Source: Flavobacterium sp.
GTDB lineage: Bacteria; Bacteroidota; Bacteroidia; Flavobacteriales; Flavobacteriaceae
Assembly (NCBI RefSeq): GCF_025352425.1
Contig: NZ_JANXTI010000031.1
Span: 62,001-126,000, forward strand
DNA length: 64,000 nucleotides
Reading direction: 5' to 3'
The position numbers were made by a program, and so were the translations under genes. Below are positions 1 through 64,000 of the stretch, piece by piece; position 1 is the stretch's first letter; every line of letters starts with the position of its first letter. Below the pieces are notes generated by a model. The model saw nothing but the letters and a program-made list of their open reading frames with translations. It was not told where the DNA came from and searched no databases.

Positions 1-200
1 CAAGTATGTCTGAAAACTGCATAGAGCAAATATAGAAGAAATTTAGAGGTTACTAAAAATGGCTCTCATTAAATCTGAAAATTAATCAAATTTCGCATTA
101 ATTAAGTTACATTTCATTGGTAATAAAGTTTTTAACCCTTAAAATTTGATTAAAAATCATCGATAAAAGAACAAAAATCATCGATGAAACTAAATTTTAT
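1..200. other. AT-rich leader upstream of pgk, no gene seen
   Basis: No convincing coding region was found on either strand; the only short frames are a few codons long. The stretch is very AT-rich. It contains two direct copies of AAAAATCATCGAT, at 152-164 and 173-185, 21 bp apart (about two helical turns), just upstream of the pgk -7 box. This spacing would suit a regulator binding one face of the DNA, but no known operator is recognised. Confidence 0.5.
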
Positions 201-208
201 TATATTTG
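201..208 (+). promoter_or_regulatory. -7 box (TATATTTG) upstream of pgk
   Basis: TATATTTG matches the Bacteroidetes TAnnTTTG -7 consensus and lies 28 bp before the chosen pgk ATG at 237. No clear TTG -33 element is seen at the usual spacing. Confidence 0.5.
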
Positions 209-236
209 CAATGACTCAAAACTATTGCTAGACAAA

Positions 237-1424
237 ATGAAAACAATTCAGGATTTTAATTTTAACGCCAAAAAAGCAATAATTAGAGTTGATTTCAATG
301 TGCCGATTGACGAGAATTTTAAAGTTACTGATGCCAACAGAATAGAGGCAGCAAAGCCAACCATAGATAAGATTCTTGCGGATGGCGGCATTGTAATTTT
401 GATGTCACATTTAGGAAGACCAAAAGGGAAAGAAGACCAATATTCGGTACGACATATTGTTGCAAAAGTAAGCGAAGTACTGGGTGTAAATGTTCAATTT
501 GCTTCTGATTGTAGAGGAGAGATTGCGACAAGCGCCGCTCAAAATTTAAAGCCTGGCGAGGTTTTATTATTAGAAAACCTCCGCTTTTACGCTGAAGAAG
601 AAGCTGGAGATGAAAATTTTGCTAAGGAATTGGCTTCATTGGGAGATATTTATGTAAATGATGCTTTTGGCACCGCTCACAGAGCGCATGCATCAACGAC
701 AATAATTGCTAAATTTTTTCCGGACCGTAAATGTTTTGGATTGCTTTTAGCCAAAGAAATAGAAAGTTTAAATAGGGTTTTAAACAATTCGGTTAAACCG
801 GTTACAGCGGTTCTGGGAGGTTCTAAAGTATCTTCCAAAATTACGGTTATCGAGAATATTTTAGACAAAGTGGATCACATGATTATAGGTGGCGGAATGA
901 CATTCACTTTTATAAAAGCCCTAGGCGGAAAAATCGGCAATTCAATTTGCGAAGATGACAAACAAGAATTGGCATTAGAGATTTTAAGTTTGGCCAAACA
1001 AAAAAACGTTCACATACATATTCCGGTTGATGTTGTTGCAGCAGATGCATTTGCAAATGACGCCAAAACGCAAATAGTTGATGTAAGGGAAATCCCTGAT
1101 GGATGGCAAGGTTTAGACGCCGGACCAAAGTCATTAGCCAATTTTAAAGAGGTCATAATGAATTCTAAAACAATTCTATGGAATGGACCTTTGGGCGTTT
1201 TTGAAATGGAAAATTTTGCCAATGGAACCATTGAACTGGGAAATTATATTGCCGAAGCAACACATAATGGAGCTTTTTCACTTGTTGGCGGTGGAGATTC
1301 AGTCGCTGCGGTAAAACAATTCGGATTGGAAGATAAAATGAGTTATGTCTCAACTGGTGGCGGTGCGATGCTGGAGATGCTTGAAGGAAGAGTATTACCG
1401 GGAATAGCTGCCATTTTAAATTAA
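237..1424 (+). CDS. pgk: Phosphoglycerate kinase
   Basis: Cytoplasmic glycolytic enzyme that transfers phosphate between 1,3-bisphosphoglycerate and ADP. The 395-residue product has the family's usual length. The N-terminal substrate signature RVDFNVP is near residues 17-23, followed by HLGRPKG and the basic TAHRAHAS patch. The C-terminal nucleotide-binding domain ends with GGGDSVAA near residue 350 and [11 protein letters not shown]. An in-frame TTG at 225 would add four residues, but ATG 237 gives the conserved MKTIQDF start and is preferred. The gene stands alone behind its own -7 box; the next gene starts about 100 bp downstream and may share the transcript. No hairpin terminator is visible after it. 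Confidence 0.97.
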
Positions 1425-1522
1425 TTTGTCGGGCACAATAAAAAACAATAAAAAACGTTATTCAATTGAGCTTTCAATTATAACATACAGATTTAAAATA
1501 TACCACTTTATAAAATAAAGTT

Positions 1523-3772
1523 ATGACTATAAAAAAACTGACCACGTTTGCATTACTGATGGCTTCTTCGGCAATTTTTGCACAAGACGCAATCGTTGCT
1601 ACATCTGTAAAAAGAGAACCGCTCACCAGAAAAGAAGTTCTAGATTCTATAAAAGCCACATTTGTTCATGACAATCTGGCTTCGTGCATCGACAGTTTGT
1701 GGATGAAAGAAATGGTAAGTCTGGATTTATATTCGGACCTAACAACAGATATAAAAAATATAAATGTGGACGAAAAAGTCGACTACGAATTACCCACCGA
1801 ACTTCTGAAAGAAAGGTTAAAAAAAATGGACGAGAAGTCGCCATTTAACATTGAATATAATGTAGGCTTAGAAAATGTAATCAAATCTTTTTTAAAGAAC
1901 CGGAAAAAAGCATTTGAAAGATTGATGGGAATTTCCCAGTTTTATTTTCCAATGTTTGAAGAGTCGTTAGCAGCCCAAAATATTCCTTTGGAAATTAAAT
2001 ATTTATCCGTTGTAGAATCCGCGTTAAACCCAAGAGCGGTTTCAAGAGTTGGAGCAACTGGTTTGTGGCAGTTTATGTATCAAACCGGAAAACAGTATGA
2101 TTTAAATATCAATTCGTATGTTGATGACAGAAGCGATCCTTTGAAAGCCAGTAACGCCGCAACACAATACATGAAAAACATGTATGCTATTTTTGGTGAC
2201 TGGGATCTAGTTCTTGCCTCCTATAATTCCGGACCGGGTAATGTCGCAAAAGCCATCAGACGTTCGGGCGGAAAACAGAATTACTGGAACATTCGAAAAT
2301 ATTTACCAAAAGAAACACAAGGATATTTACCGGCCTTTCTAGCGACGATGTATATTTTTGAATACCACAAAGAGCACGGTATAAAACCTGATCGAGCTGT
2401 TGCAAATCATTTCGCTACGGATACAGTGATGATAAAAAATGCAATGACTTTCAAACAAATCTCAGACTTGTTAGATGTTCCGGTGGCAGAACTGCAGTTT
2501 CTAAACCCATCGTATAAGAGAGAGGAAATTCCATATTTCACCGGTGAAAATCACTATTTAAGATTGCCGGTTAACAAAGTTGCAGTTTTTACTTCCAATG
2601 AAGATAAGATTTATGCTTTCGTTCAATATGAGTCTAGTAAAAGAGAAAGGCCATATGAAAGTATGTTGGCAAATAATTCGAATTTTTCGGACAATGATGG
2701 CACAGTTTCAAGAGTAAAATTCCACAAAGTTAGAAAAGGTGATAGTTTAAGTGAGATTTCAGACAAGTATGGAATAACAATGTCAGAGCTTAAAAAATGG
2801 AATCATTTGCGAAGCAACAAAGCGCCAATGGGCAGAAGATTAAAAATCTATACCCAGGAAGCGATTGCATCAAATAACAAAAAGTTCACAAAACCCGACA
2901 CAACTTCTGTAAAAGAAACAACAGCTTTAGCATCAAATACCGCTAAAATATTCAAAGAAGAAAAAGTGGTTTCGTATAAAGATGTCGTAAAATACCACAA
3001 AGTAAAAAGAGGCGATAATCTTGGTGAAATCTCCGATAAATATGGAGTTTCTGTCGCTGAAGTAAAAAAATGGAATCACATTAAAGGAAGCAATATAGTT
3101 CCCGGAAAAAGCTTAAAAATTATTAAAAATGAAAGAGTAGTAACTACGGTTAGAAAAGAAATAAAAACAGATAAAAATGCTCCTGAAATTGCTGTTGCTT
3201 CAAATGAAAACGATAAGCCAAGCGATTTTTATGAAGTTCAGAGAGGTGATAATTTATTCAGCATTGCTAAAAAATTCAATGTAAGTTTAGAAGATTTAAA
3301 AAAATGGAATAATCTGAACGACTTGAACGTTGAACAAGGTTCAAAATTAGCATTAGTTAATAATGATGCGGAAGCAGCAAAAGAAACAGCCTATAAAACC
3401 GAAGTTAAAATTACAGAACATATTGTTAACAAAGGAGAAACTTTAGGAAGTATTGCCCGTAAATATGATGTTGCGGTCTCAGAGATTAAAGACTGGAACA
3501 AAATTGAAGATAACAACGTTCAACTGGGCGCAAAATTAATCGTTGGTAAAAGATATGTAGTTTCTTCTGATAGCAAAATCACACCGGCTAAAAAGGAGAA
3601 TATAGTTGTTAATGATAGAGACGAAGTAAAATTATATTACGTAAAAAAAGGCGATTCATTATTTAGTATTGCCAAAAAATATCCAGGCGTTTCGATTTCA
3701 GATTTAAAAAAATGGAACGGAATTAAAAGCGAAAGTTTAAAAGCCGGTATGAAATTAAAAATTAACGGTTAA
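1523..3772 (+). CDS. Lytic transglycosylase with five LysM domains (MltD-like)
   Basis: Probable envelope murein hydrolase cleaving glycan strands. It has a signal peptide (residues 1-20, ending IFAQ) and a goose-lysozyme/SLT fold at about 110-270. The catalytic glutamate is probably E165 in VVESALNP, followed by the SLT signatures GATGLWQFM and ASYNSGPGNV. Five LysM modules follow at about 400-443, 490-535, 569-612, 631-675 and 703-748, each with the [RK][RK]GD or KGE start and a KKWN core. E. coli MltD has fewer LysM copies, so this is an extended version. The linkers are rich in Lys, Glu, Ser and Thr. Start ATG 1523 directly precedes the signal peptide. It sits between pgk and a DUF4837-like lipoprotein gene. 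Confidence 0.93.
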   Translation: MTIKKLTTFALLMASSAIFAQDAIVATSVKREPLTRKEVLDSIKATFVHDNLASCIDSLWMKEMVSLDLYSDLTTDIKNINVDEKVDYELPTELLKERLKKMDEKSPFNIEYNVGLENVIKSFLKNRKKAFERLMGISQFYFPMFEESLAAQNIPLEIKYLSVVESALNPRAVSRVGATGLWQFMYQTGKQYDLNINSYVDDRSDPLKASNAATQYMKNMYAIFGDWDLVLASYNSGPGNVAKAIRRSGGKQNYWNIRKYLPKETQGYLPAFLATMYIFEYHKEHGIKPDRAVANHFATDTVMIKNAMTFKQISDLLDVPVAELQFLNPSYKREEIPYFTGENHYLRLPVNKVAVFTSNEDKIYAFVQYESSKRERPYESMLANNSNFSDNDGTVSRVKFHKVRKGDSLSEISDKYGITMSELKKWNHLRSNKAPMGRRLKIYTQEAIASNNKKFTKPDTTSVKETTALASNTAKIFKEEKVVSYKDVVKYHKVKRGDNLGEISDKYGVSVAEVKKWNHIKGSNIVPGKSLKIIKNERVVTTVRKEIKTDKNAPEIAVASNENDKPSDFYEVQRGDNLFSIAKKFNVSLEDLKKWNNLNDLNVEQGSKLALVNNDAEAAKETAYKTEVKITEHIVNKGETLGSIARKYDVAVSEIKDWNKIEDNNVQLGAKLIVGKRYVVSSDSKITPAKKENIVVNDRDEVKLYYVKKGDSLFSIAKKYPGVSISDLKKWNGIKSESLKAGMKLKING

Positions 3773-3811
3773 TTCCGAAAATCTTCTATAAATTTGGGTT
3801 TTATTTCAGGT

Positions 3812-4783
3812 ATGAATAAGACCCTTTTTTTATTGTTTTTTGTCTCCTTTTTTGTCAGTTCCTGTTCATTTAAAAAGGAAAAGTTCCCCGACGATTCATC
3901 CGCCGCCATAAATACAATTGCTGTAATTATTGATGACCAGCTCTGGAACGGGGAAGTTGGTGACAGCATTAGGAACAAGTTTGCTTCTCCGGTGTTAGGT
4001 TTACCACAAGAAGAACCCTTATTTACCATCAACCAATATCCGGTAAAACTCTTTGAAGGATTCTCAACCGATAGTCGTAATATTCTTATTATCAAAAAAG
4101 GCAATGAGAATAAATTTGAACTAAAAGAAAACGAATTTGCCTCGCCACAAAACGCCTTTCACATTTCGGGAAAAACTTCCTTCGAAATATTAGAAATCCT
4201 GGAAAAAAACGCACCCGATATTATTAAAAAAATGCGTGCAATAGAAATTTCGCACAATCAAAAAATTATCAAGGATTCATTACTCGACACAAAAAAAATC
4301 CAAAAAAAATTTAATATAGATTTATTGATTCCTTCAAAATACGAATATGTCATGAGAAGAAAAAACTTCATTTGGCTTAAAAGTGAAATTGTCAGCGGGA
4401 ATACAAGCTTAATCATTTACGAAATACCGTGGAAAAATATCCGACCAAGGTATGCGGTTAGCGATATTGTAATAACACGCGATTCCATCGGGCAATTATA
4501 TATTCACGGTTCAGCTCCCGGAACAACAATGGTAACAGAAGAAGCCTATTCGCCTTATTTTTCAGAAACAACATTGGCAGGAGACAACACTTATGAAACC
4601 AAGGGGACTTGGCAGATGAAAAACGATTTTATGTCCGGGCCATTTATTAGTTATGCCATTTATGATAAATACAATCGACGAATTTTAGTTTTAGAAGGAT
4701 TTTGTTATGCGCCATCAAAGAAAAAGCGCGATTTAATGTTTGAATTGGAATCGATTATTAAATCTATACAAATTAAAAAATAG
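3812..4783 (+). CDS. DUF4837-type lipoprotein
   Basis: Predicted lipoprotein of 323 residues: a hydrophobic leader ends in SSC with the lipidated cysteine at residue 18. The rest is mixed alpha/beta with no catalytic motif I recognise. It resembles the DUF4837 family of Flavobacteria, which I recall next to LysM transglycosylases, but that assignment is from memory. A TTG at 3794 would add six residues; ATG 3812 places the leader correctly. It follows the transglycosylase by about 40 bp and precedes the GNAT gene by 3 bp, so the three are probably co-transcribed. The pairing with a murein hydrolase suggests a cell-wall role, which is inference only. Confidence 0.8.
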   Translation: MNKTLFLLFFVSFFVSSCSFKKEKFPDDSSAAINTIAVIIDDQLWNGEVGDSIRNKFASPVLGLPQEEPLFTINQYPVKLFEGFSTDSRNILIIKKGNENKFELKENEFASPQNAFHISGKTSFEILEILEKNAPDIIKKMRAIEISHNQKIIKDSLLDTKKIQKKFNIDLLIPSKYEYVMRRKNFIWLKSEIVSGNTSLIIYEIPWKNIRPRYAVSDIVITRDSIGQLYIHGSAPGTTMVTEEAYSPYFSETTLAGDNTYETKGTWQMKNDFMSGPFISYAIYDKYNRRILVLEGFCYAPSKKKRDLMFELESIIKSIQIKK

Positions 4784-4786
4784 CAC

Positions 4787-5233
4787 ATGAACTTAGAATG
4801 GAAAATAAAGCGATTTAAGGCACTAACTACTATTGAATTGTATAATTTACTACACTTGCGAAGTGAGGTCTTTATAGTGGAGCAAAAATGCCCTTATCAG
4901 GATGTTGACAACAAAGATCAAAAAGCGCTGCATCTTATAGGTGAAGATGATGGAGTAACGGTAGCTTATGCAAGATTGTTTAAACCGAAAGATTATTTTG
5001 AAGATGCTTCAATTGGACGCGTGGTTATCAAACCAACCTATCGGGATAAAAAACTGGGACACATCTTAATGAGAGAAGCAATTTATTTTATGAAGCACCA
5101 GTTTGGCGAAACTAAAATCACCATTTCGGCGCAATTATATTTAAAGAAATTCTACGAAAGCCACGGCTTTATTCAAACCAGTGAAACGTATTTAGAAGAC
5201 GATATTCCACATATTGAAATGAAAAAAAATTAG
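4787..5233 (+). CDS. GNAT N-acetyltransferase, ElaA-like
   Basis: Acetyl-CoA dependent acyltransferase of 148 residues, the full length of the ElaA group. The opening LHLRSEVFIVEQKCPYQDVD is the ElaA hallmark. The acetyl-CoA binding loop is degenerate (IKPTYRDKKLGHILMREA, about residues 86-103), and the C-terminal FYESHGF strand-turn is typical of GNAT proteins. The substrate is unknown. Start ATG 4787 is 3 bp after the upstream stop. The 3' end overlaps the convergent OmpA-domain gene by 4 bp. Confidence 0.88.
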   Translation: MNLEWKIKRFKALTTIELYNLLHLRSEVFIVEQKCPYQDVDNKDQKALHLIGEDDGVTVAYARLFKPKDYFEDASIGRVVIKPTYRDKKLGHILMREAIYFMKHQFGETKITISAQLYLKKFYESHGFIQTSETYLEDDIPHIEMKKN

Positions 5234-6042
5234 GTTTTTGTAATGACTAACTCTACCCTTCTGTCATAATCTGCTCCTTTGCCAAGCGGCACCGTGTTTC
5301 CGTAACCTTTATAAGTCATGCGGGTTTTGGCTATTTTTTTCATCAATAAATATTTATAAACCGATTCGGCTCTATTTATTGATAGTTGCCTTTTTCTGGT
5401 ATCTAAATCGATAGCTTCTTTTTGATAAGGCGGCGTGCAGCAAACATGCCCCTGAATTTCAAATTGAAGGGTTTTATATTTCATTAACAAACGCGCAATT
5501 TTGTCCAATTCTGTTTTAGATTTAAATGGCAATTTGCTGCTTCCCCTTTCAAATAAAATATTGTCCAAATATATATGATCACCAATGATATGATGTTTTT
5601 GAACCGTATTATAAAATCCTGGAATTTCAATTTTTGGCAAAGGTTTTAAGTGCAGAACTACATCTACACGGCGATTTTTAGAACGTTTCTCCGGAAGATT
5701 ATCTACCATATCATCTTCAATTAAAATCCGCCCTTTGCCTTCAATGGTCACTATAATTTTACTTTTGATACCGGTTTCTATGAATTTGTCCCGAATCGCC
5801 GTAGCGCGTTTTGTAGAAAGTTTGAAATTATAGGCATCTTTACCAATATCATCCGTGTAGCCAAAAATTTGAATATCTTCGATACGGGTAGAATCATTTT
5901 TTTTGATAAAATCTATAGCCTCATTCACTTCTTTTTCATTCAACGTAAATTTGTCAAATTCAAAATAAACCGAATGAACGACTTCTTCCTGAGCCTGAAG
6001 AAAACAGCAAAATAAAAGCGGCACAAACTTTAAGAACTTCAT
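5230..6042 (-). CDS. Exported protein with two OmpA C-terminal-like domains
   Basis: A 270-residue exported protein (signal peptide of about 17 residues, ending LQAQ). It is built almost entirely from two OmpA/MotB-type peptidoglycan-binding modules. The first (about 22-133) contains YFEFDKFTLNEKE, GYTDDIGKDAYN and KSKNRRVDVVL. The second (about 155-268) contains ILFERGSSKL, EIQGHVCC and DYDRRVELVI. No beta-barrel or TPR segment is present, so it may be a periplasmic murein-binding adaptor. It starts 1 bp after the S41 protease stop on the same strand, implying co-expression. The second module carries an unusual CC pair (HVCCTPP) where the first has YTDDIG. Confidence 0.88.
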   Translation of the reverse strand: MKFLKFVPLLFCCFLQAQEEVVHSVYFEFDKFTLNEKEVNEAIDFIKKNDSTRIEDIQIFGYTDDIGKDAYNFKLSTKRATAIRDKFIETGIKSKIIVTIEGKGRILIEDDMVDNLPEKRSKNRRVDVVLHLKPLPKIEIPGFYNTVQKHHIIGDHIYLDNILFERGSSKLPFKSKTELDKIARLLMKYKTLQFEIQGHVCCTPPYQKEAIDLDTRKRQLSINRAESVYKYLLMKKIAKTRMTYKGYGNTVPLGKGADYDRRVELVITKT

Positions 6043-6043
6043 A

Positions 6044-7681
6044 TTAATTCTTCAATATCGAGTTATACTGTGATTTGTCGTTTAAGACTTCAACGGACTT
6101 TTTGATTTCAAAATTGCTTTTGACATAATATTGATACAATCCTTCTTTGTATTGGTATCGTTTTATAATTTCATCCAAAATTAAATTTTTGATTTCTTTT
6201 TGATTTTTGTCTATCAAGGTTTCCTCACTTTTCTCCAAAGCCGACAGCAATTGTTGGTATTCGGTTGCAATAGCAACATCTACATTTTCTTTCTTTGCTT
6301 TTTCCAAGGTGTTTCTCAAGGCCAGTTCAGTTTCGGTATCAAATGATATTTTTTCTCTCTTTAAGAAAGTTTTAAAATCGTTAAGATCCGCATCAGTTAT
6401 AGTCGGAATTTTATCACCAAGCGTTGGGTTTTTGTAATAGTAATACGTGACGTAATTAAAAATCCCATCATTTTTCTGCAAGGCTTCTGCAATGCCACTT
6501 GTTTTAGTGTTTTCCAAAACAACATCGGGCAGAATCCCTCCCCCATCATAAACTGTTCTACCTTTTTTGGTTTTGAAAGCGTTATAATTTTTTTCTTCCG
6601 TTCTTATTGCTTTACCACTTTTATCTTTATGCGAATAATTCAATGCCTGAATACATCTTCCCGATGGTGTATAATATTTTGAAATGGTCACTTTTACCTG
6701 TGTGCCATAAGTCATATCAAACGGACGTTGCACCAAGCCTTTACCATAACTCCTGCTTCCGACAATAACCGCTCTGTCTAAATCCTGCAACGCGCCCGAA
6801 ACAATTTCCGAAGAGGAAGCACTTTTACCATCAACAATAACCACCAATGGAATTTCAGTATCAATAGGGTCGCGGGTTGTTTTATAGGTGTTATTGTATT
6901 TAGAATTCTTTGATTTTGTCGTTACAATGATTTCATTTTTTGGAACAAAAAGATTGCAAATATTAACAGCTTCATTCAATAATCCGCCAGGATTTCCACG
7001 CAGGTCCAAAACAATTTGAGTCGCTCCATCAGTTTTTAGTTTCTCCAATGCCTCCTTTGTTTCTAATGAAGCTTTTTGATTGAATTGAGATAAGACAATA
7101 TAACCTGTTTTATCATCCACCATTCCATAAAAAGGAACTGCTTTTACAGCAACTTCGTCCAGAATCAACTGCGTGCTCATTGGTTTTCCCTGACGCAAAT
7201 ATTTGATGTTAATCTTCGTGCCTTTTGCGCCTTTCATCAATTGGGAAGCATCGTCTTTGAAATCTGCTAAAAGAACGTCGCCAATCTGAGTGATTTCGTC
7301 ACCGGCTTTTAATCCAGCTTTGTCTGCAGGAAATCCTTTGTAGGGTTCCTTGATGATGAGTTTGTCTTCTTTTCGGGTAATCATGGCACCAATTCCGGTG
7401 TATTCACCAGTGTTATTTATTTTGAATCTGATAACATCCTGTTCGTTAAAATAATTTGTATACGGATCCAAATCGGCCAGCATGCTTTTAATGGCTTTGT
7501 CCATTAATTCAGCCGGGGTTGTTTCGTCTACATAGTTTTGATTAACTGTTTTAAAAAGCGTAGTGAAGATTTCAATTTGTTTTGAAATTTCAAAAAAATC
7601 ATCTTTAAAACTAACACCAACAAAGAGAAAAATACTCAAAATTGCGGGGATAAAATATCTTTTTTTAATTTTTATGAACAT
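6044..7681 (-). CDS. S41 family C-terminal processing protease (Ctp/Tsp-like)
   Basis: Exported serine protease of 545 residues. An N-terminal hydrophobic segment at about 10-24 is an anchor or signal. A PDZ domain (about 80-170) is marked by GIGAMI and GLKAGDEI. The catalytic core contains LDLRGNPGGLL, the nucleophile segment GKSASSSEIVSGAL and the general-base lysine in SRSYGKGLVQ. The family cleaves near C-termini of periplasmic proteins using a Ser-Lys dyad. A C-terminal helical extension of about 130 residues follows. It sits between rnpA and the double-OmpA gene on the same strand. Confidence 0.94.
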   Translation of the reverse strand: MFIKIKKRYFIPAILSIFLFVGVSFKDDFFEISKQIEIFTTLFKTVNQNYVDETTPAELMDKAIKSMLADLDPYTNYFNEQDVIRFKINNTGEYTGIGAMITRKEDKLIIKEPYKGFPADKAGLKAGDEITQIGDVLLADFKDDASQLMKGAKGTKINIKYLRQGKPMSTQLILDEVAVKAVPFYGMVDDKTGYIVLSQFNQKASLETKEALEKLKTDGATQIVLDLRGNPGGLLNEAVNICNLFVPKNEIIVTTKSKNSKYNNTYKTTRDPIDTEIPLVVIVDGKSASSSEIVSGALQDLDRAVIVGSRSYGKGLVQRPFDMTYGTQVKVTISKYYTPSGRCIQALNYSHKDKSGKAIRTEEKNYNAFKTKKGRTVYDGGGILPDVVLENTKTSGIAEALQKNDGIFNYVTYYYYKNPTLGDKIPTITDADLNDFKTFLKREKISFDTETELALRNTLEKAKKENVDVAIATEYQQLLSALEKSEETLIDKNQKEIKNLILDEIIKRYQYKEGLYQYYVKSNFEIKKSVEVLNDKSQYNSILKN

Positions 7682-7729
7682 GGTCTTTTCTTTTTAAAAA
7701 GTTTACTAATATAACAAATAAGCTCCTGT

Positions 7730-8119
7730 TTAGATTGTGTTTTTTTCTTCTTTAATAACTTTGATAAACTTTTCAAAAAGATGAATAGTCTTTTCGTTTA
7801 TTTCGGGATAAGTAAATTTTTCATTCGTCTGATAAAAAAACATAATGCAATATTTAGCCTCTATATTTTCAATCAAAAGCTGTTTGTTTAATCGATAGGA
7901 TTCTCTTAAAATGCGCTTGAAATAATTTCGGTCAACGGCATTTTTAAAATATTTTTTTGATACTGAAACACCAATTTTTAAAGGCACTTCTTCTTCAAAA
8001 TCATGTTTTATAAAAACCAAACGCAACGGATATTTACTAACCGATTTGCCTTCGGTAAAAAGTAAATCGATAATTTTTTTGCTTTTAAGTTTTTCGGTTT
8101 TTGGATATGAAAAATCCAT
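7730..8119 (-). CDS. rnpA: Ribonuclease P protein component
   Basis: Protein subunit that helps the RNase P RNA bind and cleave pre-tRNA 5' leaders. The product is 129 residues, normal length. The RNA-binding signature is at about 64-74 (RNYFKRILRES, with Y where many homologues have R). The N-terminal KTEKLKSKKIIDLLF segment is typical. In many bacteria rnpA lies next to rpmH; here it is between a secreted-protein gene (1 bp gap upstream) and the S41 protease gene. Confidence 0.93.
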   Translation of the reverse strand: MDFSYPKTEKLKSKKIIDLLFTEGKSVSKYPLRLVFIKHDFEEEVPLKIGVSVSKKYFKNAVDRNYFKRILRESYRLNKQLLIENIEAKYCIMFFYQTNEKFTYPEINEKTIHLFEKFIKVIKEEKNTI

Positions 8120-8120
8120 G

Positions 8121-8531
8121 CTACTTGACGGGGTAAATATTGTAAACGAATTTTACTTCATTGTAAGTAATGTAAAACTGCACCCTGTTATTTTCCTTTT
8201 TCTTGGTAATGATTAAGATATTACACTTCGAAAATTTATTGTCAACGCATTCAAAAGGAACAATGTTTACATCTTCATTATCTGTTATTTCGCCATAAGC
8301 TTTAATTTTAAATGACTGTACTTCAGAAGAATTAATCATAATCAAATCTTTTTTCGGATCAAGTGTTATCAAAACTTTAGCGTTTACAAAATCAGACCAC
8401 TCATTCCAGCTTCCGTTGTCTTTTTTATCTGTAAAACTTACGCTGCTGGTTTGAAAACGAATAGGTTGCCCCGAAGCAACACTTCCAAAACTTAAAAAAA
8501 GGGAAATAATAAGAAGTTGGATGGATTTCAT
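8121..8531 (-). CDS. Small secreted protein of unknown function
   Basis: A 136-residue protein with a clear signal peptide (residues 1-21, ending VASG). The mature part is beta-rich (RFQTSSVSFTDKK, KVLITLDPKKDLI, VQFYITYNEVKFVY) with two cysteines (FECVDNKFSKCN). No family is recognised. It ends 1 bp before the rnpA start, so rnpA is probably expressed from the same transcript. An envelope or periplasmic location follows from the signal peptide; the function is unknown. Confidence 0.75.
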   Translation of the reverse strand: MKSIQLLIISLFLSFGSVASGQPIRFQTSSVSFTDKKDNGSWNEWSDFVNAKVLITLDPKKDLIMINSSEVQSFKIKAYGEITDNEDVNIVPFECVDNKFSKCNILIITKKKENNRVQFYITYNEVKFVYNIYPVK

Positions 8532-8609
8532 TTTTTCATTTTTTTTATTGCGGTAAATCTACAAATTCTATTCCAGAAAAAAGAAAACCTTAAAAGTTTC
8601 ACTTTGAGT

Positions 8610-10496
8610 TTACTTCACTTCATATACATTATTGTCTCTTTTAACATCGGCCATTAAACCGCTTGGGTCGAGCGTGATTTTTTTGATAGAATTTTTTGCT
8701 TTTGGAATTTCAAAAAAATAATTTGGATTGGCCCAAGTCCAGTCAGTTAAAATAGTTCGTTTAATTTCCGGAGTTGGGTTTTCTTTTTCAAAACTCATCA
8801 TCCGTAACGGAACATAGAAACTCTCCTTTGTGCCATCTGTATATTCTACTAAAACATCCATAGGCATTGGCGTTCTGCCAATTCTTTCTAGAGAAACGCA
8901 AGTTCTGAGCACCGCGTCAGTTGCGCCTTCAACATTCTTAATTCCATAATCAACTGTGTTAAGGGTTTCCGTCCAATCGGTTAGATACCAATCTAAATTA
9001 GCGCCTGAAATGCGTTCTGCGGTTCGTTTTATATCGTTTGGCGTTGGATGTTTAAACTTGAAATCGGAATAGAAACGTTTCAACGCTTTTCTGGTATTTT
9101 CAGTTCCGATGAGGTATTCTAACTGAGTTAGGAAAAGCGCGCCTTTGTAATAAGAAGCAATCGTATAACTTCTGTTCACATCAAACCTGTCGCCATGTGT
9201 GGAAAGAGGTTGTTCTTTTCCCGATTCTACTAAATTGTAATACGTTTTGTAAATTGATTTAAAAGGATTTTCCGTTTTTTTATCCGGAATTTCATTCAGT
9301 GCTAAATATTCGATATATGTCGAAAAGCCTTCGTCCATCCAGGGATGTTTTGATTCATTTGAAGCTAAAATCTGCTGAAACCATGAATGAGCCAATTCAT
9401 GTGGTGCCGCTTGCATCATATCCCTCGCAGTTCCGGTTCCAAGTAACAATGTACACATGGCATATTCCATTCCGCCGTCGCCACCCTGAATAAAAGAATA
9501 TTGTTTGTAGGGATAATCACCAACGGTTTTATTATAAAAATCCATTACTCTTACCATTAAAGGCTCAAGGTCTTTCCAGTTTTGAATGTATTTTGGATTG
9601 TTTTTGTAAAGAAAATGCAAGTCGACATTGTTTGGCCCCTTAATAACATCGTGAAGATAATCTTTATCGGCAGCCCAGGTAAAATCGTGAACATTTGGCG
9701 CTATAAAATGCCATGTCAGGGTTTTTGCGTTTGCGTCTTTTTTTATCACTTTGCCTTTATCTTCATAGCCAAAACCAATCTCGTTATTATTCTGCAGATA
9801 ACCTGTTCCGCCAAGAATGTAATTTTTGTCGATAGTAATGCTAACATCAAAATCGCCCCAAACTCCGTGAAATTCTCTTGCAATATAAGGATCGGCATGC
9901 CAGCCTTCAAAATCAAATTCCGCCATTTTTGGATACCATTGTGCCATTGAAAGTTCCACACCGACTGAATTATTTCTTCCCGAACGTCGAATCTGAACAG
10001 GAACCTGTCCGTCAAAATCAAGAGTAAAAACAGTTGATTTTCCTGGTAGAATTGGCTTAACTAAAGTCACTTCAAGAATGGTTGAAACTTCTTTAGTGTT
10101 AGCGGAAATTCCATCTTGTTTGAAGTTGGAAATTTTCAGATAACCTATTTCTTCCGGTTTTAATTTGGAAATACGGCTTTCCCTGATTTCTTTGCCATCA
10201 GGAGTTTTGGTTTTAATAAGAAATCTGCCATCAGGATCAGCAATTGTTTGGGCACACATGTCCATTTCACTTCCCGGCTGAAAAGCATTATTGAATAAAT
10301 GGTAATAAACGCGACGTAGGGTATCGGAAGAATTATTAGTATATACGAGTTTCTGTTTTCCTGTGTATCGATAGGTTTTCACATCCATAGAAACTTCCAT
10401 TTTATAATCTACTTTTTGCTGCCAATATCCTTTTGATTGTGCTGACACAGAAGTAATGCTCAATAGAGTAAAACCAAGTAAAAACTTATTGCCCAT
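8610..10496 (-). CDS. M1 family zinc metallopeptidase (aminopeptidase)
   Basis: Secreted or periplasmic peptidase of 628 residues with a signal peptide ending VSAQ. The zinc site is HELAHSW at about 366-372, followed about 18 residues later by the third ligand in DEGFSTYIEY. The exopeptidase loop is GGDGGMEYAM in place of the GAMEN of classical aminopeptidases, as often seen in Bacteroidetes M1 proteins. An N-terminal beta domain (about 20-290) precedes the catalytic domain. The start directly precedes the signal peptide. A hairpin 18-41 bp upstream ends transcription of the subtilase gene, so this gene probably has its own promoter. Confidence 0.92.
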   Translation of the reverse strand: MGNKFLLGFTLLSITSVSAQSKGYWQQKVDYKMEVSMDVKTYRYTGKQKLVYTNNSSDTLRRVYYHLFNNAFQPGSEMDMCAQTIADPDGRFLIKTKTPDGKEIRESRISKLKPEEIGYLKISNFKQDGISANTKEVSTILEVTLVKPILPGKSTVFTLDFDGQVPVQIRRSGRNNSVGVELSMAQWYPKMAEFDFEGWHADPYIAREFHGVWGDFDVSITIDKNYILGGTGYLQNNNEIGFGYEDKGKVIKKDANAKTLTWHFIAPNVHDFTWAADKDYLHDVIKGPNNVDLHFLYKNNPKYIQNWKDLEPLMVRVMDFYNKTVGDYPYKQYSFIQGGDGGMEYAMCTLLLGTGTARDMMQAAPHELAHSWFQQILASNESKHPWMDEGFSTYIEYLALNEIPDKKTENPFKSIYKTYYNLVESGKEQPLSTHGDRFDVNRSYTIASYYKGALFLTQLEYLIGTENTRKALKRFYSDFKFKHPTPNDIKRTAERISGANLDWYLTDWTETLNTVDYGIKNVEGATDAVLRTCVSLERIGRTPMPMDVLVEYTDGTKESFYVPLRMMSFEKENPTPEIKRTILTDWTWANPNYFFEIPKAKNSIKKITLDPSGLMADVKRDNNVYEVK

Positions 10497-10513
10497 GCTG
10501 AAATGAAATAAAA

Positions 10514-10537
10514 AAAGGAAGTTTTTACGCTTCCTTT
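10514..10537 (-). terminator. Rho-independent terminator after the subtilase gene
   Basis: On the minus strand, AAAGGAAG and CTTCCTTT form an 8-bp stem around an 8-nt loop, followed by a T-rich run. It begins 5 bp past the subtilase stop. Confidence 0.75.
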
Positions 10538-10541
10538 CCGG

Positions 10542-12116
10542 TTATAATTTTGGATTACTTTTTGCCGACTTCGATATTTCCTCTGCCATTTTCAGCGCAC
10601 TGTAGGCGTTGACTATTTTTCCTGAAACAGAAGCTTCGGAAAATGGAATTTTTATTCGTTTTGAATCGACCAGAACTTCAAGGTTTAATGGCGTTCCGGA
10701 TTGCATTAAAATTTGTTTTACTTGCGCCGCTTTTAAATTTGGATAATATTCACGAAGCAAAGTTGCGACGCCGGCGGCATTTGGTGAAGCCATAGACGTT
10801 CCCTGAAGGTATTTGTATTTATTCCCAGGAACCGTTGCGTAAATTTTTACACCAGGGGCATAAACATCTACATTTCGTTTTCCATAGTTAGAAAATTTCG
10901 CAATAACTTTTTCTCCGTATTCATAATTTAAAGCACCAACAGTCAATACGTTATCGGCAATTTCCTTTCCATCTACGTCGTCAGTTGGAAAGTTAGGTTC
11001 GGTATCAATATTTTTAGCATCATTCCCTGCAGCGTGGACAATTAGCACATCTTTACTTGCGGCATATTTTATAGCATCATAAACCCATCCAGCATGAGGA
11101 GAATAATCTTTTCCAAAACTTCCGTTAATCACTTTTGCACCATTATCAACAGCGTAACGTATCGCTAGAGCAATATCCTTATCATATTCATCGCCATTTG
11201 GCACCGCACGAACAGGCATAATTTCTACATTGTTCGCTACACCATCTCCGCCGAGTCCATTGTCTCTTCCCTGCGCAATTATACCAGCGACGTGAGTACC
11301 GTGAAGCGAGTCTTTACGGTCTTTAGAATAAACTACGTTGGTTCCGTATTTTTTGTCGTTTATATCTTCAGGATTGTCACCAACAAGTTTTCTGGCGTCA
11401 AAATCTTTATTCAGGTTATAATCCAACTGATCATATACATAGGTTTGAAAAGATTTTAAATCATCGTGAAAAGAGTCCCCTTTTTGAGTAGCGTAAGACA
11501 GCATTATTCTCTTTGCGTCATACAATTCAAATTTAGCCGAGGTCATATCTTTCAGTTCGGAAATGGTATAATTATCTTTTTTTAATACTCCACAAATCAT
11601 TTTATCAGCGTTAAGCAGAACATCTACACTTTCTTTTGAATCCTGAACGTCTTTTAAGTTTTCTGTGTAGTCAGCCAATGCTCGTTTGTAAACTTCGGAA
11701 CCATCATCACCTTTTTTCAAAATACGAACCATTTCAAGGTTTTCATTATTTGAATCGCCTAAAAAATTCCAGCCATGAACATCATCAATGAATCCATTTT
11801 TGTCATCATCCTTTCCATTGTTTGGAATTTCTTTTTTATTGGTCCAAATGAAAGACTTTAGATCTTCCTGATTTGTGTCAACGCCTGAATCTACAACTGC
11901 GACAATTACTTTTGTACTTTTTTTGTTTTTCAGTAATTCAGTGTAAGCTTTATCTACACTCATTCCGGGAATAGAATCCTTTTCTAGGTCAAGATGACTC
12001 CAGCGTTTTAGCTGTTGGTCTGTTAATGGCGTTTTTTTAGCTAATGGATTAGTAGCTGTTTGGGCAAACATTGTCAATGAAAATAATGACAATACAAGGA
12101 TTTTTATAAATTTCAT
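10542..12116 (-). CDS. S8 (subtilisin-like) serine protease
   Basis: Secreted subtilase of 524 residues with a signal peptide ending MFAQ. The catalytic triad is D in VAVVDSGVD (near 76), H in HGTHVAG (near 271) and S in GTSMASPNAAG (near 438). The D-to-H distance, about 195 residues, is much longer than the roughly 30-40 of classical subtilisins. It holds a helical, charged insertion (about 110-240), a feature I know from other Bacteroidetes S8 proteins. No T9SS C-terminal sorting domain is visible. The gene is flanked by a terminator downstream. Confidence 0.93.
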   Translation of the reverse strand: MKFIKILVLSLFSLTMFAQTATNPLAKKTPLTDQQLKRWSHLDLEKDSIPGMSVDKAYTELLKNKKSTKVIVAVVDSGVDTNQEDLKSFIWTNKKEIPNNGKDDDKNGFIDDVHGWNFLGDSNNENLEMVRILKKGDDGSEVYKRALADYTENLKDVQDSKESVDVLLNADKMICGVLKKDNYTISELKDMTSAKFELYDAKRIMLSYATQKGDSFHDDLKSFQTYVYDQLDYNLNKDFDARKLVGDNPEDINDKKYGTNVVYSKDRKDSLHGTHVAGIIAQGRDNGLGGDGVANNVEIMPVRAVPNGDEYDKDIALAIRYAVDNGAKVINGSFGKDYSPHAGWVYDAIKYAASKDVLIVHAAGNDAKNIDTEPNFPTDDVDGKEIADNVLTVGALNYEYGEKVIAKFSNYGKRNVDVYAPGVKIYATVPGNKYKYLQGTSMASPNAAGVATLLREYYPNLKAAQVKQILMQSGTPLNLEVLVDSKRIKIPFSEASVSGKIVNAYSALKMAEEISKSAKSNPKL

Positions 12117-12203
12117 TTGTTTTAAATTTATTTAATTGGTGTAAAAATAAAATGTTTTGTTACAGCATGAGAAAGGATTAACAATACATTAAGATGATTA
12201 AGA

Positions 12204-13064
12204 CTAACTTAAGATGTCTTTGCTGCTAAAAGTTTCCTTAAGCCGAATACCTCTTTCTGTATTTTCAACCGTTATAATTTCGTTATGTGCGTCGTGTTCA
12301 AGCCATAAATAGTAATTATTTTCTGCAGCCGTGGTTAAAAATTTGGCTTTTTCGGGCAGAGTTAAAAGCGGCCTTGTGTCGTAACCCATGACATAGGGCA
12401 ATGGCAAATGTCCGGCGGTTGGAATCAAATCAGCACAAAAAACGATAGTTTTTCCATGATATTGAATATGTGGCAACATCATTTTTTCGGTATGTCCATC
12501 AACAAAGAAAATTCCAAAATCCAATTCTGATTTTTCCAGATAATCTCCGTCCGGTCTTTTAATAAAATTCAATTGCCCGCTTTCCTGCATGGGCAATATA
12601 TTTTCTGAAAGAAATGACGCTTTTTCACGCGCATTTGGTTTTGTAGCCCAATTCCAATGGTTTTCATTGGCCCAGTATTTTGCATTTTTGAAAGCGACTT
12701 CATAACCCGATCTGTCTTTCTTCCAATTCACGCTTCCGCCACAATGGTCAAAATGCAAATGCGTCATAAAAACATCTGTTATATCATCACGATGAAAACC
12801 ATATGTTGTTAATGATTTGTCCAGAGAATGATTTCCCCACAACGAATAATAGCCAAAGAATTTTTCCGATTGCTTATTTCCCATTCCCGTATCAATTAAA
12901 ATCAATCGGTTTCCGTCCTCAATCAGCATGCATCTTGCTGCAATGTCAATCATATTATTTTCATCTGCCGGATTGGTTTTAGTCCAAATAGATTTTGGCA
13001 CGACGCCAAACATAGCGCCACCGTCAAGTTTAAAATTCCCAGCTTCAATAGGATATAATTTCAT
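12204..13064 (-). CDS. MBL-fold metallo-hydrolase
   Basis: Metallo-beta-lactamase fold hydrolase of 286 residues with no signal peptide, so cytoplasmic. The metal motif HLHFDHCGG is near residues 98-106, with further candidate ligands in VDGHTEKMM, FCADLIP and LEHDAHNE. The arrangement resembles the quorum-quenching lactonase/MBL group, but substrate cannot be read from sequence. It is transcribed away from the suf operon. Confidence 0.88.
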   Translation of the reverse strand: MKLYPIEAGNFKLDGGAMFGVVPKSIWTKTNPADENNMIDIAARCMLIEDGNRLILIDTGMGNKQSEKFFGYYSLWGNHSLDKSLTTYGFHRDDITDVFMTHLHFDHCGGSVNWKKDRSGYEVAFKNAKYWANENHWNWATKPNAREKASFLSENILPMQESGQLNFIKRPDGDYLEKSELDFGIFFVDGHTEKMMLPHIQYHGKTIVFCADLIPTAGHLPLPYVMGYDTRPLLTLPEKAKFLTTAAENNYYLWLEHDAHNEIITVENTERGIRLKETFSSKDILS

Positions 13065-13192
13065 TTATTATAAGAATTTAAAGTAATGCAAAGTACTAAA
13101 AATATACGCTTTAAATTGGTCAAAATCATTTTTTCTATTCTTAAATTAGTTATAAAAATCTATGCTTGTGCGGCAATAATGGATATTTGTGT

Positions 13193-13200
13193 TAACTTTG
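13193..13200 (+). promoter_or_regulatory. -7 box (TAACTTTG) of the suf operon
   Basis: TAACTTTG fits TAnnTTTG and lies 30 bp upstream of the first suf ATG. A TTG at 13166-13168 is 24 bp further upstream, slightly beyond usual -33/-7 spacing. Confidence 0.5.
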
Positions 13201-13230
13201 CCCATTATTTAGACAAAATTAAAATAAGCC

Positions 13231-13560
13231 ATGATTAAAGTTTCTGATAATGCTAGTAAAAAAATCGTTTCGATGATGCAGGAAGACGGTTTTGATGCGG
13301 CCAACGATTACGTTCGTGTGGGCGTAAAAAGTGGCGGTTGCTCGGGCTTGTCGTATGAATTGAAATTCGATAAGGAACTGGGTGAAAACGATAAAGTTTT
13401 TGAAGATAATCACATAAAGATTGCCGTTGAGAAAAAATCATTCTTGTATTTAGCAGGAACAATTTTAGAATTTTCGGGCGGATTGAACGGAAAAGGATTT
13501 GTGTTTAACAATCCAAATGCATCCCGAACCTGCGGATGCGGAGAATCTTTTTCGCTATAA
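13231..13560 (+). CDS. A-type Fe-S cluster carrier (IscA/SufA/HesB family)
   Basis: Small cluster-carrier protein of 109 residues, the typical family length. The three conserved cysteines are C37 (GGCSG), C101 and C103 (TCGCG), which together bind and pass on [2Fe-2S]/[4Fe-4S] clusters. First gene of the suf operon, 16 bp before sufB. Whether it is SufA or ErpA in function cannot be told from the sequence; operon position favours SufA. Confidence 0.94.
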   Translation: MIKVSDNASKKIVSMMQEDGFDAANDYVRVGVKSGGCSGLSYELKFDKELGENDKVFEDNHIKIAVEKKSFLYLAGTILEFSGGLNGKGFVFNNPNASRTCGCGESFSL

Positions 13561-13576
13561 AAATTAACAAACTAAG

Positions 13577-15025
13577 ATGGCAAAATATACCGAAGACGAT
13601 TTAAAAGTTGAACTCGAAAGTAAAGAATACGAATACGGGTTTTACACTGACATTGAGTCGGAAACGTTTCCTATTGGGCTAAATGAAGACATTGTCCGGG
13701 CTATTTCTTTAAAAAAAGAGGAACCGCAATGGATGACCGATTGGCGCATCGAAGCTTTTCGTGCTTGGCAGGAAATGGTAGAGCCAAATTGGGCAAATGT
13801 TAACTATCAAAAGCCCGACTTTCAGGCAATTTCTTATTATTCGGCACCAAAAAAAGTGGACCCAAATAAAACCTTGGACGATGTTGATCCGGAACTTTTG
13901 GAAATGTACAAGAAGTTAGGAATCTCTCTTGACGAGCAAAAAAAAATGAACAATATCGCTATGGATATTGTAGTCGATTCGGTTTCTGTGGCAACCACTT
14001 TCAAGAAAACGTTAAATGAAAAAGGTATTATTTTTTGCTCCATATCGGATGCAATTAAAGAACATCCTGAATTAGTTAGAAAACATTTAGGAACCATTGT
14101 CCCACAAAGGGATAACTTCTACGCAGCATTGAATTCAGCGGTTTTCTCCGACGGAAGTTTCTGTTATATTCCAAAAGGCGTTCGTTGCCCAATGGAATTA
14201 TCCACTTATTTCCGAATAAATCAGGCCGGAACCGGACAATTTGAAAGAACGCTTTTGATTGCCGATGAAGGCAGTTATGTTTCCTATCTTGAAGGCTGTA
14301 CCGCGCCAAGCCGTGATGAAAATCAATTGCACGCGGCGGTTGTGGAATTAATTGCATTAGATAATGCCGAAATTAAATATTCTACGGTTCAAAACTGGTA
14401 TCCTGGAAACAAGGAAGGAAAAGGCGGCGTTTTCAATTTCGTGACCAAAAGAGGTTTGTGTGAAAAAGGCGCGAAAATCTCCTGGACACAAGTGGAAACA
14501 GGTTCGGCCATTACCTGGAAATATCCTTCGGTTATTTTAAAAGGCGATAATTCCATCGGCGAATTTTATTCCATCGCGGTTACCAATAATTACCAACAGG
14601 CCGATACAGGAACGAAAATGATACATTTGGGTAAAAACACCAAATCAACTATCATTTCAAAAGGAATTTCAGCAGGAAAATCCCAAAATAGTTATCGAGG
14701 TTTGGTTCAGATAAGCGCTAGAGCGGATAACGCGCGTAATTTTTCGCAATGCGACTCGTTGTTGATGGGAAATAGCTGCGGTGCTCACACTTTTCCATAC
14801 ATCGAAAGCAAAAATTCATCCGCTATAATCGAACACGAAGCCACGACTTCAAAAATTGGAGAAGACCAGGTTTTCTACTGCAATCAGCGAGGCATTCCAA
14901 CCGAAAAAGCAATTGCATTAATCGTAAATGGTTTCAGTAAAGATGTATTAAATAAATTGCCAATGGAATTTGCCGTAGAAGCACAAAAATTACTCGAGAT
15001 TTCATTAGAAGGTTCCGTAGGATAA
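13577..15025 (+). CDS. sufB: Fe-S cluster assembly scaffold SufB
   Basis: Core subunit of the SufBC2D scaffold on which Fe-S clusters are built. The 482-residue product has normal length. The C-terminal family signature [21 protein letters not shown] carries the conserved cluster-associated Glu/His region, with QRGIPTEKA after it; the beta-helix core contains [20 protein letters not shown]. Start ATG 13577 gives [10 protein letters not shown]. It is 16 bp after the A-type carrier and 24 bp before sufC. Confidence 0.98.
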
Positions 15026-15049
15026 TCATAATAAAAACACATTCAAAAA

Positions 15050-15802
15050 ATGTTGCAGATAAAAAATTTACACGCAGGTGTTGAAGACAAAGAAATACTA
15101 AGGGGAATTAACCTTCAGGTAAATGCAGGAGAAGTTCATGCCATTATGGGACCAAACGGAGCAGGAAAAAGCACGCTTGCCTCCATCATTGCCGGAAACG
15201 AAAAGTATGAAGTTTCAGAAGGCAAAATCCTTTTGGAAGGCGACGATATTTCAGAATTAGCTCCCGAAGAAAGAGCACATAAAGGCGTTTTTCTGTCGTT
15301 TCAATATCCGGTAGAAATTCCCGGCGTTTCGGTTACTAATTTCATGAAAACAGCAATCAACGAAAGCCGCAAAGCCAACGGGAAAGAAGAAATGCCGGCG
15401 AACGAAATGCTGAAATTAATCCGAGAGAAATCAGAGTTATTGGAAATCGATAGAAAGTTCCTTTCGCGTTCATTGAACGAAGGTTTTTCGGGCGGAGAAA
15501 AGAAACGTAACGAGATTTTTCAGATGGCAATGATGCAGCCAAAATTGGCAATCCTTGACGAAACCGATTCAGGTTTGGATATTGATGCTTTGCGAATTGT
15601 TGCCAATGGCGTAAACAAACTGAAAAGCAGTGACAATGCAGTTGTTGTAATCACGCATTATCAACGTTTGTTGGATTATATCATTCCCGATTTCGTTCAT
15701 GTTTTGATGGATGGAAAAATCGTAAAATCAGGCGGAAAAGAGCTCGCTTACGAACTGGAAGAAAAAGGATACGACTGGATTAAAGCCGAATTAGAAGTTT
15801 AA
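15050..15802 (+). CDS. sufC: Fe-S cluster assembly ATPase SufC
   Basis: ABC-type ATPase that drives SufB-SufD conformational change. The 250-residue product shows Walker A GPNGAGKST (about 34-42), the Q-loop SFQYPVEIPG, the ABC signature SGGEKKRNE and Walker B LAILDETDSGLD. The glutamate-rich signature region is typical of SufC rather than transport ABC proteins. No membrane segment. A repeat element lies in the 68-bp gap to sufD. Confidence 0.98.
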   Translation: MLQIKNLHAGVEDKEILRGINLQVNAGEVHAIMGPNGAGKSTLASIIAGNEKYEVSEGKILLEGDDISELAPEERAHKGVFLSFQYPVEIPGVSVTNFMKTAINESRKANGKEEMPANEMLKLIREKSELLEIDRKFLSRSLNEGFSGGEKKRNEIFQMAMMQPKLAILDETDSGLDIDALRIVANGVNKLKSSDNAVVVITHYQRLLDYIIPDFVHVLMDGKIVKSGGKELAYELEEKGYDWIKAELEV

Positions 15803-15806
15803 AAAA

Positions 15807-15863
15807 GTTCTCTGTTTTCAGTTCTTTGTTAATAACAATAACTGACAACCAATAACCGGCAAC
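15807..15863 (+). repeat. Intergenic repeat, GTTCTCTGTT...ACTGACAACC family, copy 1
   Basis: The sufC-sufD gap is filled by a sequence starting GTTCTCTGTT, passing TGTTAAT and ending ACTGACAACC then AACCGGCAAC, 8 bp before the sufD ATG. The minus strand of 38226-38290 has the same ordered blocks and also ends just before a start codon. Confidence 0.6.
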
Positions 15864-15870
15864 AAAAAAT

Positions 15871-17187
15871 ATGGAATTGAAAGATAAATTAATGGCGTCT
15901 TTTATGGCGTTCGAGGAAAGCATTGATGTACACAGCGAGCTGTACGATATTCGGACTTCGGCTATAAAAAACTTTGAAAATAAAGGTTTCCCAACCAAAA
16001 AAGAGGAAGCTTGGAAATATACCTCGCTGAATGCCATTTTAAAAGATGACTATTCGGTATTTCCAAAACACGAAAATGCGGTAGAATTTCCAGCTGTTAA
16101 GAAATATTTCCTACACGAAATCGACACACACAAAGTGATTTTTGTAGATGGAAAATTCAGTTCGTTTTTATCGGCAACCACTCATGACGGTTTAGACGTT
16201 TGTTTAATGTCATCGGCATTGAATAAGCCAAAATATAAAATGGTGATTGATGAATATTTCAACAAAATTGCCAGTAAAGACGAAACGTTGACATCTTTGA
16301 ATACCGCTTTCGCCAATGAAGGAGCGTATATAAATATTCCGAAAAGCAAAGTGGTAGAGAAGCCAATTGAAATCATTTATTTCTCGACCGGAGTTGAAAG
16401 TGCTTTAATGGTTCAACCAAGAAATCTGGTAATTATTGGTGAAAATGCTCATGTTCAAATTATAGAAAGACATCAATCGTTGAATGAAAATCCGGTGTTG
16501 ACCAATTCGGTTACCGAGATTTTTGCTCAAAAACGTGCTATCGTTGATTACTACAAAATTCAAAACGATTTACAATCGGCAAACCTTATTGACAATACCT
16601 ATATTTCTCAAAAGCAGGAAAGTTTTGTGTCGGTTCATACGTTTTCTTTTGGTGGAAACATCACAAGAAACAACCTTAATTTTTACCATTTTGGCGAAAG
16701 AATCGATTCAACCTTAAAAGGAATTACGATTATTGGCGACAAACAGCATGTTGATCATTATACTTTAGTAAATCATGCAACGCCAAACTGCGAAAGCCAT
16801 CAGAACTATAAAACTATTTTGGCGGGAAGTTCAACGGGAGTTTTTAACGGTAAGATCTTTGTAGAAAAAGAAGCGCAGAAAACAGATGCTTTTCAGCAAA
16901 ACAATAATATTTTGTTAGGCGACAAAGCGACAATTAACGCCAAACCACAACTGGAAATTTTTGCTGACGATGTGAAATGTTCTCATGGTTGTACGATTGG
17001 ACAATTAGACGAAAATGCTATGTTTTACATGCAGTCACGTGGAATTCCAAAGAAAGAAGCCAAAGCATTATTGATGTATGCTTTTTCAAACGAAGTGATT
17101 GAAAGCATCAAAATCCCGGAACTAAAACAACGCATTACCAAAATTATTGCTACAAAATTGGGTGTGAATTTGGGCTTTGATTTATAA
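15871..17187 (+). CDS. sufD: Fe-S cluster assembly protein SufD
   Basis: Partner of SufB in the SufBC2D complex. The 438-residue product has an N-terminal helical part, including GFPTKKEEAWKYTSL (about 40-54), and a right-handed beta-helix. The C-terminal signature SHGCTIGQLDENAMFYMQSRG is followed by GIPKKEAKALL. The start ATG 15871 follows a repeat element that fills the sufC-sufD gap. Its last six bases overlap the end of a short antisense reading frame that may be a gene remnant. Confidence 0.98.
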   Translation: MELKDKLMASFMAFEESIDVHSELYDIRTSAIKNFENKGFPTKKEEAWKYTSLNAILKDDYSVFPKHENAVEFPAVKKYFLHEIDTHKVIFVDGKFSSFLSATTHDGLDVCLMSSALNKPKYKMVIDEYFNKIASKDETLTSLNTAFANEGAYINIPKSKVVEKPIEIIYFSTGVESALMVQPRNLVIIGENAHVQIIERHQSLNENPVLTNSVTEIFAQKRAIVDYYKIQNDLQSANLIDNTYISQKQESFVSVHTFSFGGNITRNNLNFYHFGERIDSTLKGITIIGDKQHVDHYTLVNHATPNCESHQNYKTILAGSSTGVFNGKIFVEKEAQKTDAFQQNNNILLGDKATINAKPQLEIFADDVKCSHGCTIGQLDENAMFYMQSRGIPKKEAKALLMYAFSNEVIESIKIPELKQRITKIIATKLGVNLGFDL

Positions 17188-17307
17188 AAAAAAGGCTGTC
17201 TTCCGACAAAACCCAGAAATCAAATCCAGTTGTGGATAAATAGCAATGCGTAAATAAACAAGAAGAATAAGTAGTAAAACACCGAAAACTTTGAGGAAAT
17301 TTTTCAT
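17182..17307 (-). pseudogene. 41-codon remnant, possible 5' stump of a serine hydrolase gene
   Basis: A complete but very short frame in the 251-bp sufD-sufS gap, antisense to the operon. It encodes a membrane/signal-type leader (MKNFLKVFGVLLLILLVYL) followed by YPQLDLISGF. From memory, YPKLD-[LI]-ISGFS is the segment just after the leader of many Flavobacterial beta-lactamase-related serine hydrolases of several hundred residues. Here the frame runs out after eleven more residues into a poly-T run that overlaps the sufD end by 6 bp. I read it as the 5' stump of a gene whose body has been lost. A genuine small membrane protein is the alternative. Confidence 0.45.
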
Positions 17308-17438
17308 CTGGCTTAATTTGTATGCAATTTAAAAATAAGTAATCAAGAGACCACAACAAATCATAAATATTCGTCAATTCGTGGCTTTTTCCACTCAATT
17401 TTTTTACTTTTGTATTTAGAATTTTTCTAAATAAACTA

Positions 17439-18659
17439 ATGTTAGATATAAATAAAATCAGGGCTGATTTCCCGATACTGAATCAAAAAGTAAACGAAAA
17501 ACCGCTCGTCTATTTTGATAATGGTGCGACTTCACAAAAACCACAAGTTGTAATTGATGCTATTGTGGATTATTATTCGCGATATAACGCCAATATTCAT
17601 CGTGGCGTTCATACGTTGAGCCAAATAGCAACAGATGCATACGAGCAAGCCAGAGTTAAAATCCAAAAGCATTTTAATGCCAAACATAATTATGAAATCA
17701 TTTTTACTTCGGGAACAACCGAAAGTATAAATTTGGTTGCCAATGGTTTTGCGTCACTATTAAAAAAGAATGACGAAATCATTGTTTCAGCGTTAGAACA
17801 TCACAGCAATATTGTGCCTTGGCAAATGTTGTGTGAAAATACAGGCGCAAGGTTATTGGTTATTCCGATGAATTATGATGGCGAATTATTGATGGATGAA
17901 TATGAAAAATTACTTTCTGATAAAACAAAATTGGTCGTTTGCAATCATATTTCAAATGGTTTGGGTACAATTAATCCTATTGAATTCATAATAGAGAAAG
18001 CACATAAATTTGGAGCTGCTGTTTTGATTGATGGCGCACAAGCTTGTCCGCATTTAAAACCGGATGTCCAGGCATTGGATGTAGATTTTTATGTAACTTC
18101 GGCTCACAAAATGTGTGGTCCAACCGGAATTGGAATGCTGTATGGAAAAGAAGAACGGCTGCGAAAATTGCCACCATATAAAGGCGGAGGCGAAATGATT
18201 GCTACGGTAACTTTTGAAAAAACAACTTATGCCGATTTGCCCTATAAATTTGAAGCAGGAACACCAAATATTTGTGGTGGAATTGCCTTTGGAACCGCCA
18301 TCGATTATATGAATGAAGTTGGCTTTGACACTATCGCGGCTTATGAAAAAGAATTGCTGGCTTACGGAACCAAACGATTAATGGAAATCGAAAATATAGA
18401 AATTTATGGTCCAAAAAACCTGAATAAAAAAGCCTCCGTAATTTCATTTAATATTAAGGGAATTCATCCGTATGATGTTGGCACGATTATCGATAAACTG
18501 GGCATTGCCGTCCGAACAGGACACCATTGTGCACAGCCAATTATGGATTTTTATAAAATCCCCGGTACTATAAGAGCAAGTTTTGCTTTTTATAATACCA
18601 AAGAAGAAATAGATTTGATGATTCATGCGTTGAAAAAAGCACAAATAATGTTATCTTAA
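17439..18659 (+). CDS. sufS: Cysteine desulfurase SufS
   Basis: PLP enzyme that removes sulfur from cysteine as an enzyme-bound persulfide for the Suf system. The 406-residue product has the PLP lysine in TSAHKMCGPTG (near 225) and the active-site cysteine in RTGHHCAQP (near 363), the class II arrangement typical of SufS. It also has the EHHSNIVPW motif. Start ATG 17439 gives MLDINKIRADFPIL. It is separated from sufD by a gap with an antisense remnant but keeps the operon order. Confidence 0.98.
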   Translation: MLDINKIRADFPILNQKVNEKPLVYFDNGATSQKPQVVIDAIVDYYSRYNANIHRGVHTLSQIATDAYEQARVKIQKHFNAKHNYEIIFTSGTTESINLVANGFASLLKKNDEIIVSALEHHSNIVPWQMLCENTGARLLVIPMNYDGELLMDEYEKLLSDKTKLVVCNHISNGLGTINPIEFIIEKAHKFGAAVLIDGAQACPHLKPDVQALDVDFYVTSAHKMCGPTGIGMLYGKEERLRKLPPYKGGGEMIATVTFEKTTYADLPYKFEAGTPNICGGIAFGTAIDYMNEVGFDTIAAYEKELLAYGTKRLMEIENIEIYGPKNLNKKASVISFNIKGIHPYDVGTIIDKLGIAVRTGHHCAQPIMDFYKIPGTIRASFAFYNTKEEIDLMIHALKKAQIMLS

Positions 18660-18672
18660 AAACACCTAAAAA

Positions 18673-19110
18673 ATGAAAGCAATTACCATGATTTTACTGT
18701 CTGTTTTCCTTGGAAAAAGTTGCAGCAACGAAGCGCAAAACGATATTGCAAACACAACATTACAGTATACGGCAACGACACGAGGATTTTTTCAAAAAAT
18801 TATTGTTATCAATCAAAAAGCTACTGTTTTTCGAGATAGAAATAGTGAAAAAAATCCGGAACAAATTACAATTTCAGATAAAGACTGGAAAGAAATCATT
18901 GGCTATTTTGAAAAGATCGATTTGGAAAAAGTGCCAACTTTAAAAGATCCAACACAAAAAAGATTTTACGATGGTGCTGCAATTGCCAATCTGAAAATAC
19001 GTTACCAGGATAAAAACTATGAAACAACTGATTTTGATCACGAATTCCCACCCGCTGAAATTGAGAAATTAGTTAACAAAATTGTTTCACTAGGTAAAGC
19101 AAAAGAATGA
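18673..19110 (+). CDS. Small lipoprotein encoded between sufS and sufE
   Basis: A 145-residue protein with a leader ending GKSC (cysteine at about 17), consistent with a lipoprotein, although the lipobox is atypical (lysine at -2). The mature part contains EQITISDKDWKEIIGYFEKIDLEKVPTL in pieces that resemble small conserved Flavobacterial lipoproteins, plus a C-terminal DHEFPPAEIEKLVNKI helix. No function known. Its stop overlaps the sufE start by 4 bp (ATGA), so translation is probably coupled. An envelope protein embedded in a cytoplasmic Fe-S operon is noteworthy. Confidence 0.75.
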   Translation: MKAITMILLSVFLGKSCSNEAQNDIANTTLQYTATTRGFFQKIIVINQKATVFRDRNSEKNPEQITISDKDWKEIIGYFEKIDLEKVPTLKDPTQKRFYDGAAIANLKIRYQDKNYETTDFDHEFPPAEIEKLVNKIVSLGKAKE

Positions 19111-19526
19111 CGATACAGGAAATACAGGATGAAATTGTTGACGAATTTTCAATGTTTGACGATTGGATGCAACGATACGAATACATCATCGATTTAGGGA
19201 AATCATTGCCGTTGATTGATGAACAATATAAGACCGAAGATAATATTATCAAAGGCTGTCAGTCAAAAGTTTGGGTTCATGCTGAGCAAAATGGAGACAA
19301 AATACTTTTTACTGCTGATAGTGATGCCATTCTGACAAAAGGAATTATTGCGATTTTAATTCGTGCCTTCTCCAATCAAAATGCAGCTGATATTCTAGAA
19401 GCCAATACCAATTTTATAGATGAAATTGGTCTCAAAGAACACTTGTCACCAACACGTGCCAATGGTTTAGTTTCAATGATAAAAAAAATAAAATTGTATG
19501 CTTTGGCGTTTAATGCTAAAAGTTAA
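19107..19526 (+). CDS. sufE: Sulfur acceptor SufE
   Basis: Accepts persulfide sulfur from SufS and passes it to SufB. The 139-residue product has the conserved acceptor cysteine near residue 51 in IKGCQSKVW, preceded by the WMQRYEYIIDLGKSLP segment. The C-terminal SPTRANGLVSMI is typical of the family. ATG 19107 overlaps the preceding gene by 4 bp. Confidence 0.96.
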   Translation: MTIQEIQDEIVDEFSMFDDWMQRYEYIIDLGKSLPLIDEQYKTEDNIIKGCQSKVWVHAEQNGDKILFTADSDAILTKGIIAILIRAFSNQNAADILEANTNFIDEIGLKEHLSPTRANGLVSMIKKIKLYALAFNAKS

Positions 19527-19529
19527 TTG

Positions 19530-20258
19530 ATGAAATACCTTTTAAACATAATATTTCTAATAAGTTTTTGGAATTGTTTTTCACAGAATAATTATCCTAG
19601 CGAACCAAAAGAATACAAAAAGATACATTTTGTTTATGAACAAAAATCAAATTATTATTTGAATGAATCTGGAGTTTATGCTGACACTCTTTTGTTATCA
19701 TTTAATTTTCCAAAACTCAAATACACGATTGTAAAAAACCCAAATGAACCTAATACAATTTGTGGATTTGTTCCTTTTTCATCGTTCATTGATGAAGATA
19801 GAACTAGAATAATAGGCTCACTTTATCACACATATCAAATTTTTGAAGGGACCTATGATGCCAAAAAGAAGAAAACAAAAATAAAAGTAATACGAGACAA
19901 TAAAGAAATAAGAGATGAAGTAAAGAAATATTTCAATGAATATAAATTTCCAAGATTTACTTACGGCATTGTAATAAATTATAAAAAAGAGAAAGACGAC
20001 GGAATTTATACAAGTTACTTTAACCAACAGGAAAAGAAAGAACAAAAGTGTGTAATCGTATACGAAGATGAAAGGAAATTGTCTGGATATTTTAAAAAAG
20101 TAATGATTAATAGTGTAGATACATACCTTGTTGTTACAAATAAAAACCTTAATGACAAAATCACACCGGCTTTTTTCTTTACAAATAGTGAATTTGGAAT
20201 TGAAAAAGTAAATGCTTTTTTCAGTACATATGAACTTAAATCAGTGACTTACGAATAA
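19530..20258 (+). CDS. Secreted protein of unknown function within the suf operon
   Basis: A 242-residue exported protein (signal peptide of about 19 residues ending NCFSQ). The body is lysine-, tyrosine- and asparagine-rich with beta-strand character (KKKTKIKVIRDNKEI, GYFKKVMINSVDTYLVVTN). No family recognised. A TTG at 19527 precedes the ATG at 19530, which is preferred. Codon use is more AT-rich than in sufE and the following SufT-like gene, suggesting a recent insertion into the operon. It lies 3 bp after sufE and 11 bp before the next gene, so it is co-transcribed. Confidence 0.75.
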   Translation: MKYLLNIIFLISFWNCFSQNNYPSEPKEYKKIHFVYEQKSNYYLNESGVYADTLLLSFNFPKLKYTIVKNPNEPNTICGFVPFSSFIDEDRTRIIGSLYHTYQIFEGTYDAKKKKTKIKVIRDNKEIRDEVKKYFNEYKFPRFTYGIVINYKKEKDDGIYTSYFNQQEKKEQKCVIVYEDERKLSGYFKKVMINSVDTYLVVTNKNLNDKITPAFFFTNSEFGIEKVNAFFSTYELKSVTYE

Positions 20259-20269
20259 AATAAAAAACT

Positions 20270-20593
20270 ATGGAAGAATTTAAAGACGATATCAACTTAG
20301 GCGAAAGTGTGGTGAAAACCTTAAAAAGTATTTATGATCCCGAAATTCCGGTTGATATTTATGAATTGGGATTAATCTACGATGTGATGATTAATGAAGA
20401 TAATGAAGTAAAAGTTTTGATGACATTAACTTCGCCAAATTGTCCAGTTGCTGAAACACTGCCTCGGGAAGTAGAAGAAAAAATCCAAAAGATTGACACT
20501 GTAAAATCATGTGAAGTGGAAATTACTTTTGATCCGCCTTGGAGCAAGGATTTAATGAGCGAAGAAGCGAAATTAGAACTTGGAATGCTGTAA
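20270..20593 (+). CDS. SufT-like metal-sulfur cluster maturation factor (DUF59/MIP18 family)
   Basis: Small Fe-S maturation factor of 107 residues. The family hallmarks are DPEIPVDIYELGLIYDV (about 23-39), the conserved reactive cysteine C58 in LTSPNCPVAE, and FDPPWSKDLMSEEAK near the end. Related proteins (SufT, PaaD, human CIAO2) help deliver clusters to client enzymes. It sits in the suf operon just before the DUF2480 gene, with a 1-bp gap. Confidence 0.93.
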   Translation: MEEFKDDINLGESVVKTLKSIYDPEIPVDIYELGLIYDVMINEDNEVKVLMTLTSPNCPVAETLPREVEEKIQKIDTVKSCEVEITFDPPWSKDLMSEEAKLELGML

Positions 20594-20594
20594 T

Positions 20595-21104
20595 ATGCAA
20601 GAAGAAATCGTAAACAAAGTCGCCAATTCAGTACTCGAAGTTTTCGATTTGGAAGATTATTATCCAACCGGCATTCGAACACAAATTGATGTTTCACAAT
20701 GGCTTTTTGAAGGTTTTTTATTGAAGGAAAAAGACTTTCGTGAATCGCTGAGGAATCACAATTGGAAACAATATGAAAATCATTATGTAGCTATTGATTG
20801 TTCGACTGATGCCATAATTCCGGCCTGGGCTAATATTTTGGTTACGGTGTATCTTTCGCCTTTTGCAAAAAAAGTGGTTATAGGCAAACTAAACGCTTTG
20901 GAAACTGCACTTTACCACGAAATCCTTCCAACATTAGACTTTTCACAATATCAGGACAAGCCCGTTATCTTAAAAGGCTGCTTTAAAAAACCTGTTCCCG
21001 AAAGTGCTTATATCATGGCTATTCAAAAACTGCAGCCATTTGCTAAAAGCATCATGTATGGTGAAGCCTGTTCAGCAGTTCCTTTATTTAAGAAAGGAAA
21101 ATAG
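20595..21104 (+). CDS. DUF2480 family protein
   Basis: A 169-residue cytoplasmic protein. The opening MQEEIVNKVANSVLEVFDLE and the YHEILPTLDFSQYQDKPVILKGC section match the DUF2480 family, which I know as restricted to Bacteroidetes and linked to suf genes. The role is unknown; location as the last gene of the suf operon suggests Fe-S assembly or delivery. A TTG at 20580 would overlap the SufT-like gene; ATG 20595, 1 bp after that gene's stop, is preferred. A strong hairpin follows. Confidence 0.88.
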   Translation: MQEEIVNKVANSVLEVFDLEDYYPTGIRTQIDVSQWLFEGFLLKEKDFRESLRNHNWKQYENHYVAIDCSTDAIIPAWANILVTVYLSPFAKKVVIGKLNALETALYHEILPTLDFSQYQDKPVILKGCFKKPVPESAYIMAIQKLQPFAKSIMYGEACSAVPLFKKGK

Positions 21105-21126
21105 ATTAAAAAAATTCACGCATAAA

Positions 21127-21150
21127 AAAGTCCTGCTACGGCAGGACTTT
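21127..21150. terminator. Bidirectional terminator between the suf operon and metB
   Basis: AAAGTCCTGC and GCAGGACTTT form a perfect 10-bp stem around a TACG tetraloop, with T/A tracts on both sides. It can end the suf operon (+) and metB (-). Confidence 0.92.
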
Positions 21151-21155
21151 TTGTT

Positions 21156-22298
21156 TTATCTAAATGCTTGTTCAATATCAGCTAATAAATCGTCGATATC
21201 TTCAATGCCCGTACTTAGTCGAACTAAATCATCGGTAATTCCAATCTCTTTTCTTTTGTCTTCCGGAATCGAAGCATGGGTCATCAAAGCCGGATGATTG
21301 GCCAAACTCTCAACACCACCGAGTGATTCTGCCAAAGTAAAAACTTTTAATTTTTCTAAAAAAGCAATAGCATCTTCTTTTTTACCCGATTTAAACGTGA
21401 AAGAAACCATTCCGCCAAAACCACTCATTTGTTTTTTGGCAATATCATGAAAAGGGTGACTTGGTAATCCCGGATAGTATACAGTTTCCACTTCGGGATG
21501 ATTGCTTAAAAAAGCGGCTACTTTTTCACCGTTCTCACAATGTCTTTGTACACGCAAATGCAATGTTTTGATTCCTCTTAAAACGAGGAAACTATCCATT
21601 GGTCCAAGTGTTGCTCCGGTTGCGAATTGTTTGAAATGTAATTCATCACCCAATTCTTTGTCTTTTATAATCAAAGCGCCGGCAATTACATCTGAATGAC
21701 CTCCAAGATATTTGGTAGCCGAATGCATCACGATATCTGCACCCAAATCCAACGGTTTTTGTAAATAAGGTGTAGCAAATGTATTGTCAACCGCAAAAAG
21801 AATATTTTTTGCTTTTGTAATTTTAGCAATTTCCTGAATATCGGCTAATTTCATCAACGGATTTGTTGGTGTTTCCACCCAAACTAACTTCGTATTTTCA
21901 TTGATTAACGAATTGAATTTGGCAATATCATTCATATCCACAAAGTGGAATTTAAGACCGCTGTCTTTATAAATACGAGTGAACATTCGGTAGGTTCCAC
22001 CGTATAAGTCGTCCATTGCGATGATTTCGTCACCGGCTTTGAACAATCGCAATAAACAATCGGTTGCAGCTAATCCTGATGAAAATGCTAAACCACGAGC
22101 ACCATTTTCTATTGAAGCCAAAGCATCTTCCAAAGCCTGACGCGTTGGATTTGCAGCTCGTGAATATTCATAATCTCCAACAGGTTTTCCGGGTGAAGTC
22201 TGAGCGTATGTTGAGGTTAGAAATACGGGCGGCATTACGGCTCCGGTGACTTCTTCATGGTGTTGACCACCGTGTATTACTTTTGTATTGAATTTCAT
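21156..22298 (-). CDS. metB: Trans-sulfuration enzyme, probable cystathionine gamma-synthase
   Basis: PLP-dependent Cys/Met metabolism enzyme of 380 residues, normal length. The PLP lysine is in MHSATKYLGGHSDVIAG; other family motifs are SSGLAATDCLLRL, DDLYGGTYRMF and VETPTNPLMKLADI. The AESLGGVESLANHP motif near the C-terminus is diagnostic of the family. MetB, MetC and gamma-lyase versions are hard to separate by sequence; gamma-synthase is the usual assignment in Flavobacteria. It runs alone, with a terminator downstream and a long repeat-filled upstream region. Confidence 0.88.
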   Translation of the reverse strand: MKFNTKVIHGGQHHEEVTGAVMPPVFLTSTYAQTSPGKPVGDYEYSRAANPTRQALEDALASIENGARGLAFSSGLAATDCLLRLFKAGDEIIAMDDLYGGTYRMFTRIYKDSGLKFHFVDMNDIAKFNSLINENTKLVWVETPTNPLMKLADIQEIAKITKAKNILFAVDNTFATPYLQKPLDLGADIVMHSATKYLGGHSDVIAGALIIKDKELGDELHFKQFATGATLGPMDSFLVLRGIKTLHLRVQRHCENGEKVAAFLSNHPEVETVYYPGLPSHPFHDIAKKQMSGFGGMVSFTFKSGKKEDAIAFLEKLKVFTLAESLGGVESLANHPALMTHASIPEDKRKEIGITDDLVRLSTGIEDIDDLLADIEQAFR

Positions 22299-22325
22299 TT
22301 TAAATAAATATTAATTTTTTCAGTA

Positions 22326-22340
22326 AATGTTACGTACATT
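22326..22340. promoter_or_regulatory. Near-palindrome upstream of metB
   Basis: AATGTTACGTACATT is a palindrome apart from one extra T, centred about 35 bp upstream of the metB ATG. It could be an operator; no regulator is identified and no SAM riboswitch was recognised here. Confidence 0.3.
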
Positions 22341-22350
22341 TTTGTTTTGA

Positions 22351-22509
22351 TAGCCCAGATTACTTCACTGTGTTTTTATTCTTCAGCGGAGTTCAGTGAA
22401 CCTTCGTGTTTGTAGTGGAAATCCTTTTTAAAGGATTCGCCGCAGCGATTGCGAAGGTAAAATAAATCCTTTAAAAAAATTGCAATGAATAGCTGGAAAA
22501 AGCTCCTAA
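22351..22509 (+). repeat. Composite intergenic repeat (TAGCCCAGAT...AGCTCCTAA), copy A
   Basis: Begins TAGCCCAGAT and ends AGCTGGAAAAAGCTCCTAA. It contains GTAGTGGAAATCC and the palindrome AATCCTTTTTAAAGGATT at 22420-22437. The final AGCTCCTAA supplies the stop codon of the convergent dinB gene on the minus strand. Copies B (45550-45660) and C (27991-28104) share the outer blocks. Confidence 0.8.
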
Positions 22510-22961
22510 ATAAACTTTCTAATATTCATCATAAAACCCAAATGAAGTCCTTCGTGATAATTATTGAAATTCATGGCCTCCATGGTTGAAGCTAAATGAA
22601 ATCCCGTTCCGGTTGTATATTCAGTATATGTAACAAACTTTCCATTGGCATAATCTTCTTTTGTCTTTTCTATCAATGAAAAAAGAAGCCTTTTTAGTTC
22701 GTCAATTTCAGCTTGTGTAGTTGTTCCTGTTGGTTTGCTGCCATTTTTATAGGTGTTGGTCATTTCTTCCGAAACATAAGTCGGCAATCCCGAAATTCGA
22801 TACACCAATCCTTGCTGTGCGACGATAATATGGCCTAAATTCCAAGCCAGATTGTTACTGTAACCTTCCGGAATTTTGTTCAATTGTTCCAAAGAATAAT
22901 TTTCTAAAAGGGTAAGATATAGCCTTCTGTTGGTTTCCCAAATTTTGAAAGTGGCGTCCAT
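22506..22961 (-). CDS. DinB family protein
   Basis: A 151-residue four-helix-bundle protein of the DinB/YfiT metalloenzyme superfamily. The likely metal histidines are in AWNLGHIIVAQQ (about 42-53), and near the C-terminus in NNYHEGLHLGFMM. Members include thiol-dependent transferases and damage-inducible proteins; the substrate is unknown here. The TAG stop lies inside repeat copy A. A -7 box lies just upstream of the start. Confidence 0.88.
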   Translation of the reverse strand: MDATFKIWETNRRLYLTLLENYSLEQLNKIPEGYSNNLAWNLGHIIVAQQGLVYRISGLPTYVSEEMTNTYKNGSKPTGTTTQAEIDELKRLLFSLIEKTKEDYANGKFVTYTEYTTGTGFHLASTMEAMNFNNYHEGLHLGFMMNIRKFI

Positions 22962-22977
22962 GAATTTAAATTTTTAT

Positions 22978-22985
22978 CAAAAATA
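22978..22985 (-). promoter_or_regulatory. -7 box (TATTTTTG) upstream of dinB
   Basis: On the minus strand TATTTTTG fits TAnnTTTG and ends 16 bp before the dinB ATG. No -33 element at ideal spacing was seen. Confidence 0.4.
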
Positions 22986-23030
22986 CAGATTATAAGTTTC
23001 AAATGAATTTCCTTTGTAAAAAGAAATTCC

Positions 23031-23384
23031 ATGACGAATAAAATATACTATTTAGCTTCTTGCGATACGTGTCGAAAAATTATAAAATCATTGCCAAATC
23101 CTGATAAATTGGAATTTCACGATATTCGTCAAAACCCAATTACACAGAAAGAATTAGAGGAAATGCATTCACTTTCCGAAAGCTATGAATCGTTGTTCAG
23201 CAAAAAGGCACAACTATATAAATCGATGGATTTGAAAAACAAATCGTTGACAGAAGCTGATTTTAAGAAGCACATTTTAGAGCATTATACTTTTTTAAGC
23301 CGCCCCGTTTTTATCATCGACGATAAAATATACATTGGCAACGGACAGAAAAATATCATAGAAGTTATAAAAGCATTGTCGTAA
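23031..23384 (+). CDS. ArsC/Spx-family thioredoxin-fold protein
   Basis: A 117-residue protein with the glutathione/thioredoxin-type CxxC motif C11-D-T-C14 and the ArsC-family pattern LEFHDIRQNPITQKEL followed by SRPVFIIDDKIYIGNG. It may be an arsenate reductase-like oxidoreductase or an Spx-like regulator; no arsenic genes are adjacent, so the substrate is open. Its stop overlaps the EamA start by 1 bp (TAATG), suggesting translational coupling. Confidence 0.88.
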   Translation: MTNKIYYLASCDTCRKIIKSLPNPDKLEFHDIRQNPITQKELEEMHSLSESYESLFSKKAQLYKSMDLKNKSLTEADFKKHILEHYTFLSRPVFIIDDKIYIGNGQKNIIEVIKALS

Positions 23385-24274
23385 TGTCAAAAAGAACCTG
23401 GGCAATGATTGCCGCCATGATGGTTTCGCTGATTTATGGCGTTTCGTTTACGGTTGCCAAAGATGTCATGCCGGTTTATATCAAACCTTTTGGCTTTATT
23501 TTACTACGTGTTATCGGTACTACTATATTGTTTTGGCTGGTTTCATTTTTTGGTCCGAGAGAAAAAATTCAGCTTCAGGATTTCCCAAGAATTGTCGCCG
23601 CAGCATTTTTTGGAGTGGCATTAAACATGCTGACTTTTTTCAAAGGATTGAATTTTACCACGCCTATTTCGGCAGCAGTGATTATGGTTACAACGCCAAT
23701 AATTGTGTTGATTTTATCCGCGATTATCATAAGGGAAAAAATTAAACTTCGAAAGATTCTCGGAATTCTGCTTGGGCTTTTTGGCACCGGATTTTTAATT
23801 CTCTATGGAAAATCAATCGGGAATGCTACCAATGCTTCGCTCGGGAATTTATTGGTTTTCATCAACGCGGTTTCGTATGCTTTTTATCTGATAGTTGTCA
23901 AAAAACTGATGGATAAATACAACGCATTCACATTTGTTAAATGGATTTATTCCATCGGGCTTTTGATGGTTTTGCCATTTGGCTGGAATGAATATCAGGA
24001 AATTCATTGGTCAGTGATTCCGTTAACTATTCTTTGGGAAATAGCTTTTGTCGTAGTCTTTACAACCTTTTTTACTTATTTGTTAAACCTAATTTCGATG
24101 CGGGAATTGAAGCCAACCACGGTTGCTGTTTTTATTTATCTGCAGCCACTTTTTGCTACTGTTTTTGCTATGAGTTTAGGAAAAGACGAGCTGACATTAG
24201 TTAAAATATTATCAGCTTTTTTGATATTTTCCGGAGTTTATCTCGTAACACAGAAAAAAGTGAAGAGTGACTAA
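23384..24274 (+). CDS. EamA/DMT-family transporter
   Basis: Inner-membrane permease of 296 residues with about ten hydrophobic segments in two EamA repeats. The first half holds SLIYGVSFTVAKDVMP and the second half RELKPTTVAVFIYLQPLFATV, the classical conserved segments of each repeat. Drug/metabolite transporters export small molecules; the substrate is not predictable. The last codons (VKSD) are part of a short repeat shared with the region after gmk. Confidence 0.92.
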   Translation: MSKRTWAMIAAMMVSLIYGVSFTVAKDVMPVYIKPFGFILLRVIGTTILFWLVSFFGPREKIQLQDFPRIVAAAFFGVALNMLTFFKGLNFTTPISAAVIMVTTPIIVLILSAIIIREKIKLRKILGILLGLFGTGFLILYGKSIGNATNASLGNLLVFINAVSYAFYLIVVKKLMDKYNAFTFVKWIYSIGLLMVLPFGWNEYQEIHWSVIPLTILWEIAFVVVFTTFFTYLLNLISMRELKPTTVAVFIYLQPLFATVFAMSLGKDELTLVKILSAFLIFSGVYLVTQKKVKSD

Positions 24275-24345
24275 TATTAGTGATTATCGCTAAACAAGAT
24301 ACTAATTACTAGTCACTAATTACTAATTACTTTCTTATATTTGAA
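24261..24345 (+). repeat. Intergenic repeat, GTGAAGAGTGA...TTAGTGATTA type, copy 1
   Basis: GTGAAGAGTGACTAATATT then AGTGATTAT, followed by degenerate CACTAATTACTAATTAC repeats, fills the gap before yicC and includes the last codons of the EamA gene. The minus strand after gmk has the same GTGAAGAGTGA and TTAGTGATTA blocks. Confidence 0.5.
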
Positions 24346-24363
24346 GTCTATTAAAAAACACGA

Positions 24364-25224
24364 ATGATACAATCAATGACTGGTTTTGGGAAAGCAACAC
24401 TGCAATTACCAACAAAAAAAATTACTGTAGAAATCAAATCTCTAAACTCAAAAGGGTTGGATTTAAATACCAGAATGCCATCTGTTTTCCGCGAAATGGA
24501 ATTGGGTTTGCGTAATCAGCTTTCGGCACGATTGGAGCGTGGAAAAATTGATTGTTCATTGTATATTGAAGCGACTGGAGAAGAAACTTCGTCAAAAATC
24601 AATGTCCCGATTGTGAGAGGTTATATTAACCAAATGAAAGCCGTAATTCCAAATGCTGATGAAACCGAATTGATGAAAATGGCGGTAAGAATGCCCGATG
24701 CCTTAAAAACAGAGCGTGACGAAATTGACGAAAACGAATGGCAAAAAATCCAAATCGTAATTGACGATGCATTAGAGAACATTGCTCAATTCCGAAAGGA
24801 TGAAGGCGTTTCATTGGAAAAAGAATTCCTGCATCGTATTGCCAATATCATGACGTTGATGAATAGTGCGTTATCGTATGATGCCGAACGAGTTGAAACA
24901 GTAAAAACCAGATTGCGCACCGCTTTGGATGAATTAAAAGAGAACGTTGACGAAAACCGCTTCGAACAGGAACTGATTTTCTATTTAGAGAAATACGATA
25001 TTACTGAAGAGAAAGTGCGTTTGGAAAACCACTTAAACTATTTCATAGAAACCATCGCAGGAACAGAAGCCAACGGAAGAAAATTGGGTTTCATCACACA
25101 GGAAATGGGAAGGGAAATCAACACCATGGGTTCTAAATCCAATCATACCGAAATGCAGAAACTGGTGGTGATGATGAAAGACGAACTAGAAAAAATCAAG
25201 GAACAGGTTTTGAATGTTTTATAG
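24364..25224 (+). CDS. yicC: YicC family endoribonuclease-like protein
   Basis: A 286-residue protein with the N-terminal MIQSMTGFG signature and the C-terminal DUF1732 motif GRKLGFITQEMGREINTMGSKS. YicC proteins are RNA-binding and have been reported as endoribonucleases. It is directly followed by gmk (9-bp gap), a gene order shared by many bacteria, then nadD. Confidence 0.95.
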   Translation: MIQSMTGFGKATLQLPTKKITVEIKSLNSKGLDLNTRMPSVFREMELGLRNQLSARLERGKIDCSLYIEATGEETSSKINVPIVRGYINQMKAVIPNADETELMKMAVRMPDALKTERDEIDENEWQKIQIVIDDALENIAQFRKDEGVSLEKEFLHRIANIMTLMNSALSYDAERVETVKTRLRTALDELKENVDENRFEQELIFYLEKYDITEEKVRLENHLNYFIETIAGTEANGRKLGFITQEMGREINTMGSKSNHTEMQKLVVMMKDELEKIKEQVLNVL

Positions 25225-25233
25225 ATTATAATA

Positions 25234-25806
25234 ATGAACAACGGAAAATTATTAGTATTCTCAGCACCATCCGGTTCGGGGAAAACCACCATAGTCAGAC
25301 ATTTGTTGGCACAGCCTGAGCTGGATCTTGAGTTTTCTATTTCAGCTGCCACACGGGAACTTCGTGGCGAAGAAGTACATGGAAAAGATTATTATTTCAT
25401 GTCGATTACCGAATTCAAAAAACATATCAAAGCAGACGATTTTATCGAATGGGAAGAAGTGTACCGAGATAATTTTTACGGAACGCTAAAGAGTGAAGTC
25501 GAGCGTATCTGGGCAAAAGGGAAAAACGTAATTTTTGATATCGATGTTTCCGGCGGATTGCGAATCAAGCATAAATTTCCGGTTGAAACTTTAGCGGTCT
25601 TTGTGAAGCCACCAAGTGTTGACGAACTAAAACGCCGCTTAAAGGAACGCTCCACAGAAACAGATGACAAAATAAACATGCGCATCGCTAAGGCACACGT
25701 GGAATTGGCAACGGCCCCCCAATTTGATACCGTTATCAAGAATTATGATTTGGATGTAGCAAAGGCGGAAGCGTATCAGTTGGTTAAAGAGTTTATTAAG
25801 GAGTAA
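25234..25806 (+). CDS. gmk: Guanylate kinase
   Basis: Phosphorylates GMP to GDP. The 190-residue product has the P-loop SAPSGSGKTT near residues 10-19, the GMP-binding segments STAATRELRGEE-like (ISAATRELRGEEVHGKDY) and the LID motif RLKERSTETDDKINMR. Standard length. It lies between yicC and nadD on the same strand. Its stop is directly followed by a short repeat found inverted after the EamA gene. Confidence 0.97.
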   Translation: MNNGKLLVFSAPSGSGKTTIVRHLLAQPELDLEFSISAATRELRGEEVHGKDYYFMSITEFKKHIKADDFIEWEEVYRDNFYGTLKSEVERIWAKGKNVIFDIDVSGGLRIKHKFPVETLAVFVKPPSVDELKRRLKERSTETDDKINMRIAKAHVELATAPQFDTVIKNYDLDVAKAEAYQLVKEFIKE

Positions 25807-25825
25807 TCACTAATCACTCTTCACA
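25804..25825 (-). repeat. Intergenic repeat, GTGAAGAGTGA...TTAGTGATTA type, copy 2
   Basis: Read on the minus strand, GTGAAGAGTGATTAGTGATT matches the copy after the EamA gene apart from a few missing bases. It overlaps the gmk stop. Confidence 0.5.
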
Positions 25826-25839
25826 AAATTACTAAAAGC

Positions 25840-26421
25840 ATGAAAATAGGATTGTATTTCGGAACCTTCAACCCAATCCACATTGGGCATATGATTATTG
25901 CGAATCACATGGCGGAACACTCTGATTTGGATCAGATTTGGATGGTGGTTACGCCACACAATCCGCATAAACAAAAGACTACTTTACTTGATGATTACCA
26001 GCGTTTGCATATGGTAACTTTAGCCACCGAAGATTTCACCAAAATTAAGCCTTCGGATATTGAATTCAAACTGACACAACCGAATTATACCGTAAATACG
26101 CTGGCTCAATTGGAAGAAAAATATCCTACGCATGCGTTTGCTTTAATCATGGGCGAAGACAATCTGAATTCGCTTCACAAATGGAAAAACTTTGAAGTCA
26201 TTTTGGCAAATCATGATATCTATGTGTATCCAAGATTAAACTCTGGTGAAATTGATGAGCAATTTGTCAATCACGCTAAAATCCATCGTGTTGGCGCACC
26301 GGTAATTGAACTTTCGTCCACATTTATCCGCGAAAGCATTAAAAACAAAAAGAATGTAGCGCCAATGCTTCCACAGAAAGTTTGGGAATACATTGATAGC
26401 AGTGCGTTTTATAGAAAATAG
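25840..26421 (+). CDS. nadD: Nicotinate-nucleotide adenylyltransferase
   Basis: Makes deamido-NAD from nicotinate mononucleotide and ATP. The 193-residue product has the nucleotidyltransferase signature GTFNPIHIGHM (about 8-18), the MGEDNLNSLHKWKN substrate loop and the C-terminal ISSTxIR-type motif, here ELSSTFIRESI. Normal length. Third gene of the yicC-gmk-nadD cluster. Confidence 0.95.
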   Translation: MKIGLYFGTFNPIHIGHMIIANHMAEHSDLDQIWMVVTPHNPHKQKTTLLDDYQRLHMVTLATEDFTKIKPSDIEFKLTQPNYTVNTLAQLEEKYPTHAFALIMGEDNLNSLHKWKNFEVILANHDIYVYPRLNSGEIDEQFVNHAKIHRVGAPVIELSSTFIRESIKNKKNVAPMLPQKVWEYIDSSAFYRK

Positions 26422-26458
26422 GGTAAAAATAATTGAACAAACATCATTTAAAAATGAG

Positions 26459-26466
26459 TATTTTTG
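26459..26466 (+). promoter_or_regulatory. -7 box (TATTTTTG) of gpsA
   Basis: TATTTTTG fits TAnnTTTG. A TTG at 26433-26435 lies 23 bp further upstream, within the usual range for the -33 element. The preferred gpsA ATG is 22 bp downstream. Confidence 0.6.
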
Positions 26467-26488
26467 ATAGCTATAAATGTTTATTTAC

Positions 26489-27484
26489 ATGAATAAATCT
26501 CCAAAATTTGCAGTTATTGGCGGCGGAAGCTGGGCTACAGCCATTGCAAAAATGTTATGTGTCAATCTGGATGAAATTGCCTGGTACATGCGAAACGAAT
26601 CGGCAATTGATCATATAAAAACCCAAAAACACAATCCAAATTATTTAAGTTCCGTTGAGTTTGATATCAAAAAACTCAGATTAACTTCGGATATAAACGA
26701 AGCGGTAGCGTACGCCGATTATATCATTTTTGCAATTCCTTCAGCTTTTTTAAATACCGAATTGGAAAAGTTAACCGTGAGTTTAAAGGGCAAAATTATT
26801 TTCTCTGCCATCAAAGGAATTGTTCCTGAAACGTTTCTGATAGTCGGGGAACATTTCAACAAAAAATACGATATCCCTTTTGAAAACATCGGTGTAATTA
26901 CTGGTCCGTGTCATGCAGAAGAAGTCGCATTGGAGCGTCTTTCTTATTTGACAATCGCCTGTGGTGATTCGGATAAAGCGGAAGTGGTTGCCAATGTTTT
27001 AGCAGGAAATTATATTAAAACCAAAATTTCGGACGATATCATCGGAACAGAATACGCCGCCATGCTGAAAAACATTTATGCTATTGCAGCCGGAATTGCA
27101 CATGGTTTGGGTTACGGAGATAACTTTCAGTCAGTCATAATGAGTAATTCCATTCGCGAGATGAAAAAATTCATCAGGAAAGTCCATAAAATGAAAAGAA
27201 ATATTAATGATTCTGCTTATCTGGGCGATTTATTGGTAACAGGTTATTCAGTGTTTTCACGAAACAGAATGTTCGGGAATATGATTGGAAAAGGATACAC
27301 AGTAAAATCTGCAATGATGGAAATGTCAATGGTTGCAGAAGGATATTATGCAGTGAAAAGCGCCTATAAACTTAATCAGGAATATAAAGCTAAAACGCCT
27401 ATCATTGATGCTGTTTATCAGATTTTGTATGAAGGAAAAGAAGCGAAAGCGGTGTTTAAAGAGTTAACCGAGAAGCTGGATTAA
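26489..27484 (+). CDS. gpsA: Glycerol-3-phosphate dehydrogenase [NAD(P)+]
   Basis: Reduces dihydroxyacetone phosphate to glycerol-3-phosphate for phospholipid synthesis. The 331-residue product has the Rossmann motif GGGSWATA near the N-terminus, AIKGIVPE, GPCHAEEV and the catalytic lysine region EYAAMLKNIYAIAAGIAHGLG. An ATG at 26477 would add four residues (MFIY); ATG 26489 gives the usual MNKSPKFAVIGGGSW start. A -7 box precedes it. Confidence 0.95.
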   Translation: MNKSPKFAVIGGGSWATAIAKMLCVNLDEIAWYMRNESAIDHIKTQKHNPNYLSSVEFDIKKLRLTSDINEAVAYADYIIFAIPSAFLNTELEKLTVSLKGKIIFSAIKGIVPETFLIVGEHFNKKYDIPFENIGVITGPCHAEEVALERLSYLTIACGDSDKAEVVANVLAGNYIKTKISDDIIGTEYAAMLKNIYAIAAGIAHGLGYGDNFQSVIMSNSIREMKKFIRKVHKMKRNINDSAYLGDLLVTGYSVFSRNRMFGNMIGKGYTVKSAMMEMSMVAEGYYAVKSAYKLNQEYKAKTPIIDAVYQILYEGKEAKAVFKELTEKLD

Positions 27485-27576
27485 AAAAGAAAATAGAAAC
27501 AAGAGTAAAGAAGCAAGATTTTAATATGGGTTTAATAACAATTTTTTTCTTTCTTCTTTCAGCGCAGCGGTCTTTA

Positions 27577-27984
27577 TTACCTCGCAATAACCCCATCCAC
27601 AAACAAGATTGGAACTTCTTCCACATAATCAGGAGTAATGGATTGCGCCTTAAAGATAAATTTTTTATCGTATAAAGTATTCTCAATGAAATAGGTTACC
27701 ATAAATTCATTGTTCAGTCGCAAAACAGCTGTTTCTAATAGTTCTATTTTAACAACAGAAACTGAGGGGACTTGAATAAAAACATGGCGCAGGAGCGAGG
27801 TTTTCTTCATTTCCCCATCGAGAGTACCAAAAGCTTTAGAAACTACCATTACAGAGTCTAAATCGAAGTCAGAATCATTAATCAGATAAACATACCAAAC
27901 CTTTTCCATAAAGTCATCGCTCCATTCCTGAACAGCAGCAAGGAAAACATTTTCTACTTTTGGTATTTCAATGTCTTTTTTCAA
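27577..27984 (-). CDS. Conserved hypothetical protein of Flavobacteria, TTG start
   Basis: About 135 residues starting at a TTG codon, giving KKDIEIPKVENVFLAAVQEW. No ATG lies before the first recognisable conserved segment. An upstream in-frame GTG at 28041 would add 19 residues, but these are encoded by repeat copy C and look like an artefact. The core (WYVYLINDSDFDLDSVMVVSKAFG, PDYVEEVPILFVDGVIA) resembles a small cytoplasmic family I recall from Flavobacteria, of unknown function. It is downstream of pheS on the same strand, separated only by the repeat. Confidence 0.7.
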   Translation of the reverse strand: MKKDIEIPKVENVFLAAVQEWSDDFMEKVWYVYLINDSDFDLDSVMVVSKAFGTLDGEMKKTSLLRHVFIQVPSVSVVKIELLETAVLRLNNEFMVTYFIENTLYDKKFIFKAQSITPDYVEEVPILFVDGVIAR

Positions 27985-27990
27985 TTGTGA

Positions 27991-28104
27991 ATTTTTAGGA
28001 GCTGATACCTGCTTTACGTTACAATCTTTTTGCTTTGTCACCCTGAGCGCAGTCGAAGGGCTTTTTTAAAGCAAAAAGGATTTCCACTGCAATCAGGGCT
28101 AGGG
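27991..28104 (-). repeat. Composite intergenic repeat, copy C
   Basis: Read on the minus strand it runs from GCCCTAGCCCTGATTG through GCAGTGGAAATCC to CAGCTCCTAA. Its stem arms CTTTTTGCTTT (28026-28036) and AAAGCAAAAAG (28068-28078) pair perfectly around a CCCTTCGACTGCGCTCAGGG core. It fills the gap between pheS and the 135-residue gene. Confidence 0.8.
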
Positions 28105-28110
28105 CTTCAG

Positions 28111-29130
28111 TTATATACTAGACTTAAACTGTTCAAGGAAACGCACATCGTTTTCATAAAACATTCTGATGTCGCCAATTTGGTATAACAACATTGCAAT
28201 ACGCTCGATTCCCATCCCAAAAGCGAATCCGTTGTATTCGTCAGGGTTGATGCCACAGTTTTTCAGAACGTTTGGGTCAACCATTCCGCAGCCCATAATT
28301 TCTAACCAACCAGTTCCTTTTGTAATACGGTAATCGGTTTCGGTTTTTAAACCCCAATAGATATCAACTTCGGCACTTGGTTCTGTAAATGGAAAATAAC
28401 TTGGTCTCAAACGTATTTTGGACTTCCCAAACATTTCTTTGGTGAAATATAAAAGAGTCTGTTTCAAATCAGCAAACGAAACATCCTTGTCAATATACAA
28501 ACCTTCAACCTGATGAAAAATGCAATGCGAACGTGAGGAAACCGCTTCGTTTCTGAAAACCCTTCCAGGTGAAATCGTACGAATTGGCGGTTTGTTGTTT
28601 TCCATATATCGCACCTGAACGGATGAAGTGTGAGTTCTCAGCAATACATCCGGATTTGTTTGGATAAAAAACGTATCCTGCATGTCTCTCGCCGGATGGT
28701 ATTCGGGTAAGTTCAGCGCAGTAAAATTGTGCCAGTCGTCCTCAATTTCCGGACCTTCGGAAACATTGAATCCTATTGTTGAAAAAATATCGATGATTTG
28801 ATTTTTTACCAGTGAAATAGGATGACGAGAACCTATAGTAATTGGCTCTGACGGACGTGATAGATCGCCATAGAAACCTTTTACTTCTTCTTTACTTTCC
28901 AGTTCTTCCTGAATGGCTTTTACCTTTTCTTCGGCAACTGTTTTCAACGTATTTATTACTTGTCCGAAGTCTTTTTTCTGGTCGTTTGGAATATTTTTGA
29001 ACTCCGTAAAAAGTTCTTTAAGCAAACCTTTACTACCCAAATATTTGATACGGAAATGTTCTAGAGCTTCCTTGTTTTTGGTGTTGAATGCTTTAGCTTC
29101 TTCAATATGTTCTTTAATCTTGTCTATCAT
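28111..29130 (-). CDS. pheS: Phenylalanine-tRNA ligase alpha subunit
   Basis: Charges tRNA-Phe with phenylalanine as part of the PheS2T2 tetramer; pheT is not in this window. The 339-residue product has an N-terminal coiled coil (about 1-90, tRNA binding), motif 2 around RTISPGRVFRNEAVSSRSHC with FHQVEGLYID, and the motif 3 region GFAFGMGIERIAMLLY. Normal length. The gap downstream holds repeat copy C. Confidence 0.97.
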   Translation of the reverse strand: MIDKIKEHIEEAKAFNTKNKEALEHFRIKYLGSKGLLKELFTEFKNIPNDQKKDFGQVINTLKTVAEEKVKAIQEELESKEEVKGFYGDLSRPSEPITIGSRHPISLVKNQIIDIFSTIGFNVSEGPEIEDDWHNFTALNLPEYHPARDMQDTFFIQTNPDVLLRTHTSSVQVRYMENNKPPIRTISPGRVFRNEAVSSRSHCIFHQVEGLYIDKDVSFADLKQTLLYFTKEMFGKSKIRLRPSYFPFTEPSAEVDIYWGLKTETDYRITKGTGWLEIMGCGMVDPNVLKNCGINPDEYNGFAFGMGIERIAMLLYQIGDIRMFYENDVRFLEQFKSSI

Positions 29131-29170
29131 CGTTCTGTCGTTGAAGGTGCAAATTTAGGCTTTTTACTAA

Positions 29171-29527
29171 TTACTCAATCACTTCTTTTTCCAGAAAATA
29201 ATTCACAATGGCTTCTTTCATCAAAACCGATTGTTCTCCGGCTTTTAATGGTGGCAATTCCTCTTTGATTTTGTAATGTGGCCAACCATCTTTATCTACA
29301 AAATCAAATTCGTAGAAACCGTAAGGTTCGAGCAAACGGCAAATGGCAATGTGCATCAAATTTAGTTTTTCATCTTTTTTGAAAGCCTGCTTGAATTGCC
29401 CCAATTCCTGCACTCCGATTAAGTATATGATTGCGTCTAAATCCAAAATATCTCCCTCAGCAAACTGATTGGAAAGGATTTGAACGACACTGTCCCAGCG
29501 GGTTTTTAATTGTTCGTCTCTTGACAT
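29171..29527 (-). CDS. Conserved hypothetical protein upstream of pheS
   Basis: A 118-residue cytoplasmic protein (MSRDEQLKTRWDSVVQILSN), mostly helical, with AIIYLIGVQELGQ and a central RLLEPYGFYEFDFVDKDGW segment. It resembles a small conserved Flavobacterial protein of unknown function. It is 40 bp upstream of pheS on the same strand, so possibly co-transcribed. The 3' end falls in a TACTAATTACTCAATCAC-like sequence that resembles the short repeats near yicC and gmk. Confidence 0.75.
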   Translation of the reverse strand: MSRDEQLKTRWDSVVQILSNQFAEGDILDLDAIIYLIGVQELGQFKQAFKKDEKLNLMHIAICRLLEPYGFYEFDFVDKDGWPHYKIKEELPPLKAGEQSVLMKEAIVNYFLEKEVIE

Positions 29528-29650
29528 TTTTTAAATAGAGAAAAGAAAATAGATGATAGATAATAGACTTTTTGTCTAAATTTCAATTACCAGATTCTAA
29601 GTTAGGATTGCAAAGATAGTTACCTAAAAGCTAAAAGCTGAATGCTACAG

Positions 29651-30397
29651 CTAATTTTTAATTTCCTTAATTGCGCTTTCTTCAATCCAACCGGTAGTTT
29701 CATCTGTAAGTTCTACTTTCTTCCAGTTGGCGATGCTTTCCAAAATATAAACTTTGGTTCCTTCATGTATTACAAAAGCGTCTGGCGCAGCACTTTTTGG
29801 TTCGCTTTTTACGGACGCCGTTTCCGCAAAAACAATAGCGGGTCTTTCGTTAGCCATTCGGCCTTTTTCATAAAAACCGGAAGCAGCACTTAAACCAATT
29901 CCGATGAGCCACAGAAACATTCCAAAAAAGAAAATACGCTTCAACATCGCTGTTCCCGAAAAGTAATAACCCACAAAAAACAGCAAAAAGAAGAACCCAA
30001 AAGCGACCGAAATCCAAGCCCAAGTGTCGTAATAGTATTTTGCAGTGAAATCCTGAATCAGTTTACTGAAGCCTACTTTTGGAATGACTTTGATGTCGTC
30101 AATCGCCATTTTTCGGGCAAATTCTAAGTTGGTTTTTATTTCAGTATCATTCGGATTCAGCAATAATGCCTTTTCATAATTGTAAATGGCCGGCGCTACT
30201 TTGTGCAATTTGTAATAGCAATTTCCTAGATTAAAATACAATTCTGCTGATTGTTTTCCTGAGTTTGCAACGCTTTCATAACTCGAAATTGCGGCTTCAT
30301 AATTTTCTTTTTCGTAGAATTTATTTCCCTGGTCAAAAGCATTTTGTGCCCAAAATGTTTGAGAAACGAATAATAGTATTAAAAGTATTTTTTCCAT
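29651..30397 (-). CDS. batE: BatE-like TPR/SH3 protein of the aerotolerance operon
   Basis: A 248-residue exported and membrane-anchored protein: signal peptide ending FWAQ, TPR-type repeats at about 20-100 (AELYFNLGNCYYKLHKVAPAI), two membrane helices at about 125-170, and a C-terminal bacterial SH3 domain (KVYILESIANWKKVELTDETTGWI). This layout matches BatE. It is the last gene of the MoxR/Bat operon and is separated from batD by the GxxExxY element. Confidence 0.9.
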   Translation of the reverse strand: MEKILLILLFVSQTFWAQNAFDQGNKFYEKENYEAAISSYESVANSGKQSAELYFNLGNCYYKLHKVAPAIYNYEKALLLNPNDTEIKTNLEFARKMAIDDIKVIPKVGFSKLIQDFTAKYYYDTWAWISVAFGFFFLLFFVGYYFSGTAMLKRIFFFGMFLWLIGIGLSAASGFYEKGRMANERPAIVFAETASVKSEPKSAAPDAFVIHEGTKVYILESIANWKKVELTDETTGWIEESAIKEIKN

Positions 30398-30443
30398 TTT
30401 TTAACCACGAAGTTCACGAAGAAGGCACGATGGACACAAAGAT

Positions 30444-30827
30444 TTAAAGTGTACCATTGATAATTCTTCGAACACCATCTTTTAAAAGTTTAACATTAAA
30501 ATTAATTAATAATCCCAATTTGCATTCTGATAATTTTAGATAAGTTAGCAATTGTGCCAAATGAACATCATTTAATGCCTCGACTGACTTTACTTCAACT
30601 ATAAATTTATTTTCAACAATTATATCTATTCTGTAACCAATTTCTAAATTGACGTCTTCATATATCAAAGGTAGCGGTTTCTGTTTTTCGACTTTCAGAT
30701 TTGTCTTTTTGAGTTCATAAAAAAGACATTCTTCATACGCACTTTCAAGTAAACCTGGCCCAGGAGCTTTGTGAACTTTCAGTGCGGATTCAAATACAAT
30801 TTTCGATATTTCTTCTTCTGTAATCAT
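30444..30827 (-). CDS. GxxExxY protein (PD-(D/E)XK nuclease-like)
   Basis: A 127-residue protein. The naming motif is G25-L-L-E28-S-A-Y31. Nuclease-fold residues are in place: D68 in GYRIDIIVEN, E78-V-K80 in FIVEVKS, and Q92-L-L-T-Y96 in the following helix, the pattern of the PDDEXK_3 family. It is therefore probably a catalytically competent nuclease-fold protein, of unknown biological role. No signal peptide. It is the only gene between inverted TTAACCAC...GGCACGATGG repeats and interrupts the Bat operon; its last codons overlap the left repeat. Confidence 0.92.
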   Translation of the reverse strand: MITEEEISKIVFESALKVHKAPGPGLLESAYEECLFYELKKTNLKVEKQKPLPLIYEDVNLEIGYRIDIIVENKFIVEVKSVEALNDVHLAQLLTYLKLSECKLGLLINFNVKLLKDGVRRIINGTL

Positions 30828-30836
30828 AAATTTTAT

Positions 30837-30929
30837 TTAACCACTAAGTTCACCAAGAACACACATAGCACACTATTTAAAATTTATTTTTTGTGACCAT
30901 CGTGCCTTCTTCGTGTTCTTTGTGGTTAA
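30837..30929. repeat. TTAACCAC palindrome, right end of the GxxExxY element
   Basis: Left arm TTAACCACTAAGTTCACC and right arm GTGTTCTTTGTGGTTAA are imperfect inverted repeats enclosing about 60 bp. The right arm matches the left end of the element at 30401-30440. About 93 bp, like the gene-less copies at 34513 and 37260. Confidence 0.8.
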
Positions 30930-30933
30930 GACA

Positions 30934-32700
30934 TTATTTTAATTGCTTTTCAAGTTCAGAAATAATTACCACTGCTTTGTCATAATCTTGCTGAATGGCT
31001 GTTTCAGAAGATTGTGCATAACGCGCCAGCTCACAGTTTTCGGTCAGATGGATAAACTCTGAAACCGTTTCTGAATTTGCTTTTCGCGAAAGCAAAAGTT
31101 CGGTTATCTTGTCTTTGCTCATTTCTGAAGTTTCAATGTTTAGCCTGGCTTTTAGGAAATTGTGCATTGCTTTTTCAAGCGCAATATAAAAGGGTTCTTT
31201 ATTGCCCAAATGTTTTTTGGCATCACCCAAATATTTCCTAGCCAAAGCATTCGACTTTTTGATTTTATTGCCCACTACATCATTGTCCATTTCGTCTTTT
31301 TTCCTTCTTCCGACAATCAAAAAAGGGATGGCCAAAAACGGTAAAATCATCAATGAATAAAACATACCGGAACCGAGAAAGTCATTCTGTTTGAGAGGTT
31401 TTAACGTTGTTTTTTGTTTGATATACGCAAACGATTTTGCGGCTTCAAATTTGGTTTTGGAAACATCATTCGGATTTGTTTTTTCTGAACTTGCCACACT
31501 CGGGCCATCCAAAACATTGATAGTTATGGGTTGGGAAGTGATGGTTTTATAACTATTCGAACCCAAATCAAAATAGGTAAAACTTAGTGGTTTGATTTGA
31601 TAATTGCCTTTGTATTGCGGAATTATTGTGTATTTATCTGAAATTCTTCCTGTCATTCCGGTCAATGGAGTTGTAACATTTTCGTCATGAACCGGATCAT
31701 ACATTTCTAAAGCAGAAGGCAAAACCGGCTTTGGCAACGTGAACAATTTCATGTTTCCGGTTCCAACAACACTTACATCTAAATCTAGAGACTCTCCATT
31801 TTTCAATATGGTTTTGGACGGTTTTACTTTGAAATCCATACGGCCGACAGCACCGGAAAAATCTTCGGGCTTTCCTTTTTCAGGCAATGCTTTTACATTG
31901 ATAATTTTACTTCCTGCCGAAACACGTTTGCTGTCTTCGGTAAGTAAGGCTTGCCCCCAAAAATTCCGCTTATTCGTTGGCACCTGGCAATCTATATCCA
32001 ATGAAAGCGGCTCAATTTCCAGTTTTCCGGATTTTTGTGGATATAATACTGTTTTTCGCAACACGACATAGCGGTAGCGTTCGCCTTTAAATATTCCGTC
32101 CTGCGCGACCAATTGTTTGATATCGATATTTTGGCTCCAGAAATCATTGTATTTTGGTTTGTTCAGCTCGCGCCAATTAGTGATTCCAATGTTGTAACTG
32201 AAATACAATTTGTAAACAACGGTAATTGGTTCGTTCAGATACGGATTTGTTTTCGAAATATCCGCAACCAAATACAGATTGTCATCCGCGCTAACCGCCG
32301 GTGCTTCGTTTGGATCTTTTGGAATTTCAACGGCGTTGGTCACATTAATCTTGACGGGTGACGTTTTATAAATCTGCCCATTGATATCAATCGAGGCCTG
32401 TTTTAGAGTTAAAGTCCCTTTTTGTGTAGGCAATAAAATAAAAATATATGATTTATTAAATGAACTTCTTCCGTTTATCCAGGATTGACTCACGGATTGA
32501 CTTGGTCCGCCAACGACTTTAAATCCGCAGGCTTCAAAATTCGGCGGGACAAAATTATCGCCATCCGCATTCATTGTAAAATCAACGCGAAGCCGTTCGT
32601 TTAATCCCAAGGTATTCTTGCTCACTTTTGCTTCAAATTGCACTTGAGCAAAAAGAGATGAGCTGATTAGTAAAACCGTTAAAATTATTATCCTTTTCAT
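30934..32700 (-). CDS. batD: BatD family protein
   Basis: Envelope protein of 588 residues: signal peptide ending LFAQ, a long beta-rich BatD region with repeated Ig-like strands (about 20-430), one membrane helix near 445-465 (MFYSLMILPFLAIPFLIVG) and a cytoplasmic helical tail. BatD is part of the Bacteroidetes aerotolerance/MoxR system, thought to work at the inner membrane with the VWA proteins. A TTG two codons upstream of ATG 32700 is possible; ATG is preferred. It follows batC with a 19-bp gap. Confidence 0.92.
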   Translation of the reverse strand: MKRIIILTVLLISSSLFAQVQFEAKVSKNTLGLNERLRVDFTMNADGDNFVPPNFEACGFKVVGGPSQSVSQSWINGRSSFNKSYIFILLPTQKGTLTLKQASIDINGQIYKTSPVKINVTNAVEIPKDPNEAPAVSADDNLYLVADISKTNPYLNEPITVVYKLYFSYNIGITNWRELNKPKYNDFWSQNIDIKQLVAQDGIFKGERYRYVVLRKTVLYPQKSGKLEIEPLSLDIDCQVPTNKRNFWGQALLTEDSKRVSAGSKIINVKALPEKGKPEDFSGAVGRMDFKVKPSKTILKNGESLDLDVSVVGTGNMKLFTLPKPVLPSALEMYDPVHDENVTTPLTGMTGRISDKYTIIPQYKGNYQIKPLSFTYFDLGSNSYKTITSQPITINVLDGPSVASSEKTNPNDVSKTKFEAAKSFAYIKQKTTLKPLKQNDFLGSGMFYSLMILPFLAIPFLIVGRRKKDEMDNDVVGNKIKKSNALARKYLGDAKKHLGNKEPFYIALEKAMHNFLKARLNIETSEMSKDKITELLLSRKANSETVSEFIHLTENCELARYAQSSETAIQQDYDKAVVIISELEKQLK

Positions 32701-32719
32701 ATTCAAATTTTCAAATTAA

Positions 32720-33466
32720 CTACCAATCTTTTTCAGCTTTTTTAGGATTGGCTTGCACTTTTTGCTTGTTTACCTTGTCCTGAATTTTTTTCTCTTCATT
32801 ATTTACAGCATCTAATAAATTCTCTAAACGTTGTTTTGAAATTCCGCCGGGTTGTGGTTTTGGTTTGCCTTGATCCTGATCTTTATTTTCTTTGTTATCC
32901 TTATCCTTATCGCCGTCTTTTTTATCCTTGTCTTTGTCTTTTCCATCTTTCTTGTCGTCCTTTTTATCCTTTTCTTTGTTCTTATCCTTTTTATCCTTTT
33001 TATCCTTGTCCTTTTTGTCATCTTTCTTTGGCGGGTTTTCCTTTAGCATCTTTTTGGCCAATGCATAATTATAACGAGTTTCTTCATCATCCGGATTGTT
33101 ACGCAATGCATTTTTATAAGCTTCCACCGCGCCACCATAATCCTTGTCTTTCATCAGGGTATTTCCAATATTGTGAAATGCGTTGTGTTTTTCTGTTCGG
33201 GTTTTAGCGTTTTTCAATGCTGTTGCGTAATGGTATTTGGCTTCGCCAGACTGATTTTGCCTGTAAACAGCGTTTCCTAAATTGTAGGAAGCAATCGATT
33301 TCTTCGGATTTTTAGATTCTGACATTCTGTATTCTGCTTCAGCATCATCGTATTTTTTTTCGGCAAAAGAATCGTTTCCTTTTGGCAAATCCTTATCTTT
33401 TTCCTTGTCTTGGGCTTTCGCCAAAAAGGAAATCAAAATCAAACCATATAAAAGCAACTTTTTCAT
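32720..33466 (-). CDS. batC: BatC-like TPR protein with Lys/Asp-rich linker
   Basis: A 248-residue exported protein: signal peptide, TPR repeats at about 50-130 (IASYNLGNAVYRQNQSGEA, NAFHNIGNTLMKDKDYGGAV, NPDDEETRYNYALAKKML), then about 75 residues built almost only of K, D, E and N (about 140-215), and a short C-terminal tail. The TAATG overlap with the batB stop indicates coupling. The low-complexity part is coded by repeated TCCTTTTT-like units and is likely to vary in length between strains. Confidence 0.9.
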   Translation of the reverse strand: MKKLLLYGLILISFLAKAQDKEKDKDLPKGNDSFAEKKYDDAEAEYRMSESKNPKKSIASYNLGNAVYRQNQSGEAKYHYATALKNAKTRTEKHNAFHNIGNTLMKDKDYGGAVEAYKNALRNNPDDEETRYNYALAKKMLKENPPKKDDKKDKDKKDKKDKNKEKDKKDDKKDGKDKDKDKKDGDKDKDNKENKDQDQGKPKPQPGGISKQRLENLLDAVNNEEKKIQDKVNKQKVQANPKKAEKDW

Positions 33467-34503
33467 TATTCCTTTTCATTAAATAAATTCATCTTCTTCA
33501 CCCATTTTGTCTTTTTCTCCAACAGGAAAACATCCAATAACAACAGGAAAAAACCAAACCCCAAAAACCATTGAAACTGCGACTTGAAATCGGCCATTTG
33601 GGTGCTTTCAAATTCTGTTTTCTGAATATTGTCTAAAGCGTGTTTCACATAATCCAGAACTTCTTTAGTCGAATTGCCGTCAACATAACCGCCGCCGGCA
33701 CTTTTGGCAATGGTTCTCAATACTTCTGCATTTCTTTTCGTAATAACGACTTCGCCATTTTGATCGCGCTGAAAGCTTTCTACAATTCCGTTTCTTTTTA
33801 ATGGAATCGTTCCGCCTTTTTCGGTTCCAACACCAATAGTCATTATTTTTAAGCCAACTTTTTTTGCTTCTTCTGCAGCATCTGAAGCGGAATCGGAATG
33901 GTCTTCACCATCGGAAATGATGATTAATAGTTTATTGGTTTTATCTTTTTTATCGATATAGGTTACAGCCAAATTAATAGCCTGGTCAATTGATGTTCCC
34001 TGCGCCGATATCATTCCGGGATTCATGGTTTGCAAAAACATTTTCCCAACACTGTAATCCGTTGTAATCGGTAAAACCGGGAAAGCACTTCCGGAATAGG
34101 CTATGATTCCGATGCGGTCGCTGCCCAAATTATTGATAATCTGAGAAACCAGTTGCTTGCTTTTCTCCAAACGGCTTGGCGCCACATCTTCGGACAACAT
34201 ACTTTTGGAAACATCAATCGCAAAAATGATATCGATTCCTTCGCGTTTTACGGTTTCCAATTTTGTTCCGATTTTTGGGTTAACCAATCCAATTATCAGA
34301 CAAGTTAAAGCCAATAAAATCACAATCAATTTCAAAACAGGTTTGAAAGCTGATTTTTCAGGGCTCAATTTTTTGATTAACTCCAAATCTCCAAACTCGC
34401 GTTGCTTCTTTCTTTTCCAAATTTGAATGTACAGGAAAAGTAGTGCCATTACCGGAATGACAAACAAAAAGTATAAATACCATTTTTCTTCTAACTCGTA
34501 CAT
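33466..34503 (-). CDS. batB: VWA-domain protein BatB
   Basis: Membrane protein of 345 residues with two N-terminal membrane helices (about 8-28 and 55-74), a von Willebrand A domain and one C-terminal helix (about 308-325). The MIDAS metal site reads D97-V-S99-K-S101, with IISDGEDHSDS and TIGVGTEKGGT later. The VWA domain faces the periplasm in the usual model. It overlaps batC by 1 base of start/stop. The upstream gap to batA contains a TTAACCAC palindrome. Confidence 0.94.
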   Translation of the reverse strand: MYELEEKWYLYFLFVIPVMALLFLYIQIWKRKKQREFGDLELIKKLSPEKSAFKPVLKLIVILLALTCLIIGLVNPKIGTKLETVKREGIDIIFAIDVSKSMLSEDVAPSRLEKSKQLVSQIINNLGSDRIGIIAYSGSAFPVLPITTDYSVGKMFLQTMNPGMISAQGTSIDQAINLAVTYIDKKDKTNKLLIIISDGEDHSDSASDAAEEAKKVGLKIMTIGVGTEKGGTIPLKRNGIVESFQRDQNGEVVITKRNAEVLRTIAKSAGGGYVDGNSTKEVLDYVKHALDNIQKTEFESTQMADFKSQFQWFLGFGFFLLLLDVFLLEKKTKWVKKMNLFNEKE

Positions 34504-34512
34504 ATTTCTTTC

Positions 34513-34615
34513 TTAACCACTAAGCGCACAAAGGTTTTTCACTAAGTACACAAAGATTATTTTTTAAATAGAACATCGTGAGCTTTGTGCCTTTTTCGTG
34601 TTCTTTGTGTTTAAA
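34513..34615. repeat. TTAACCAC palindrome, gene-less copy between batA and batB
   Basis: Starts TTAACCACTAAGCGCACAAAGG and ends GTGTTCTTTGTGTTTAAA; the arms are imperfect inverses. It contains GGCAC/GTGCC blocks as in the GxxExxY element ends. It fills the whole batA-batB gap without disrupting either frame. Confidence 0.78.
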
Positions 34616-34618
34616 CTT

Positions 34619-35620
34619 TTATATAAAACTTCTATAAATTGTGTTTCGTAAACTAAACTCAAGCAAGATTAAAACTCCTGCAATCCAGACAAATATCCTG
34701 TATTTTTCATCATAATCATAGAATTTCAGCTCTTGAATTTCCGTAGTTTCCAGTTTGTTGATTGCTGCATAAATCGATTCCAATTTACTGTTACTACTCG
34801 CCCTGAAATATTTTCCGCCGGTATTTCTTGCTATGGTTTGCAATAAATTCACATCAATTTCAACAGGCATCATTTTAAATAAAAAGCCGCCATTTGGAGC
34901 ATAAGCATAAGGAAACAGCGCATTCCCATTCGTTCCAATTCCGATTGTATATACTTTGATTCCATATTCTTTTGCAATTTGCGAAGCCGTTTCCGGTTCT
35001 ATAAAACCTGCATTGTTAACACCGTCGGTCATCAGAATAATCACTTTGCTTTTGGCCTTGCTGTCTTTCAAACGATTGACAGCAGTGGTTAATCCCATTC
35101 CGATTCCTGTTCCGTCCTGTAAAACATTGTCATATTTGATGCTTTTAATAGCTTGTTGAACGATTGCTTTGTCGCTCGTAACGGGCGTTTTTGTATAAGC
35201 TTCGGAAGCATACACCACAATTCCGATTCGGTCATTTGGTCGTTCTTCCACAAAGTTCTCGGCTACTTTTTTCAAAGCTTCCATTCGGTTTGGACTTAAA
35301 TCTTTGGCTAACATACTTCCGGAAACGTCAATTGCCATTACAATGTCGATTCCTTTGGTCGATTTGGTTTGGCTACTGATATCGACTTTTCTTGGACGCG
35401 CCATCGCTATAATCAACGAACTCAACGCCAATAATCGCAATACAAATAAGAATGGCTTTAGTTTGGCCAACAGCGATTTTCGCGCTTTGAAACCTTTCAC
35501 TGAACTTATTTTCAAGGTTGCCGATTGCTGTTTTCTTTTCCAAATTTGCCACAAAACAAGTGCCGGAAGTAATAGAAACAACCAGAAAAACTCAGGATTT
35601 AAAAAACTTACATCTTTCAT
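34619..35620 (-). CDS. batA: VWA-domain protein BatA
   Basis: Membrane protein of 333 residues with N-terminal helices (about 10-27 and 55-75), a VWA domain with MIDAS residues D98-V-S100-G-S102, and a C-terminal helix near 310-327. Also ILMTDGVNNAGF and TIGIGTNGNA. The start overlaps the stop of the upstream 543-residue gene by 4 bp. BatA and BatB are paralogues and are thought to interact. Confidence 0.94.
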   Translation of the reverse strand: MKDVSFLNPEFFWLFLLLPALVLWQIWKRKQQSATLKISSVKGFKARKSLLAKLKPFLFVLRLLALSSLIIAMARPRKVDISSQTKSTKGIDIVMAIDVSGSMLAKDLSPNRMEALKKVAENFVEERPNDRIGIVVYASEAYTKTPVTSDKAIVQQAIKSIKYDNVLQDGTGIGMGLTTAVNRLKDSKAKSKVIILMTDGVNNAGFIEPETASQIAKEYGIKVYTIGIGTNGNALFPYAYAPNGGFLFKMMPVEIDVNLLQTIARNTGGKYFRASSNSKLESIYAAINKLETTEIQELKFYDYDEKYRIFVWIAGVLILLEFSLRNTIYRSFI

Positions 35621-37248
35621 CTTTGTGCTGTTTGTAATTCGACCGAGTTTAACATTCTTTCGGCAATTTGCTGTCCGTATTTATCATCTTCGCGATGCAT
35701 TACCATGATAGTTTGTAAGCCGCCGTTTTGACTGAAAAGCAACACTTCATAATACATTTTGGTTGACTTTCCTTTTATTTTATTCAAAACCGTCATCGTT
35801 CCATAAGCTTTCTTACCGGAAATTCCTTTTTGAGTATCAAAATCTTCTGTCTTCACAATGATGTTTTGCGCGCCTTGTGCTTCCATAATTTTGATGTAAC
35901 CTTCAGCTGTTTTATCCAAATCCATTTGCATTGCCTGTTTGTAAGTTACTGTAGACACCGACATGTAGAAATCTTCCAACAAGCTTCCGTAACCAAAAGT
36001 CTGCATTTCCTTAATTAACGCCATAGCGTCTTTTGGAAGTGTATTTGTGGCATCAATTCGCTTCAGTACTTTTGGCGTTTCCACTCTCACACCTGGATTT
36101 CCATATTCGCTATAAACCCATTGTCCTTCGACTAAATCTTTGGTTGGATGACCTAAGAAATTGTCTTTTACATAGTCAAATCCTTTGAAATATAGTAAAC
36201 CCAAAACAAAAATCATAAGCATTCCGAATACAATTCCAATCGTGGTAATGATACGAACGCGTTTTTGTTTTTTCAGTTTTTGCAAACGAGCCAATTCTTT
36301 CTGTTGTTCGTTCCATAATGCCAGTTCATCATTATCTTCGACAATTTCAGGAATGGATTTATGGATGATTACGATGGAGCTTGAAATCCGTTTTTTGTCT
36401 TCTTCGATTTCATAATCGAGCGGTTTTACCTTAGCAAATTTTACTAAATCGGCCTGCATCAAGACTTTTTCCAGATTTTCTACCGTTTCGTTTGAGAGTT
36501 TCAGTTTCTTTTGCTTTGCCGCTTTGCGCAATCCTTCAATCAGTTCCGAAGTCGTGCTTTCCATTGCCGGAATATGAATTTCTTCCTCAATATAATTACG
36601 TGCAATATCTGTCAGCTCCGAGTAATAATGTTTGATTTCGCCTTTTTGCCAAAGCTCTTTGGTTTCCAATTGTTGCAATAAAGTTGTTGCTTTTTCGATA
36701 GGAGATTTAAAAACAATGGCTTCAACTTTTGGCTTATTTTGTCTTTTTTTAATGAATAGATAAATGAAATAACCCGCAATTCCGATAGCCAACAAGATTA
36801 AAAGGTAAATCCACCAGGTTCCTAATGGACTTTCAGCTTGCGCGATGTCTTTGATGTCGTACATCTTTTGCTTTAGCGTATCGACTTTAACATCGTTAAC
36901 TTCTACTTTGATGCTGTCTGAAAAAACAGGTTTTCCGTTGATCAAAACAGAAATTCTTGGAATAACATATTTTCCGCTGTCGAATTGCGTTAAGCCGTAT
37001 TTTTTGATTAGTTCATATCGCGCACCATTCCTAACCGTGTCAATTTTATACGAGTGAATAACTTCTAAAACGCCAAAATTCTTCGCGAAAGGGAATTTTA
37101 CTTTGGATAATGTATCAACTTCGGTTTTTAAAGTCAACTTGAATTCGGCGCCAATTTTATTTTTGGTAACGTTAACAGAAGTCGTCACTTTTTGGGCAAA
37201 AAGCGAAGTCGATAACAGACAAAATACTATATATAATTTGAACTTCAT
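35617..37248 (-). CDS. Membrane protein of the MoxR/Bat operon, function unknown
   Basis: A 543-residue protein: signal peptide ending LFAQ, a periplasmic beta domain (about 20-130), a membrane helix (about 148-168, WWIYLLILLAIGIAGYFIY), a cytoplasmic helical region (about 175-330), a second helix (about 335-357) and a C-terminal alpha/beta domain to the end. It occupies the DUF58-BatA interval typical of Bacteroidetes Bat operons. The first half resembles the DUF4381-like/BatD-like proteins of this locus. Four-base overlap with batA indicates coupling. Confidence 0.85.
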   Translation of the reverse strand: MKFKLYIVFCLLSTSLFAQKVTTSVNVTKNKIGAEFKLTLKTEVDTLSKVKFPFAKNFGVLEVIHSYKIDTVRNGARYELIKKYGLTQFDSGKYVIPRISVLINGKPVFSDSIKVEVNDVKVDTLKQKMYDIKDIAQAESPLGTWWIYLLILLAIGIAGYFIYLFIKKRQNKPKVEAIVFKSPIEKATTLLQQLETKELWQKGEIKHYYSELTDIARNYIEEEIHIPAMESTTSELIEGLRKAAKQKKLKLSNETVENLEKVLMQADLVKFAKVKPLDYEIEEDKKRISSSIVIIHKSIPEIVEDNDELALWNEQQKELARLQKLKKQKRVRIITTIGIVFGMLMIFVLGLLYFKGFDYVKDNFLGHPTKDLVEGQWVYSEYGNPGVRVETPKVLKRIDATNTLPKDAMALIKEMQTFGYGSLLEDFYMSVSTVTYKQAMQMDLDKTAEGYIKIMEAQGAQNIIVKTEDFDTQKGISGKKAYGTMTVLNKIKGKSTKMYYEVLLFSQNGGLQTIMVMHREDDKYGQQIAERMLNSVELQTAQR

Positions 37249-37259
37249 TTTATCTTTAT

Positions 37260-37347
37260 TTAACCACGCGGTTCACTAAGGTTGCACGAAGCGCACTAAG
37301 GAAAATCTTTGTGACCATAGGGCCTTTGTTGTGTTCTTTGTGGTAAA
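37260..37347. repeat. TTAACCAC palindrome, gene-less copy downstream of the DUF58 gene
   Basis: Starts TTAACCACGCGGTTCACTAAGG and ends TTGTGTTCTTTGTGGTAAAA. It shares TTTGTGACCAT with the right end of the GxxExxY element. It fills the gap between the DUF58 gene and the 543-residue gene. Confidence 0.75.
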
Positions 37348-37353
37348 ACATTC

Positions 37354-38220
37354 TTATCTCGATTTAAAATATCCTAATAATTTTGTCACATAACTTTCGT
37401 CAACTCTTGTATTCACTGTTCCCGAACCGCATTTTGAAAAGACATCTTTAAAATAACTCACTTTATCCTGATATTGTTTTTCATAACTCAATCGCGCTTT
37501 TTTAGAACCGGTATTTACCAATAAAATTTCTCCGGTTTCGGCATCTTCCATTTCCACCATTCCGATGTTTGGCATTTTTTCTTCGCGGATGTCGTAGACA
37601 CGAACACCGGTAATGTCATGTTTTTTTCCGGCAATTTTTAAGGTTTTCTCATAATCCTCTTCGACCATAAAATCAGAAATCACGAATACAATCGCTTTCT
37701 TTTTCTGCGTGCTCGATAGGAATTTCAATGCTTGGGATAAATCTGTTTTTTTACTTTTTGGCTGAAATTCGATAAGTTCACGAATGATGCGCAGCACGTG
37801 AGATTTTCCTTTTTTTGGAGGAATATATAATTCAATTTGGTCGGTGAATAAAATCAAACCAATTTTATCATTATTCTGTGTTGCCGAAAAAGCCATCGTG
37901 GCAGCAATCTCGGTTACAATTTCACTTTTCAGTTGGTTTTTGGTTCCAAAACTTTCCGAACCTGAAATATCAACCATCAACATCATGGTCAATTCGCGTT
38001 CTTCTTCAAAAACTTTGACATACGGTTCGTTATAACGTGCGGTCACATTCCAGTCAATAGCTCGAATATCGTCGCCAAACTGGTACTGACGCACTTCCGA
38101 AAACGTCATCCCACGGCCTTTAAACGACGTGTGGTATTCGCCCGAAAAGATATGATCACTCAGTCTTCGGGTTTTGATTTCGATTTTACGAACTTTTTTG
38201 AGTAAGTCTTTTGTTTCCAT
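37354..38220 (-). CDS. DUF58 domain protein of the MoxR/Bat operon
   Basis: A 288-residue cytoplasmic protein with the DUF58 hallmark YQFGDDIRAIDWNVTAR (about 47-63) preceded by GRGMTFSEVR, and a VWA-like core with a metal-site motif LMVDISGSESFG. DUF58 proteins are regular partners of MoxR ATPases. The upstream gap contains a repeat ending directly before this start codon. Confidence 0.94.
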   Translation of the reverse strand: METKDLLKKVRKIEIKTRRLSDHIFSGEYHTSFKGRGMTFSEVRQYQFGDDIRAIDWNVTARYNEPYVKVFEEERELTMMLMVDISGSESFGTKNQLKSEIVTEIAATMAFSATQNNDKIGLILFTDQIELYIPPKKGKSHVLRIIRELIEFQPKSKKTDLSQALKFLSSTQKKKAIVFVISDFMVEEDYEKTLKIAGKKHDITGVRVYDIREEKMPNIGMVEMEDAETGEILLVNTGSKKARLSYEKQYQDKVSYFKDVFSKCGSGTVNTRVDESYVTKLLGYFKSR

Positions 38221-38225
38221 TTTTT

Positions 38226-38290
38226 CAGTTGTCGGTTGTCGGTTGTCAGTATTTGTAGCAATGATTAACAGCTAACTAGTAACAGAGAAC
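38226..38290 (-). repeat. Intergenic repeat, GTTCTCTGTT...ACTGACAACC family, copy 2
   Basis: On the minus strand it begins GTTCTCTGTT, passes TGTTAAT and ends ACTGACAACCGACAACCGAC, then CAACTG, 5 bp before the DUF58 start codon. The internal GACAACC unit is tandemly repeated. Same block order as in the sufC-sufD gap. Confidence 0.6.
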
Positions 38291-38300
38291 GGATAACTGA

Positions 38301-39305
38301 TTAAGGTACCTCGATTTCGTTTACGATTTTGTTGATGATGTCAACAGAAGTAATGTTTTCCGCTTCCGCTTCATAAGTAACTCCAATCCTGTGACGTAAT
38401 ACATCGTGAACCACGGCACGAACGTCTTCAGGAATTACATAACCTCGACGTTTAATGAAGGCATAACATTTGGCTGCGACCGCCAAATTGATGCTACCAC
38501 GTGGCGAAGCTCCAAAACCGATAAGTGGTTTTAAACTTTCGAGCTTGTATTTTTCGGGATTACGAGTAGCAAAAACGATATCTAAAATATATTTTTCGAT
38601 TTTTTCATCCATGTACACTTCGCGAACGGCTTCTTGTGCTTTAAGAATTTGTTCAACAGAAACTACAGCATTTACTTTTTCATAAGCACCTTTTAAATTC
38701 TGACGTATAACCAATCTTTCTTCATCCATTTTTGGATAATCGATAACAGTTTTCAGCATAAAACGATCGACTTGCGCTTCCGGTAAAGGATACGTTCCTT
38801 CCTGCTCAATTGGATTTTGTGTTGCCAAAACTAAAAATGGCCTGTCTAATTTAAAAGTAGTGTCTCCAATAGTCACTTGTTTTTCCTGCATCGCTTCAAG
38901 CAAAGCAGATTGTACTTTTGCCGGCGCACGGTTAATCTCATCGGCAAGAATGAAGTTGGCGAAAATTGGTCCTTTCTTAATAGAAAATTCGTTGGCTTTG
39001 ATATTGTAAATCATCGTTCCTACAACATCTGCCGGCAATAAATCGGGTGTAAACTGAATACGGCTGAAGCTTCCGTGAACTGCCTGTGACAGAGTATTTA
39101 TGGCTAAGGTTTTCGCCAGACCCGGAACGCCTTCCAGCAAAATATGTCCCTGGCCTAAAAGTCCAATTAACAATCGTTCAATCATGTGTTTTTGGCCAAC
39201 AATGACTTTATTCATCTCCATAGTAAGCAAGTCAATAAAAGCACTTTCTCTTTCAATTTTTTCATTAATTGCTCTAATGTCTAAAGCAGTACCATTTTCT
39301 TCCAT
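38301..39305 (-). CDS. moxR: MoxR-type AAA+ ATPase
   Basis: Cytoplasmic AAA+ ATPase of 334 residues. Walker A is GVPGLAKT (59-66), Walker B FILADEINRAP with D122-E123, then LLEAMQEKQVTI and the sensor ATQNPIEQEGTYPLPEAQVDRF. MoxR ATPases act as chaperones for VWA-protein maturation. It is the first gene of the Bat operon, read from the 215-bp divergent gap shared with the aldo/keto reductase gene. Confidence 0.96.
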   Translation of the reverse strand: MEENGTALDIRAINEKIERESAFIDLLTMEMNKVIVGQKHMIERLLIGLLGQGHILLEGVPGLAKTLAINTLSQAVHGSFSRIQFTPDLLPADVVGTMIYNIKANEFSIKKGPIFANFILADEINRAPAKVQSALLEAMQEKQVTIGDTTFKLDRPFLVLATQNPIEQEGTYPLPEAQVDRFMLKTVIDYPKMDEERLVIRQNLKGAYEKVNAVVSVEQILKAQEAVREVYMDEKIEKYILDIVFATRNPEKYKLESLKPLIGFGASPRGSINLAVAAKCYAFIKRRGYVIPEDVRAVVHDVLRHRIGVTYEAEAENITSVDIINKIVNEIEVP

Positions 39306-39520
39306 AGTTAACTCTATTTATTCTAATGTGTGACGGTTATAATTTTAACATTTCAAAAGTGAAAATTTAATCCCTTACGAGATGTTAACAATGCGTTAAA
39401 ACTTTACAAAACATCCCTATTTTAAGGATGATTTATGATTTTCTTTTTATAATTTTAAGACCTAATCTATTTTCGGGATTTTTCATGTAGAAAATAATTA
39501 GATTTTCAAAGACTAAATAA

Positions 39521-40387
39521 ATGAAAACGAACTTATCGCCTATTATTGCCGGAACTATGAATTGGGGCGTTTGGGATAAAAACCTCTCGACTTCAGAAAT
39601 GGAGCATCTGATCCACATTTGTATAGAAAATCAAATCAGCAGTTTTGACCATGCCGATATTTATGGAAATTATACTACCGAATCTGATTTTGGAAAAGCT
39701 TTTAAGCAAAGCGGTATCGACAGAAAGCAAGTTGAGTTTATTTCTAAATGTGGAATTCAACACGTAAATGGCCGAGATAATGCTGTTAAACATTATGATT
39801 ACTCAAAAGACTATATCATTTGGTCGGTTGAGAATTCATTAAAAAATTTGCAGACTGATTATTTGGATGTTTTACTGTTGCATCGCCCAAGTCCGTTGAT
39901 GGTTGCTGATGAAATTGCAGAAGCAGTAACTAAATTAAAAAAAGAAGGCAAAATTATTGATTTTGGAGTTTCAAATTTTATGTCCTCGCAAACGGAATTA
40001 ATTCGCCAAAAAACAGAAGTTGATTATAATCAGATACAATTTTCCGCAACGCATCATGAGGCAATGTTAGATGGAAGTTTAGATTATATGCAGTTGCACA
40101 CTATTAGACCAATGTCTTGGAATCCGTTAGGAACCGTTTTCAGGGAAGATAATGAACAAACGAGAAGGCTGAAAAAACTATTGGCACAATTGGTAGATAA
40201 ATATCATTTAGGTTCAGATACTATTTTGTTAGCTTGGATTTTAAAACATCCTGCGAAAATTATTCCGGTTGCCGGAACAGTAAATATTGCGCGAATCCAA
40301 GCATTGATGAAAGCCGTTGAAATGAATTTAGACCAATTGGATTGGTTTGCCATTTGGACAGAAAGCATGGGGAATAAGGTTCCGTAA
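39521..40387 (+). CDS. Aldo/keto reductase
   Basis: NAD(P)H-dependent oxidoreductase of 288 residues with the (beta/alpha)8 fold. The catalytic region includes DHADIYGNYTTES (catalytic Tyr in ADIYG), then LLLHRPSPLM and IDFGVSNF. The C-terminal cofactor segment IIPVAGTVNIARI is typical. It resembles the YdhF-like group; substrate unknown. It is transcribed divergently from moxR. Confidence 0.92.
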   Translation: MKTNLSPIIAGTMNWGVWDKNLSTSEMEHLIHICIENQISSFDHADIYGNYTTESDFGKAFKQSGIDRKQVEFISKCGIQHVNGRDNAVKHYDYSKDYIIWSVENSLKNLQTDYLDVLLLHRPSPLMVADEIAEAVTKLKKEGKIIDFGVSNFMSSQTELIRQKTEVDYNQIQFSATHHEAMLDGSLDYMQLHTIRPMSWNPLGTVFREDNEQTRRLKKLLAQLVDKYHLGSDTILLAWILKHPAKIIPVAGTVNIARIQALMKAVEMNLDQLDWFAIWTESMGNKVP

Positions 40388-40406
40388 AAGATTGTAATTT
40401 AGCCAA

Positions 40407-41558
40407 ATGATTAACAAGCGTCTTCTAATAAAAAACCTCTTGGCTCACAATGATGAGTGTAGTTTTTATGATAAGAAGCGTCAACTAAATTTACATACCA
40501 AAGAAGGAAAAGCTAAGTTTTTGAAACATATATGTGCTTTGTCTAACTCCAATCCTTCTAATAATTCTTATATTGTTGTTGGTGTTGAAGATCAGGACAA
40601 TGAAATCCTTGGTGACGACTTTTTCGACGATAGCAGAATCCAGAATCTGGTAAATGCTTATTTGGAAAATCCACCAAAAATCCAATATGAAAATGTGCCT
40701 TTTCCGAATTTGCCAAAAGACAGGGTTGTTGGCTTGGTCACGATAAAACCAAAACACAAAGCTTCTCTTTTTAAGAAAAATATTCATACTATTTTGGCCA
40801 ATACGGTTTTTGTGAGAGTAGGAAGCAACTCAATGCCTACGGAAGAAAAAATCCCGTATTCTAAACTTAATATTGAAACCGTTATCAGTATTGAAAACAG
40901 TTCAAGAAACAGTATTGCCTATACATTGGATGGTGTGATTGATTTTATGAATAATCGTCACAAAGACATGACATCAAAGTATAATGTCTTTAAGGAATTG
41001 TTTGTAATTTGCTGGGCAGGAGTTCCGAAAAAAATCCGAGACACAACATATCTCTCTCGCGTGGATATTGAATTGATAAACGAACAAGTTAAACTTTTTT
41101 ATTCGGCACACGATGTTGTCTCTATTAGTTATGACGAACAAAGCTTTACTATTATTGAGCACGTGCCACTTGGGCTGAACGATAAAACCAGTTATTATCC
41201 GTTGGAACAATTGACTATTCATTTTTTTGATAATGGGTATTATAAAATGGAAACCAAACTGCTTTTTGAGCCGCCAGCGTATAATAAGAAAATGCTCCAT
41301 CATATTTATAACGCCAATATTGCAATGGTCAATAAACTAGAAAAAGGATTGCCGCTTAGCGAACGCGAAGAAAAAGATTTGGAAAATTTACCTTCTACTT
41401 TGATGATTTGTTATCTTAATGGTTTTACTGATGCAAAGCAAAAACTTATCGATGTAAAACTTTTGCTAAAAGCACAAAAAAACGCAACGGTTTATCTAAG
41501 TTTTAAGGAAGCCATGCGAATATTGAGAAAAATGAAATATGATAGAAACAATGCATAG
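40407..41558 (+). CDS. AlbA_2/Schlafen-like ATP-binding domain protein
   Basis: A 383-residue cytoplasmic protein. The N-terminal part (about 1-140) resembles the AlbA_2/Schlafen domain: LKHICALSNSNPSNNSYIVVGVED corresponds to the KDICAFANTNGG...IIGVxD core, followed by PPKIQYENVPF and VVGLVTIKPK. The rest is helical and beta with no motif I recognise. It overlaps the following phosphatase gene by 8 or 20 bp, depending on the start of that gene, so the two are probably translated together. The role is unknown. Confidence 0.8.
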   Translation: MINKRLLIKNLLAHNDECSFYDKKRQLNLHTKEGKAKFLKHICALSNSNPSNNSYIVVGVEDQDNEILGDDFFDDSRIQNLVNAYLENPPKIQYENVPFPNLPKDRVVGLVTIKPKHKASLFKKNIHTILANTVFVRVGSNSMPTEEKIPYSKLNIETVISIENSSRNSIAYTLDGVIDFMNNRHKDMTSKYNVFKELFVICWAGVPKKIRDTTYLSRVDIELINEQVKLFYSAHDVVSISYDEQSFTIIEHVPLGLNDKTSYYPLEQLTIHFFDNGYYKMETKLLFEPPAYNKKMLHHIYNANIAMVNKLEKGLPLSEREEKDLENLPSTLMICYLNGFTDAKQKLIDVKLLLKAQKNATVYLSFKEAMRILRKMKYDRNNA

Positions 41559-42288
41559 AAAACTAGTAATAGGCGATATCCACGGCGGATTAAAGGCTGT
41601 ACATCAAATTATAGAAAGAGCTAAAGTCACCAAAGATGACACGTTGATTTTTCTTGGAGATTATGTTGATGGTTGGAGCGAATCGCCACAGGTTTTAGAC
41701 TTTTTAATCAAATTAAAAAAAACGAATAACTGCATTTTCATCCGTGGAAATCACGATGAATTACTTTTGGATTGGTTAACGAATGACAATAAAAACATTG
41801 ATGAAGGAATGTGGTACAAACACGGCGGCGAAGCTACAGTTATGGCTTATGCCAGCTTTTCATGTGAGAAAAGACAATTACACATGGAATTTCTTAGACA
41901 GTTAAAAGATTATTATCTGGACGAAAATAACCGATTATTCATCCACGCCGGTTTTACCAACATGAATGGTGTTGAACATGAATATTTTCCAAAAATGTTT
42001 TATTGGGACAGATCACTTTGGGAAACCGCTTTGGCATTAGACGGATCCATTCCGAAAGACAGCATACATTATCCCCAAAGGCTAACATTATACAACGAGA
42101 TTTACATTGGCCACACACCCGTAACCAAAATAAATGAAACGGTTCCAATCCAAAAGGCGTGTTTGTGGAATATGGATACTGGCGCAGCTTTCACGGGACC
42201 ACTGACCATTATGGATGTTGATTCAAAAGAGTTTTGGCAGAGCGATCCATTGAAGGATTTGTATTTTAATGAAAAAGGAAGGAATTAA
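41551..42288 (+). CDS. Calcineurin-like metallophosphoesterase
   Basis: Two-metal phosphatase of the PPP/ApaH type, 245 residues from this start. Metal motifs are GDIHGG, GDYVDGW, RGNHDELL and the later IHAGF and IGHTP histidines. Substrates of such enzymes include phosphoproteins and dinucleotide polyphosphates; here it is undetermined. An earlier ATG at 41539 adds four residues; ATG 41551 overlaps the upstream stop by 8 bp and gives MHRKLVIGDIHGG. Confidence 0.93.
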   Translation: MHRKLVIGDIHGGLKAVHQIIERAKVTKDDTLIFLGDYVDGWSESPQVLDFLIKLKKTNNCIFIRGNHDELLLDWLTNDNKNIDEGMWYKHGGEATVMAYASFSCEKRQLHMEFLRQLKDYYLDENNRLFIHAGFTNMNGVEHEYFPKMFYWDRSLWETALALDGSIPKDSIHYPQRLTLYNEIYIGHTPVTKINETVPIQKACLWNMDTGAAFTGPLTIMDVDSKEFWQSDPLKDLYFNEKGRN

Positions 42289-42294
42289 TTTGAC

Positions 42295-42302
42295 TATTTT
42301 TG
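42295..42302 (+). promoter_or_regulatory. -7 box (TATTTTTG) before the beta-barrel-like gene
   Basis: TATTTTTG fits TAnnTTTG and ends 20 bp before ATG 42323. It suggests a promoter separate from the phosphatase gene. Confidence 0.45.
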
Positions 42303-42322
42303 TAAAAAAAAAATAAAACAAG

Positions 42323-42817
42323 ATGAAAAAACTAATTACAGTCGTTGCAATTATCACGGTAAGTATGATAAATGCGCAGGCATACAAAGGAAAAGGTGAT
42401 ATCAAGGCGCAGGTAGGCTTAAACATTCAGGATCACGGAACCGGAATAAATGTTGGAGCAGATTTTGGTTTAGGAGAAAACATGTCCTACGGATTTGTTG
42501 CTTCCTATTTGCTTTCAGTGCAAGAAGTTGCTGGATTTAAACCGGATTTTGCAGATAGAGCCGACGCAAAAATACGTTTCAACGCCAATTTAGGAAGTGT
42601 GTTTAAATTGGATAAAAAGATGGATATCTATCCAGGATTGAATTTAGGGACAAGAAATTTTGGAGCGCATTTAGGTTTCAGGTATTTCTTTACAGAAGGT
42701 TTCGGAATGTATACTGAAGCCGGAATTCCGCTAGCAAAATACGATTCAAATGTTCAAGGGTTTGAAGAATACAATAATCAATTTGTATTTCAGATAGGAG
42801 CCTCTTTCAATTTATAG
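42323..42817 (+). CDS. Small outer-membrane beta-barrel-like protein
   Basis: A 164-residue exported protein (signal peptide ending NAQA). The mature part has alternating hydrophobic strands (IKAQVGLNIQDHGTGINVGADF, YGFVASYLLSV, FQIGASFNL) and ends in a C-terminal aromatic/leucine pattern (FQIGASFNL), consistent with a small eight-stranded outer-membrane barrel. It resembles small Flavobacterial proteins I recall as DUF6646, without certainty. Function unknown. It precedes phnA by 2 bp. Confidence 0.78.
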   Translation: MKKLITVVAIITVSMINAQAYKGKGDIKAQVGLNIQDHGTGINVGADFGLGENMSYGFVASYLLSVQEVAGFKPDFADRADAKIRFNANLGSVFKLDKKMDIYPGLNLGTRNFGAHLGFRYFFTEGFGMYTEAGIPLAKYDSNVQGFEEYNNQFVFQIGASFNL

Positions 42818-42819
42818 AA

Positions 42820-43401
42820 ATGAGTGTTATCGACCAAAGATTAAACGAAAGAAGCGGTTCCAAATGTGAGTTGTGTGGTGCCACAGAAGACTTAAGAATT
42901 CATTTAACCAAAGAAGAATCCATATCTTTAGACAACTCGGTTTTGGTATGTACCACTTGCAAAAACCAGATAGAAAACACGACACCAACCGATGCCAATC
43001 ATTGGCGATGCCTTAGCGACAGTATGTGGAATGAAAACAAACCGGTACAAGTTGTAGCGTGGCGCATGCTTAACCGATTACGTGGAGAAGGTTGGCCTCA
43101 GGATTTGCTTGACATGATGTATCTTGATGAAGAAACCTTAATTTGGGCAGGTGCAACCGGCGAAGGTGAAGATGAGGATGGCAAGATTGTACATAAAGAC
43201 GGGAATGGCAATATTCTTAAAGATGGTGATTCCGTTGTTTTGATTAAAGATTTAGATGTCAAAGGAGCAAACTTTACCGCAAAACGAGGAGCGGCAGTTC
43301 ATAACATTAAATTGGTTTGGGATAACGTCGAACAAATTGAAGGAAGAGTCGAAGGACAACATATTGTCATTTTGACGCAGTATGTAAAGAAGACGAAATA
43401 G
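42820..43401 (+). CDS. phnA: PhnA/YjdM-type zinc-ribbon protein
   Basis: A 193-residue protein with an N-terminal zinc ribbon (CELCG at about 17-21, CTTCKNQ near 46), a central region typical of longer PhnA forms (LSDSMWNENKPVQVVAWRML) and the C-terminal PhnA domain (KDGDSVVLIKDLDVKGANFTAKRGA). Despite the name, the family is not a proven phosphonate enzyme in most bacteria. It is followed by a terminator shared with the convergent lipoprotein gene. Confidence 0.93.
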   Translation: MSVIDQRLNERSGSKCELCGATEDLRIHLTKEESISLDNSVLVCTTCKNQIENTTPTDANHWRCLSDSMWNENKPVQVVAWRMLNRLRGEGWPQDLLDMMYLDEETLIWAGATGEGEDEDGKIVHKDGNGNILKDGDSVVLIKDLDVKGANFTAKRGAAVHNIKLVWDNVEQIEGRVEGQHIVILTQYVKKTK

Positions 43402-43414
43402 GAAATTCACAATA

Positions 43415-43445
43415 AAAAAAGCGTCCCGATTTGAGACGCTTTTTT
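43415..43445. terminator. Bidirectional terminator between phnA and a lipoprotein gene
   Basis: AAAAAAGCGTC and GACGCTTTTTT form an 11-bp stem around a 9-nt loop, flanked by A and T tracts usable from both sides. Confidence 0.9.
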
Positions 43446-43450
43446 TATGA

Positions 43451-43825
43451 TTAATTCGAATGCAAATCTACAGTTAATGATTGCGGAATTACATGACAAA
43501 CATTTGCCGTTACTACAATTGGTGATGAAGTATAGGTTTGATAACCCTCTTTTGTTATTGTAATAATGTATGTTCCGGTTCTTTCTCCGGCTCCTGCAAA
43601 GGAATATTCTAACCCCGGAATGAGGTGTAAGTTTTCATGATAACCATCATCTGTCGCTTCGACAGTAACACCTTCTACCAACGGATTTCCCGTTGTGGCG
43701 TCGAGAACAACCACATTTAATCCGTAAACAAAATCTTGTGTACAAACAATTTGGTTATCATCGTTTTCACAAGTTGATGCCAATAAGAATGGTGTACACA
43801 ATACAAATAAGAATAATTTCTTCAT
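43451..43825 (-). CDS. Small exported carboxypeptidase-regulatory-like protein
   Basis: A 124-residue protein with a leader ending ASTC, so possibly lipidated at Cys 18, though the box is atypical. The mature part is one carboxypeptidase regulatory-like beta sandwich: NVVVLDATTGNPLVEGVTVEA, GTYIITITKEGYQTY. Four cysteines may pair. No function known. It is flanked by terminators on both sides and stands alone. Confidence 0.75.
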   Translation of the reverse strand: MKKLFLFVLCTPFLLASTCENDDNQIVCTQDFVYGLNVVVLDATTGNPLVEGVTVEATDDGYHENLHLIPGLEYSFAGAGERTGTYIITITKEGYQTYTSSPIVVTANVCHVIPQSLTVDLHSN

Positions 43826-43882
43826 AACTTTTGAGTTTAGTTTTTTGATTAGATATGAAATAGCTCATAAAGTTGCGTAAAA

Positions 43883-43907
43883 AAACCGACTAAAATTTAG
43901 TCGGTTT
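43883..43907 (-). terminator. Terminator after the ALDH gene
   Basis: AAACCGACTA and TAGTCGGTTT form a perfect 10-bp stem with a 5-nt loop; the minus strand continues into a run of T. It lies 24 bp after the ALDH stop. Confidence 0.88.
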
Positions 43908-43930
43908 AATTTTTTATAAAAAAGGTTGAA

Positions 43931-45499
43931 TTACAAATCAAATTTAATTCCCTGAGCTAATGGCAGGCTGGTAGTATAATTTATTGTATTGGTTTGTCTT
44001 CTCATATATACTTTCCAGGCATCTGAACCGGATTCACGACCACCGCCGGTTTCTTTTTCGCCACCAAAAGCGCCGCCAATTTCAGCTCCGGATGTTCCGA
44101 TGTTTACATTCGCTATTCCGCAATCAGAACCTGCTACAGATAAAAAGGCTTCCGCTTCGCGAAGGTTGTTTGTCATAATTGCTGATGATAAACCTTGTGC
44201 TACGCCGTTTTGAACGTCGATAGCATTTGTAACATCTCCCGAATATTTTAATAAATATAAAACTGGTGCAAATGTTTCGTGCTGAACGATTTCAAATGAA
44301 TTTTTAGCTTCTGCGATTGCTGGTTTTACATAGCAGCCGCTTTCGTAACCATCACCAGAAAGAACGCCGCCTTCAACCAAAATTTTACCACCTTCGGCAA
44401 CAACTTTTGTCAAGGCGTTGTTATACATTTCAACTGCGTGTTTGTCGATAAGCGGTCCAACGTGATTGTTTTGGTCTAATGGATTCCCAATTCGCAGTTG
44501 ACCATAAGCACCAACAATAGCATCTCTTACTTTGTCGTAAATACTTTCATGAATAATCAATCTACGGGTTGAGGTACAACGCTGACCTGCGGTTCCGACA
44601 GCTCCGAAAACAGCTCCGATTACAGTCATTTTGATATCCGCATCCGGAGTTACAATGATGGCGTTGTTTCCACCAAGTTCCAATAGCGATTTTCCTAAAC
44701 GAGCCGCACAAGCCTGGGCTACAATTTTTCCCATTCGGGTGGAACCAGTTGCAGAAACCAAGGGAATTCGTTTGTCGTGAGTCATCAATTCACCCACTTT
44801 ATAATCGCCATTGATTAAACAGGAAATTCCTTCCGGAAGATTGTTTTCTTTCAATACTTCGGCTATAATATTTTGACATGCAATTCCGCATAACGGAGTT
44901 TTTTCAGATGGTTTCCAAACGCAAACATCGCCACAAATCCATGCTAATGCTGTGTTCCATGCCCAAACGGCAACGGGAAAGTTAAAAGCTGAAATGATTC
45001 CCACAACTCCCATTGGGTGATATTGCTCGTACATTCTGTGTCCGGGACGTTCCGAGTGCATTGTCAATCCGTGCAATTGACGCGAAAGACCAACAGCAAA
45101 ATCGCAGATGTCAATCATTTCCTGAACTTCGCCGTAACCTTCCTGCAATGATTTTCCCATTTCATAGGAAACCAATTTTCCAAGTGGTTCTTTTTTCTCA
45201 CGTAATTTTTGTCCAAACTGACGCACGATTTCTCCACGTTGCGGCGCTGGCATGAGTTTAAAAGTTTTAAAAGCTTCGGTTGCAGATTGCATTACTTTTT
45301 CATAATCGGCAGCAGTGGACGCTTTTACTTTTCCGATTAATTGTCCGTCTACAGGCGAGTATGATTCGAAAGTTTCTCCGTTTGAAAACCAATTATTTCC
45401 TGTTGAAGTTCCTTCGTTTATAGCTTTTACCCCAAGAGTTTCAAGCGCTTCGGTCATGCCGAATTGTTGGGCTATTGTTGAATGTGTTATTGTTGACAT
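43931..45499 (-). CDS. ALDH7-type aldehyde dehydrogenase (probable aminoadipate-semialdehyde dehydrogenase)
   Basis: NAD-dependent aldehyde dehydrogenase of 522 residues. Catalytic cysteine near 308 in GTAGQRCTSTRR, general-base glutamate near 271 in LELGGNNA, and PVAVWAWNTALAWICGDVCV and ASAFNFPV-like (IISAFNFP) segments typical of the antiquitin/ALDH7 group. Such enzymes oxidise L-2-aminoadipate semialdehyde in lysine breakdown (AmaB/Pcd); substrate is inferred from subfamily. A -7 box lies 24 bp upstream and a strong terminator follows. Confidence 0.9.
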   Translation of the reverse strand: MSTITHSTIAQQFGMTEALETLGVKAINEGTSTGNNWFSNGETFESYSPVDGQLIGKVKASTAADYEKVMQSATEAFKTFKLMPAPQRGEIVRQFGQKLREKKEPLGKLVSYEMGKSLQEGYGEVQEMIDICDFAVGLSRQLHGLTMHSERPGHRMYEQYHPMGVVGIISAFNFPVAVWAWNTALAWICGDVCVWKPSEKTPLCGIACQNIIAEVLKENNLPEGISCLINGDYKVGELMTHDKRIPLVSATGSTRMGKIVAQACAARLGKSLLELGGNNAIIVTPDADIKMTVIGAVFGAVGTAGQRCTSTRRLIIHESIYDKVRDAIVGAYGQLRIGNPLDQNNHVGPLIDKHAVEMYNNALTKVVAEGGKILVEGGVLSGDGYESGCYVKPAIAEAKNSFEIVQHETFAPVLYLLKYSGDVTNAIDVQNGVAQGLSSAIMTNNLREAEAFLSVAGSDCGIANVNIGTSGAEIGGAFGGEKETGGGRESGSDAWKVYMRRQTNTINYTTSLPLAQGIKFDL

Positions 45500-45523
45500 T
45501 GTATTATGTAATTAAATTTTTGA

Positions 45524-45531
45524 CAAAAGTA
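45524..45531 (-). promoter_or_regulatory. -7 box (TACTTTTG) of the ALDH gene
   Basis: On the minus strand TACTTTTG matches TAnnTTTG and ends 24 bp before the ALDH ATG. It lies between the gene and repeat copy B. Confidence 0.55.
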
Positions 45532-45549
45532 AATCTTTATTTTGAATTT

Positions 45550-45660
45550 TAGCCCAGATGGGAACGGCATCCTTTTATTGTTTTGTAGAAATGCCCTTCG
45601 ACTGCGCTCAGGGTGACAAAACAATAAAAGATATAGTGAACAGCTGGAAATAGCTCCTAA
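45550..45660 (+). repeat. Composite intergenic repeat, copy B
   Basis: Runs from TAGCCCAGAT to AGCTGGAAATAGCTCCTAA. Its arms CTTTTATTGTTTTGT (45572-45586) and ACAAAACAATAAAAG (45616-45630) are perfectly complementary and enclose CCCTTCGACTGCGCTCAGGG. It abuts the stop codon of the dioxygenase gene with no spare bases. Confidence 0.85.
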
Positions 45661-46197
45661 TTATTTTGCTGTAAACCGTGAATCACTTTCCATTTCCGTT
45701 CCGCATTTCTCGCACGTTCTTAAATCTTTGGAATTATAGAAATGTTCGAAATGATGCAGAAAATCTTTTTCGATATCGGTTAGCGGGAAATAGACTTCAT
45801 AGAGTTTGTTGTTACAGTTGTCGCAAAACCAAAGCAAGCCATCTTTTGCATTTGTGCCGGCGCGTTTTAATTCGATAACCAATCCGATTGAACCTTCACT
45901 TCTATTGGGAGAATGTGGCGTTTTTGCCGGATGCAGATACATATCACCAGCGGATAGTTTCATGGCTTTCTTTTCGCCATTGTCCTGAACATACACAGTA
46001 ATTTCACCTTCCAGTTGGTAGAACAATTCTTCGGTTTCGTTATAGTGATAGTCTTTCCGCGCATTTGGACCCGCAACAATCATAACAATATAATCGTTGG
46101 AATCAACGTAGATGTTTTTATTGCCAACTGGTGGTTTTAGGAAATGACGGTTTTCGTCAATCCACTTGTTGAGGTTGAATGGTTTTTGAATTGCCAT
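45661..46197 (-). CDS. nbaC: 3-hydroxyanthranilate 3,4-dioxygenase
   Basis: Cupin dioxygenase that opens the ring of 3-hydroxyanthranilate in the kynurenine route to quinolinate/NAD. The 178-residue product has the iron ligands H51, E57 and H95 and the bacterial-type second metal site C125-x2-C128 and C162-x2-C165. Other kynurenine genes are not in the window. Its stop codon is directly adjacent to repeat copy B. Confidence 0.93.
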   Translation of the reverse strand: MAIQKPFNLNKWIDENRHFLKPPVGNKNIYVDSNDYIVMIVAGPNARKDYHYNETEELFYQLEGEITVYVQDNGEKKAMKLSAGDMYLHPAKTPHSPNRSEGSIGLVIELKRAGTNAKDGLLWFCDNCNNKLYEVYFPLTDIEKDFLHHFEHFYNSKDLRTCEKCGTEMESDSRFTAK

Positions 46198-46209
46198 GGA
46201 GAAATTGTT

Positions 46210-46280
46210 TTAATTTAGCCTCGCTCCGTTCGCTACGCTCGGGTTACATAATTCGACCAAAAGGTCTCGGGTCACGAAAT
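46210..46280. repeat. GC-rich intergenic repeat-like sequence
   Basis: TCGCTCCGTTCGCTACGCTC followed by GGGTTACATAATTCGACC and TCTCGGGTCACGAAATT has internal partial repeats (CTCGGGTYAC, CGNTACGCTC/CGCTCCGTTCG) and is more GC-rich than its surroundings. Such sequences recall intergenic repeats of Flavobacteria. Only one copy is in this window. Confidence 0.35.
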
Positions 46281-46290
46281 TAGTAAAATA

Positions 46291-46318
46291 AAAAAGGTTA
46301 GCGCGAACTAACCTTTTT
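46291..46318 (-). terminator. Terminator after the EEP-family gene
   Basis: AAAAAGGTTAG and CTAACCTTTTT form an 11-bp stem with loop CGCGAA, just past the stop at 46330. Confidence 0.88.
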
Positions 46319-46329
46319 TATTATTGTTT

Positions 46330-47439
46330 TTACTTTATTTCCTTAATCAAATAAACATACACCGGAAAGTGGTCACTAAATCCGATTTCGGTGGCTCCAT
46401 GTCTTAAAGGATAGCCTTTATATTGGCCGACTGTAGTTATCATAAAAGGTTTGTTGTAAACTCCCGCTTTCCAATAGCGATAGGAAGAAAAATCTTTTTT
46501 GAGTAAAGTTTCCGACAGCATTATTTGGTCAAAAATATCGCCGGCATCTCTGTAAAACAACGAAGCATTCCCTTCTTTTGCCATTTGTTCGAAAGGATTG
46601 TAAACACCAAATTCTTTTACTTCTTCTTTTTTCCGTTTAGCTCCGACACCTTCTTTTACACTTTTATTATAAGTTCCGTCGTTCAAATCTCCCATGTTGA
46701 TGATTTTGGCGTTCGGGTTTACCTTGTATATAGAGTCCATTATTTTTCGGTCTAATCTTCCTGCGGCTTCACGAAAAGGAGAACTTTTTTTCTCACCACC
46801 AGATCGTGATGGCCAGTGATTTACCATTACATTAATTTCTTCGCCATCCAAAAATCCGGTTACTAATAGAATATCTCTTGTGTAAACTCTGTCTAAGTTT
46901 TTATCAATTTCAGATTTATCATCAGAGGCATCGTCTTTGTCATTTTTTTCTTTTGCTTTATTGTTTAGTTGATTTCTATAAATCAAAAGAGGGATATTTT
47001 TAAAGCTTGTCGGTCTGAAATGTTTTTTCTGGTATAACAAGGCAACATCAATTCCTCTTTTATCTGGAGAATCAAAGTGTACGATACCATAATCTTTTCC
47101 AATAAGGGCAGGTTCTTTGATTAAATCTTCTAGAACACCTCTGTTTTCAATTTCAGCGCCACCAATTAGCGTAGGAGAATTATTGGGATTGTCAGTTGAG
47201 CCAATCTCTGACAAAACTCTCGCGAGGTTGTGTAATTTTTGTTTGTACTTTTTTGAAGTCCAGTTTTGAGCTCCGTTTGGCAACCATTCTTCATCGTTGT
47301 TTGCTTCGTTAATAGTATCAAACAAATTTTCAAAGTTATAGAACGCAACCGTATGCACGATGTACTTTTTTGCTTGTGCATTTGTCCCTGAGATTGCGAA
47401 TAAAACAAAGAAAAGGACGATTAATTTTTTAATTCTCAT
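46330..47439 (-). CDS. Exported endonuclease/exonuclease/phosphatase family protein
   Basis: A 369-residue exported protein (signal peptide ending TNAQ) of the EEP superfamily. Active-site motifs: FYNFENLFD (about 33-41), the metal-ligand glutamate in GGAEIENRG, HWPSRSGGEKK, INMGDLNDG and the final GFSDHFPVYV histidine. These enzymes cleave phosphodiester bonds in nucleic acids or other phosphoesters; the substrate is unknown. It is transcribed divergently from the TonB receptor gene, with twin -7 boxes in the shared gap. Confidence 0.92.
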   Translation of the reverse strand: MRIKKLIVLFFVLFAISGTNAQAKKYIVHTVAFYNFENLFDTINEANNDEEWLPNGAQNWTSKKYKQKLHNLARVLSEIGSTDNPNNSPTLIGGAEIENRGVLEDLIKEPALIGKDYGIVHFDSPDKRGIDVALLYQKKHFRPTSFKNIPLLIYRNQLNNKAKEKNDKDDASDDKSEIDKNLDRVYTRDILLVTGFLDGEEINVMVNHWPSRSGGEKKSSPFREAAGRLDRKIMDSIYKVNPNAKIINMGDLNDGTYNKSVKEGVGAKRKKEEVKEFGVYNPFEQMAKEGNASLFYRDAGDIFDQIMLSETLLKKDFSSYRYWKAGVYNKPFMITTVGQYKGYPLRHGATEIGFSDHFPVYVYLIKEIK

Positions 47440-47484
47440 AAAAGTTATTATTAATTTAATATCAAGTTTTTACAAACTTCGAGC

Positions 47485-47492
47485 CAAATGTA
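47485..47492 (-). promoter_or_regulatory. -7 box (TACATTTG) of the EEP-family gene
   Basis: On the minus strand TACATTTG ends 45 bp before the gene start. It is identical to the box used in the opposite direction at 47513. Confidence 0.5.
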
Positions 47493-47512
47493 TATAATAT
47501 TATTAAAAGATG

Positions 47513-47520
47513 TACATTTG
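47513..47520 (+). promoter_or_regulatory. -7 box (TACATTTG) of the TonB receptor operon
   Basis: TACATTTG matches TAnnTTTG and lies about 60 bp upstream of ATG 47580, leaving a leader of about 50 bases. The divergent gene has the same box. Confidence 0.5.
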
Positions 47521-47579
47521 TCGGCTGTTAAGTTTCCACTTTGGGCTTAACGTAAGGAAAAATTAATTTAATATTATTT

Positions 47580-50393
47580 ATGAAAAAACTTGTTATTAGT
47601 ACATTATTCGTAATGCAAGTGCTTTTTGTTTTCGCACAAACAACAACAGGGATAACCGGAAAAGTTGTTGATTCAAAAAGCCAGAAACCATTACAAAGTG
47701 TAGTTGCGGCCATTCAGAACACCAGTTTAACAGTGCTAACAGATGCTAATGGTGTATTTACTTTCAAAGATGCTCCCAAAGGAAGTCAATTAGTTCAAAT
47801 TAAAAGTACCGGATTTAAAGACCAACTGTTATCAGTTGATGTTGAAGATGGGAAAATGTTAGATTTAGGAGTTGTTGTTTTAGAGGAAGATATTACTTCA
47901 GAACAGCAATTAAGTTTAATTACAATTACAGAAAATGATTTAGGTGATGACAATAGTGGTTCTGAAAGTACTTCAGGATTACTTCAAGCTTCAAGAGATG
48001 CTTTTCAGCAAGCTGCGGCTTTCAATTGGGGTCAGGCTCGTTTTAGAGTAAGAGGACTTGATAATGAGTATGGAACTACCATGATTAATGGCGTTACCAT
48101 GAATAAAATTTATGACGGAAGACCACAATGGTCAAACTGGGGTGGCTTAAATGACGCAACAAGAAATCAAGAGTTTACCACAGGTTCAGGACCTTCTGAT
48201 TATACTTTTGGCGGAATCCTCGGAACACAGGAAATCAATACAAGAGCTTCTATATATAGAAAAGGTTCTAGAATTTCGTTTTCCGGAACAAATACAAACT
48301 ATAGCTGGAGAACGATGGCAACTCATGCTTCGGGAATGAGTACAAGCGGATGGGCTTTTGTAGTTTCTGCTTCTGGCCGTTGGGCTAAGGAAGGTTACTT
48401 TGAAGGAACAGATTATGATGCTAAAGCTTTGTTTGCCAGCGTTGAGAAAAAATTCAACGATCATCATTCCTTGAACTTTACCTCTATTTATTCTGAAAAT
48501 AGTCGTGGTAAAAGTTCTCCAAATACCGCTGAAATTACTCGATTAGCCGGCGTTAAATACAATTCTTATTGGGGTTGGCAAGATGGTAAAAAAAGAAATT
48601 CGAGAGATAAAGAAGTTAACGAGCCTATTTTGATGTTGACACATTATTGGAAAATGTCTGATAAGACTAATCTGAATACAAGTGTTGCCCATCAATTTGG
48701 TAAAATTGGCAATAGCCGTTTAGCTTATCAAGGGGTTAATAATCCAGACCCAACCTATTACAGAAACTTACCGAGTTATTACACTTCTGCTTACAATCCT
48801 GATGATTACACCGATTTTCTGGGCGATGACCCTGCAAATGTAGCAGCTGGTATTAGTGCAGCTTCAAACTTCTTGGCACACAAACAAATTGACTGGGATA
48901 ATTTATATAACACAAATAGAGGTTCATCTGATGGTCACAGTGCTTACATATTATATGAAGACAGAACAGATGATAAAGTTTGGACAGCTAACTCAGTCCT
49001 AAACTCACAATTGGCGGATAATATTAATATGAATGCCGGTGTGACTTTTAGAAATTTAAAATCTCACAATTTCGCTAGTGTTTTAGATTTATTAGGAGGT
49101 CAATATTTTGATGATAAAAATTATTTTACAAATACTGCCGATCAACAACAATCTGATTTAAATAATCCAAACAGAACCGTTGTAGTTGGTGATAAATTGG
49201 CATACAACTATAATTTATCAGCCAATACTATTGATGCTTTTACTCAATTTAAATTTACCTATAAGAAAGTAGATTTTTATTTGGCAGAATCATTTACAAG
49301 AACCCAATACCAAAGAGAAGGATTATATAAAAATGGAGTATATCCAACAAATTCTTTCGGAAAAAGTAATACATATCTTTATGAAAACTTTGGCTTCAAA
49401 GGTGGATTAACGTATAAAATTTCTGGTAAACAATTCCTAAATTTCAATGCTGCCTACATGACTAAAGCGCCGTCATTGAGAAATGTTTTTCCTAATGCAC
49501 GTATCAATGATAATATTTCAGTGGGACTTCAATCAGAAAACGTTACAAGTGGAGATGCAAGTTATATCATAAAAGCACCAAAATTCAAATCAAGATTAAC
49601 AGCTTATTATTCTAACATTAAAAAAGGAACAGAAACTTCATTCTTTTACGGAGAAGGAGTTTTCTTGGATGATGGTGGTGATGGTGGAGATGCTTTTGTC
49701 GCAGAAACACTTTCAAATGTTGAAAAACAAAACATTGGTTTAGAATTAGGCATGGAATATCAAATTACATCAACAATTAAATTATCTCTTTCGGGTGCCT
49801 ATGGAGAGAATACCTATAATAATAATCCAGATGTATCATTAAATAACGATAATTTAGCAACTCCAACGAATACTAATCCTGTAGCTGATTTTGGACAAGC
49901 GCATTTAAAAGGATATAGACTAGGCGGTGGTCCACAGACTGCAGCTTCATTCGGAATTGAATATAGAGATCCAAAATTCTGGTGGATTGGCGCGAATGCG
50001 AATTACATTGCAGATAATTATTTGAATATATCATCTTTGTTAAGAACAGATAATTTCTATAGAAATCCTTTAGATTTAGAAGGATTATCTTTCCCGGAAA
50101 TTACACCGGAAAGAGCAAAAGAATTATTGACACAAGAAAAGTTTGATGATTTCTATTTACTAAACGTAACCGGTGGTAAATCTTGGAAAGTAGGAAAGCA
50201 AACCTTTGGTTTCTTTGCGAGCATCAACAACGTTTTAGATGTTACCTACAAAACAGGCGGATTTGAACAATCAAGAAAAGCTAATTTCAGAGAAGTTAAT
50301 CAGGATGTTTCCAGCGGAACTCCCGCTTTTGCTCCTAAATATTTCTACGGTTATGGTAGAACTTATTTCCTAAATTTATATATTAATTTTTAA
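47580..50393 (+). CDS. TonB-dependent outer-membrane receptor
   Basis: Outer-membrane gated channel of 937 residues. Signal peptide ending VFAQ, then a carboxypeptidase regulatory-like domain (about 22-110, GITGKVVDSKSQKPLQSVVAAI), a plug domain (about 115-230, FRVRGLDNEYGTTMINGVTMNK) and a large beta barrel ending in the aromatic TYFLNLYINF. No SusD partner follows; instead two surface proteins do, so the ligand is not clearly a glycan. The neighbour on the other strand is a secreted EEP hydrolase. Confidence 0.94.
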   Translation: MKKLVISTLFVMQVLFVFAQTTTGITGKVVDSKSQKPLQSVVAAIQNTSLTVLTDANGVFTFKDAPKGSQLVQIKSTGFKDQLLSVDVEDGKMLDLGVVVLEEDITSEQQLSLITITENDLGDDNSGSESTSGLLQASRDAFQQAAAFNWGQARFRVRGLDNEYGTTMINGVTMNKIYDGRPQWSNWGGLNDATRNQEFTTGSGPSDYTFGGILGTQEINTRASIYRKGSRISFSGTNTNYSWRTMATHASGMSTSGWAFVVSASGRWAKEGYFEGTDYDAKALFASVEKKFNDHHSLNFTSIYSENSRGKSSPNTAEITRLAGVKYNSYWGWQDGKKRNSRDKEVNEPILMLTHYWKMSDKTNLNTSVAHQFGKIGNSRLAYQGVNNPDPTYYRNLPSYYTSAYNPDDYTDFLGDDPANVAAGISAASNFLAHKQIDWDNLYNTNRGSSDGHSAYILYEDRTDDKVWTANSVLNSQLADNINMNAGVTFRNLKSHNFASVLDLLGGQYFDDKNYFTNTADQQQSDLNNPNRTVVVGDKLAYNYNLSANTIDAFTQFKFTYKKVDFYLAESFTRTQYQREGLYKNGVYPTNSFGKSNTYLYENFGFKGGLTYKISGKQFLNFNAAYMTKAPSLRNVFPNARINDNISVGLQSENVTSGDASYIIKAPKFKSRLTAYYSNIKKGTETSFFYGEGVFLDDGGDGGDAFVAETLSNVEKQNIGLELGMEYQITSTIKLSLSGAYGENTYNNNPDVSLNNDNLATPTNTNPVADFGQAHLKGYRLGGGPQTAASFGIEYRDPKFWWIGANANYIADNYLNISSLLRTDNFYRNPLDLEGLSFPEITPERAKELLTQEKFDDFYLLNVTGGKSWKVGKQTFGFFASINNVLDVTYKTGGFEQSRKANFREVNQDVSSGTPAFAPKYFYGYGRTYFLNLYINF

Positions 50394-50404
50394 ATTATAT
50401 TGTT

Positions 50405-51022
50405 ATGAAAATTTATAAAAAAATTGTACTTGTGTTTGTGGCATTATTGCCATTTACAGGTTGTTCACCAGAAAATGACATTAAAATTGGTCAGTCCACT
50501 GACTATACTTTTTTCGAAGAGTTTTTGGGTAACACAGCAGATGGTAATGTAATTAACATTACGGGTTGGACTAACTATGCTCAAACGGGCACGGTAGCAT
50601 GGATTGAAGGTATTTATAGCGGATCAAAATATGCGGAGTTCAGTGCATATCAATCTGGTCAAGCGTCTAATATTGCTTGGTTAATTTCACCTGCAATAAA
50701 TATGGATACAAAAGATCACGAAACATTGGTCTTTGATGTTGCTCAGGCTTACGTTTCTTCGCCTTCTAACTCAATTGAGTTATTAATTTCAACTGATTAC
50801 GATGGTACAAATGTATTGGCGGCTAATTGGCAACCTGTATCATTTACAACGCCACCATTAAATTATGATACTAATTTTACTTTTTTTAGTTCAGGATTAG
50901 TTGATTTATCCAGTTATACTGGAAATATTTACATTGCGTTCAGATGTAAAGGTTCAGGTACAAATAGTACCCTTGATGGAACTTATGAATTGGATAACAT
51001 TAGAATTTTTGACAAAAAATAA
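50405..51022 (+). CDS. Lipoprotein with choice-of-anchor J-type domain
   Basis: A 205-residue lipoprotein (leader ending TGCS, cysteine near 20). The mature part is a jelly-roll domain: FFEEFLGNTADGN, ITGWTNYAQTG, SNIAWLISPAINMDTKDHETL, and the ending DGTYELDNIRIF, which is the choice-of-anchor J / cleaved-adhesin pattern. It probably sits on the outer surface. It lies 11 bp after the TonB receptor gene and 13 bp before the DUF5689 gene, forming one operon. Confidence 0.85.
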   Translation: MKIYKKIVLVFVALLPFTGCSPENDIKIGQSTDYTFFEEFLGNTADGNVINITGWTNYAQTGTVAWIEGIYSGSKYAEFSAYQSGQASNIAWLISPAINMDTKDHETLVFDVAQAYVSSPSNSIELLISTDYDGTNVLAANWQPVSFTTPPLNYDTNFTFFSSGLVDLSSYTGNIYIAFRCKGSGTNSTLDGTYELDNIRIFDKK

Positions 51023-51035
51023 ATCATAAAAAACT

Positions 51036-52415
51036 ATGAAAAATATAATTTTAAAATCAGGCTTATTGTTAACTTTAGTAATCGGACTTTTCACGAGCTG
51101 TGCATCAGACGATCACTATACTACACCAGAGAATACTTTGGTTACGTATGAATTAATTTCTACAAGAACTGTGGCTTCTGTTAATTCTGCCGCAACATCA
51201 ACACCCGTTCAGTTTGCTACTCCCGATATCATCGAGGCTTATGTGACGTCAAGTGATGAAAAAGGTACATTCTATAAATCTATCTCGTTCCAAACTATTC
51301 CAACCGATGGTTCAGATCCAATTGGATTCAGTGTGCCTATAAACGTGACAACATTGTATGGAAAAGGGTTCATACCGGGAAGAAAAGTTTACATTCAACT
51401 AAATGGATTATATGCTGCTATTGTTTATGGCTCTTTACAAATAGGATCGTTATATAATGGAACTATTGGAAGAATTTCTGAGTTTGAATGGCAAGACCAT
51501 TTATTCCCATCAGCAACAGTTGTTCCCGAAAGCGATATGCTTAGAACATTTAGTTTAGCAGCTGCTTATACTGATGCTAACCAAAACACCTTGATAGAAT
51601 TAGATGGCGTTCAATTTTCGGATTCATCAATAGGCAGAACGTATTATGACATTGATTCTGGCGGAGGTGCCACAAATCACATGTTATCTTCTACAGCAGG
51701 TGGAGCTGAAAGAATTATCCGTTTCAGCAGTTTTGCCCCTTTCGCATACAATAAGGTGCCTACTAATAGTGGTAAAATTAGAGGGGTTGTAACAAAATAT
51801 GACACCGATTTTCAATTCATAGTTAGATATGAACATGATATTAAATTGACTGCACCTCGTTTTGATTCAAATCCACCGGTAGGAGGAACCGCATTAGTGT
51901 ACTCAGGAACAGTAAATGAACCTTTTACTTCATATAACGTTGGCACTACCGTTTTTCCAAAATACATTAACGATCCAGTAGTTGGAAGCAGATTGTGGCA
52001 GCTTAAAACTTTTAGTGGTAACAAATATATAGAAATGAGTGGTTTTGCGGGATCTGGAAATCCTGGAGTTCCGGCTAAAGTATTGTTTTTTGTGCCTGTT
52101 GATTTCACTGCCGCAAACAACTTCACATTTAAAAAAGAAATTCGATATAATGCAGGTGCAGCTTTAAATGTTTATTATGTAACTGCAGCTAATTATACAC
52201 CGGGTTCTCCTGTAAATATGAGTTCTTTTGTTAATATTACATCAAATTTTACTATTAATTACCCAGCAATAGGCTCTTCAGAAAATTCATTTTCTTCTCC
52301 TGGAACCTATCCAATTCCTGCAAGTTTAACTGGTAATGGATATTTTGTTTTTGAATATGTTGGAACAACAACCGTTACGACGACAGTTCAGCTTGACGAT
52401 ATCGTTATCAATTAG
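51036..52415 (+). CDS. DUF5689 lipoprotein
   Basis: A 459-residue lipoprotein (leader ending FTSC, cysteine near 22). The N-terminal half has the DUF5689 OB-fold-like pattern (IIEAYVTSSDEKGTFYKSISFQ, GRKVYIQLNGLY), repeated as a second strand set. The C-terminal half is another choice-of-anchor J-type jelly roll ending VQLDDIVIN, related to the preceding gene. DUF5689 proteins usually accompany TonB receptors and secreted hydrolases. A terminator follows. Confidence 0.87.
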   Translation: MKNIILKSGLLLTLVIGLFTSCASDDHYTTPENTLVTYELISTRTVASVNSAATSTPVQFATPDIIEAYVTSSDEKGTFYKSISFQTIPTDGSDPIGFSVPINVTTLYGKGFIPGRKVYIQLNGLYAAIVYGSLQIGSLYNGTIGRISEFEWQDHLFPSATVVPESDMLRTFSLAAAYTDANQNTLIELDGVQFSDSSIGRTYYDIDSGGGATNHMLSSTAGGAERIIRFSSFAPFAYNKVPTNSGKIRGVVTKYDTDFQFIVRYEHDIKLTAPRFDSNPPVGGTALVYSGTVNEPFTSYNVGTTVFPKYINDPVVGSRLWQLKTFSGNKYIEMSGFAGSGNPGVPAKVLFFVPVDFTAANNFTFKKEIRYNAGAALNVYYVTAANYTPGSPVNMSSFVNITSNFTINYPAIGSSENSFSSPGTYPIPASLTGNGYFVFEYVGTTTVTTTVQLDDIVIN

Positions 52416-52446
52416 TATTCGTAAAATACAGCTTATAAAAAGAAAG

Positions 52447-52470
52447 GTCCCGATTTATCGGGACTCTTTT
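52447..52470 (+). terminator. Terminator of the TonB receptor operon
   Basis: GTCCCGA and TCGGGAC form a short stem around TTTA, followed by CTCTTTTTT. It lies 32 bp after the DUF5689 stop. Confidence 0.85.
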
Positions 52471-52474
52471 TTGT

Positions 52475-52786
52475 TTAAACTTGTCATTCTTCCATCACTA
52501 GAAACACCATTTTAGCAACTGTATAAAATGGGCTATATAGCAACTTATTTTTGTTAGGAGAAACACATACAGAATTCAGATTTATGGTGTCAAATTAAGT
52601 TTTAAAACAGACTAAAAGCCTTGTTTTCACACGTTGAATCTACTTTGTTACATTCGGCTCTTCAGTTTGTTACATAGCACTCCTTAGTGTCACATGCTTC
52701 TATTCCTTACATAGCATACCTCACTTGTAATTATCTGCATAACTTTATTATTGACAACGCTATGAGAATCATTAGATATAGCACAA
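52475..52786. other. Intergenic stretch with spaced TTACAT motifs, no gene seen
   Basis: About 310 bp between two convergent operons. No open frame worth calling was found. Four related motifs occur at 52647 (GTTACAT), 52669 (GTTACAT), 52689 (GTCACAT) and 52706 (CTTACAT), at intervals of 22, 20 and 17 bp. The second and fourth copies also share TAGCA after the motif. Meaning unknown. Confidence 0.4.
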
Positions 52787-52819
52787 AAAAATCCCGTCAA
52801 ACTTATTGACGGGATTTTT
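52787..52819 (-). terminator. Terminator of the T9SS adhesin operon
   Basis: AAAAATCCCGTCAA and TTGACGGGATTTTT form a perfect 14-bp stem with a 5-nt loop, 22 bp after the stop of the PorE-like gene (minus strand). Confidence 0.93.
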
Positions 52820-52840
52820 AGCATTATTTTATTCTGATAC

Positions 52841-54709
52841 TTACTTTACAATCAGGAACTCTGACCGTCTGTTTAAAGAATATTGCGCTTCTGTACATGG
52901 TTTACAAACTTCTTTAGGTTCTGATTCTCCCATTCCTTTTCCGGAAATTCTGCTGGCATCGATTCCTTTAGAAATTATGTATTGAACAGTTGATTTTGCT
53001 CTTCTGTCAGATAAAGTCATGTTATAGTCATCGCTTCCTCTACTATCTGTATGCGATTTTGCCATGATAACCATTTTGTCATTATTTTTCATCACCTGAA
53101 CCAATTTATCTAATTCAAAAGCACCTTCCTGAGTGATATTGCTTTTGTCAAACTCAAAGTAAATAGGTTTTAAGATAATTTCTGTTTCGGTCACAATAAC
53201 ATCTATTGGTTGTAATGGTGCATCGACATTGGCTTTTGGCCCTTTACTTTTGGCCACAGCGAAAGTATTGCCTTCATAACCATCTTTTGAAGCCTGAACT
53301 ACATAAGCTCTGTCGCATTCAACTCGGTAGCCTACCTCGCCTTTAGCATTTGACATTTCCGTAGCGATAATGTTTTTCTTATCGTCAAGTATAGATACGC
53401 TTGCATTTGGCAAAATTTCGCCTGTTTTAGCGTTTGTAACGACAATTAATACATCAACAGCACAAAGTGGATTAACGATAAAGATATCATCGTTTCCGTT
53501 TCTGTTACTGGATAAGAAACCAATTTTTTTACTTTCGTTAAATGTGAAAGCAAAATCATCTTTTTCAGTATTTACCGGTTTGCCAAGATTAGTTGCTTCT
53601 GAATTATTTGACAAATCAACTTGATATATGTCTAATCCGCCTAAACCTTGTTTTCCGGCTGAAGCAAAATATAATGTTTTGTTATCATCAGCAATAAATG
53701 GGAAGTTTTCGTTTCCTTCAGTATTTACTTTGTTCCCTAGGTTTTGAGGTTCTCCATAGGATCCGTCGGTATTAACAGCTACTTTCCAAATGTCGTTTCC
53801 GCCAAGGCTTCCAGGTCTGTTAGAAGAAAAGTACAATGTTTTGCCGTCTCTGCTTAAACTTGGATTTCCTGTAGAATAAGCTTTGTCATTAAATGGTAAG
53901 GCAGAAATGCTTCCCCATGAGTCTCCATTTTTAGTGGCGCTGAAAAGATACACTTGACTAAATTTGGCATTTGCTTTTTTATCCTTTGGTGTAGCCTCAT
54001 GCTCTTTGTAGCTTTCACTCGAAAAATAAGCTGTTTTCCCATCAGAACTTATAGTTATTGGCCCATCATGCCATTTCGAATTTAACTCGGTTACAGTTGA
54101 AGCATTGGTAATTGTTCCATCTTCATTGTAATCTGCTTTATAAATATCTAAGAATGGTTCATCTGTCCAGCCGTAGTTTTTACGTGCACCATTTCTGGCA
54201 CTGGCAAAATACAAACTGTTGTCATACAACACTGCTGCGAAATCAGATTTGTCGCTACTGATGTCAGAAGATTTAACATCAAATAATTTTGTTTTATCCA
54301 ATAATCTAGGAATGTAATTTGGATTTTCATTAAATGCTTTTGCTCTCAAATCATTTGGAACTGCCGTAGCAAATTTTCTCATTTGTTTGTTAGCATCTTC
54401 ATATTTTCCTTCTGCTTTCAACATTTGAGCATAACGGTAGTATGTTTCTGCATCTTGTTGGGTCTCGGTAGCTTTTGCATACCATTTAACCGCTTCAGCC
54501 GAATTGAACATGTTATAATTGGCATCTGCTAGCTGCTTGTAAACATAAGGATCGGCTTTCCCGTTTTCCACCAGTTTCTGATATTCTTTGGCAGCGTCGA
54601 TATATTCAAATCGGGCGAATAATTTATCTGCTAATTTGGTGTTTTTATTTTGCGCCGAAACCGTAAAACTGATGGCTACAAAACTTAATACTATATATAA
54701 ATTTTTCAT
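52841..54709 (-). CDS. PorE-like OmpA-family protein of a T9SS cargo operon
   Basis: A 622-residue exported protein (signal peptide ending VSAQ). Domain order: TPR-type repeats (about 25-125), a PD40-type beta propeller (about 150-410, with GKTLYFSSNRPGSLGGNDIWKV), a carboxypeptidase regulatory-like domain (about 415-500) and an OmpA peptidoglycan-binding domain (about 515-622, YFEFDKSNITQEG, ...SLNRRSEFLIV). This is the known PorE layout, but with signal peptidase I cleavage instead of a lipobox. PorE links T9SS parts to murein, so a similar role is inferred. It is 20 bp after the PorP-like gene. Confidence 0.9.
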   Translation of the reverse strand: MKNLYIVLSFVAISFTVSAQNKNTKLADKLFARFEYIDAAKEYQKLVENGKADPYVYKQLADANYNMFNSAEAVKWYAKATETQQDAETYYRYAQMLKAEGKYEDANKQMRKFATAVPNDLRAKAFNENPNYIPRLLDKTKLFDVKSSDISSDKSDFAAVLYDNSLYFASARNGARKNYGWTDEPFLDIYKADYNEDGTITNASTVTELNSKWHDGPITISSDGKTAYFSSESYKEHEATPKDKKANAKFSQVYLFSATKNGDSWGSISALPFNDKAYSTGNPSLSRDGKTLYFSSNRPGSLGGNDIWKVAVNTDGSYGEPQNLGNKVNTEGNENFPFIADDNKTLYFASAGKQGLGGLDIYQVDLSNNSEATNLGKPVNTEKDDFAFTFNESKKIGFLSSNRNGNDDIFIVNPLCAVDVLIVVTNAKTGEILPNASVSILDDKKNIIATEMSNAKGEVGYRVECDRAYVVQASKDGYEGNTFAVAKSKGPKANVDAPLQPIDVIVTETEIILKPIYFEFDKSNITQEGAFELDKLVQVMKNNDKMVIMAKSHTDSRGSDDYNMTLSDRRAKSTVQYIISKGIDASRISGKGMGESEPKEVCKPCTEAQYSLNRRSEFLIVK

Positions 54710-54729
54710 TTTTAGAATTACTTTATAGG

Positions 54730-55647
54730 TTAGAAATATCTTGGTGAACGTGATACTTTTTTCGGGAAGTTTAAATCAAATAACAGCATTACTTCATGTG
54801 AAGCTGGTGTTACAACATTTAAATCTGAAATAATGTGATCATACGCATATCCGATTCTCAGGCTTGGCGTTATGGCAAAATTTACCATTGCTCCAAATGA
54901 GTCTTCCAATCTATAAGTTGCTCCTAATTCTAGCTTGTCAAAAAACATAAAGTTAGTGGAAACATCAAAAGATGTAGGTGCATTTAAGGACGATTTAATC
55001 ATCGCAAACGGTTTGAACTTTAAGTTAGGATTGATATCAAACACATAACCTCCGGTTAGGAAATAATGAATTACATCGGTTCCGTATTGCCTCCCGTCGA
55101 AATCTAAATATTTAGATTTTAACATATTTGGCACCGAAAAGGCGATATAATATTTATCTGTATAATAGAAAAGTCCGGAACCAATATTTAAAAAAGTATT
55201 ATTTGGGTTTCCAGATCCAAAAACACCATCATTAGGATTAGGTAACGTTGGATAAATAGTGTTGAAATCAATTTTGTGCATAGTAGCTCCGGCTTTTAAT
55301 CCAAATGCCAATCTACGTTCGCCACCTAAATTCAGAGTATAAGAGAAATCTGCGTAAAAATTATTCTCTTCTACCGGCCCGATTTTATCTGAGATAACAG
55401 AAAGTCCCAAACCAACATTTCTACCAACAGGAGCATGTATAAAAAACGTACCAGTAGTAGGTGCATCTTCAATTTCAACCCATTGTTTTCTGTAGAGCAA
55501 TCCTCCGGATACACTCTCTTTTGAACCAGCATAAGCTGGATTCATCACACTCATATTGTACATATACTGTGTGTAATGCGGATCTTGCTGTGCTCTTAAC
55601 TCTGTAATCGCTAAAGCCAATATCGCAATGAAATATACTTTCTTCAT
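54730..55647 (-). CDS. PorP/SprF family T9SS membrane protein
   Basis: Outer-membrane barrel of 305 residues with a signal peptide ending LRAQ. Hallmarks are QQDPHYTQYMYNMSVMNPAYAG at the N-terminus and GYAYDHIISDLN near the end. SprF-like proteins are usually encoded after type-B T9SS cargo proteins and are thought to help their secretion or attachment. It follows the 2611-residue cargo gene by 39 bp. Confidence 0.95.
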   Translation of the reverse strand: MKKVYFIAILALAITELRAQQDPHYTQYMYNMSVMNPAYAGSKESVSGGLLYRKQWVEIEDAPTTGTFFIHAPVGRNVGLGLSVISDKIGPVEENNFYADFSYTLNLGGERRLAFGLKAGATMHKIDFNTIYPTLPNPNDGVFGSGNPNNTFLNIGSGLFYYTDKYYIAFSVPNMLKSKYLDFDGRQYGTDVIHYFLTGGYVFDINPNLKFKPFAMIKSSLNAPTSFDVSTNFMFFDKLELGATYRLEDSFGAMVNFAITPSLRIGYAYDHIISDLNVVTPASHEVMLLFDLNFPKKVSRSPRYF

Positions 55648-55686
55648 TTTGTTTTGTTTTATTTTGAATGTAAATTATATATTATG

Positions 55687-58600
55687 TTATTGTGCTCTAT
55701 TGATGTAAATCCATCCTGTTTTTGTATCACCATTATTTCTATCAATGATGAAATAATAAGTTCCATCAGGAAGTTCTTCACCTCCATCTGATTTTCCGCC
55801 CCATTCATTAACATAATTATTGCGTGAATAAACTTTCATTCCTAAACGGTTAAATATAGTTAATTTTTTAACATCAAAACCTGTTAAGTCAAAAGTGTCA
55901 TTCAAACCATCGTTATTAACTGAAATACCTTTTTGTATAATACAGAACACTGAATCTACATTGAAAGGAATTGACTGGGTAGAACAGCCATCCACAGTTA
56001 TCGTTACAGTATATTTTCCAACGACTGTTACTGTTAAACTTTGTGCATTTCCAACGATAGCCCCATTAGCATTTTGCCAAACATAACTTGCTGTTTCAGG
56101 AACAAATGAACCATTAACCGGCGTAGCAGTTAATATATAATTCACACTTTGACATCCACCCGTAAGTTCAATAGTAACCGGAGCTATTATCATTATTTGT
56201 GTGCTGTTAGTTCCAGCCACCTGACACGTTGCGGTATTGGCGGCAATTGCATAGGTAATTGTATAAGCTCCCGGCGTGCTGTTTGGAATATTTATTTCTC
56301 CAGTTGTGCCATTAATTGCCAATCCTGTAGTTGAACTAAATGTTCCACCTGTTGTAAACCCTGTAGCTAATGTAGGTAATTGCAAAGCAACACTATCTGA
56401 AGAACAGAAAGGGGTGTCATAGCTAAACCCTGTTACCGGCGTAATTACAGGATTGATAACAATATCGAATGTATTAGTACCACCAACTAAGCAGGTAGCA
56501 GCATTTGCATTTGATGTGTATGTTATTGTATAACTTCCAGCAGTACTTGTTGCCAAATCTATCACACCAGTTGAACCGTTAATTGACAATCCAGTTGTGG
56601 AGCTAAACGTTCCGCCAGTTGTAAAGCCGGCGGCTAAAGTTGGTGATAAAGTAGCCTGGGCATTTTGACAAATAGGAGTTGTATAACTAAATCCAAGGAC
56701 AGGGTTTATAACAGGATTAATTACTATTGTAGCATCACTAAAACCTGCAGAAACACATGTTGTCGTATTGAAAGCAACGCTATATCTGATAGTATGTAAT
56801 CCAGGTGTTGAATTAGCTAAATCTATCTCACCAGTAGAGGTACTAACAAATACTAATCCGGTAGTTGTAACTTCAGAATATGTTCCTCCAGTTGTAAACC
56901 CAGAAGCAGAAGTATTTGGCAATGGATTAGGCGTTGCATTCTGGCAAACGGGAGTTACATAAGTAAATGTGGTTACAGATGGAGTAGGATTCACAACATC
57001 TATAAATACATTTACAGGTGCGGAAAAACAACCAGTTGATGTGTCTTTAACCACTAAAACATGATTTCCAGGCGCTAAATTACTAAATATTATTCCAGAT
57101 GTTGTTCCGGTTAGGAAAGGGCCATTGTCAATGCTATATTGATAATTAGAAACTGTATAAGAATAACTTCCTACATTGGTATAATCTTCCGGGTCTAAAG
57201 CTGTCCAATCAGCAGCATTCCAAGTTGTATTAGGAATTGTTGAAGTGTTTAATCTTCTATAGGTATAACCGGGCTGACCACTTGGAGTAAATGTCGAACC
57301 ATCGGTAACACCCCATACATCAACTTCAACATCAGCTGATGTTGTCAACCTAATATTATCATTATTATTTACTCCACCACATCCTGCAAAAGTTTGATTC
57401 GGAACAACACCAACGATATTTGAATCATTACTTACTTTAATTACATTGGTAGCATTATTAGCAATCGTTCCTGTTAAATTTAGGTTACAAGATAAATTTT
57501 CTGTGGTTGGAGGTGAACCCCATGTGTAGAATTTCAATTTGTAATTAGCTAAATTTACCGGTGCACCAGTTGCATTATATATTTCAACATAAGTTAAAGA
57601 ACCAGCATTCGCATCGGTAACTTCAGAAATGAACAAATCAGAAACTGGTGAACCACCAACAGAAGCTGGTGAAGTGACACTAATTGATCCTGTTGGCGTT
57701 GTACAAGTAGACTGCGTAACAGTATACGTTGGTGCCGGAACAGTATTTATTGTCACGTTAAATGATTTTTCTGTGATACAACCATTTGTTCCAACAGCGT
57801 ATATGTATACAGGTTGAGAACCGGTTAGTGGAATACTTATATCCAAAGGAGTTCCAACTCCACCAGCAGCAGCATAATAATCACCAACCGCTAATGCAGG
57901 TAAAGTAAATGTATCACAAGCAGTTACTGAAGGCTGTAAAACTATAGGGGAAGCCAATATTTCAACCTGAGTTTGAGTAGTATAAGCTACGCAACCACCC
58001 GTTGCCGGAATAGTATAAGTTACTGTGTAAACTCCAGCGGTACTGGCAACAGGTATAATTTCCCCTGTATTTTGATTCAGCAATAAACCAGCAGGTGTTG
58101 AAGAATATGTTCCTCCGGGAGTACCCGTTCTTACAACACTTTGAGATGAAGTTATACTATTACAATATGTAGCTGCAGGATATGAAATAGTTGCACTTGC
58201 AGGCGCAGTTATAATAACAGTTCTTGTAGTTGTAATAAATGGTATTGTAGTACAAGGTCCACCAATAGTCGTTGCCGATGTACTAGTAACTACGTAAGGA
58301 CCTGGAGTACTTGCCAATAAATCAATTGTTCCGGTAGCAGAATCAATAACTAATCCCGGAGTAGATGTATATACCCCTGCAGAAGCGCCAGGTGCTAGGA
58401 CCGGAGTAGGATTAGCTGCATTTTGACAATAATAGGTAGAAGGATAATTAAATGTATTTATAGGGAAACAAGCTGTTGTCCCTCCTCCTGAATTGGTTTG
58501 AGTAAATGTTACGGTTCCCGCTTGATTTGAAAAGTTTGTTATCATAATAACATAAACCTCACATAACTGAGCATTAGGGATACACATAATTTCAGTCGGT

Positions 58601-61600
58601 GCTGCAGAATAACTACAAGCATGAAGAGTTCCATTACAACCTTGGGCAGGTGTTAAAGGCGGTTGTTGACCCGCAAGCGGATTCGCAGGAACTCCTGAAC
58701 AAGCAGTACTTAAGTCTGTAAATGGTCCCCAAGCAACATAATCAACGTCTCGTGGAACCCCACCAGTATCAACTTGCGATATTAAATAACTCAATGGGCC
58801 TGCTTGATTTACCTGTAAAAAGAAGAATGCAGGATTAGGGGAAGTGAATAAGCATCCTATTTGACCCAAACTAGGGACATTGGTTGAATTTGCGTATGTA
58901 ACGGTCTGACCAGTACAAAATGCCGGTGCTTCTGTACAAGGTAATGTTCCTATACACAAATCAAAGTTTGTAAATACAGGAACTGTGCTTGTTGAAAAAA
59001 CTCTGATATAGTAAGTTGTTCCGGGAACTAAGTTTGCTCCTGAATTACAGCCAACTTGCGTTAAGCCACCACAACTACCTTGGTAAATAGCATAACTCAA
59101 AGCTGTAGCAGGAATAACGTTATTAAACGAAATTATATGAGTAACAGAAGTAGCGGTAAATGTAAACCATACGTCATCATTAGCAGCACCCGCGCCTCCA
59201 CAAGTTGTAGTCGGAAGTGATGCTGTTGCTCCTGATAAGGTACCATGAGTTGTTTGAACGCAGTTTAAATTTTGATTAACTATAGCAAATATTGCATTCG
59301 CACACTCATCATTAACAGGCAATGCTGCAAAATTAAAGGCTGACCATTCACTCGTATCTGTTGGAGAGCAAATTGCTCTAACATAAAACACGTATGCTGT
59401 TCCTGCTGATAAACCATTTGCAGTGTATGGACTTGTTGCCGGAATACCGTTTCCTGTTGGAACTGGTGAACCTGCCGGCAATACAAGTATTTCCCAAGCT
59501 GTTGCTGTTGAACCATCAGGATTCGGTAACTGAGTCCAGTTCAATACAGCAGATGTTTGAGTTATGTTAGTTGCTGAAAGTAAGGTTGGTCTTGCACAGG
59601 TTGGAGCGGGAGAACAAGTTACATTTGCAACCCATCCAGGATTGTTTACTGAGCCATCGCTTCTGAAAACAAAAGTTAAACAGCCCTCAGGAGAGGTAGA
59701 AGTAAATGGACCAGGAATAGTTGTACCCCAATATGACCCTGGAATACCACCAGGCACGTTTGCTGGAGGATTTGCAGTTGCGATTTGAGTCGAAGGATTA
59801 ACTGTATTTCCGTCATAAACATACAGACCATCCCAGTTTGCTTCCGTATTAAAAGCGGTAAAGGTTACTGTTACTATTTCACCGGGAGTTGTTGGACAAA
59901 TAATTGTGGTAACATTCGAATTGTTATTGTAATTTGCTGTAGGTCCTCCTTCATCGGTAAAAGTACCACCGCAAACAGGTGGAGCTACCAGCGTAGTGAC
60001 TGTTCTTGGTCCGCCCCAAGTACTACTGTCTGTTGTACTACAAACTGCTCTGATATATATATCATAACATGTTGCAGGGGTTAACCCTGTAAGGGTGAAA
60101 GGATTTGTTGAGACATTCACAAAACCTGTTGAAGCAGCAGTTGGAGCTGGTGAACCACAAGGTAAAGCTAAAACTTGCCAAGCTGATGCGACAGTGGTAT
60201 CAGGATTAACAGGTTGTGTCCAGTTCAATATAACAGAATTATGAGTAAGCGTATTAGATGTAATTGCCGCGGGAGTTCTACAAGTGGGCGGCGGAGCGCA
60301 CGTTACATTTGAAACCCATCCAGGATTATTAATTGAGGCATCACTTCTAAATCTGAAAGTTAAGCAGCCATCCGCACTTGTTGAAGTGAAAGGGCCAGGA
60401 ATTGTTGTTCCCCAATATGATCCTGCCAATGCTCCGGGTACATTTCCAGCTGGATTTGTACTTGCAATTTGTGGTGCTGTAATTGAGTTTCCATCAAAAA
60501 CATATAAGCCATCATAAGTTGCTTCCGTATTAAACGATGTGAAAGTTACCGTTACAACATCACCTGTATTTATAGGACAAATAGTTACAGTTGAATCTGA
60601 AGTATTCGGATAATTTGCAGCCGCACCACCAGCATCAACAAAATTGCCGCCACAAACAGGCGGTGCAACTTGAGTTGTTACGGTTGTTGGTCCTCCCCAA
60701 GTACTACTATCAGTTGGACTACAAACCGCTCTTATATATATATTATAACATGTTGCAGAACTTAAACCGGTAAGGGTAAATGGATTAGTAGAGGCACTTA
60801 CAAAACCTGTCGACGCAGCAGTTGGCGCAGGGGAAGCACATGGTAAGGCTAAAACTTCCCAGGCTGATGCAACAGTTGTATCAGGATTTGCAGGTTGTGT
60901 CCAGTTTAATATGACTGAACTCGAAGTAACAGTATTATTAGTTATTGCCGTTGGAGCTATACAAGTCGGTGGCGGACCACAGGTTACATTGGAAACCCAT
61001 CCAGGATTGTTCACTGAGGCATCACTTCTAAATCTAAAAGTCAGACAACCGTCAGGACTTGTAGAGGTAAAAGGGCCAGGAATTGTTGTTCCCCAATAAG
61101 AACCAGCTAGACCGCCTGGTACATTTCCGGCCGGATTTGCACTTGCGATTTGCGGAGCTGAGATTGAATTACCATTAAATACATATAAGCCATCCCAGGT
61201 TGCTTCAGTATTAAATGAAGTAAAAGTCACTGTTACGATATCTCCAGTATTTACGGGACATATAGTCACCGTTGAATCTGAATTGTTCGCATAATTGGTT
61301 GTTGGACCAGCAGCATCCACAAAATTTCCACCACAAACAGGCGGCGCAATTTGAGTTGTTATTGTTGCAGGACCAGTCCAAGTACTATAGTCTATTACAC
61401 TACAAGATGCTCTTACATATATATCATAACACGTTGTAGGCGATAATCCAGTAAGAGTAAAAGGATTGTTAGAAGTTGTCACAAACCCTGTTGAAGAACC
61501 AGTTGGAGCAGGCGAACCACAAGGTAGAGCTAAAACATGCCAAGAAGTTGCAACAGTTGTATCAGGATTTGCAGGTTGTATCCAGTTTAACACAACTGAA

Positions 61601-63522
61601 GTAGATAAAACACTACTTGTTGTTAGTGTTGTTGGATTTCTACAAACAGGAGGAGCACCACATGTGATATTACTTACCCATCCCGCTGCAGTAGTCGTAG
61701 CATCTGAGGTAAACACAAATGTTAAACATCCACTAGCAGCAGAAGATGTAAATGAAGGAGGCAAAGCCGTTCCGGATAAGTTGGCCAAAAGAGGTGCGGT
61801 TGCATCATTTCCATCATATATTTTTAAAAAGTCAGTACCAGCTTGTGTATTGAATGAAGTAAACGTTACAGTTACAACATCTCCCGTGTTTACAGGACAG
61901 ATAGTAGTTGTTTGATTAGCATTACTAGGATAATTAGCAGCTAATCCACCAGTATCCACAAAATTACCTCCACAAACAGGTGGTGAAAGCTGCGTTGTAA
62001 ATGTTGTCGGACCTGCCCATGTACTGCTGTCAGTAACGCTACAAACCGCTCTTATATATACATCATAACATGTTGCAGATGTTAATCCCGTGAGCGTGTA
62101 AGGATTGGCAGAAGTATTAATAAATCCTGTTGAACTGGCATTCGGAGCAACAGAACCACAAGGCAAAGCCAAAACTTGCCATGCCGATGCAACACTTGTA
62201 TCAGGATTTGCGGGCTGTGTCCAGGTTAATGTTGCTGAGTTGGAAGTCACAGCACTTGGAATTATCGCGGTAGGCTTTCTACAAGTTGGTGGCGGAGCAC
62301 AAGTTACATTACTTGCCCAGCCTGCAGCATTAGTTGTGGCATTTGAGGTAAACACAAAAGTTAAGCATCCTGAAGTTGAGGAAGCCGTATACGCAGGAGG
62401 TAAAGCTGTCCCAGAAAGTGTAGCTAATAATGGTGCAGTTGCACTATTACCATCATATACTTTTAAAAGGTCAACACCATTTTCCGTATTAAACGACGTA
62501 AAAGTTACAGTAACTAAATCGCCCGGATTTGTGGGGCAGATAGTTGTTGTGATGTTGGCGTTATTGGCATAATTTGCACTAACACCACCTGAATCAACAA
62601 AGTTACCACCACAAATTGGAGGCGCTACATTGGTTGTAAAGTTGGTGGAAGCCACAGACCATGGACTCGAGATTCCGGTTGTACACACTGCTCTGACCTG
62701 ATATGAATATGTTGTATTTGGCGATAATCCAGTAGCAACAAATGGCAAGGCACCCGTATATAGAGGATATGTAATGGGAGAACCTACAGATGGAGTAACA
62801 ATTATTTCCCAACCGTTCACTGTCCCATTAGGATTTGTCCAATTTAAAGTAGCACTATTTGAAGTTATTGTACTAGATGGTAATGTAGTTGGAGTTAAAC
62901 ACGCAGCATCAATGCTTACATCATCCACTAACCATCGGTCACCACCCAGATTTCCATCGGGCTGTGTATATACTTTCACAAAAGCAACATTAACAGTCAG
63001 ACCGGCAAAGCCGCTCAGGTCGACAGTCTTTTCAGTATAGATATTAAAATTAGAAGTTGGTATAATTAAGTCATCCTCTGTCCATTGTTGCACTAGTGAA
63101 TATGCGGAAGGATTAGTTTGCGACCCAGAAGGTGCTATTTTTATTTGATAAATTGTCCCCTGGTTTCCGCTGGTAAACATTCTTGTGTAAAAATGCAATA
63201 CACCATTAGTTGGAATTAGCACAGTCGGAGTTGCTAAATATTCTTCGGAAGTATTTCCGGCATCAATATTTTCCCGGTTAACATATGCCGCGTTAGCGCC
63301 TTGGTAAACAGTCGGAGGAGTTGTTACGGCACTATTAATGCCCCAACGCACACTTGACCCTACACCATTATCAAATACAGCCCAGTTTCCTGTTCCTAAA
63401 GTCCAGTTTGTTGAAGGAGGCGTGTCAGGACCTGTAGTGTTCTCAAAACCTTCTAAAGCCATCTGAGAATAACCGCTTAAAGAAATGAATAAAAACAGTA
63501 ATAGTAAAGTAAATTTTTTCAT
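55687..63522 (-). CDS. Giant T9SS type-B cargo protein with five CUB and six Fn3 modules
   Basis: A 2611-residue secreted protein. Approximate layout: signal peptide 1-19; choice-of-anchor J domain 21-205; Fn3 at 205-300; five tandem CUB-like/Fn3 pairs from 300 to 1400 (each CUB starts CGGNFVD or CGGTFTD); a NDECANA beta domain near 1404; a CTEAPAFC domain near 1527-1680; Ig-like repeats; a lamin tail domain near 1961-2120 inside a SprB-like repeat; three FxYxTPxC Ig-like repeats at 2186-2445; and the type-B sorting domain at about 2523-2611 (NDGLNDTFDL, FNRLGMKVY, LPDGTYYFI). Likely a surface adhesin or gliding-related protein. A -7 box is at 63570. Confidence 0.95.
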   Translation of the reverse strand: MKKFTLLLLFLFISLSGYSQMALEGFENTTGPDTPPSTNWTLGTGNWAVFDNGVGSSVRWGINSAVTTPPTVYQGANAAYVNRENIDAGNTSEEYLATPTVLIPTNGVLHFYTRMFTSGNQGTIYQIKIAPSGSQTNPSAYSLVQQWTEDDLIIPTSNFNIYTEKTVDLSGFAGLTVNVAFVKVYTQPDGNLGGDRWLVDDVSIDAACLTPTTLPSSTITSNSATLNWTNPNGTVNGWEIIVTPSVGSPITYPLYTGALPFVATGLSPNTTYSYQVRAVCTTGISSPWSVASTNFTTNVAPPICGGNFVDSGGVSANYANNANITTTICPTNPGDLVTVTFTSFNTENGVDLLKVYDGNSATAPLLATLSGTALPPAYTASSTSGCLTFVFTSNATTNAAGWASNVTCAPPPTCRKPTAIIPSAVTSNSATLTWTQPANPDTSVASAWQVLALPCGSVAPNASSTGFINTSANPYTLTGLTSATCYDVYIRAVCSVTDSSTWAGPTTFTTQLSPPVCGGNFVDTGGLAANYPSNANQTTTICPVNTGDVVTVTFTSFNTQAGTDFLKIYDGNDATAPLLANLSGTALPPSFTSSAASGCLTFVFTSDATTTAAGWVSNITCGAPPVCRNPTTLTTSSVLSTSVVLNWIQPANPDTTVATSWHVLALPCGSPAPTGSSTGFVTTSNNPFTLTGLSPTTCYDIYVRASCSVIDYSTWTGPATITTQIAPPVCGGNFVDAAGPTTNYANNSDSTVTICPVNTGDIVTVTFTSFNTEATWDGLYVFNGNSISAPQIASANPAGNVPGGLAGSYWGTTIPGPFTSTSPDGCLTFRFRSDASVNNPGWVSNVTCGPPPTCIAPTAITNNTVTSSSVILNWTQPANPDTTVASAWEVLALPCASPAPTAASTGFVSASTNPFTLTGLSSATCYNIYIRAVCSPTDSSTWGGPTTVTTQVAPPVCGGNFVDAGGAAANYPNTSDSTVTICPINTGDVVTVTFTSFNTEATYDGLYVFDGNSITAPQIASTNPAGNVPGALAGSYWGTTIPGPFTSTSADGCLTFRFRSDASINNPGWVSNVTCAPPPTCRTPAAITSNTLTHNSVILNWTQPVNPDTTVASAWQVLALPCGSPAPTAASTGFVNVSTNPFTLTGLTPATCYDIYIRAVCSTTDSSTWGGPRTVTTLVAPPVCGGTFTDEGGPTANYNNNSNVTTIICPTTPGEIVTVTFTAFNTEANWDGLYVYDGNTVNPSTQIATANPPANVPGGIPGSYWGTTIPGPFTSTSPEGCLTFVFRSDGSVNNPGWVANVTCSPAPTCARPTLLSATNITQTSAVLNWTQLPNPDGSTATAWEILVLPAGSPVPTGNGIPATSPYTANGLSAGTAYVFYVRAICSPTDTSEWSAFNFAALPVNDECANAIFAIVNQNLNCVQTTHGTLSGATASLPTTTCGGAGAANDDVWFTFTATSVTHIISFNNVIPATALSYAIYQGSCGGLTQVGCNSGANLVPGTTYYIRVFSTSTVPVFTNFDLCIGTLPCTEAPAFCTGQTVTYANSTNVPSLGQIGCLFTSPNPAFFFLQVNQAGPLSYLISQVDTGGVPRDVDYVAWGPFTDLSTACSGVPANPLAGQQPPLTPAQGCNGTLHACSYSAAPTEIMCIPNAQLCEVYVIMITNFSNQAGTVTFTQTNSGGGTTACFPINTFNYPSTYYCQNAANPTPVLAPGASAGVYTSTPGLVIDSATGTIDLLASTPGPYVVTSTSATTIGGPCTTIPFITTTRTVIITAPASATISYPAATYCNSITSSQSVVRTGTPGGTYSSTPAGLLLNQNTGEIIPVASTAGVYTVTYTIPATGGCVAYTTQTQVEILASPIVLQPSVTACDTFTLPALAVGDYYAAAGGVGTPLDISIPLTGSQPVYIYAVGTNGCITEKSFNVTINTVPAPTYTVTQSTCTTPTGSISVTSPASVGGSPVSDLFISEVTDANAGSLTYVEIYNATGAPVNLANYKLKFYTWGSPPTTENLSCNLNLTGTIANNATNVIKVSNDSNIVGVVPNQTFAGCGGVNNNDNIRLTTSADVEVDVWGVTDGSTFTPSGQPGYTYRRLNTSTIPNTTWNAADWTALDPEDYTNVGSYSYTVSNYQYSIDNGPFLTGTTSGIIFSNLAPGNHVLVVKDTSTGCFSAPVNVFIDVVNPTPSVTTFTYVTPVCQNATPNPLPNTSASGFTTGGTYSEVTTTGLVFVSTSTGEIDLANSTPGLHTIRYSVAFNTTTCVSAGFSDATIVINPVINPVLGFSYTTPICQNAQATLSPTLAAGFTTGGTFSSTTGLSINGSTGVIDLATSTAGSYTITYTSNANAATCLVGGTNTFDIVINPVITPVTGFSYDTPFCSSDSVALQLPTLATGFTTGGTFSSTTGLAINGTTGEINIPNSTPGAYTITYAIAANTATCQVAGTNSTQIMIIAPVTIELTGGCQSVNYILTATPVNGSFVPETASYVWQNANGAIVGNAQSLTVTVVGKYTVTITVDGCSTQSIPFNVDSVFCIIQKGISVNNDGLNDTFDLTGFDVKKLTIFNRLGMKVYSRNNYVNEWGGKSDGGEELPDGTYYFIIDRNNGDTKTGWIYINRAQ

Positions 63523-63569
63523 AAATGAAAATTTAGTTGTTGTTATATTTAATGAAGAAAATTGAAGCC

Positions 63570-63577
63570 CAAATTTA
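63570..63577 (-). promoter_or_regulatory. -7 box (TAAATTTG) of the giant cargo gene
   Basis: On the minus strand TAAATTTG fits TAnnTTTG and lies about 48 bp before the gene start. Confidence 0.45.
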
Positions 63578-63693
63578 ATAAAATTTATGAATTATTTAAG
63601 AATTGTTTCTAAAAAAGCGCACATTTAACAAAAACCCTTAAAGCAATCATAAGAATCGTTGGTAATTATGTGATAAATTAATTCTCAAATGTC

Positions 63694-63701
63694 TAATTTT
63701 G
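63694..63701 (+). promoter_or_regulatory. -7 box (TAATTTTG) of hflX
   Basis: TAATTTTG fits TAnnTTTG and ends 17 bp before the chosen hflX ATG at 63719. If this is the promoter, the upstream ATG at 63689 cannot be the start. Confidence 0.5.
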
Positions 63702-63718
63702 CCAAAGAATCGAAAAAA

Positions 63719-64000
63719 ATGTTAGAAAAAGAAGTTATAAATTTTGAAAGAACCGTAATTGTTGGAATAGTTACGCAAAATCAAAGCGAAGAAAAGTTAA
63801 CAGAATATTTAGACGAGCTAGAATTTTTAACCTATACTGCTGGTGGAGAAGTTATTAAAAGATTTTCCCAAAAATTAGAGAAGCCGAATCCCAAGACCTT
63901 TTTAGGAACAGGTAAAATGGATGAAATTAGTTTGTACATCAAAGAAAAAAATATTTCTACTGTAATTTTTGATGATGAATTGTCTCCATCCCAACAAAAA
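63719..64000 (+). CDS. hflX: HflX-type GTPase, N-terminal part, cut by window end
   Basis: The first 94 residues, continuing past the window. MLEKEVINFERTVIVGIVTQ and LEFLTYTAGGEVIKRFSQK followed by PNPKTFLGTGKMDEI are the N-terminal HflX domain. HflX is a ribosome-associated GTPase that splits stalled ribosomes under stress. The GTPase domain is outside this window. Start ATG 63719 is preferred over ATG 63689 because a -7 box lies between them. Confidence 0.88.
   Translation, partial: MLEKEVINFERTVIVGIVTQNQSEEKLTEYLDELEFLTYTAGGEVIKRFSQKLEKPNPKTFLGTGKMDEISLYIKEKNISTVIFDDELSPSQQK

Follow-up and report, generated by a model that had tools for sequence, protein, structure and literature searches.

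The unit at positions 30401-30929 of the 64,000-nt Flavobacterium sequence analysed here (referred to below as the window) is, at slightly better than even chances, a minimal selfish element in which a PD-(D/E)XK protein would recognise arrays of short boxes and move both gene-bearing and gene-less copies. A minimal mobile element built around a nuclease-fold gene had already been proposed from the letters alone (hereafter, the sequence-only reading), and the proposal is now supported by the enrichment of the repeats at genes of the same family and by the existence of empty sites, from which we infer mobilisation. The GxxExxY family to which the gene belongs has so far been named for a motif alone, yet it is found in 121 of the 150 Flavobacterium genomes sampled, in 1 to 12 copies each. 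If true, this interpretation would explain the role of the family and the origin of a class of interspersed palindromes, and would add a nuclease-based counterpart to the RAYT/REPIN systems.

The gene unit in the bat operon and its protein

The window corresponds to positions 62001-126000 of contig C95 in the source genome (G000; 2.72 Mb in 104 contigs). Its GxxExxY gene (30444..30827, minus strand) encodes a protein of 127 aa with a PD-(D/E)XK nuclease fold (TIGR04256/PF13366), and is co-directional with the bat operon, between batD upstream (30934..32706, minus strand) and batE downstream (29651..30397, minus strand). As the sequence-only reading had it, the unit separates these two neighbours without frame damage, batD ending at 30934 and batE starting at 30397 with both frames intact. 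The arm downstream of the gene (30401..30441, plus strand) is a box array, TTAACCAC..CACAAAG, and the outer arm upstream of it (30889..30929, minus strand) is an inverted copy of this array. The near-identical inverted ends claimed earlier are confirmed, as 30401-30440 pairs with 30890-30929, with 36 of 40 matches to its reverse complement and an exact 19-bp core, CACGAAGAAGGCACGATGG; the unit has a terminal inverted-repeat score of 33.5, where 300 mononucleotide shuffles reach 15.5 at most. A third arm, additional to the two originally described, lies at about 30838..30878 (plus strand) and forms a palindrome with 30889-30929, which gives a complete palindrome upstream of the gene and just one arm downstream of it. 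In gene orientation, the order is thus arm, second arm (together the whole palindrome), gene, and one arm, while a related unit in genome G071, in a gap of 478 bp, has the simpler layout arm-gene-arm, without the whole upstream palindrome. The arms are short arrays of 7-bp CRCNRAG boxes, with neighbouring boxes mostly 8-12 bp apart, and it is this array, rather than a perfect hairpin, that is their conserved feature.

Two other gaps of the bat operon contain palindromes to which the sequence-only reading had drawn attention, and which do prove to be gene-less and to have arms similar to those of the gene unit: one (34513..34615) lies between batA and batB, the other (37260..37347) between a DUF58 gene and a batD-like gene. 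No Rfam family matches the palindromes at the gathering threshold in a search of 28000-39500; the Rfam Flavo-1 RNA is found at 28001-28104 on the minus strand (71.1 bits, gathering score 42). The source genome has a second GxxExxY gene (L002, G000:C70:8286-8618), with arms of another word (AACCATTAAG..ATTAAG), whose layout is also a whole palindrome upstream of the gene and one arm downstream.

The window protein scores 145 bits against TIGR04256 GxxExxY (cut-off 35), covering positions 2-116 of the 116 of the profile, and 137.8 bits against PF13366 PDDEXK_3 (cut-off 22). At E<=1, the Pfam scan returns PDDEXK_3, Cas_Cas4, DUF7487 and SfsA, and no Y1_Tnp; neither the NCBIfam nor the Pfam scan assigns the gene a DDE or HUH transposase domain. 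The AlphaFold2 model (pLDDT 92.7) is confident and PD-(D/E)XK-like. The nearest solved fold is SSO0001 (4ic1), which we take to be a Cas4, with a Foldseek E of 4.5e-4 and a VIA Z of 10.1 over 102 residues; it is followed by the restriction-endonuclease-like 3ijm (Z 8.6), Cas4 4r5q (Z 7.4) and the Hjc resolvase 1gef (Z 6.8), values under 8 being such as may reflect merely a common arrangement, and lambda-type exonucleases are also among the best solved folds. A single gene between the inverted ends, with D68, E78-x-K80, Q92 and Y96 in place, had been recognised from the start and is found as described, together with E28. The protein thus has a fold of the PD-(D/E)XK superfamily with D68, E78 and K80 present, and nuclease activity is predicted for it. 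Conservation of G23, E28, D68, E78 and K80 across the family is partly built in, because the genes were picked by motif pattern; Q92, Y96, H89, N109 and G105 are outside that pattern, and Q92 is present in 170, Y96 in 171 and N109 in 169 of 171 GxxExxY proteins. Pairwise dN/dS of the gene is 0.03-0.11 in the 9 of 12 pairs for which it could be computed, which by codon comparison indicates a frame under strong purifying selection.

Among 19 GxxExxY members compared with defence models, weak similarity to Cas4, Cas4b, PDC-M36A and RTasPDDEXK was seen (best 3.7e-5). The PDB searched by sequence gave one chance match (E 0.34), and PHROGs a single weak match. When plasmid and phage records were searched with the window protein, the family appeared at E<=1e-5 in 8 of 72,556 of the former and in 0 of 50,697 of the latter.

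Box arrays around GxxExxY genes and their pairing with the protein

The sequence-only reading had made its proposal depend on an enrichment of the repeats around GxxExxY genes, and this enrichment is strong in comparison with other genes. Within 300 bp, at least four inward CRCNRAG boxes are found at 38 of the 44 genus loci scored (52 were given, 8 being dropped for short contigs or no usable frame) and at none of 333 control genes, the latter taken from 20 stretches of 20 kb in carrier genomes, chosen arbitrarily by hand at round coordinates; an inverted-repeat (IR) score of at least 20 is reached by 33 of these 44 loci and by 15 of the 333 controls. Three loci (L002, L041 and L107) have neither an IR of at least 20 nor at least three boxes, and show by eye palindromes or repeats of other words. 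Among named loci from Bacteroidota and other phyla (80 given, 71 scored), 68 of 71 have an IR of at least 20 or three or more inward boxes, as do 15 of 173 neighbouring genes; the three counted misses show boxes by eye and were left as misses. The loci compared are the best-scoring or closest matches and hence nonrandom, pairs and genomes are non-independent, and flank widths vary by test (300, 250, 200 or 150 bp).

The family also matches in 33 of 200 genomes of a Methylobacter-bin sample, where 12 of 22 scored loci (29 given) exceed all 20 shuffles in IR and 13 have at least three inward boxes, and in 23 of 98 genomes of an Anabaena sample, where the corresponding counts are 18 and 16 of 22 scored loci (28 given). 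Of seven plasmid loci, those of Bernardetia (20), Gemmatirosa (69) and Bacteroides finegoldii (24) reach an IR of 20, and those of Sphingomonas (12), a Fusobacteria bacterium (13), Treponema (12) and Prevotella (17.5) are below it; repeated words are visible by eye next to most of these last four, and the Sphingomonas locus has boxes on its upstream side only. The Gemmatirosa plasmid (L122 and L238, L240-L242) carries four GxxExxY matches, two of which are the parts of a single broken gene flanked by long CCGCAGAGGACGCAGAG palindromes.

Is the box array a general companion of the family, or does each gene own a particular one? Several GxxExxY copies with unlike arms are found in one genome, and in all 50 same-genome pairs the score of a gene's own arms exceeds the cross-arm score (means 27.0 and 11.4; 55 of 59 loci usable). 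Across genomes, arm similarity increases with protein identity (rho 0.53, over the 8701 of 9000 drawn pairs that were kept once those with similar outer flanks had been removed); within genomes, no significant correlation is found between protein identity and cross-arm similarity (rho 0.20, p 0.17). When box class (A or not), assigned automatically for 154 of 171 rows, is placed on the tree of 171 proteins, 4 changes are needed, against at least 11 in 100 within-source shuffles, and classes assigned by hand, separately from the automatic ones, need 5 changes against 16 or more in shuffles; recognition by eye was used for several of the box words (types B to G and the TCAGACAAT type). A five-member protein clade spanning the Anabaena and Methylobacter-bin samples uses other repeat words: by eye, L256, L280 and L303 have in common TCAGACAAT or close variants, L303 and L312 belong to the TGATTT class, and the word of L302 is CACGGATT. 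The repeat vocabulary of L256, L280, L303 and L312, all members of this clade, comprises TCAGACAAT, ATCCTG and TGATTT. Each gene is therefore paired privately with its arms, and the type of box goes with the protein; this pairing makes the proposed reading testable at once, since each gene predicts its own DNA target.

Within one element, box letters are common to both arms, at a distance of 0.120 against 0.298 (37 genus loci; 0 of 1000 shuffles as low). Over 34 loci, the variable box letters of the two arms agree at 0.85 and the spacers at 0.41, and spacer agreement between different loci is 0.35. Boxes thus keep their letters and spacers hardly do, so that selection, as judged from these alignments, looks like acting on box words in mirrored order, as mirrored protein-binding words would require, rather than on hairpin pairing. 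Hairpin pairing was rejected as the conserved feature, the spacers barely agreeing between arms.

Empty sites, gene-less copies and rival explanations

Empty sites at batD-batE, on which the sequence-only reading had also staked its proposal, exist in relatives. Genome G148, the sister of the window in the batD/batE tree (support 0.76 with 30 taxa, and 0.98 with batB added and 10 taxa), has operon proteins 86-98% identical to those of the window and gaps of 4 bp (DUF58/batD-like), 6 bp (batA-batB) and 8 bp (batD-batE), where the window has gaps of 105 and 115 bp (gene-less palindromes) and 536 bp (gene unit). The batD-batE gap measures -1 to 12 bp in G148, G133, G065, G119 and G082, and 476-542 bp where a GxxExxY unit is present; the gene is also found in this gap in G029, G070, G033, G105 and G059. 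Presence is patchy within the pair window/G148 and likewise within G071/G065, the gene standing at batD-batE in G071 and being absent from G065. The batA-batB gap, which contains a gene-less palindrome in the window, is occupied by a GxxExxY gene in G112, G117, G047 and G146. The unit and the gene-less palindromes are thus patchily present with clean empty sites, and either move or are lost cleanly; at batD-batE, patchiness could equally reflect recombination or loss as insertion (fork supports 0.76 and 0.93). Some loci look by eye vertically kept, for example L108, L113 and L117 with identical neighbours. A target-site duplication gave no signal in 75 loci (own mean 3.37, shuffled 3.51), in a comparison where unit ends are not base-exact and empty sites come from other species. 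An ordinary terminator or host gene is ruled out as an explanation of the unit, because none of the 333 controls has at least four inward boxes and relatives have clean empty sites.

Gene-less copies are also found elsewhere. Genome G103 has five units of 141-159 bp, 81-98% mutually identical (L355, L357, L359, L368 and L376), with nested outer and inner inverted boxes and mostly unlike wider flanks; their ends are uncertain, because some likeness continues just past the arms. A pattern of two neighbouring boxes has 0-105 matches per genome, its reversed control having 0-2 except for 11 in G036. Matches are more numerous in the 121 carriers of a GxxExxY gene (median 4, maximum 105) than in the 29 non-carriers (median 0, maximum 6; p 5e-9), counts that include the arms at the GxxExxY genes themselves, and the medians in the size-matched range are 3 and 0. 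At 47 genus genes, the strict pattern has a mean of 0.30 matches per gene within 250 nt; after subtraction of this measured value per copy, carriers keep a median of 3.1 (p 1.5e-7, or 2.5e-5 at <=4.3 Mb), whereas a worst-case subtraction of two arms per copy leaves a non-significant excess (p 0.12, or 0.72 at <=4.3 Mb), with only carriers still exceeding 6 (26 of 121 against 0 of 29; 6 of 87 against 0 of 29 at <=4.3 Mb). Arms of the CRCNRAG type are present in 8 of the 29 genomes without a detected GxxExxY gene, with at most 6 matches. Arms elsewhere in the genome are therefore commoner where the gene is present, a correlation that is suggestive and not decisive because the kinship of the genomes is left uncorrected in these statistics.

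Does the nuclease-fold gene spread the palindromes, or does it simply profit from them? The loss of the gene-arm correlation under the worst-case correction would suit a reading, rather unlikely in our judgement, in which another machine (a RAYT, or host replication slippage or template switching) spreads the palindromes and the GxxExxY gene is cargo that profits from its place between the arms. The same holds for S23 genes, which stand in similarly designed arrays that have no nuclease, S23 genes being, to our knowledge, not known as nucleases: a nuclease may thus be unnecessary for making such units, and a shared host process could make them. An IR of at least 20 is reached by 13 of 28 scored S23 loci, in inverted arrays of other boxes; S23 was rejected as a second carrier of CRCNRAG boxes, none of the 28 (30 given, 2 short) having at least three. 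Ten genomes with S23 and without GxxExxY also tell against the cargo reading, with pattern counts of 4, 0, 0, 0, 0, 0, 0, 1, 1 and 0. As for a RAYT, Y1 transposases (PF01797) are present in 9 of the 10 genomes tested, nine of those ten being arm-rich, but none of 19 readable Y1 loci (20 of 41 matches fetched) has at least three inward CRCNRAG boxes, one having three outward, and the inverted repeats seen at 8 of them are of another kind in the three inspected; the Y1 loci thus lend no support to a RAYT as mobiliser of these boxes. Genome G004, moreover, has 52 pattern matches without a detected Y1 transposase, and arms that are private to each GxxExxY copy and follow the protein type are hard to expect of mere cargo. 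Two observations on these other genes may be added. The S23/TIGR02436 loci (L051-L080), four-helix-bundle genes, use the box types TTAGACT, CTAAG, ACAAAG and GATTGAAAG, and at what is apparently one site (e.g. L053, L055, L062 and L067) the words of both arms change together between genomes. The source genome of the window also has a Y1 (RAYT-type) transposase gene (L384, G000:C89:6546-6890) with its own ATCCCGTTAGGGAT-type inverted repeats.

Two further explanations leave movement by the protein aside. Tandem boxes mostly 8-12 bp apart look like protein-binding arrays, with spacers that barely retain hairpin complementarity, and GxxExxY genes occupy gaps within operons and run in the direction of both neighbours at 49 of the 63 loci where both were readable, against 158 of 289 control triples. 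This might be expected if the boxes were operators and the palindromes control sites for a protein that acts, as a DNA-binding regulator or as a nuclease, on its own promoter and on scattered gaps. Such a regulatory role is improbable: conserved regulation would keep the palindromes, and the clean empty sites of close relatives therefore speak against it, as do the near-identical copies at several sites of G103 and the several copies with unlike arms per genome. Still less probable, and very unlikely in our judgement, is an element acting at the RNA level like the 23S rRNA intervening sequences, of which RNase III would excise the transcribed palindrome so that the insertion is tolerated, the protein having no role in movement. 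Sizes are similar (the 476-542 bp gaps at batD-batE and the 428 nt of the Coxiella element), and in both cases an ORF lies between inverted repeats with tandem heptamers adjoining it, for the Coxiella element according to PMC4990558; but the window site is a protein operon and not rRNA, and the low spacer agreement (0.41 against 0.35), next to 0.85 for box letters, suggests selection on boxes and not on pairing.

A proposed way of working and its place among known systems

In the selfish-element reading that we prefer, the unit would be one gene between inverted arrays of 7-bp recognition boxes. Its single-domain GxxExxY protein would recognise its own box type and cut or nick at the arms, and host replication or repair would then help the unit to leave or enter small intergenic gaps, without detectable target duplication. 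REPINs are thought to be moved in trans by RAYTs, and the gene-less palindromes would likewise be arms of the same kind minus the gene, moved in trans. Binding, cutting and mobilisation of the repeats are thus activities that we infer for the protein.

More tentatively, and at clearly less than even chances, GxxExxY genes and their box arrays might represent a phylum-spanning class of minimal mobile element, based on a stand-alone PD-(D/E)XK nuclease and no transposase, which would recognise tandem boxes in inverted arms, spread both the gene and gene-less palindromes, and have produced much of the CACAGAG/CGCAAAG-type interspersed repeats in genomes of Bacteroidota, Cyanobacteriota and others. 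S23 genes with box arrays of their own, rRNA intervening sequences included, would then follow this life style as a parallel branch. The parallel bears on a question of long standing, the means by which rRNA intervening sequences are spread. Mentions of GxxExxY in the literature that could be searched are incidental, subscription papers and preprints being mostly outside this search and priority hence uncertain. The association is undescribed in the accessible parts of papers concerning REP in Flavobacterium or palindromic repeats of Bacteroidetes (including PMC12306157 and PMC3733652), and among the papers listed by a literature search with short box strings none looks related. CGTC repeats, which also occur in Bacteroidetes, have no association with transposase genes according to PMC3733652.

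Among known systems, Cas4, RecB-like proteins and lambda exonuclease provide the nearest solved folds, from which the GxxExxY protein differs as a single domain encoded by a stand-alone gene in repeat arms. PD-(D/E)XK homing endonucleases are small nuclease genes, and the GxxExxY gene resembles them as a small nuclease gene that could spread through cutting; it differs in that no intron or intein is seen around the window gene, and in its inverted arms and gene-less palindromes. Insertion sequences and MITEs have in common with the unit its terminal inverted repeats and gene-less derivatives, but the GxxExxY gene is without a DDE or HUH transposase domain, its arms are box arrays, and at the 75 GxxExxY loci target duplication is undetected and ends are not base-exact. 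The 23S rRNA intervening sequences have inverted repeats and tandem heptamers and were long ago suggested to be mobile, as PMC4990558 describes; they resemble the unit in their size of about 0.4-0.5 kb, in the single ORF between inverted repeats and in the heptamers next to the ORF. The GxxExxY unit differs from them in being intergenic and outside rRNA, at batD-batE, in its unrelated protein, which the NCBIfam scan assigns to TIGR04256 and not to TIGR02436 (S23), and in conserving box letters and not pairing.

The closest comparison is the one with RAYTs and REP palindromes, already drawn in the sequence-only reading. It does not extend to the protein, which has a PD-(D/E)XK fold and is without the Y1/HUH tyrosine transposase domain, nor to the structure of the arms, in which 7-bp boxes are arrayed with free spacers. 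As a mode of operation the parallel is apt: a small gene is flanked by its own palindromic repeats, gene-less doublets lie in gaps elsewhere, and several unlike gene/repeat pairs coexist per genome, as PMC3116915 describes for RAYTs and REPINs.
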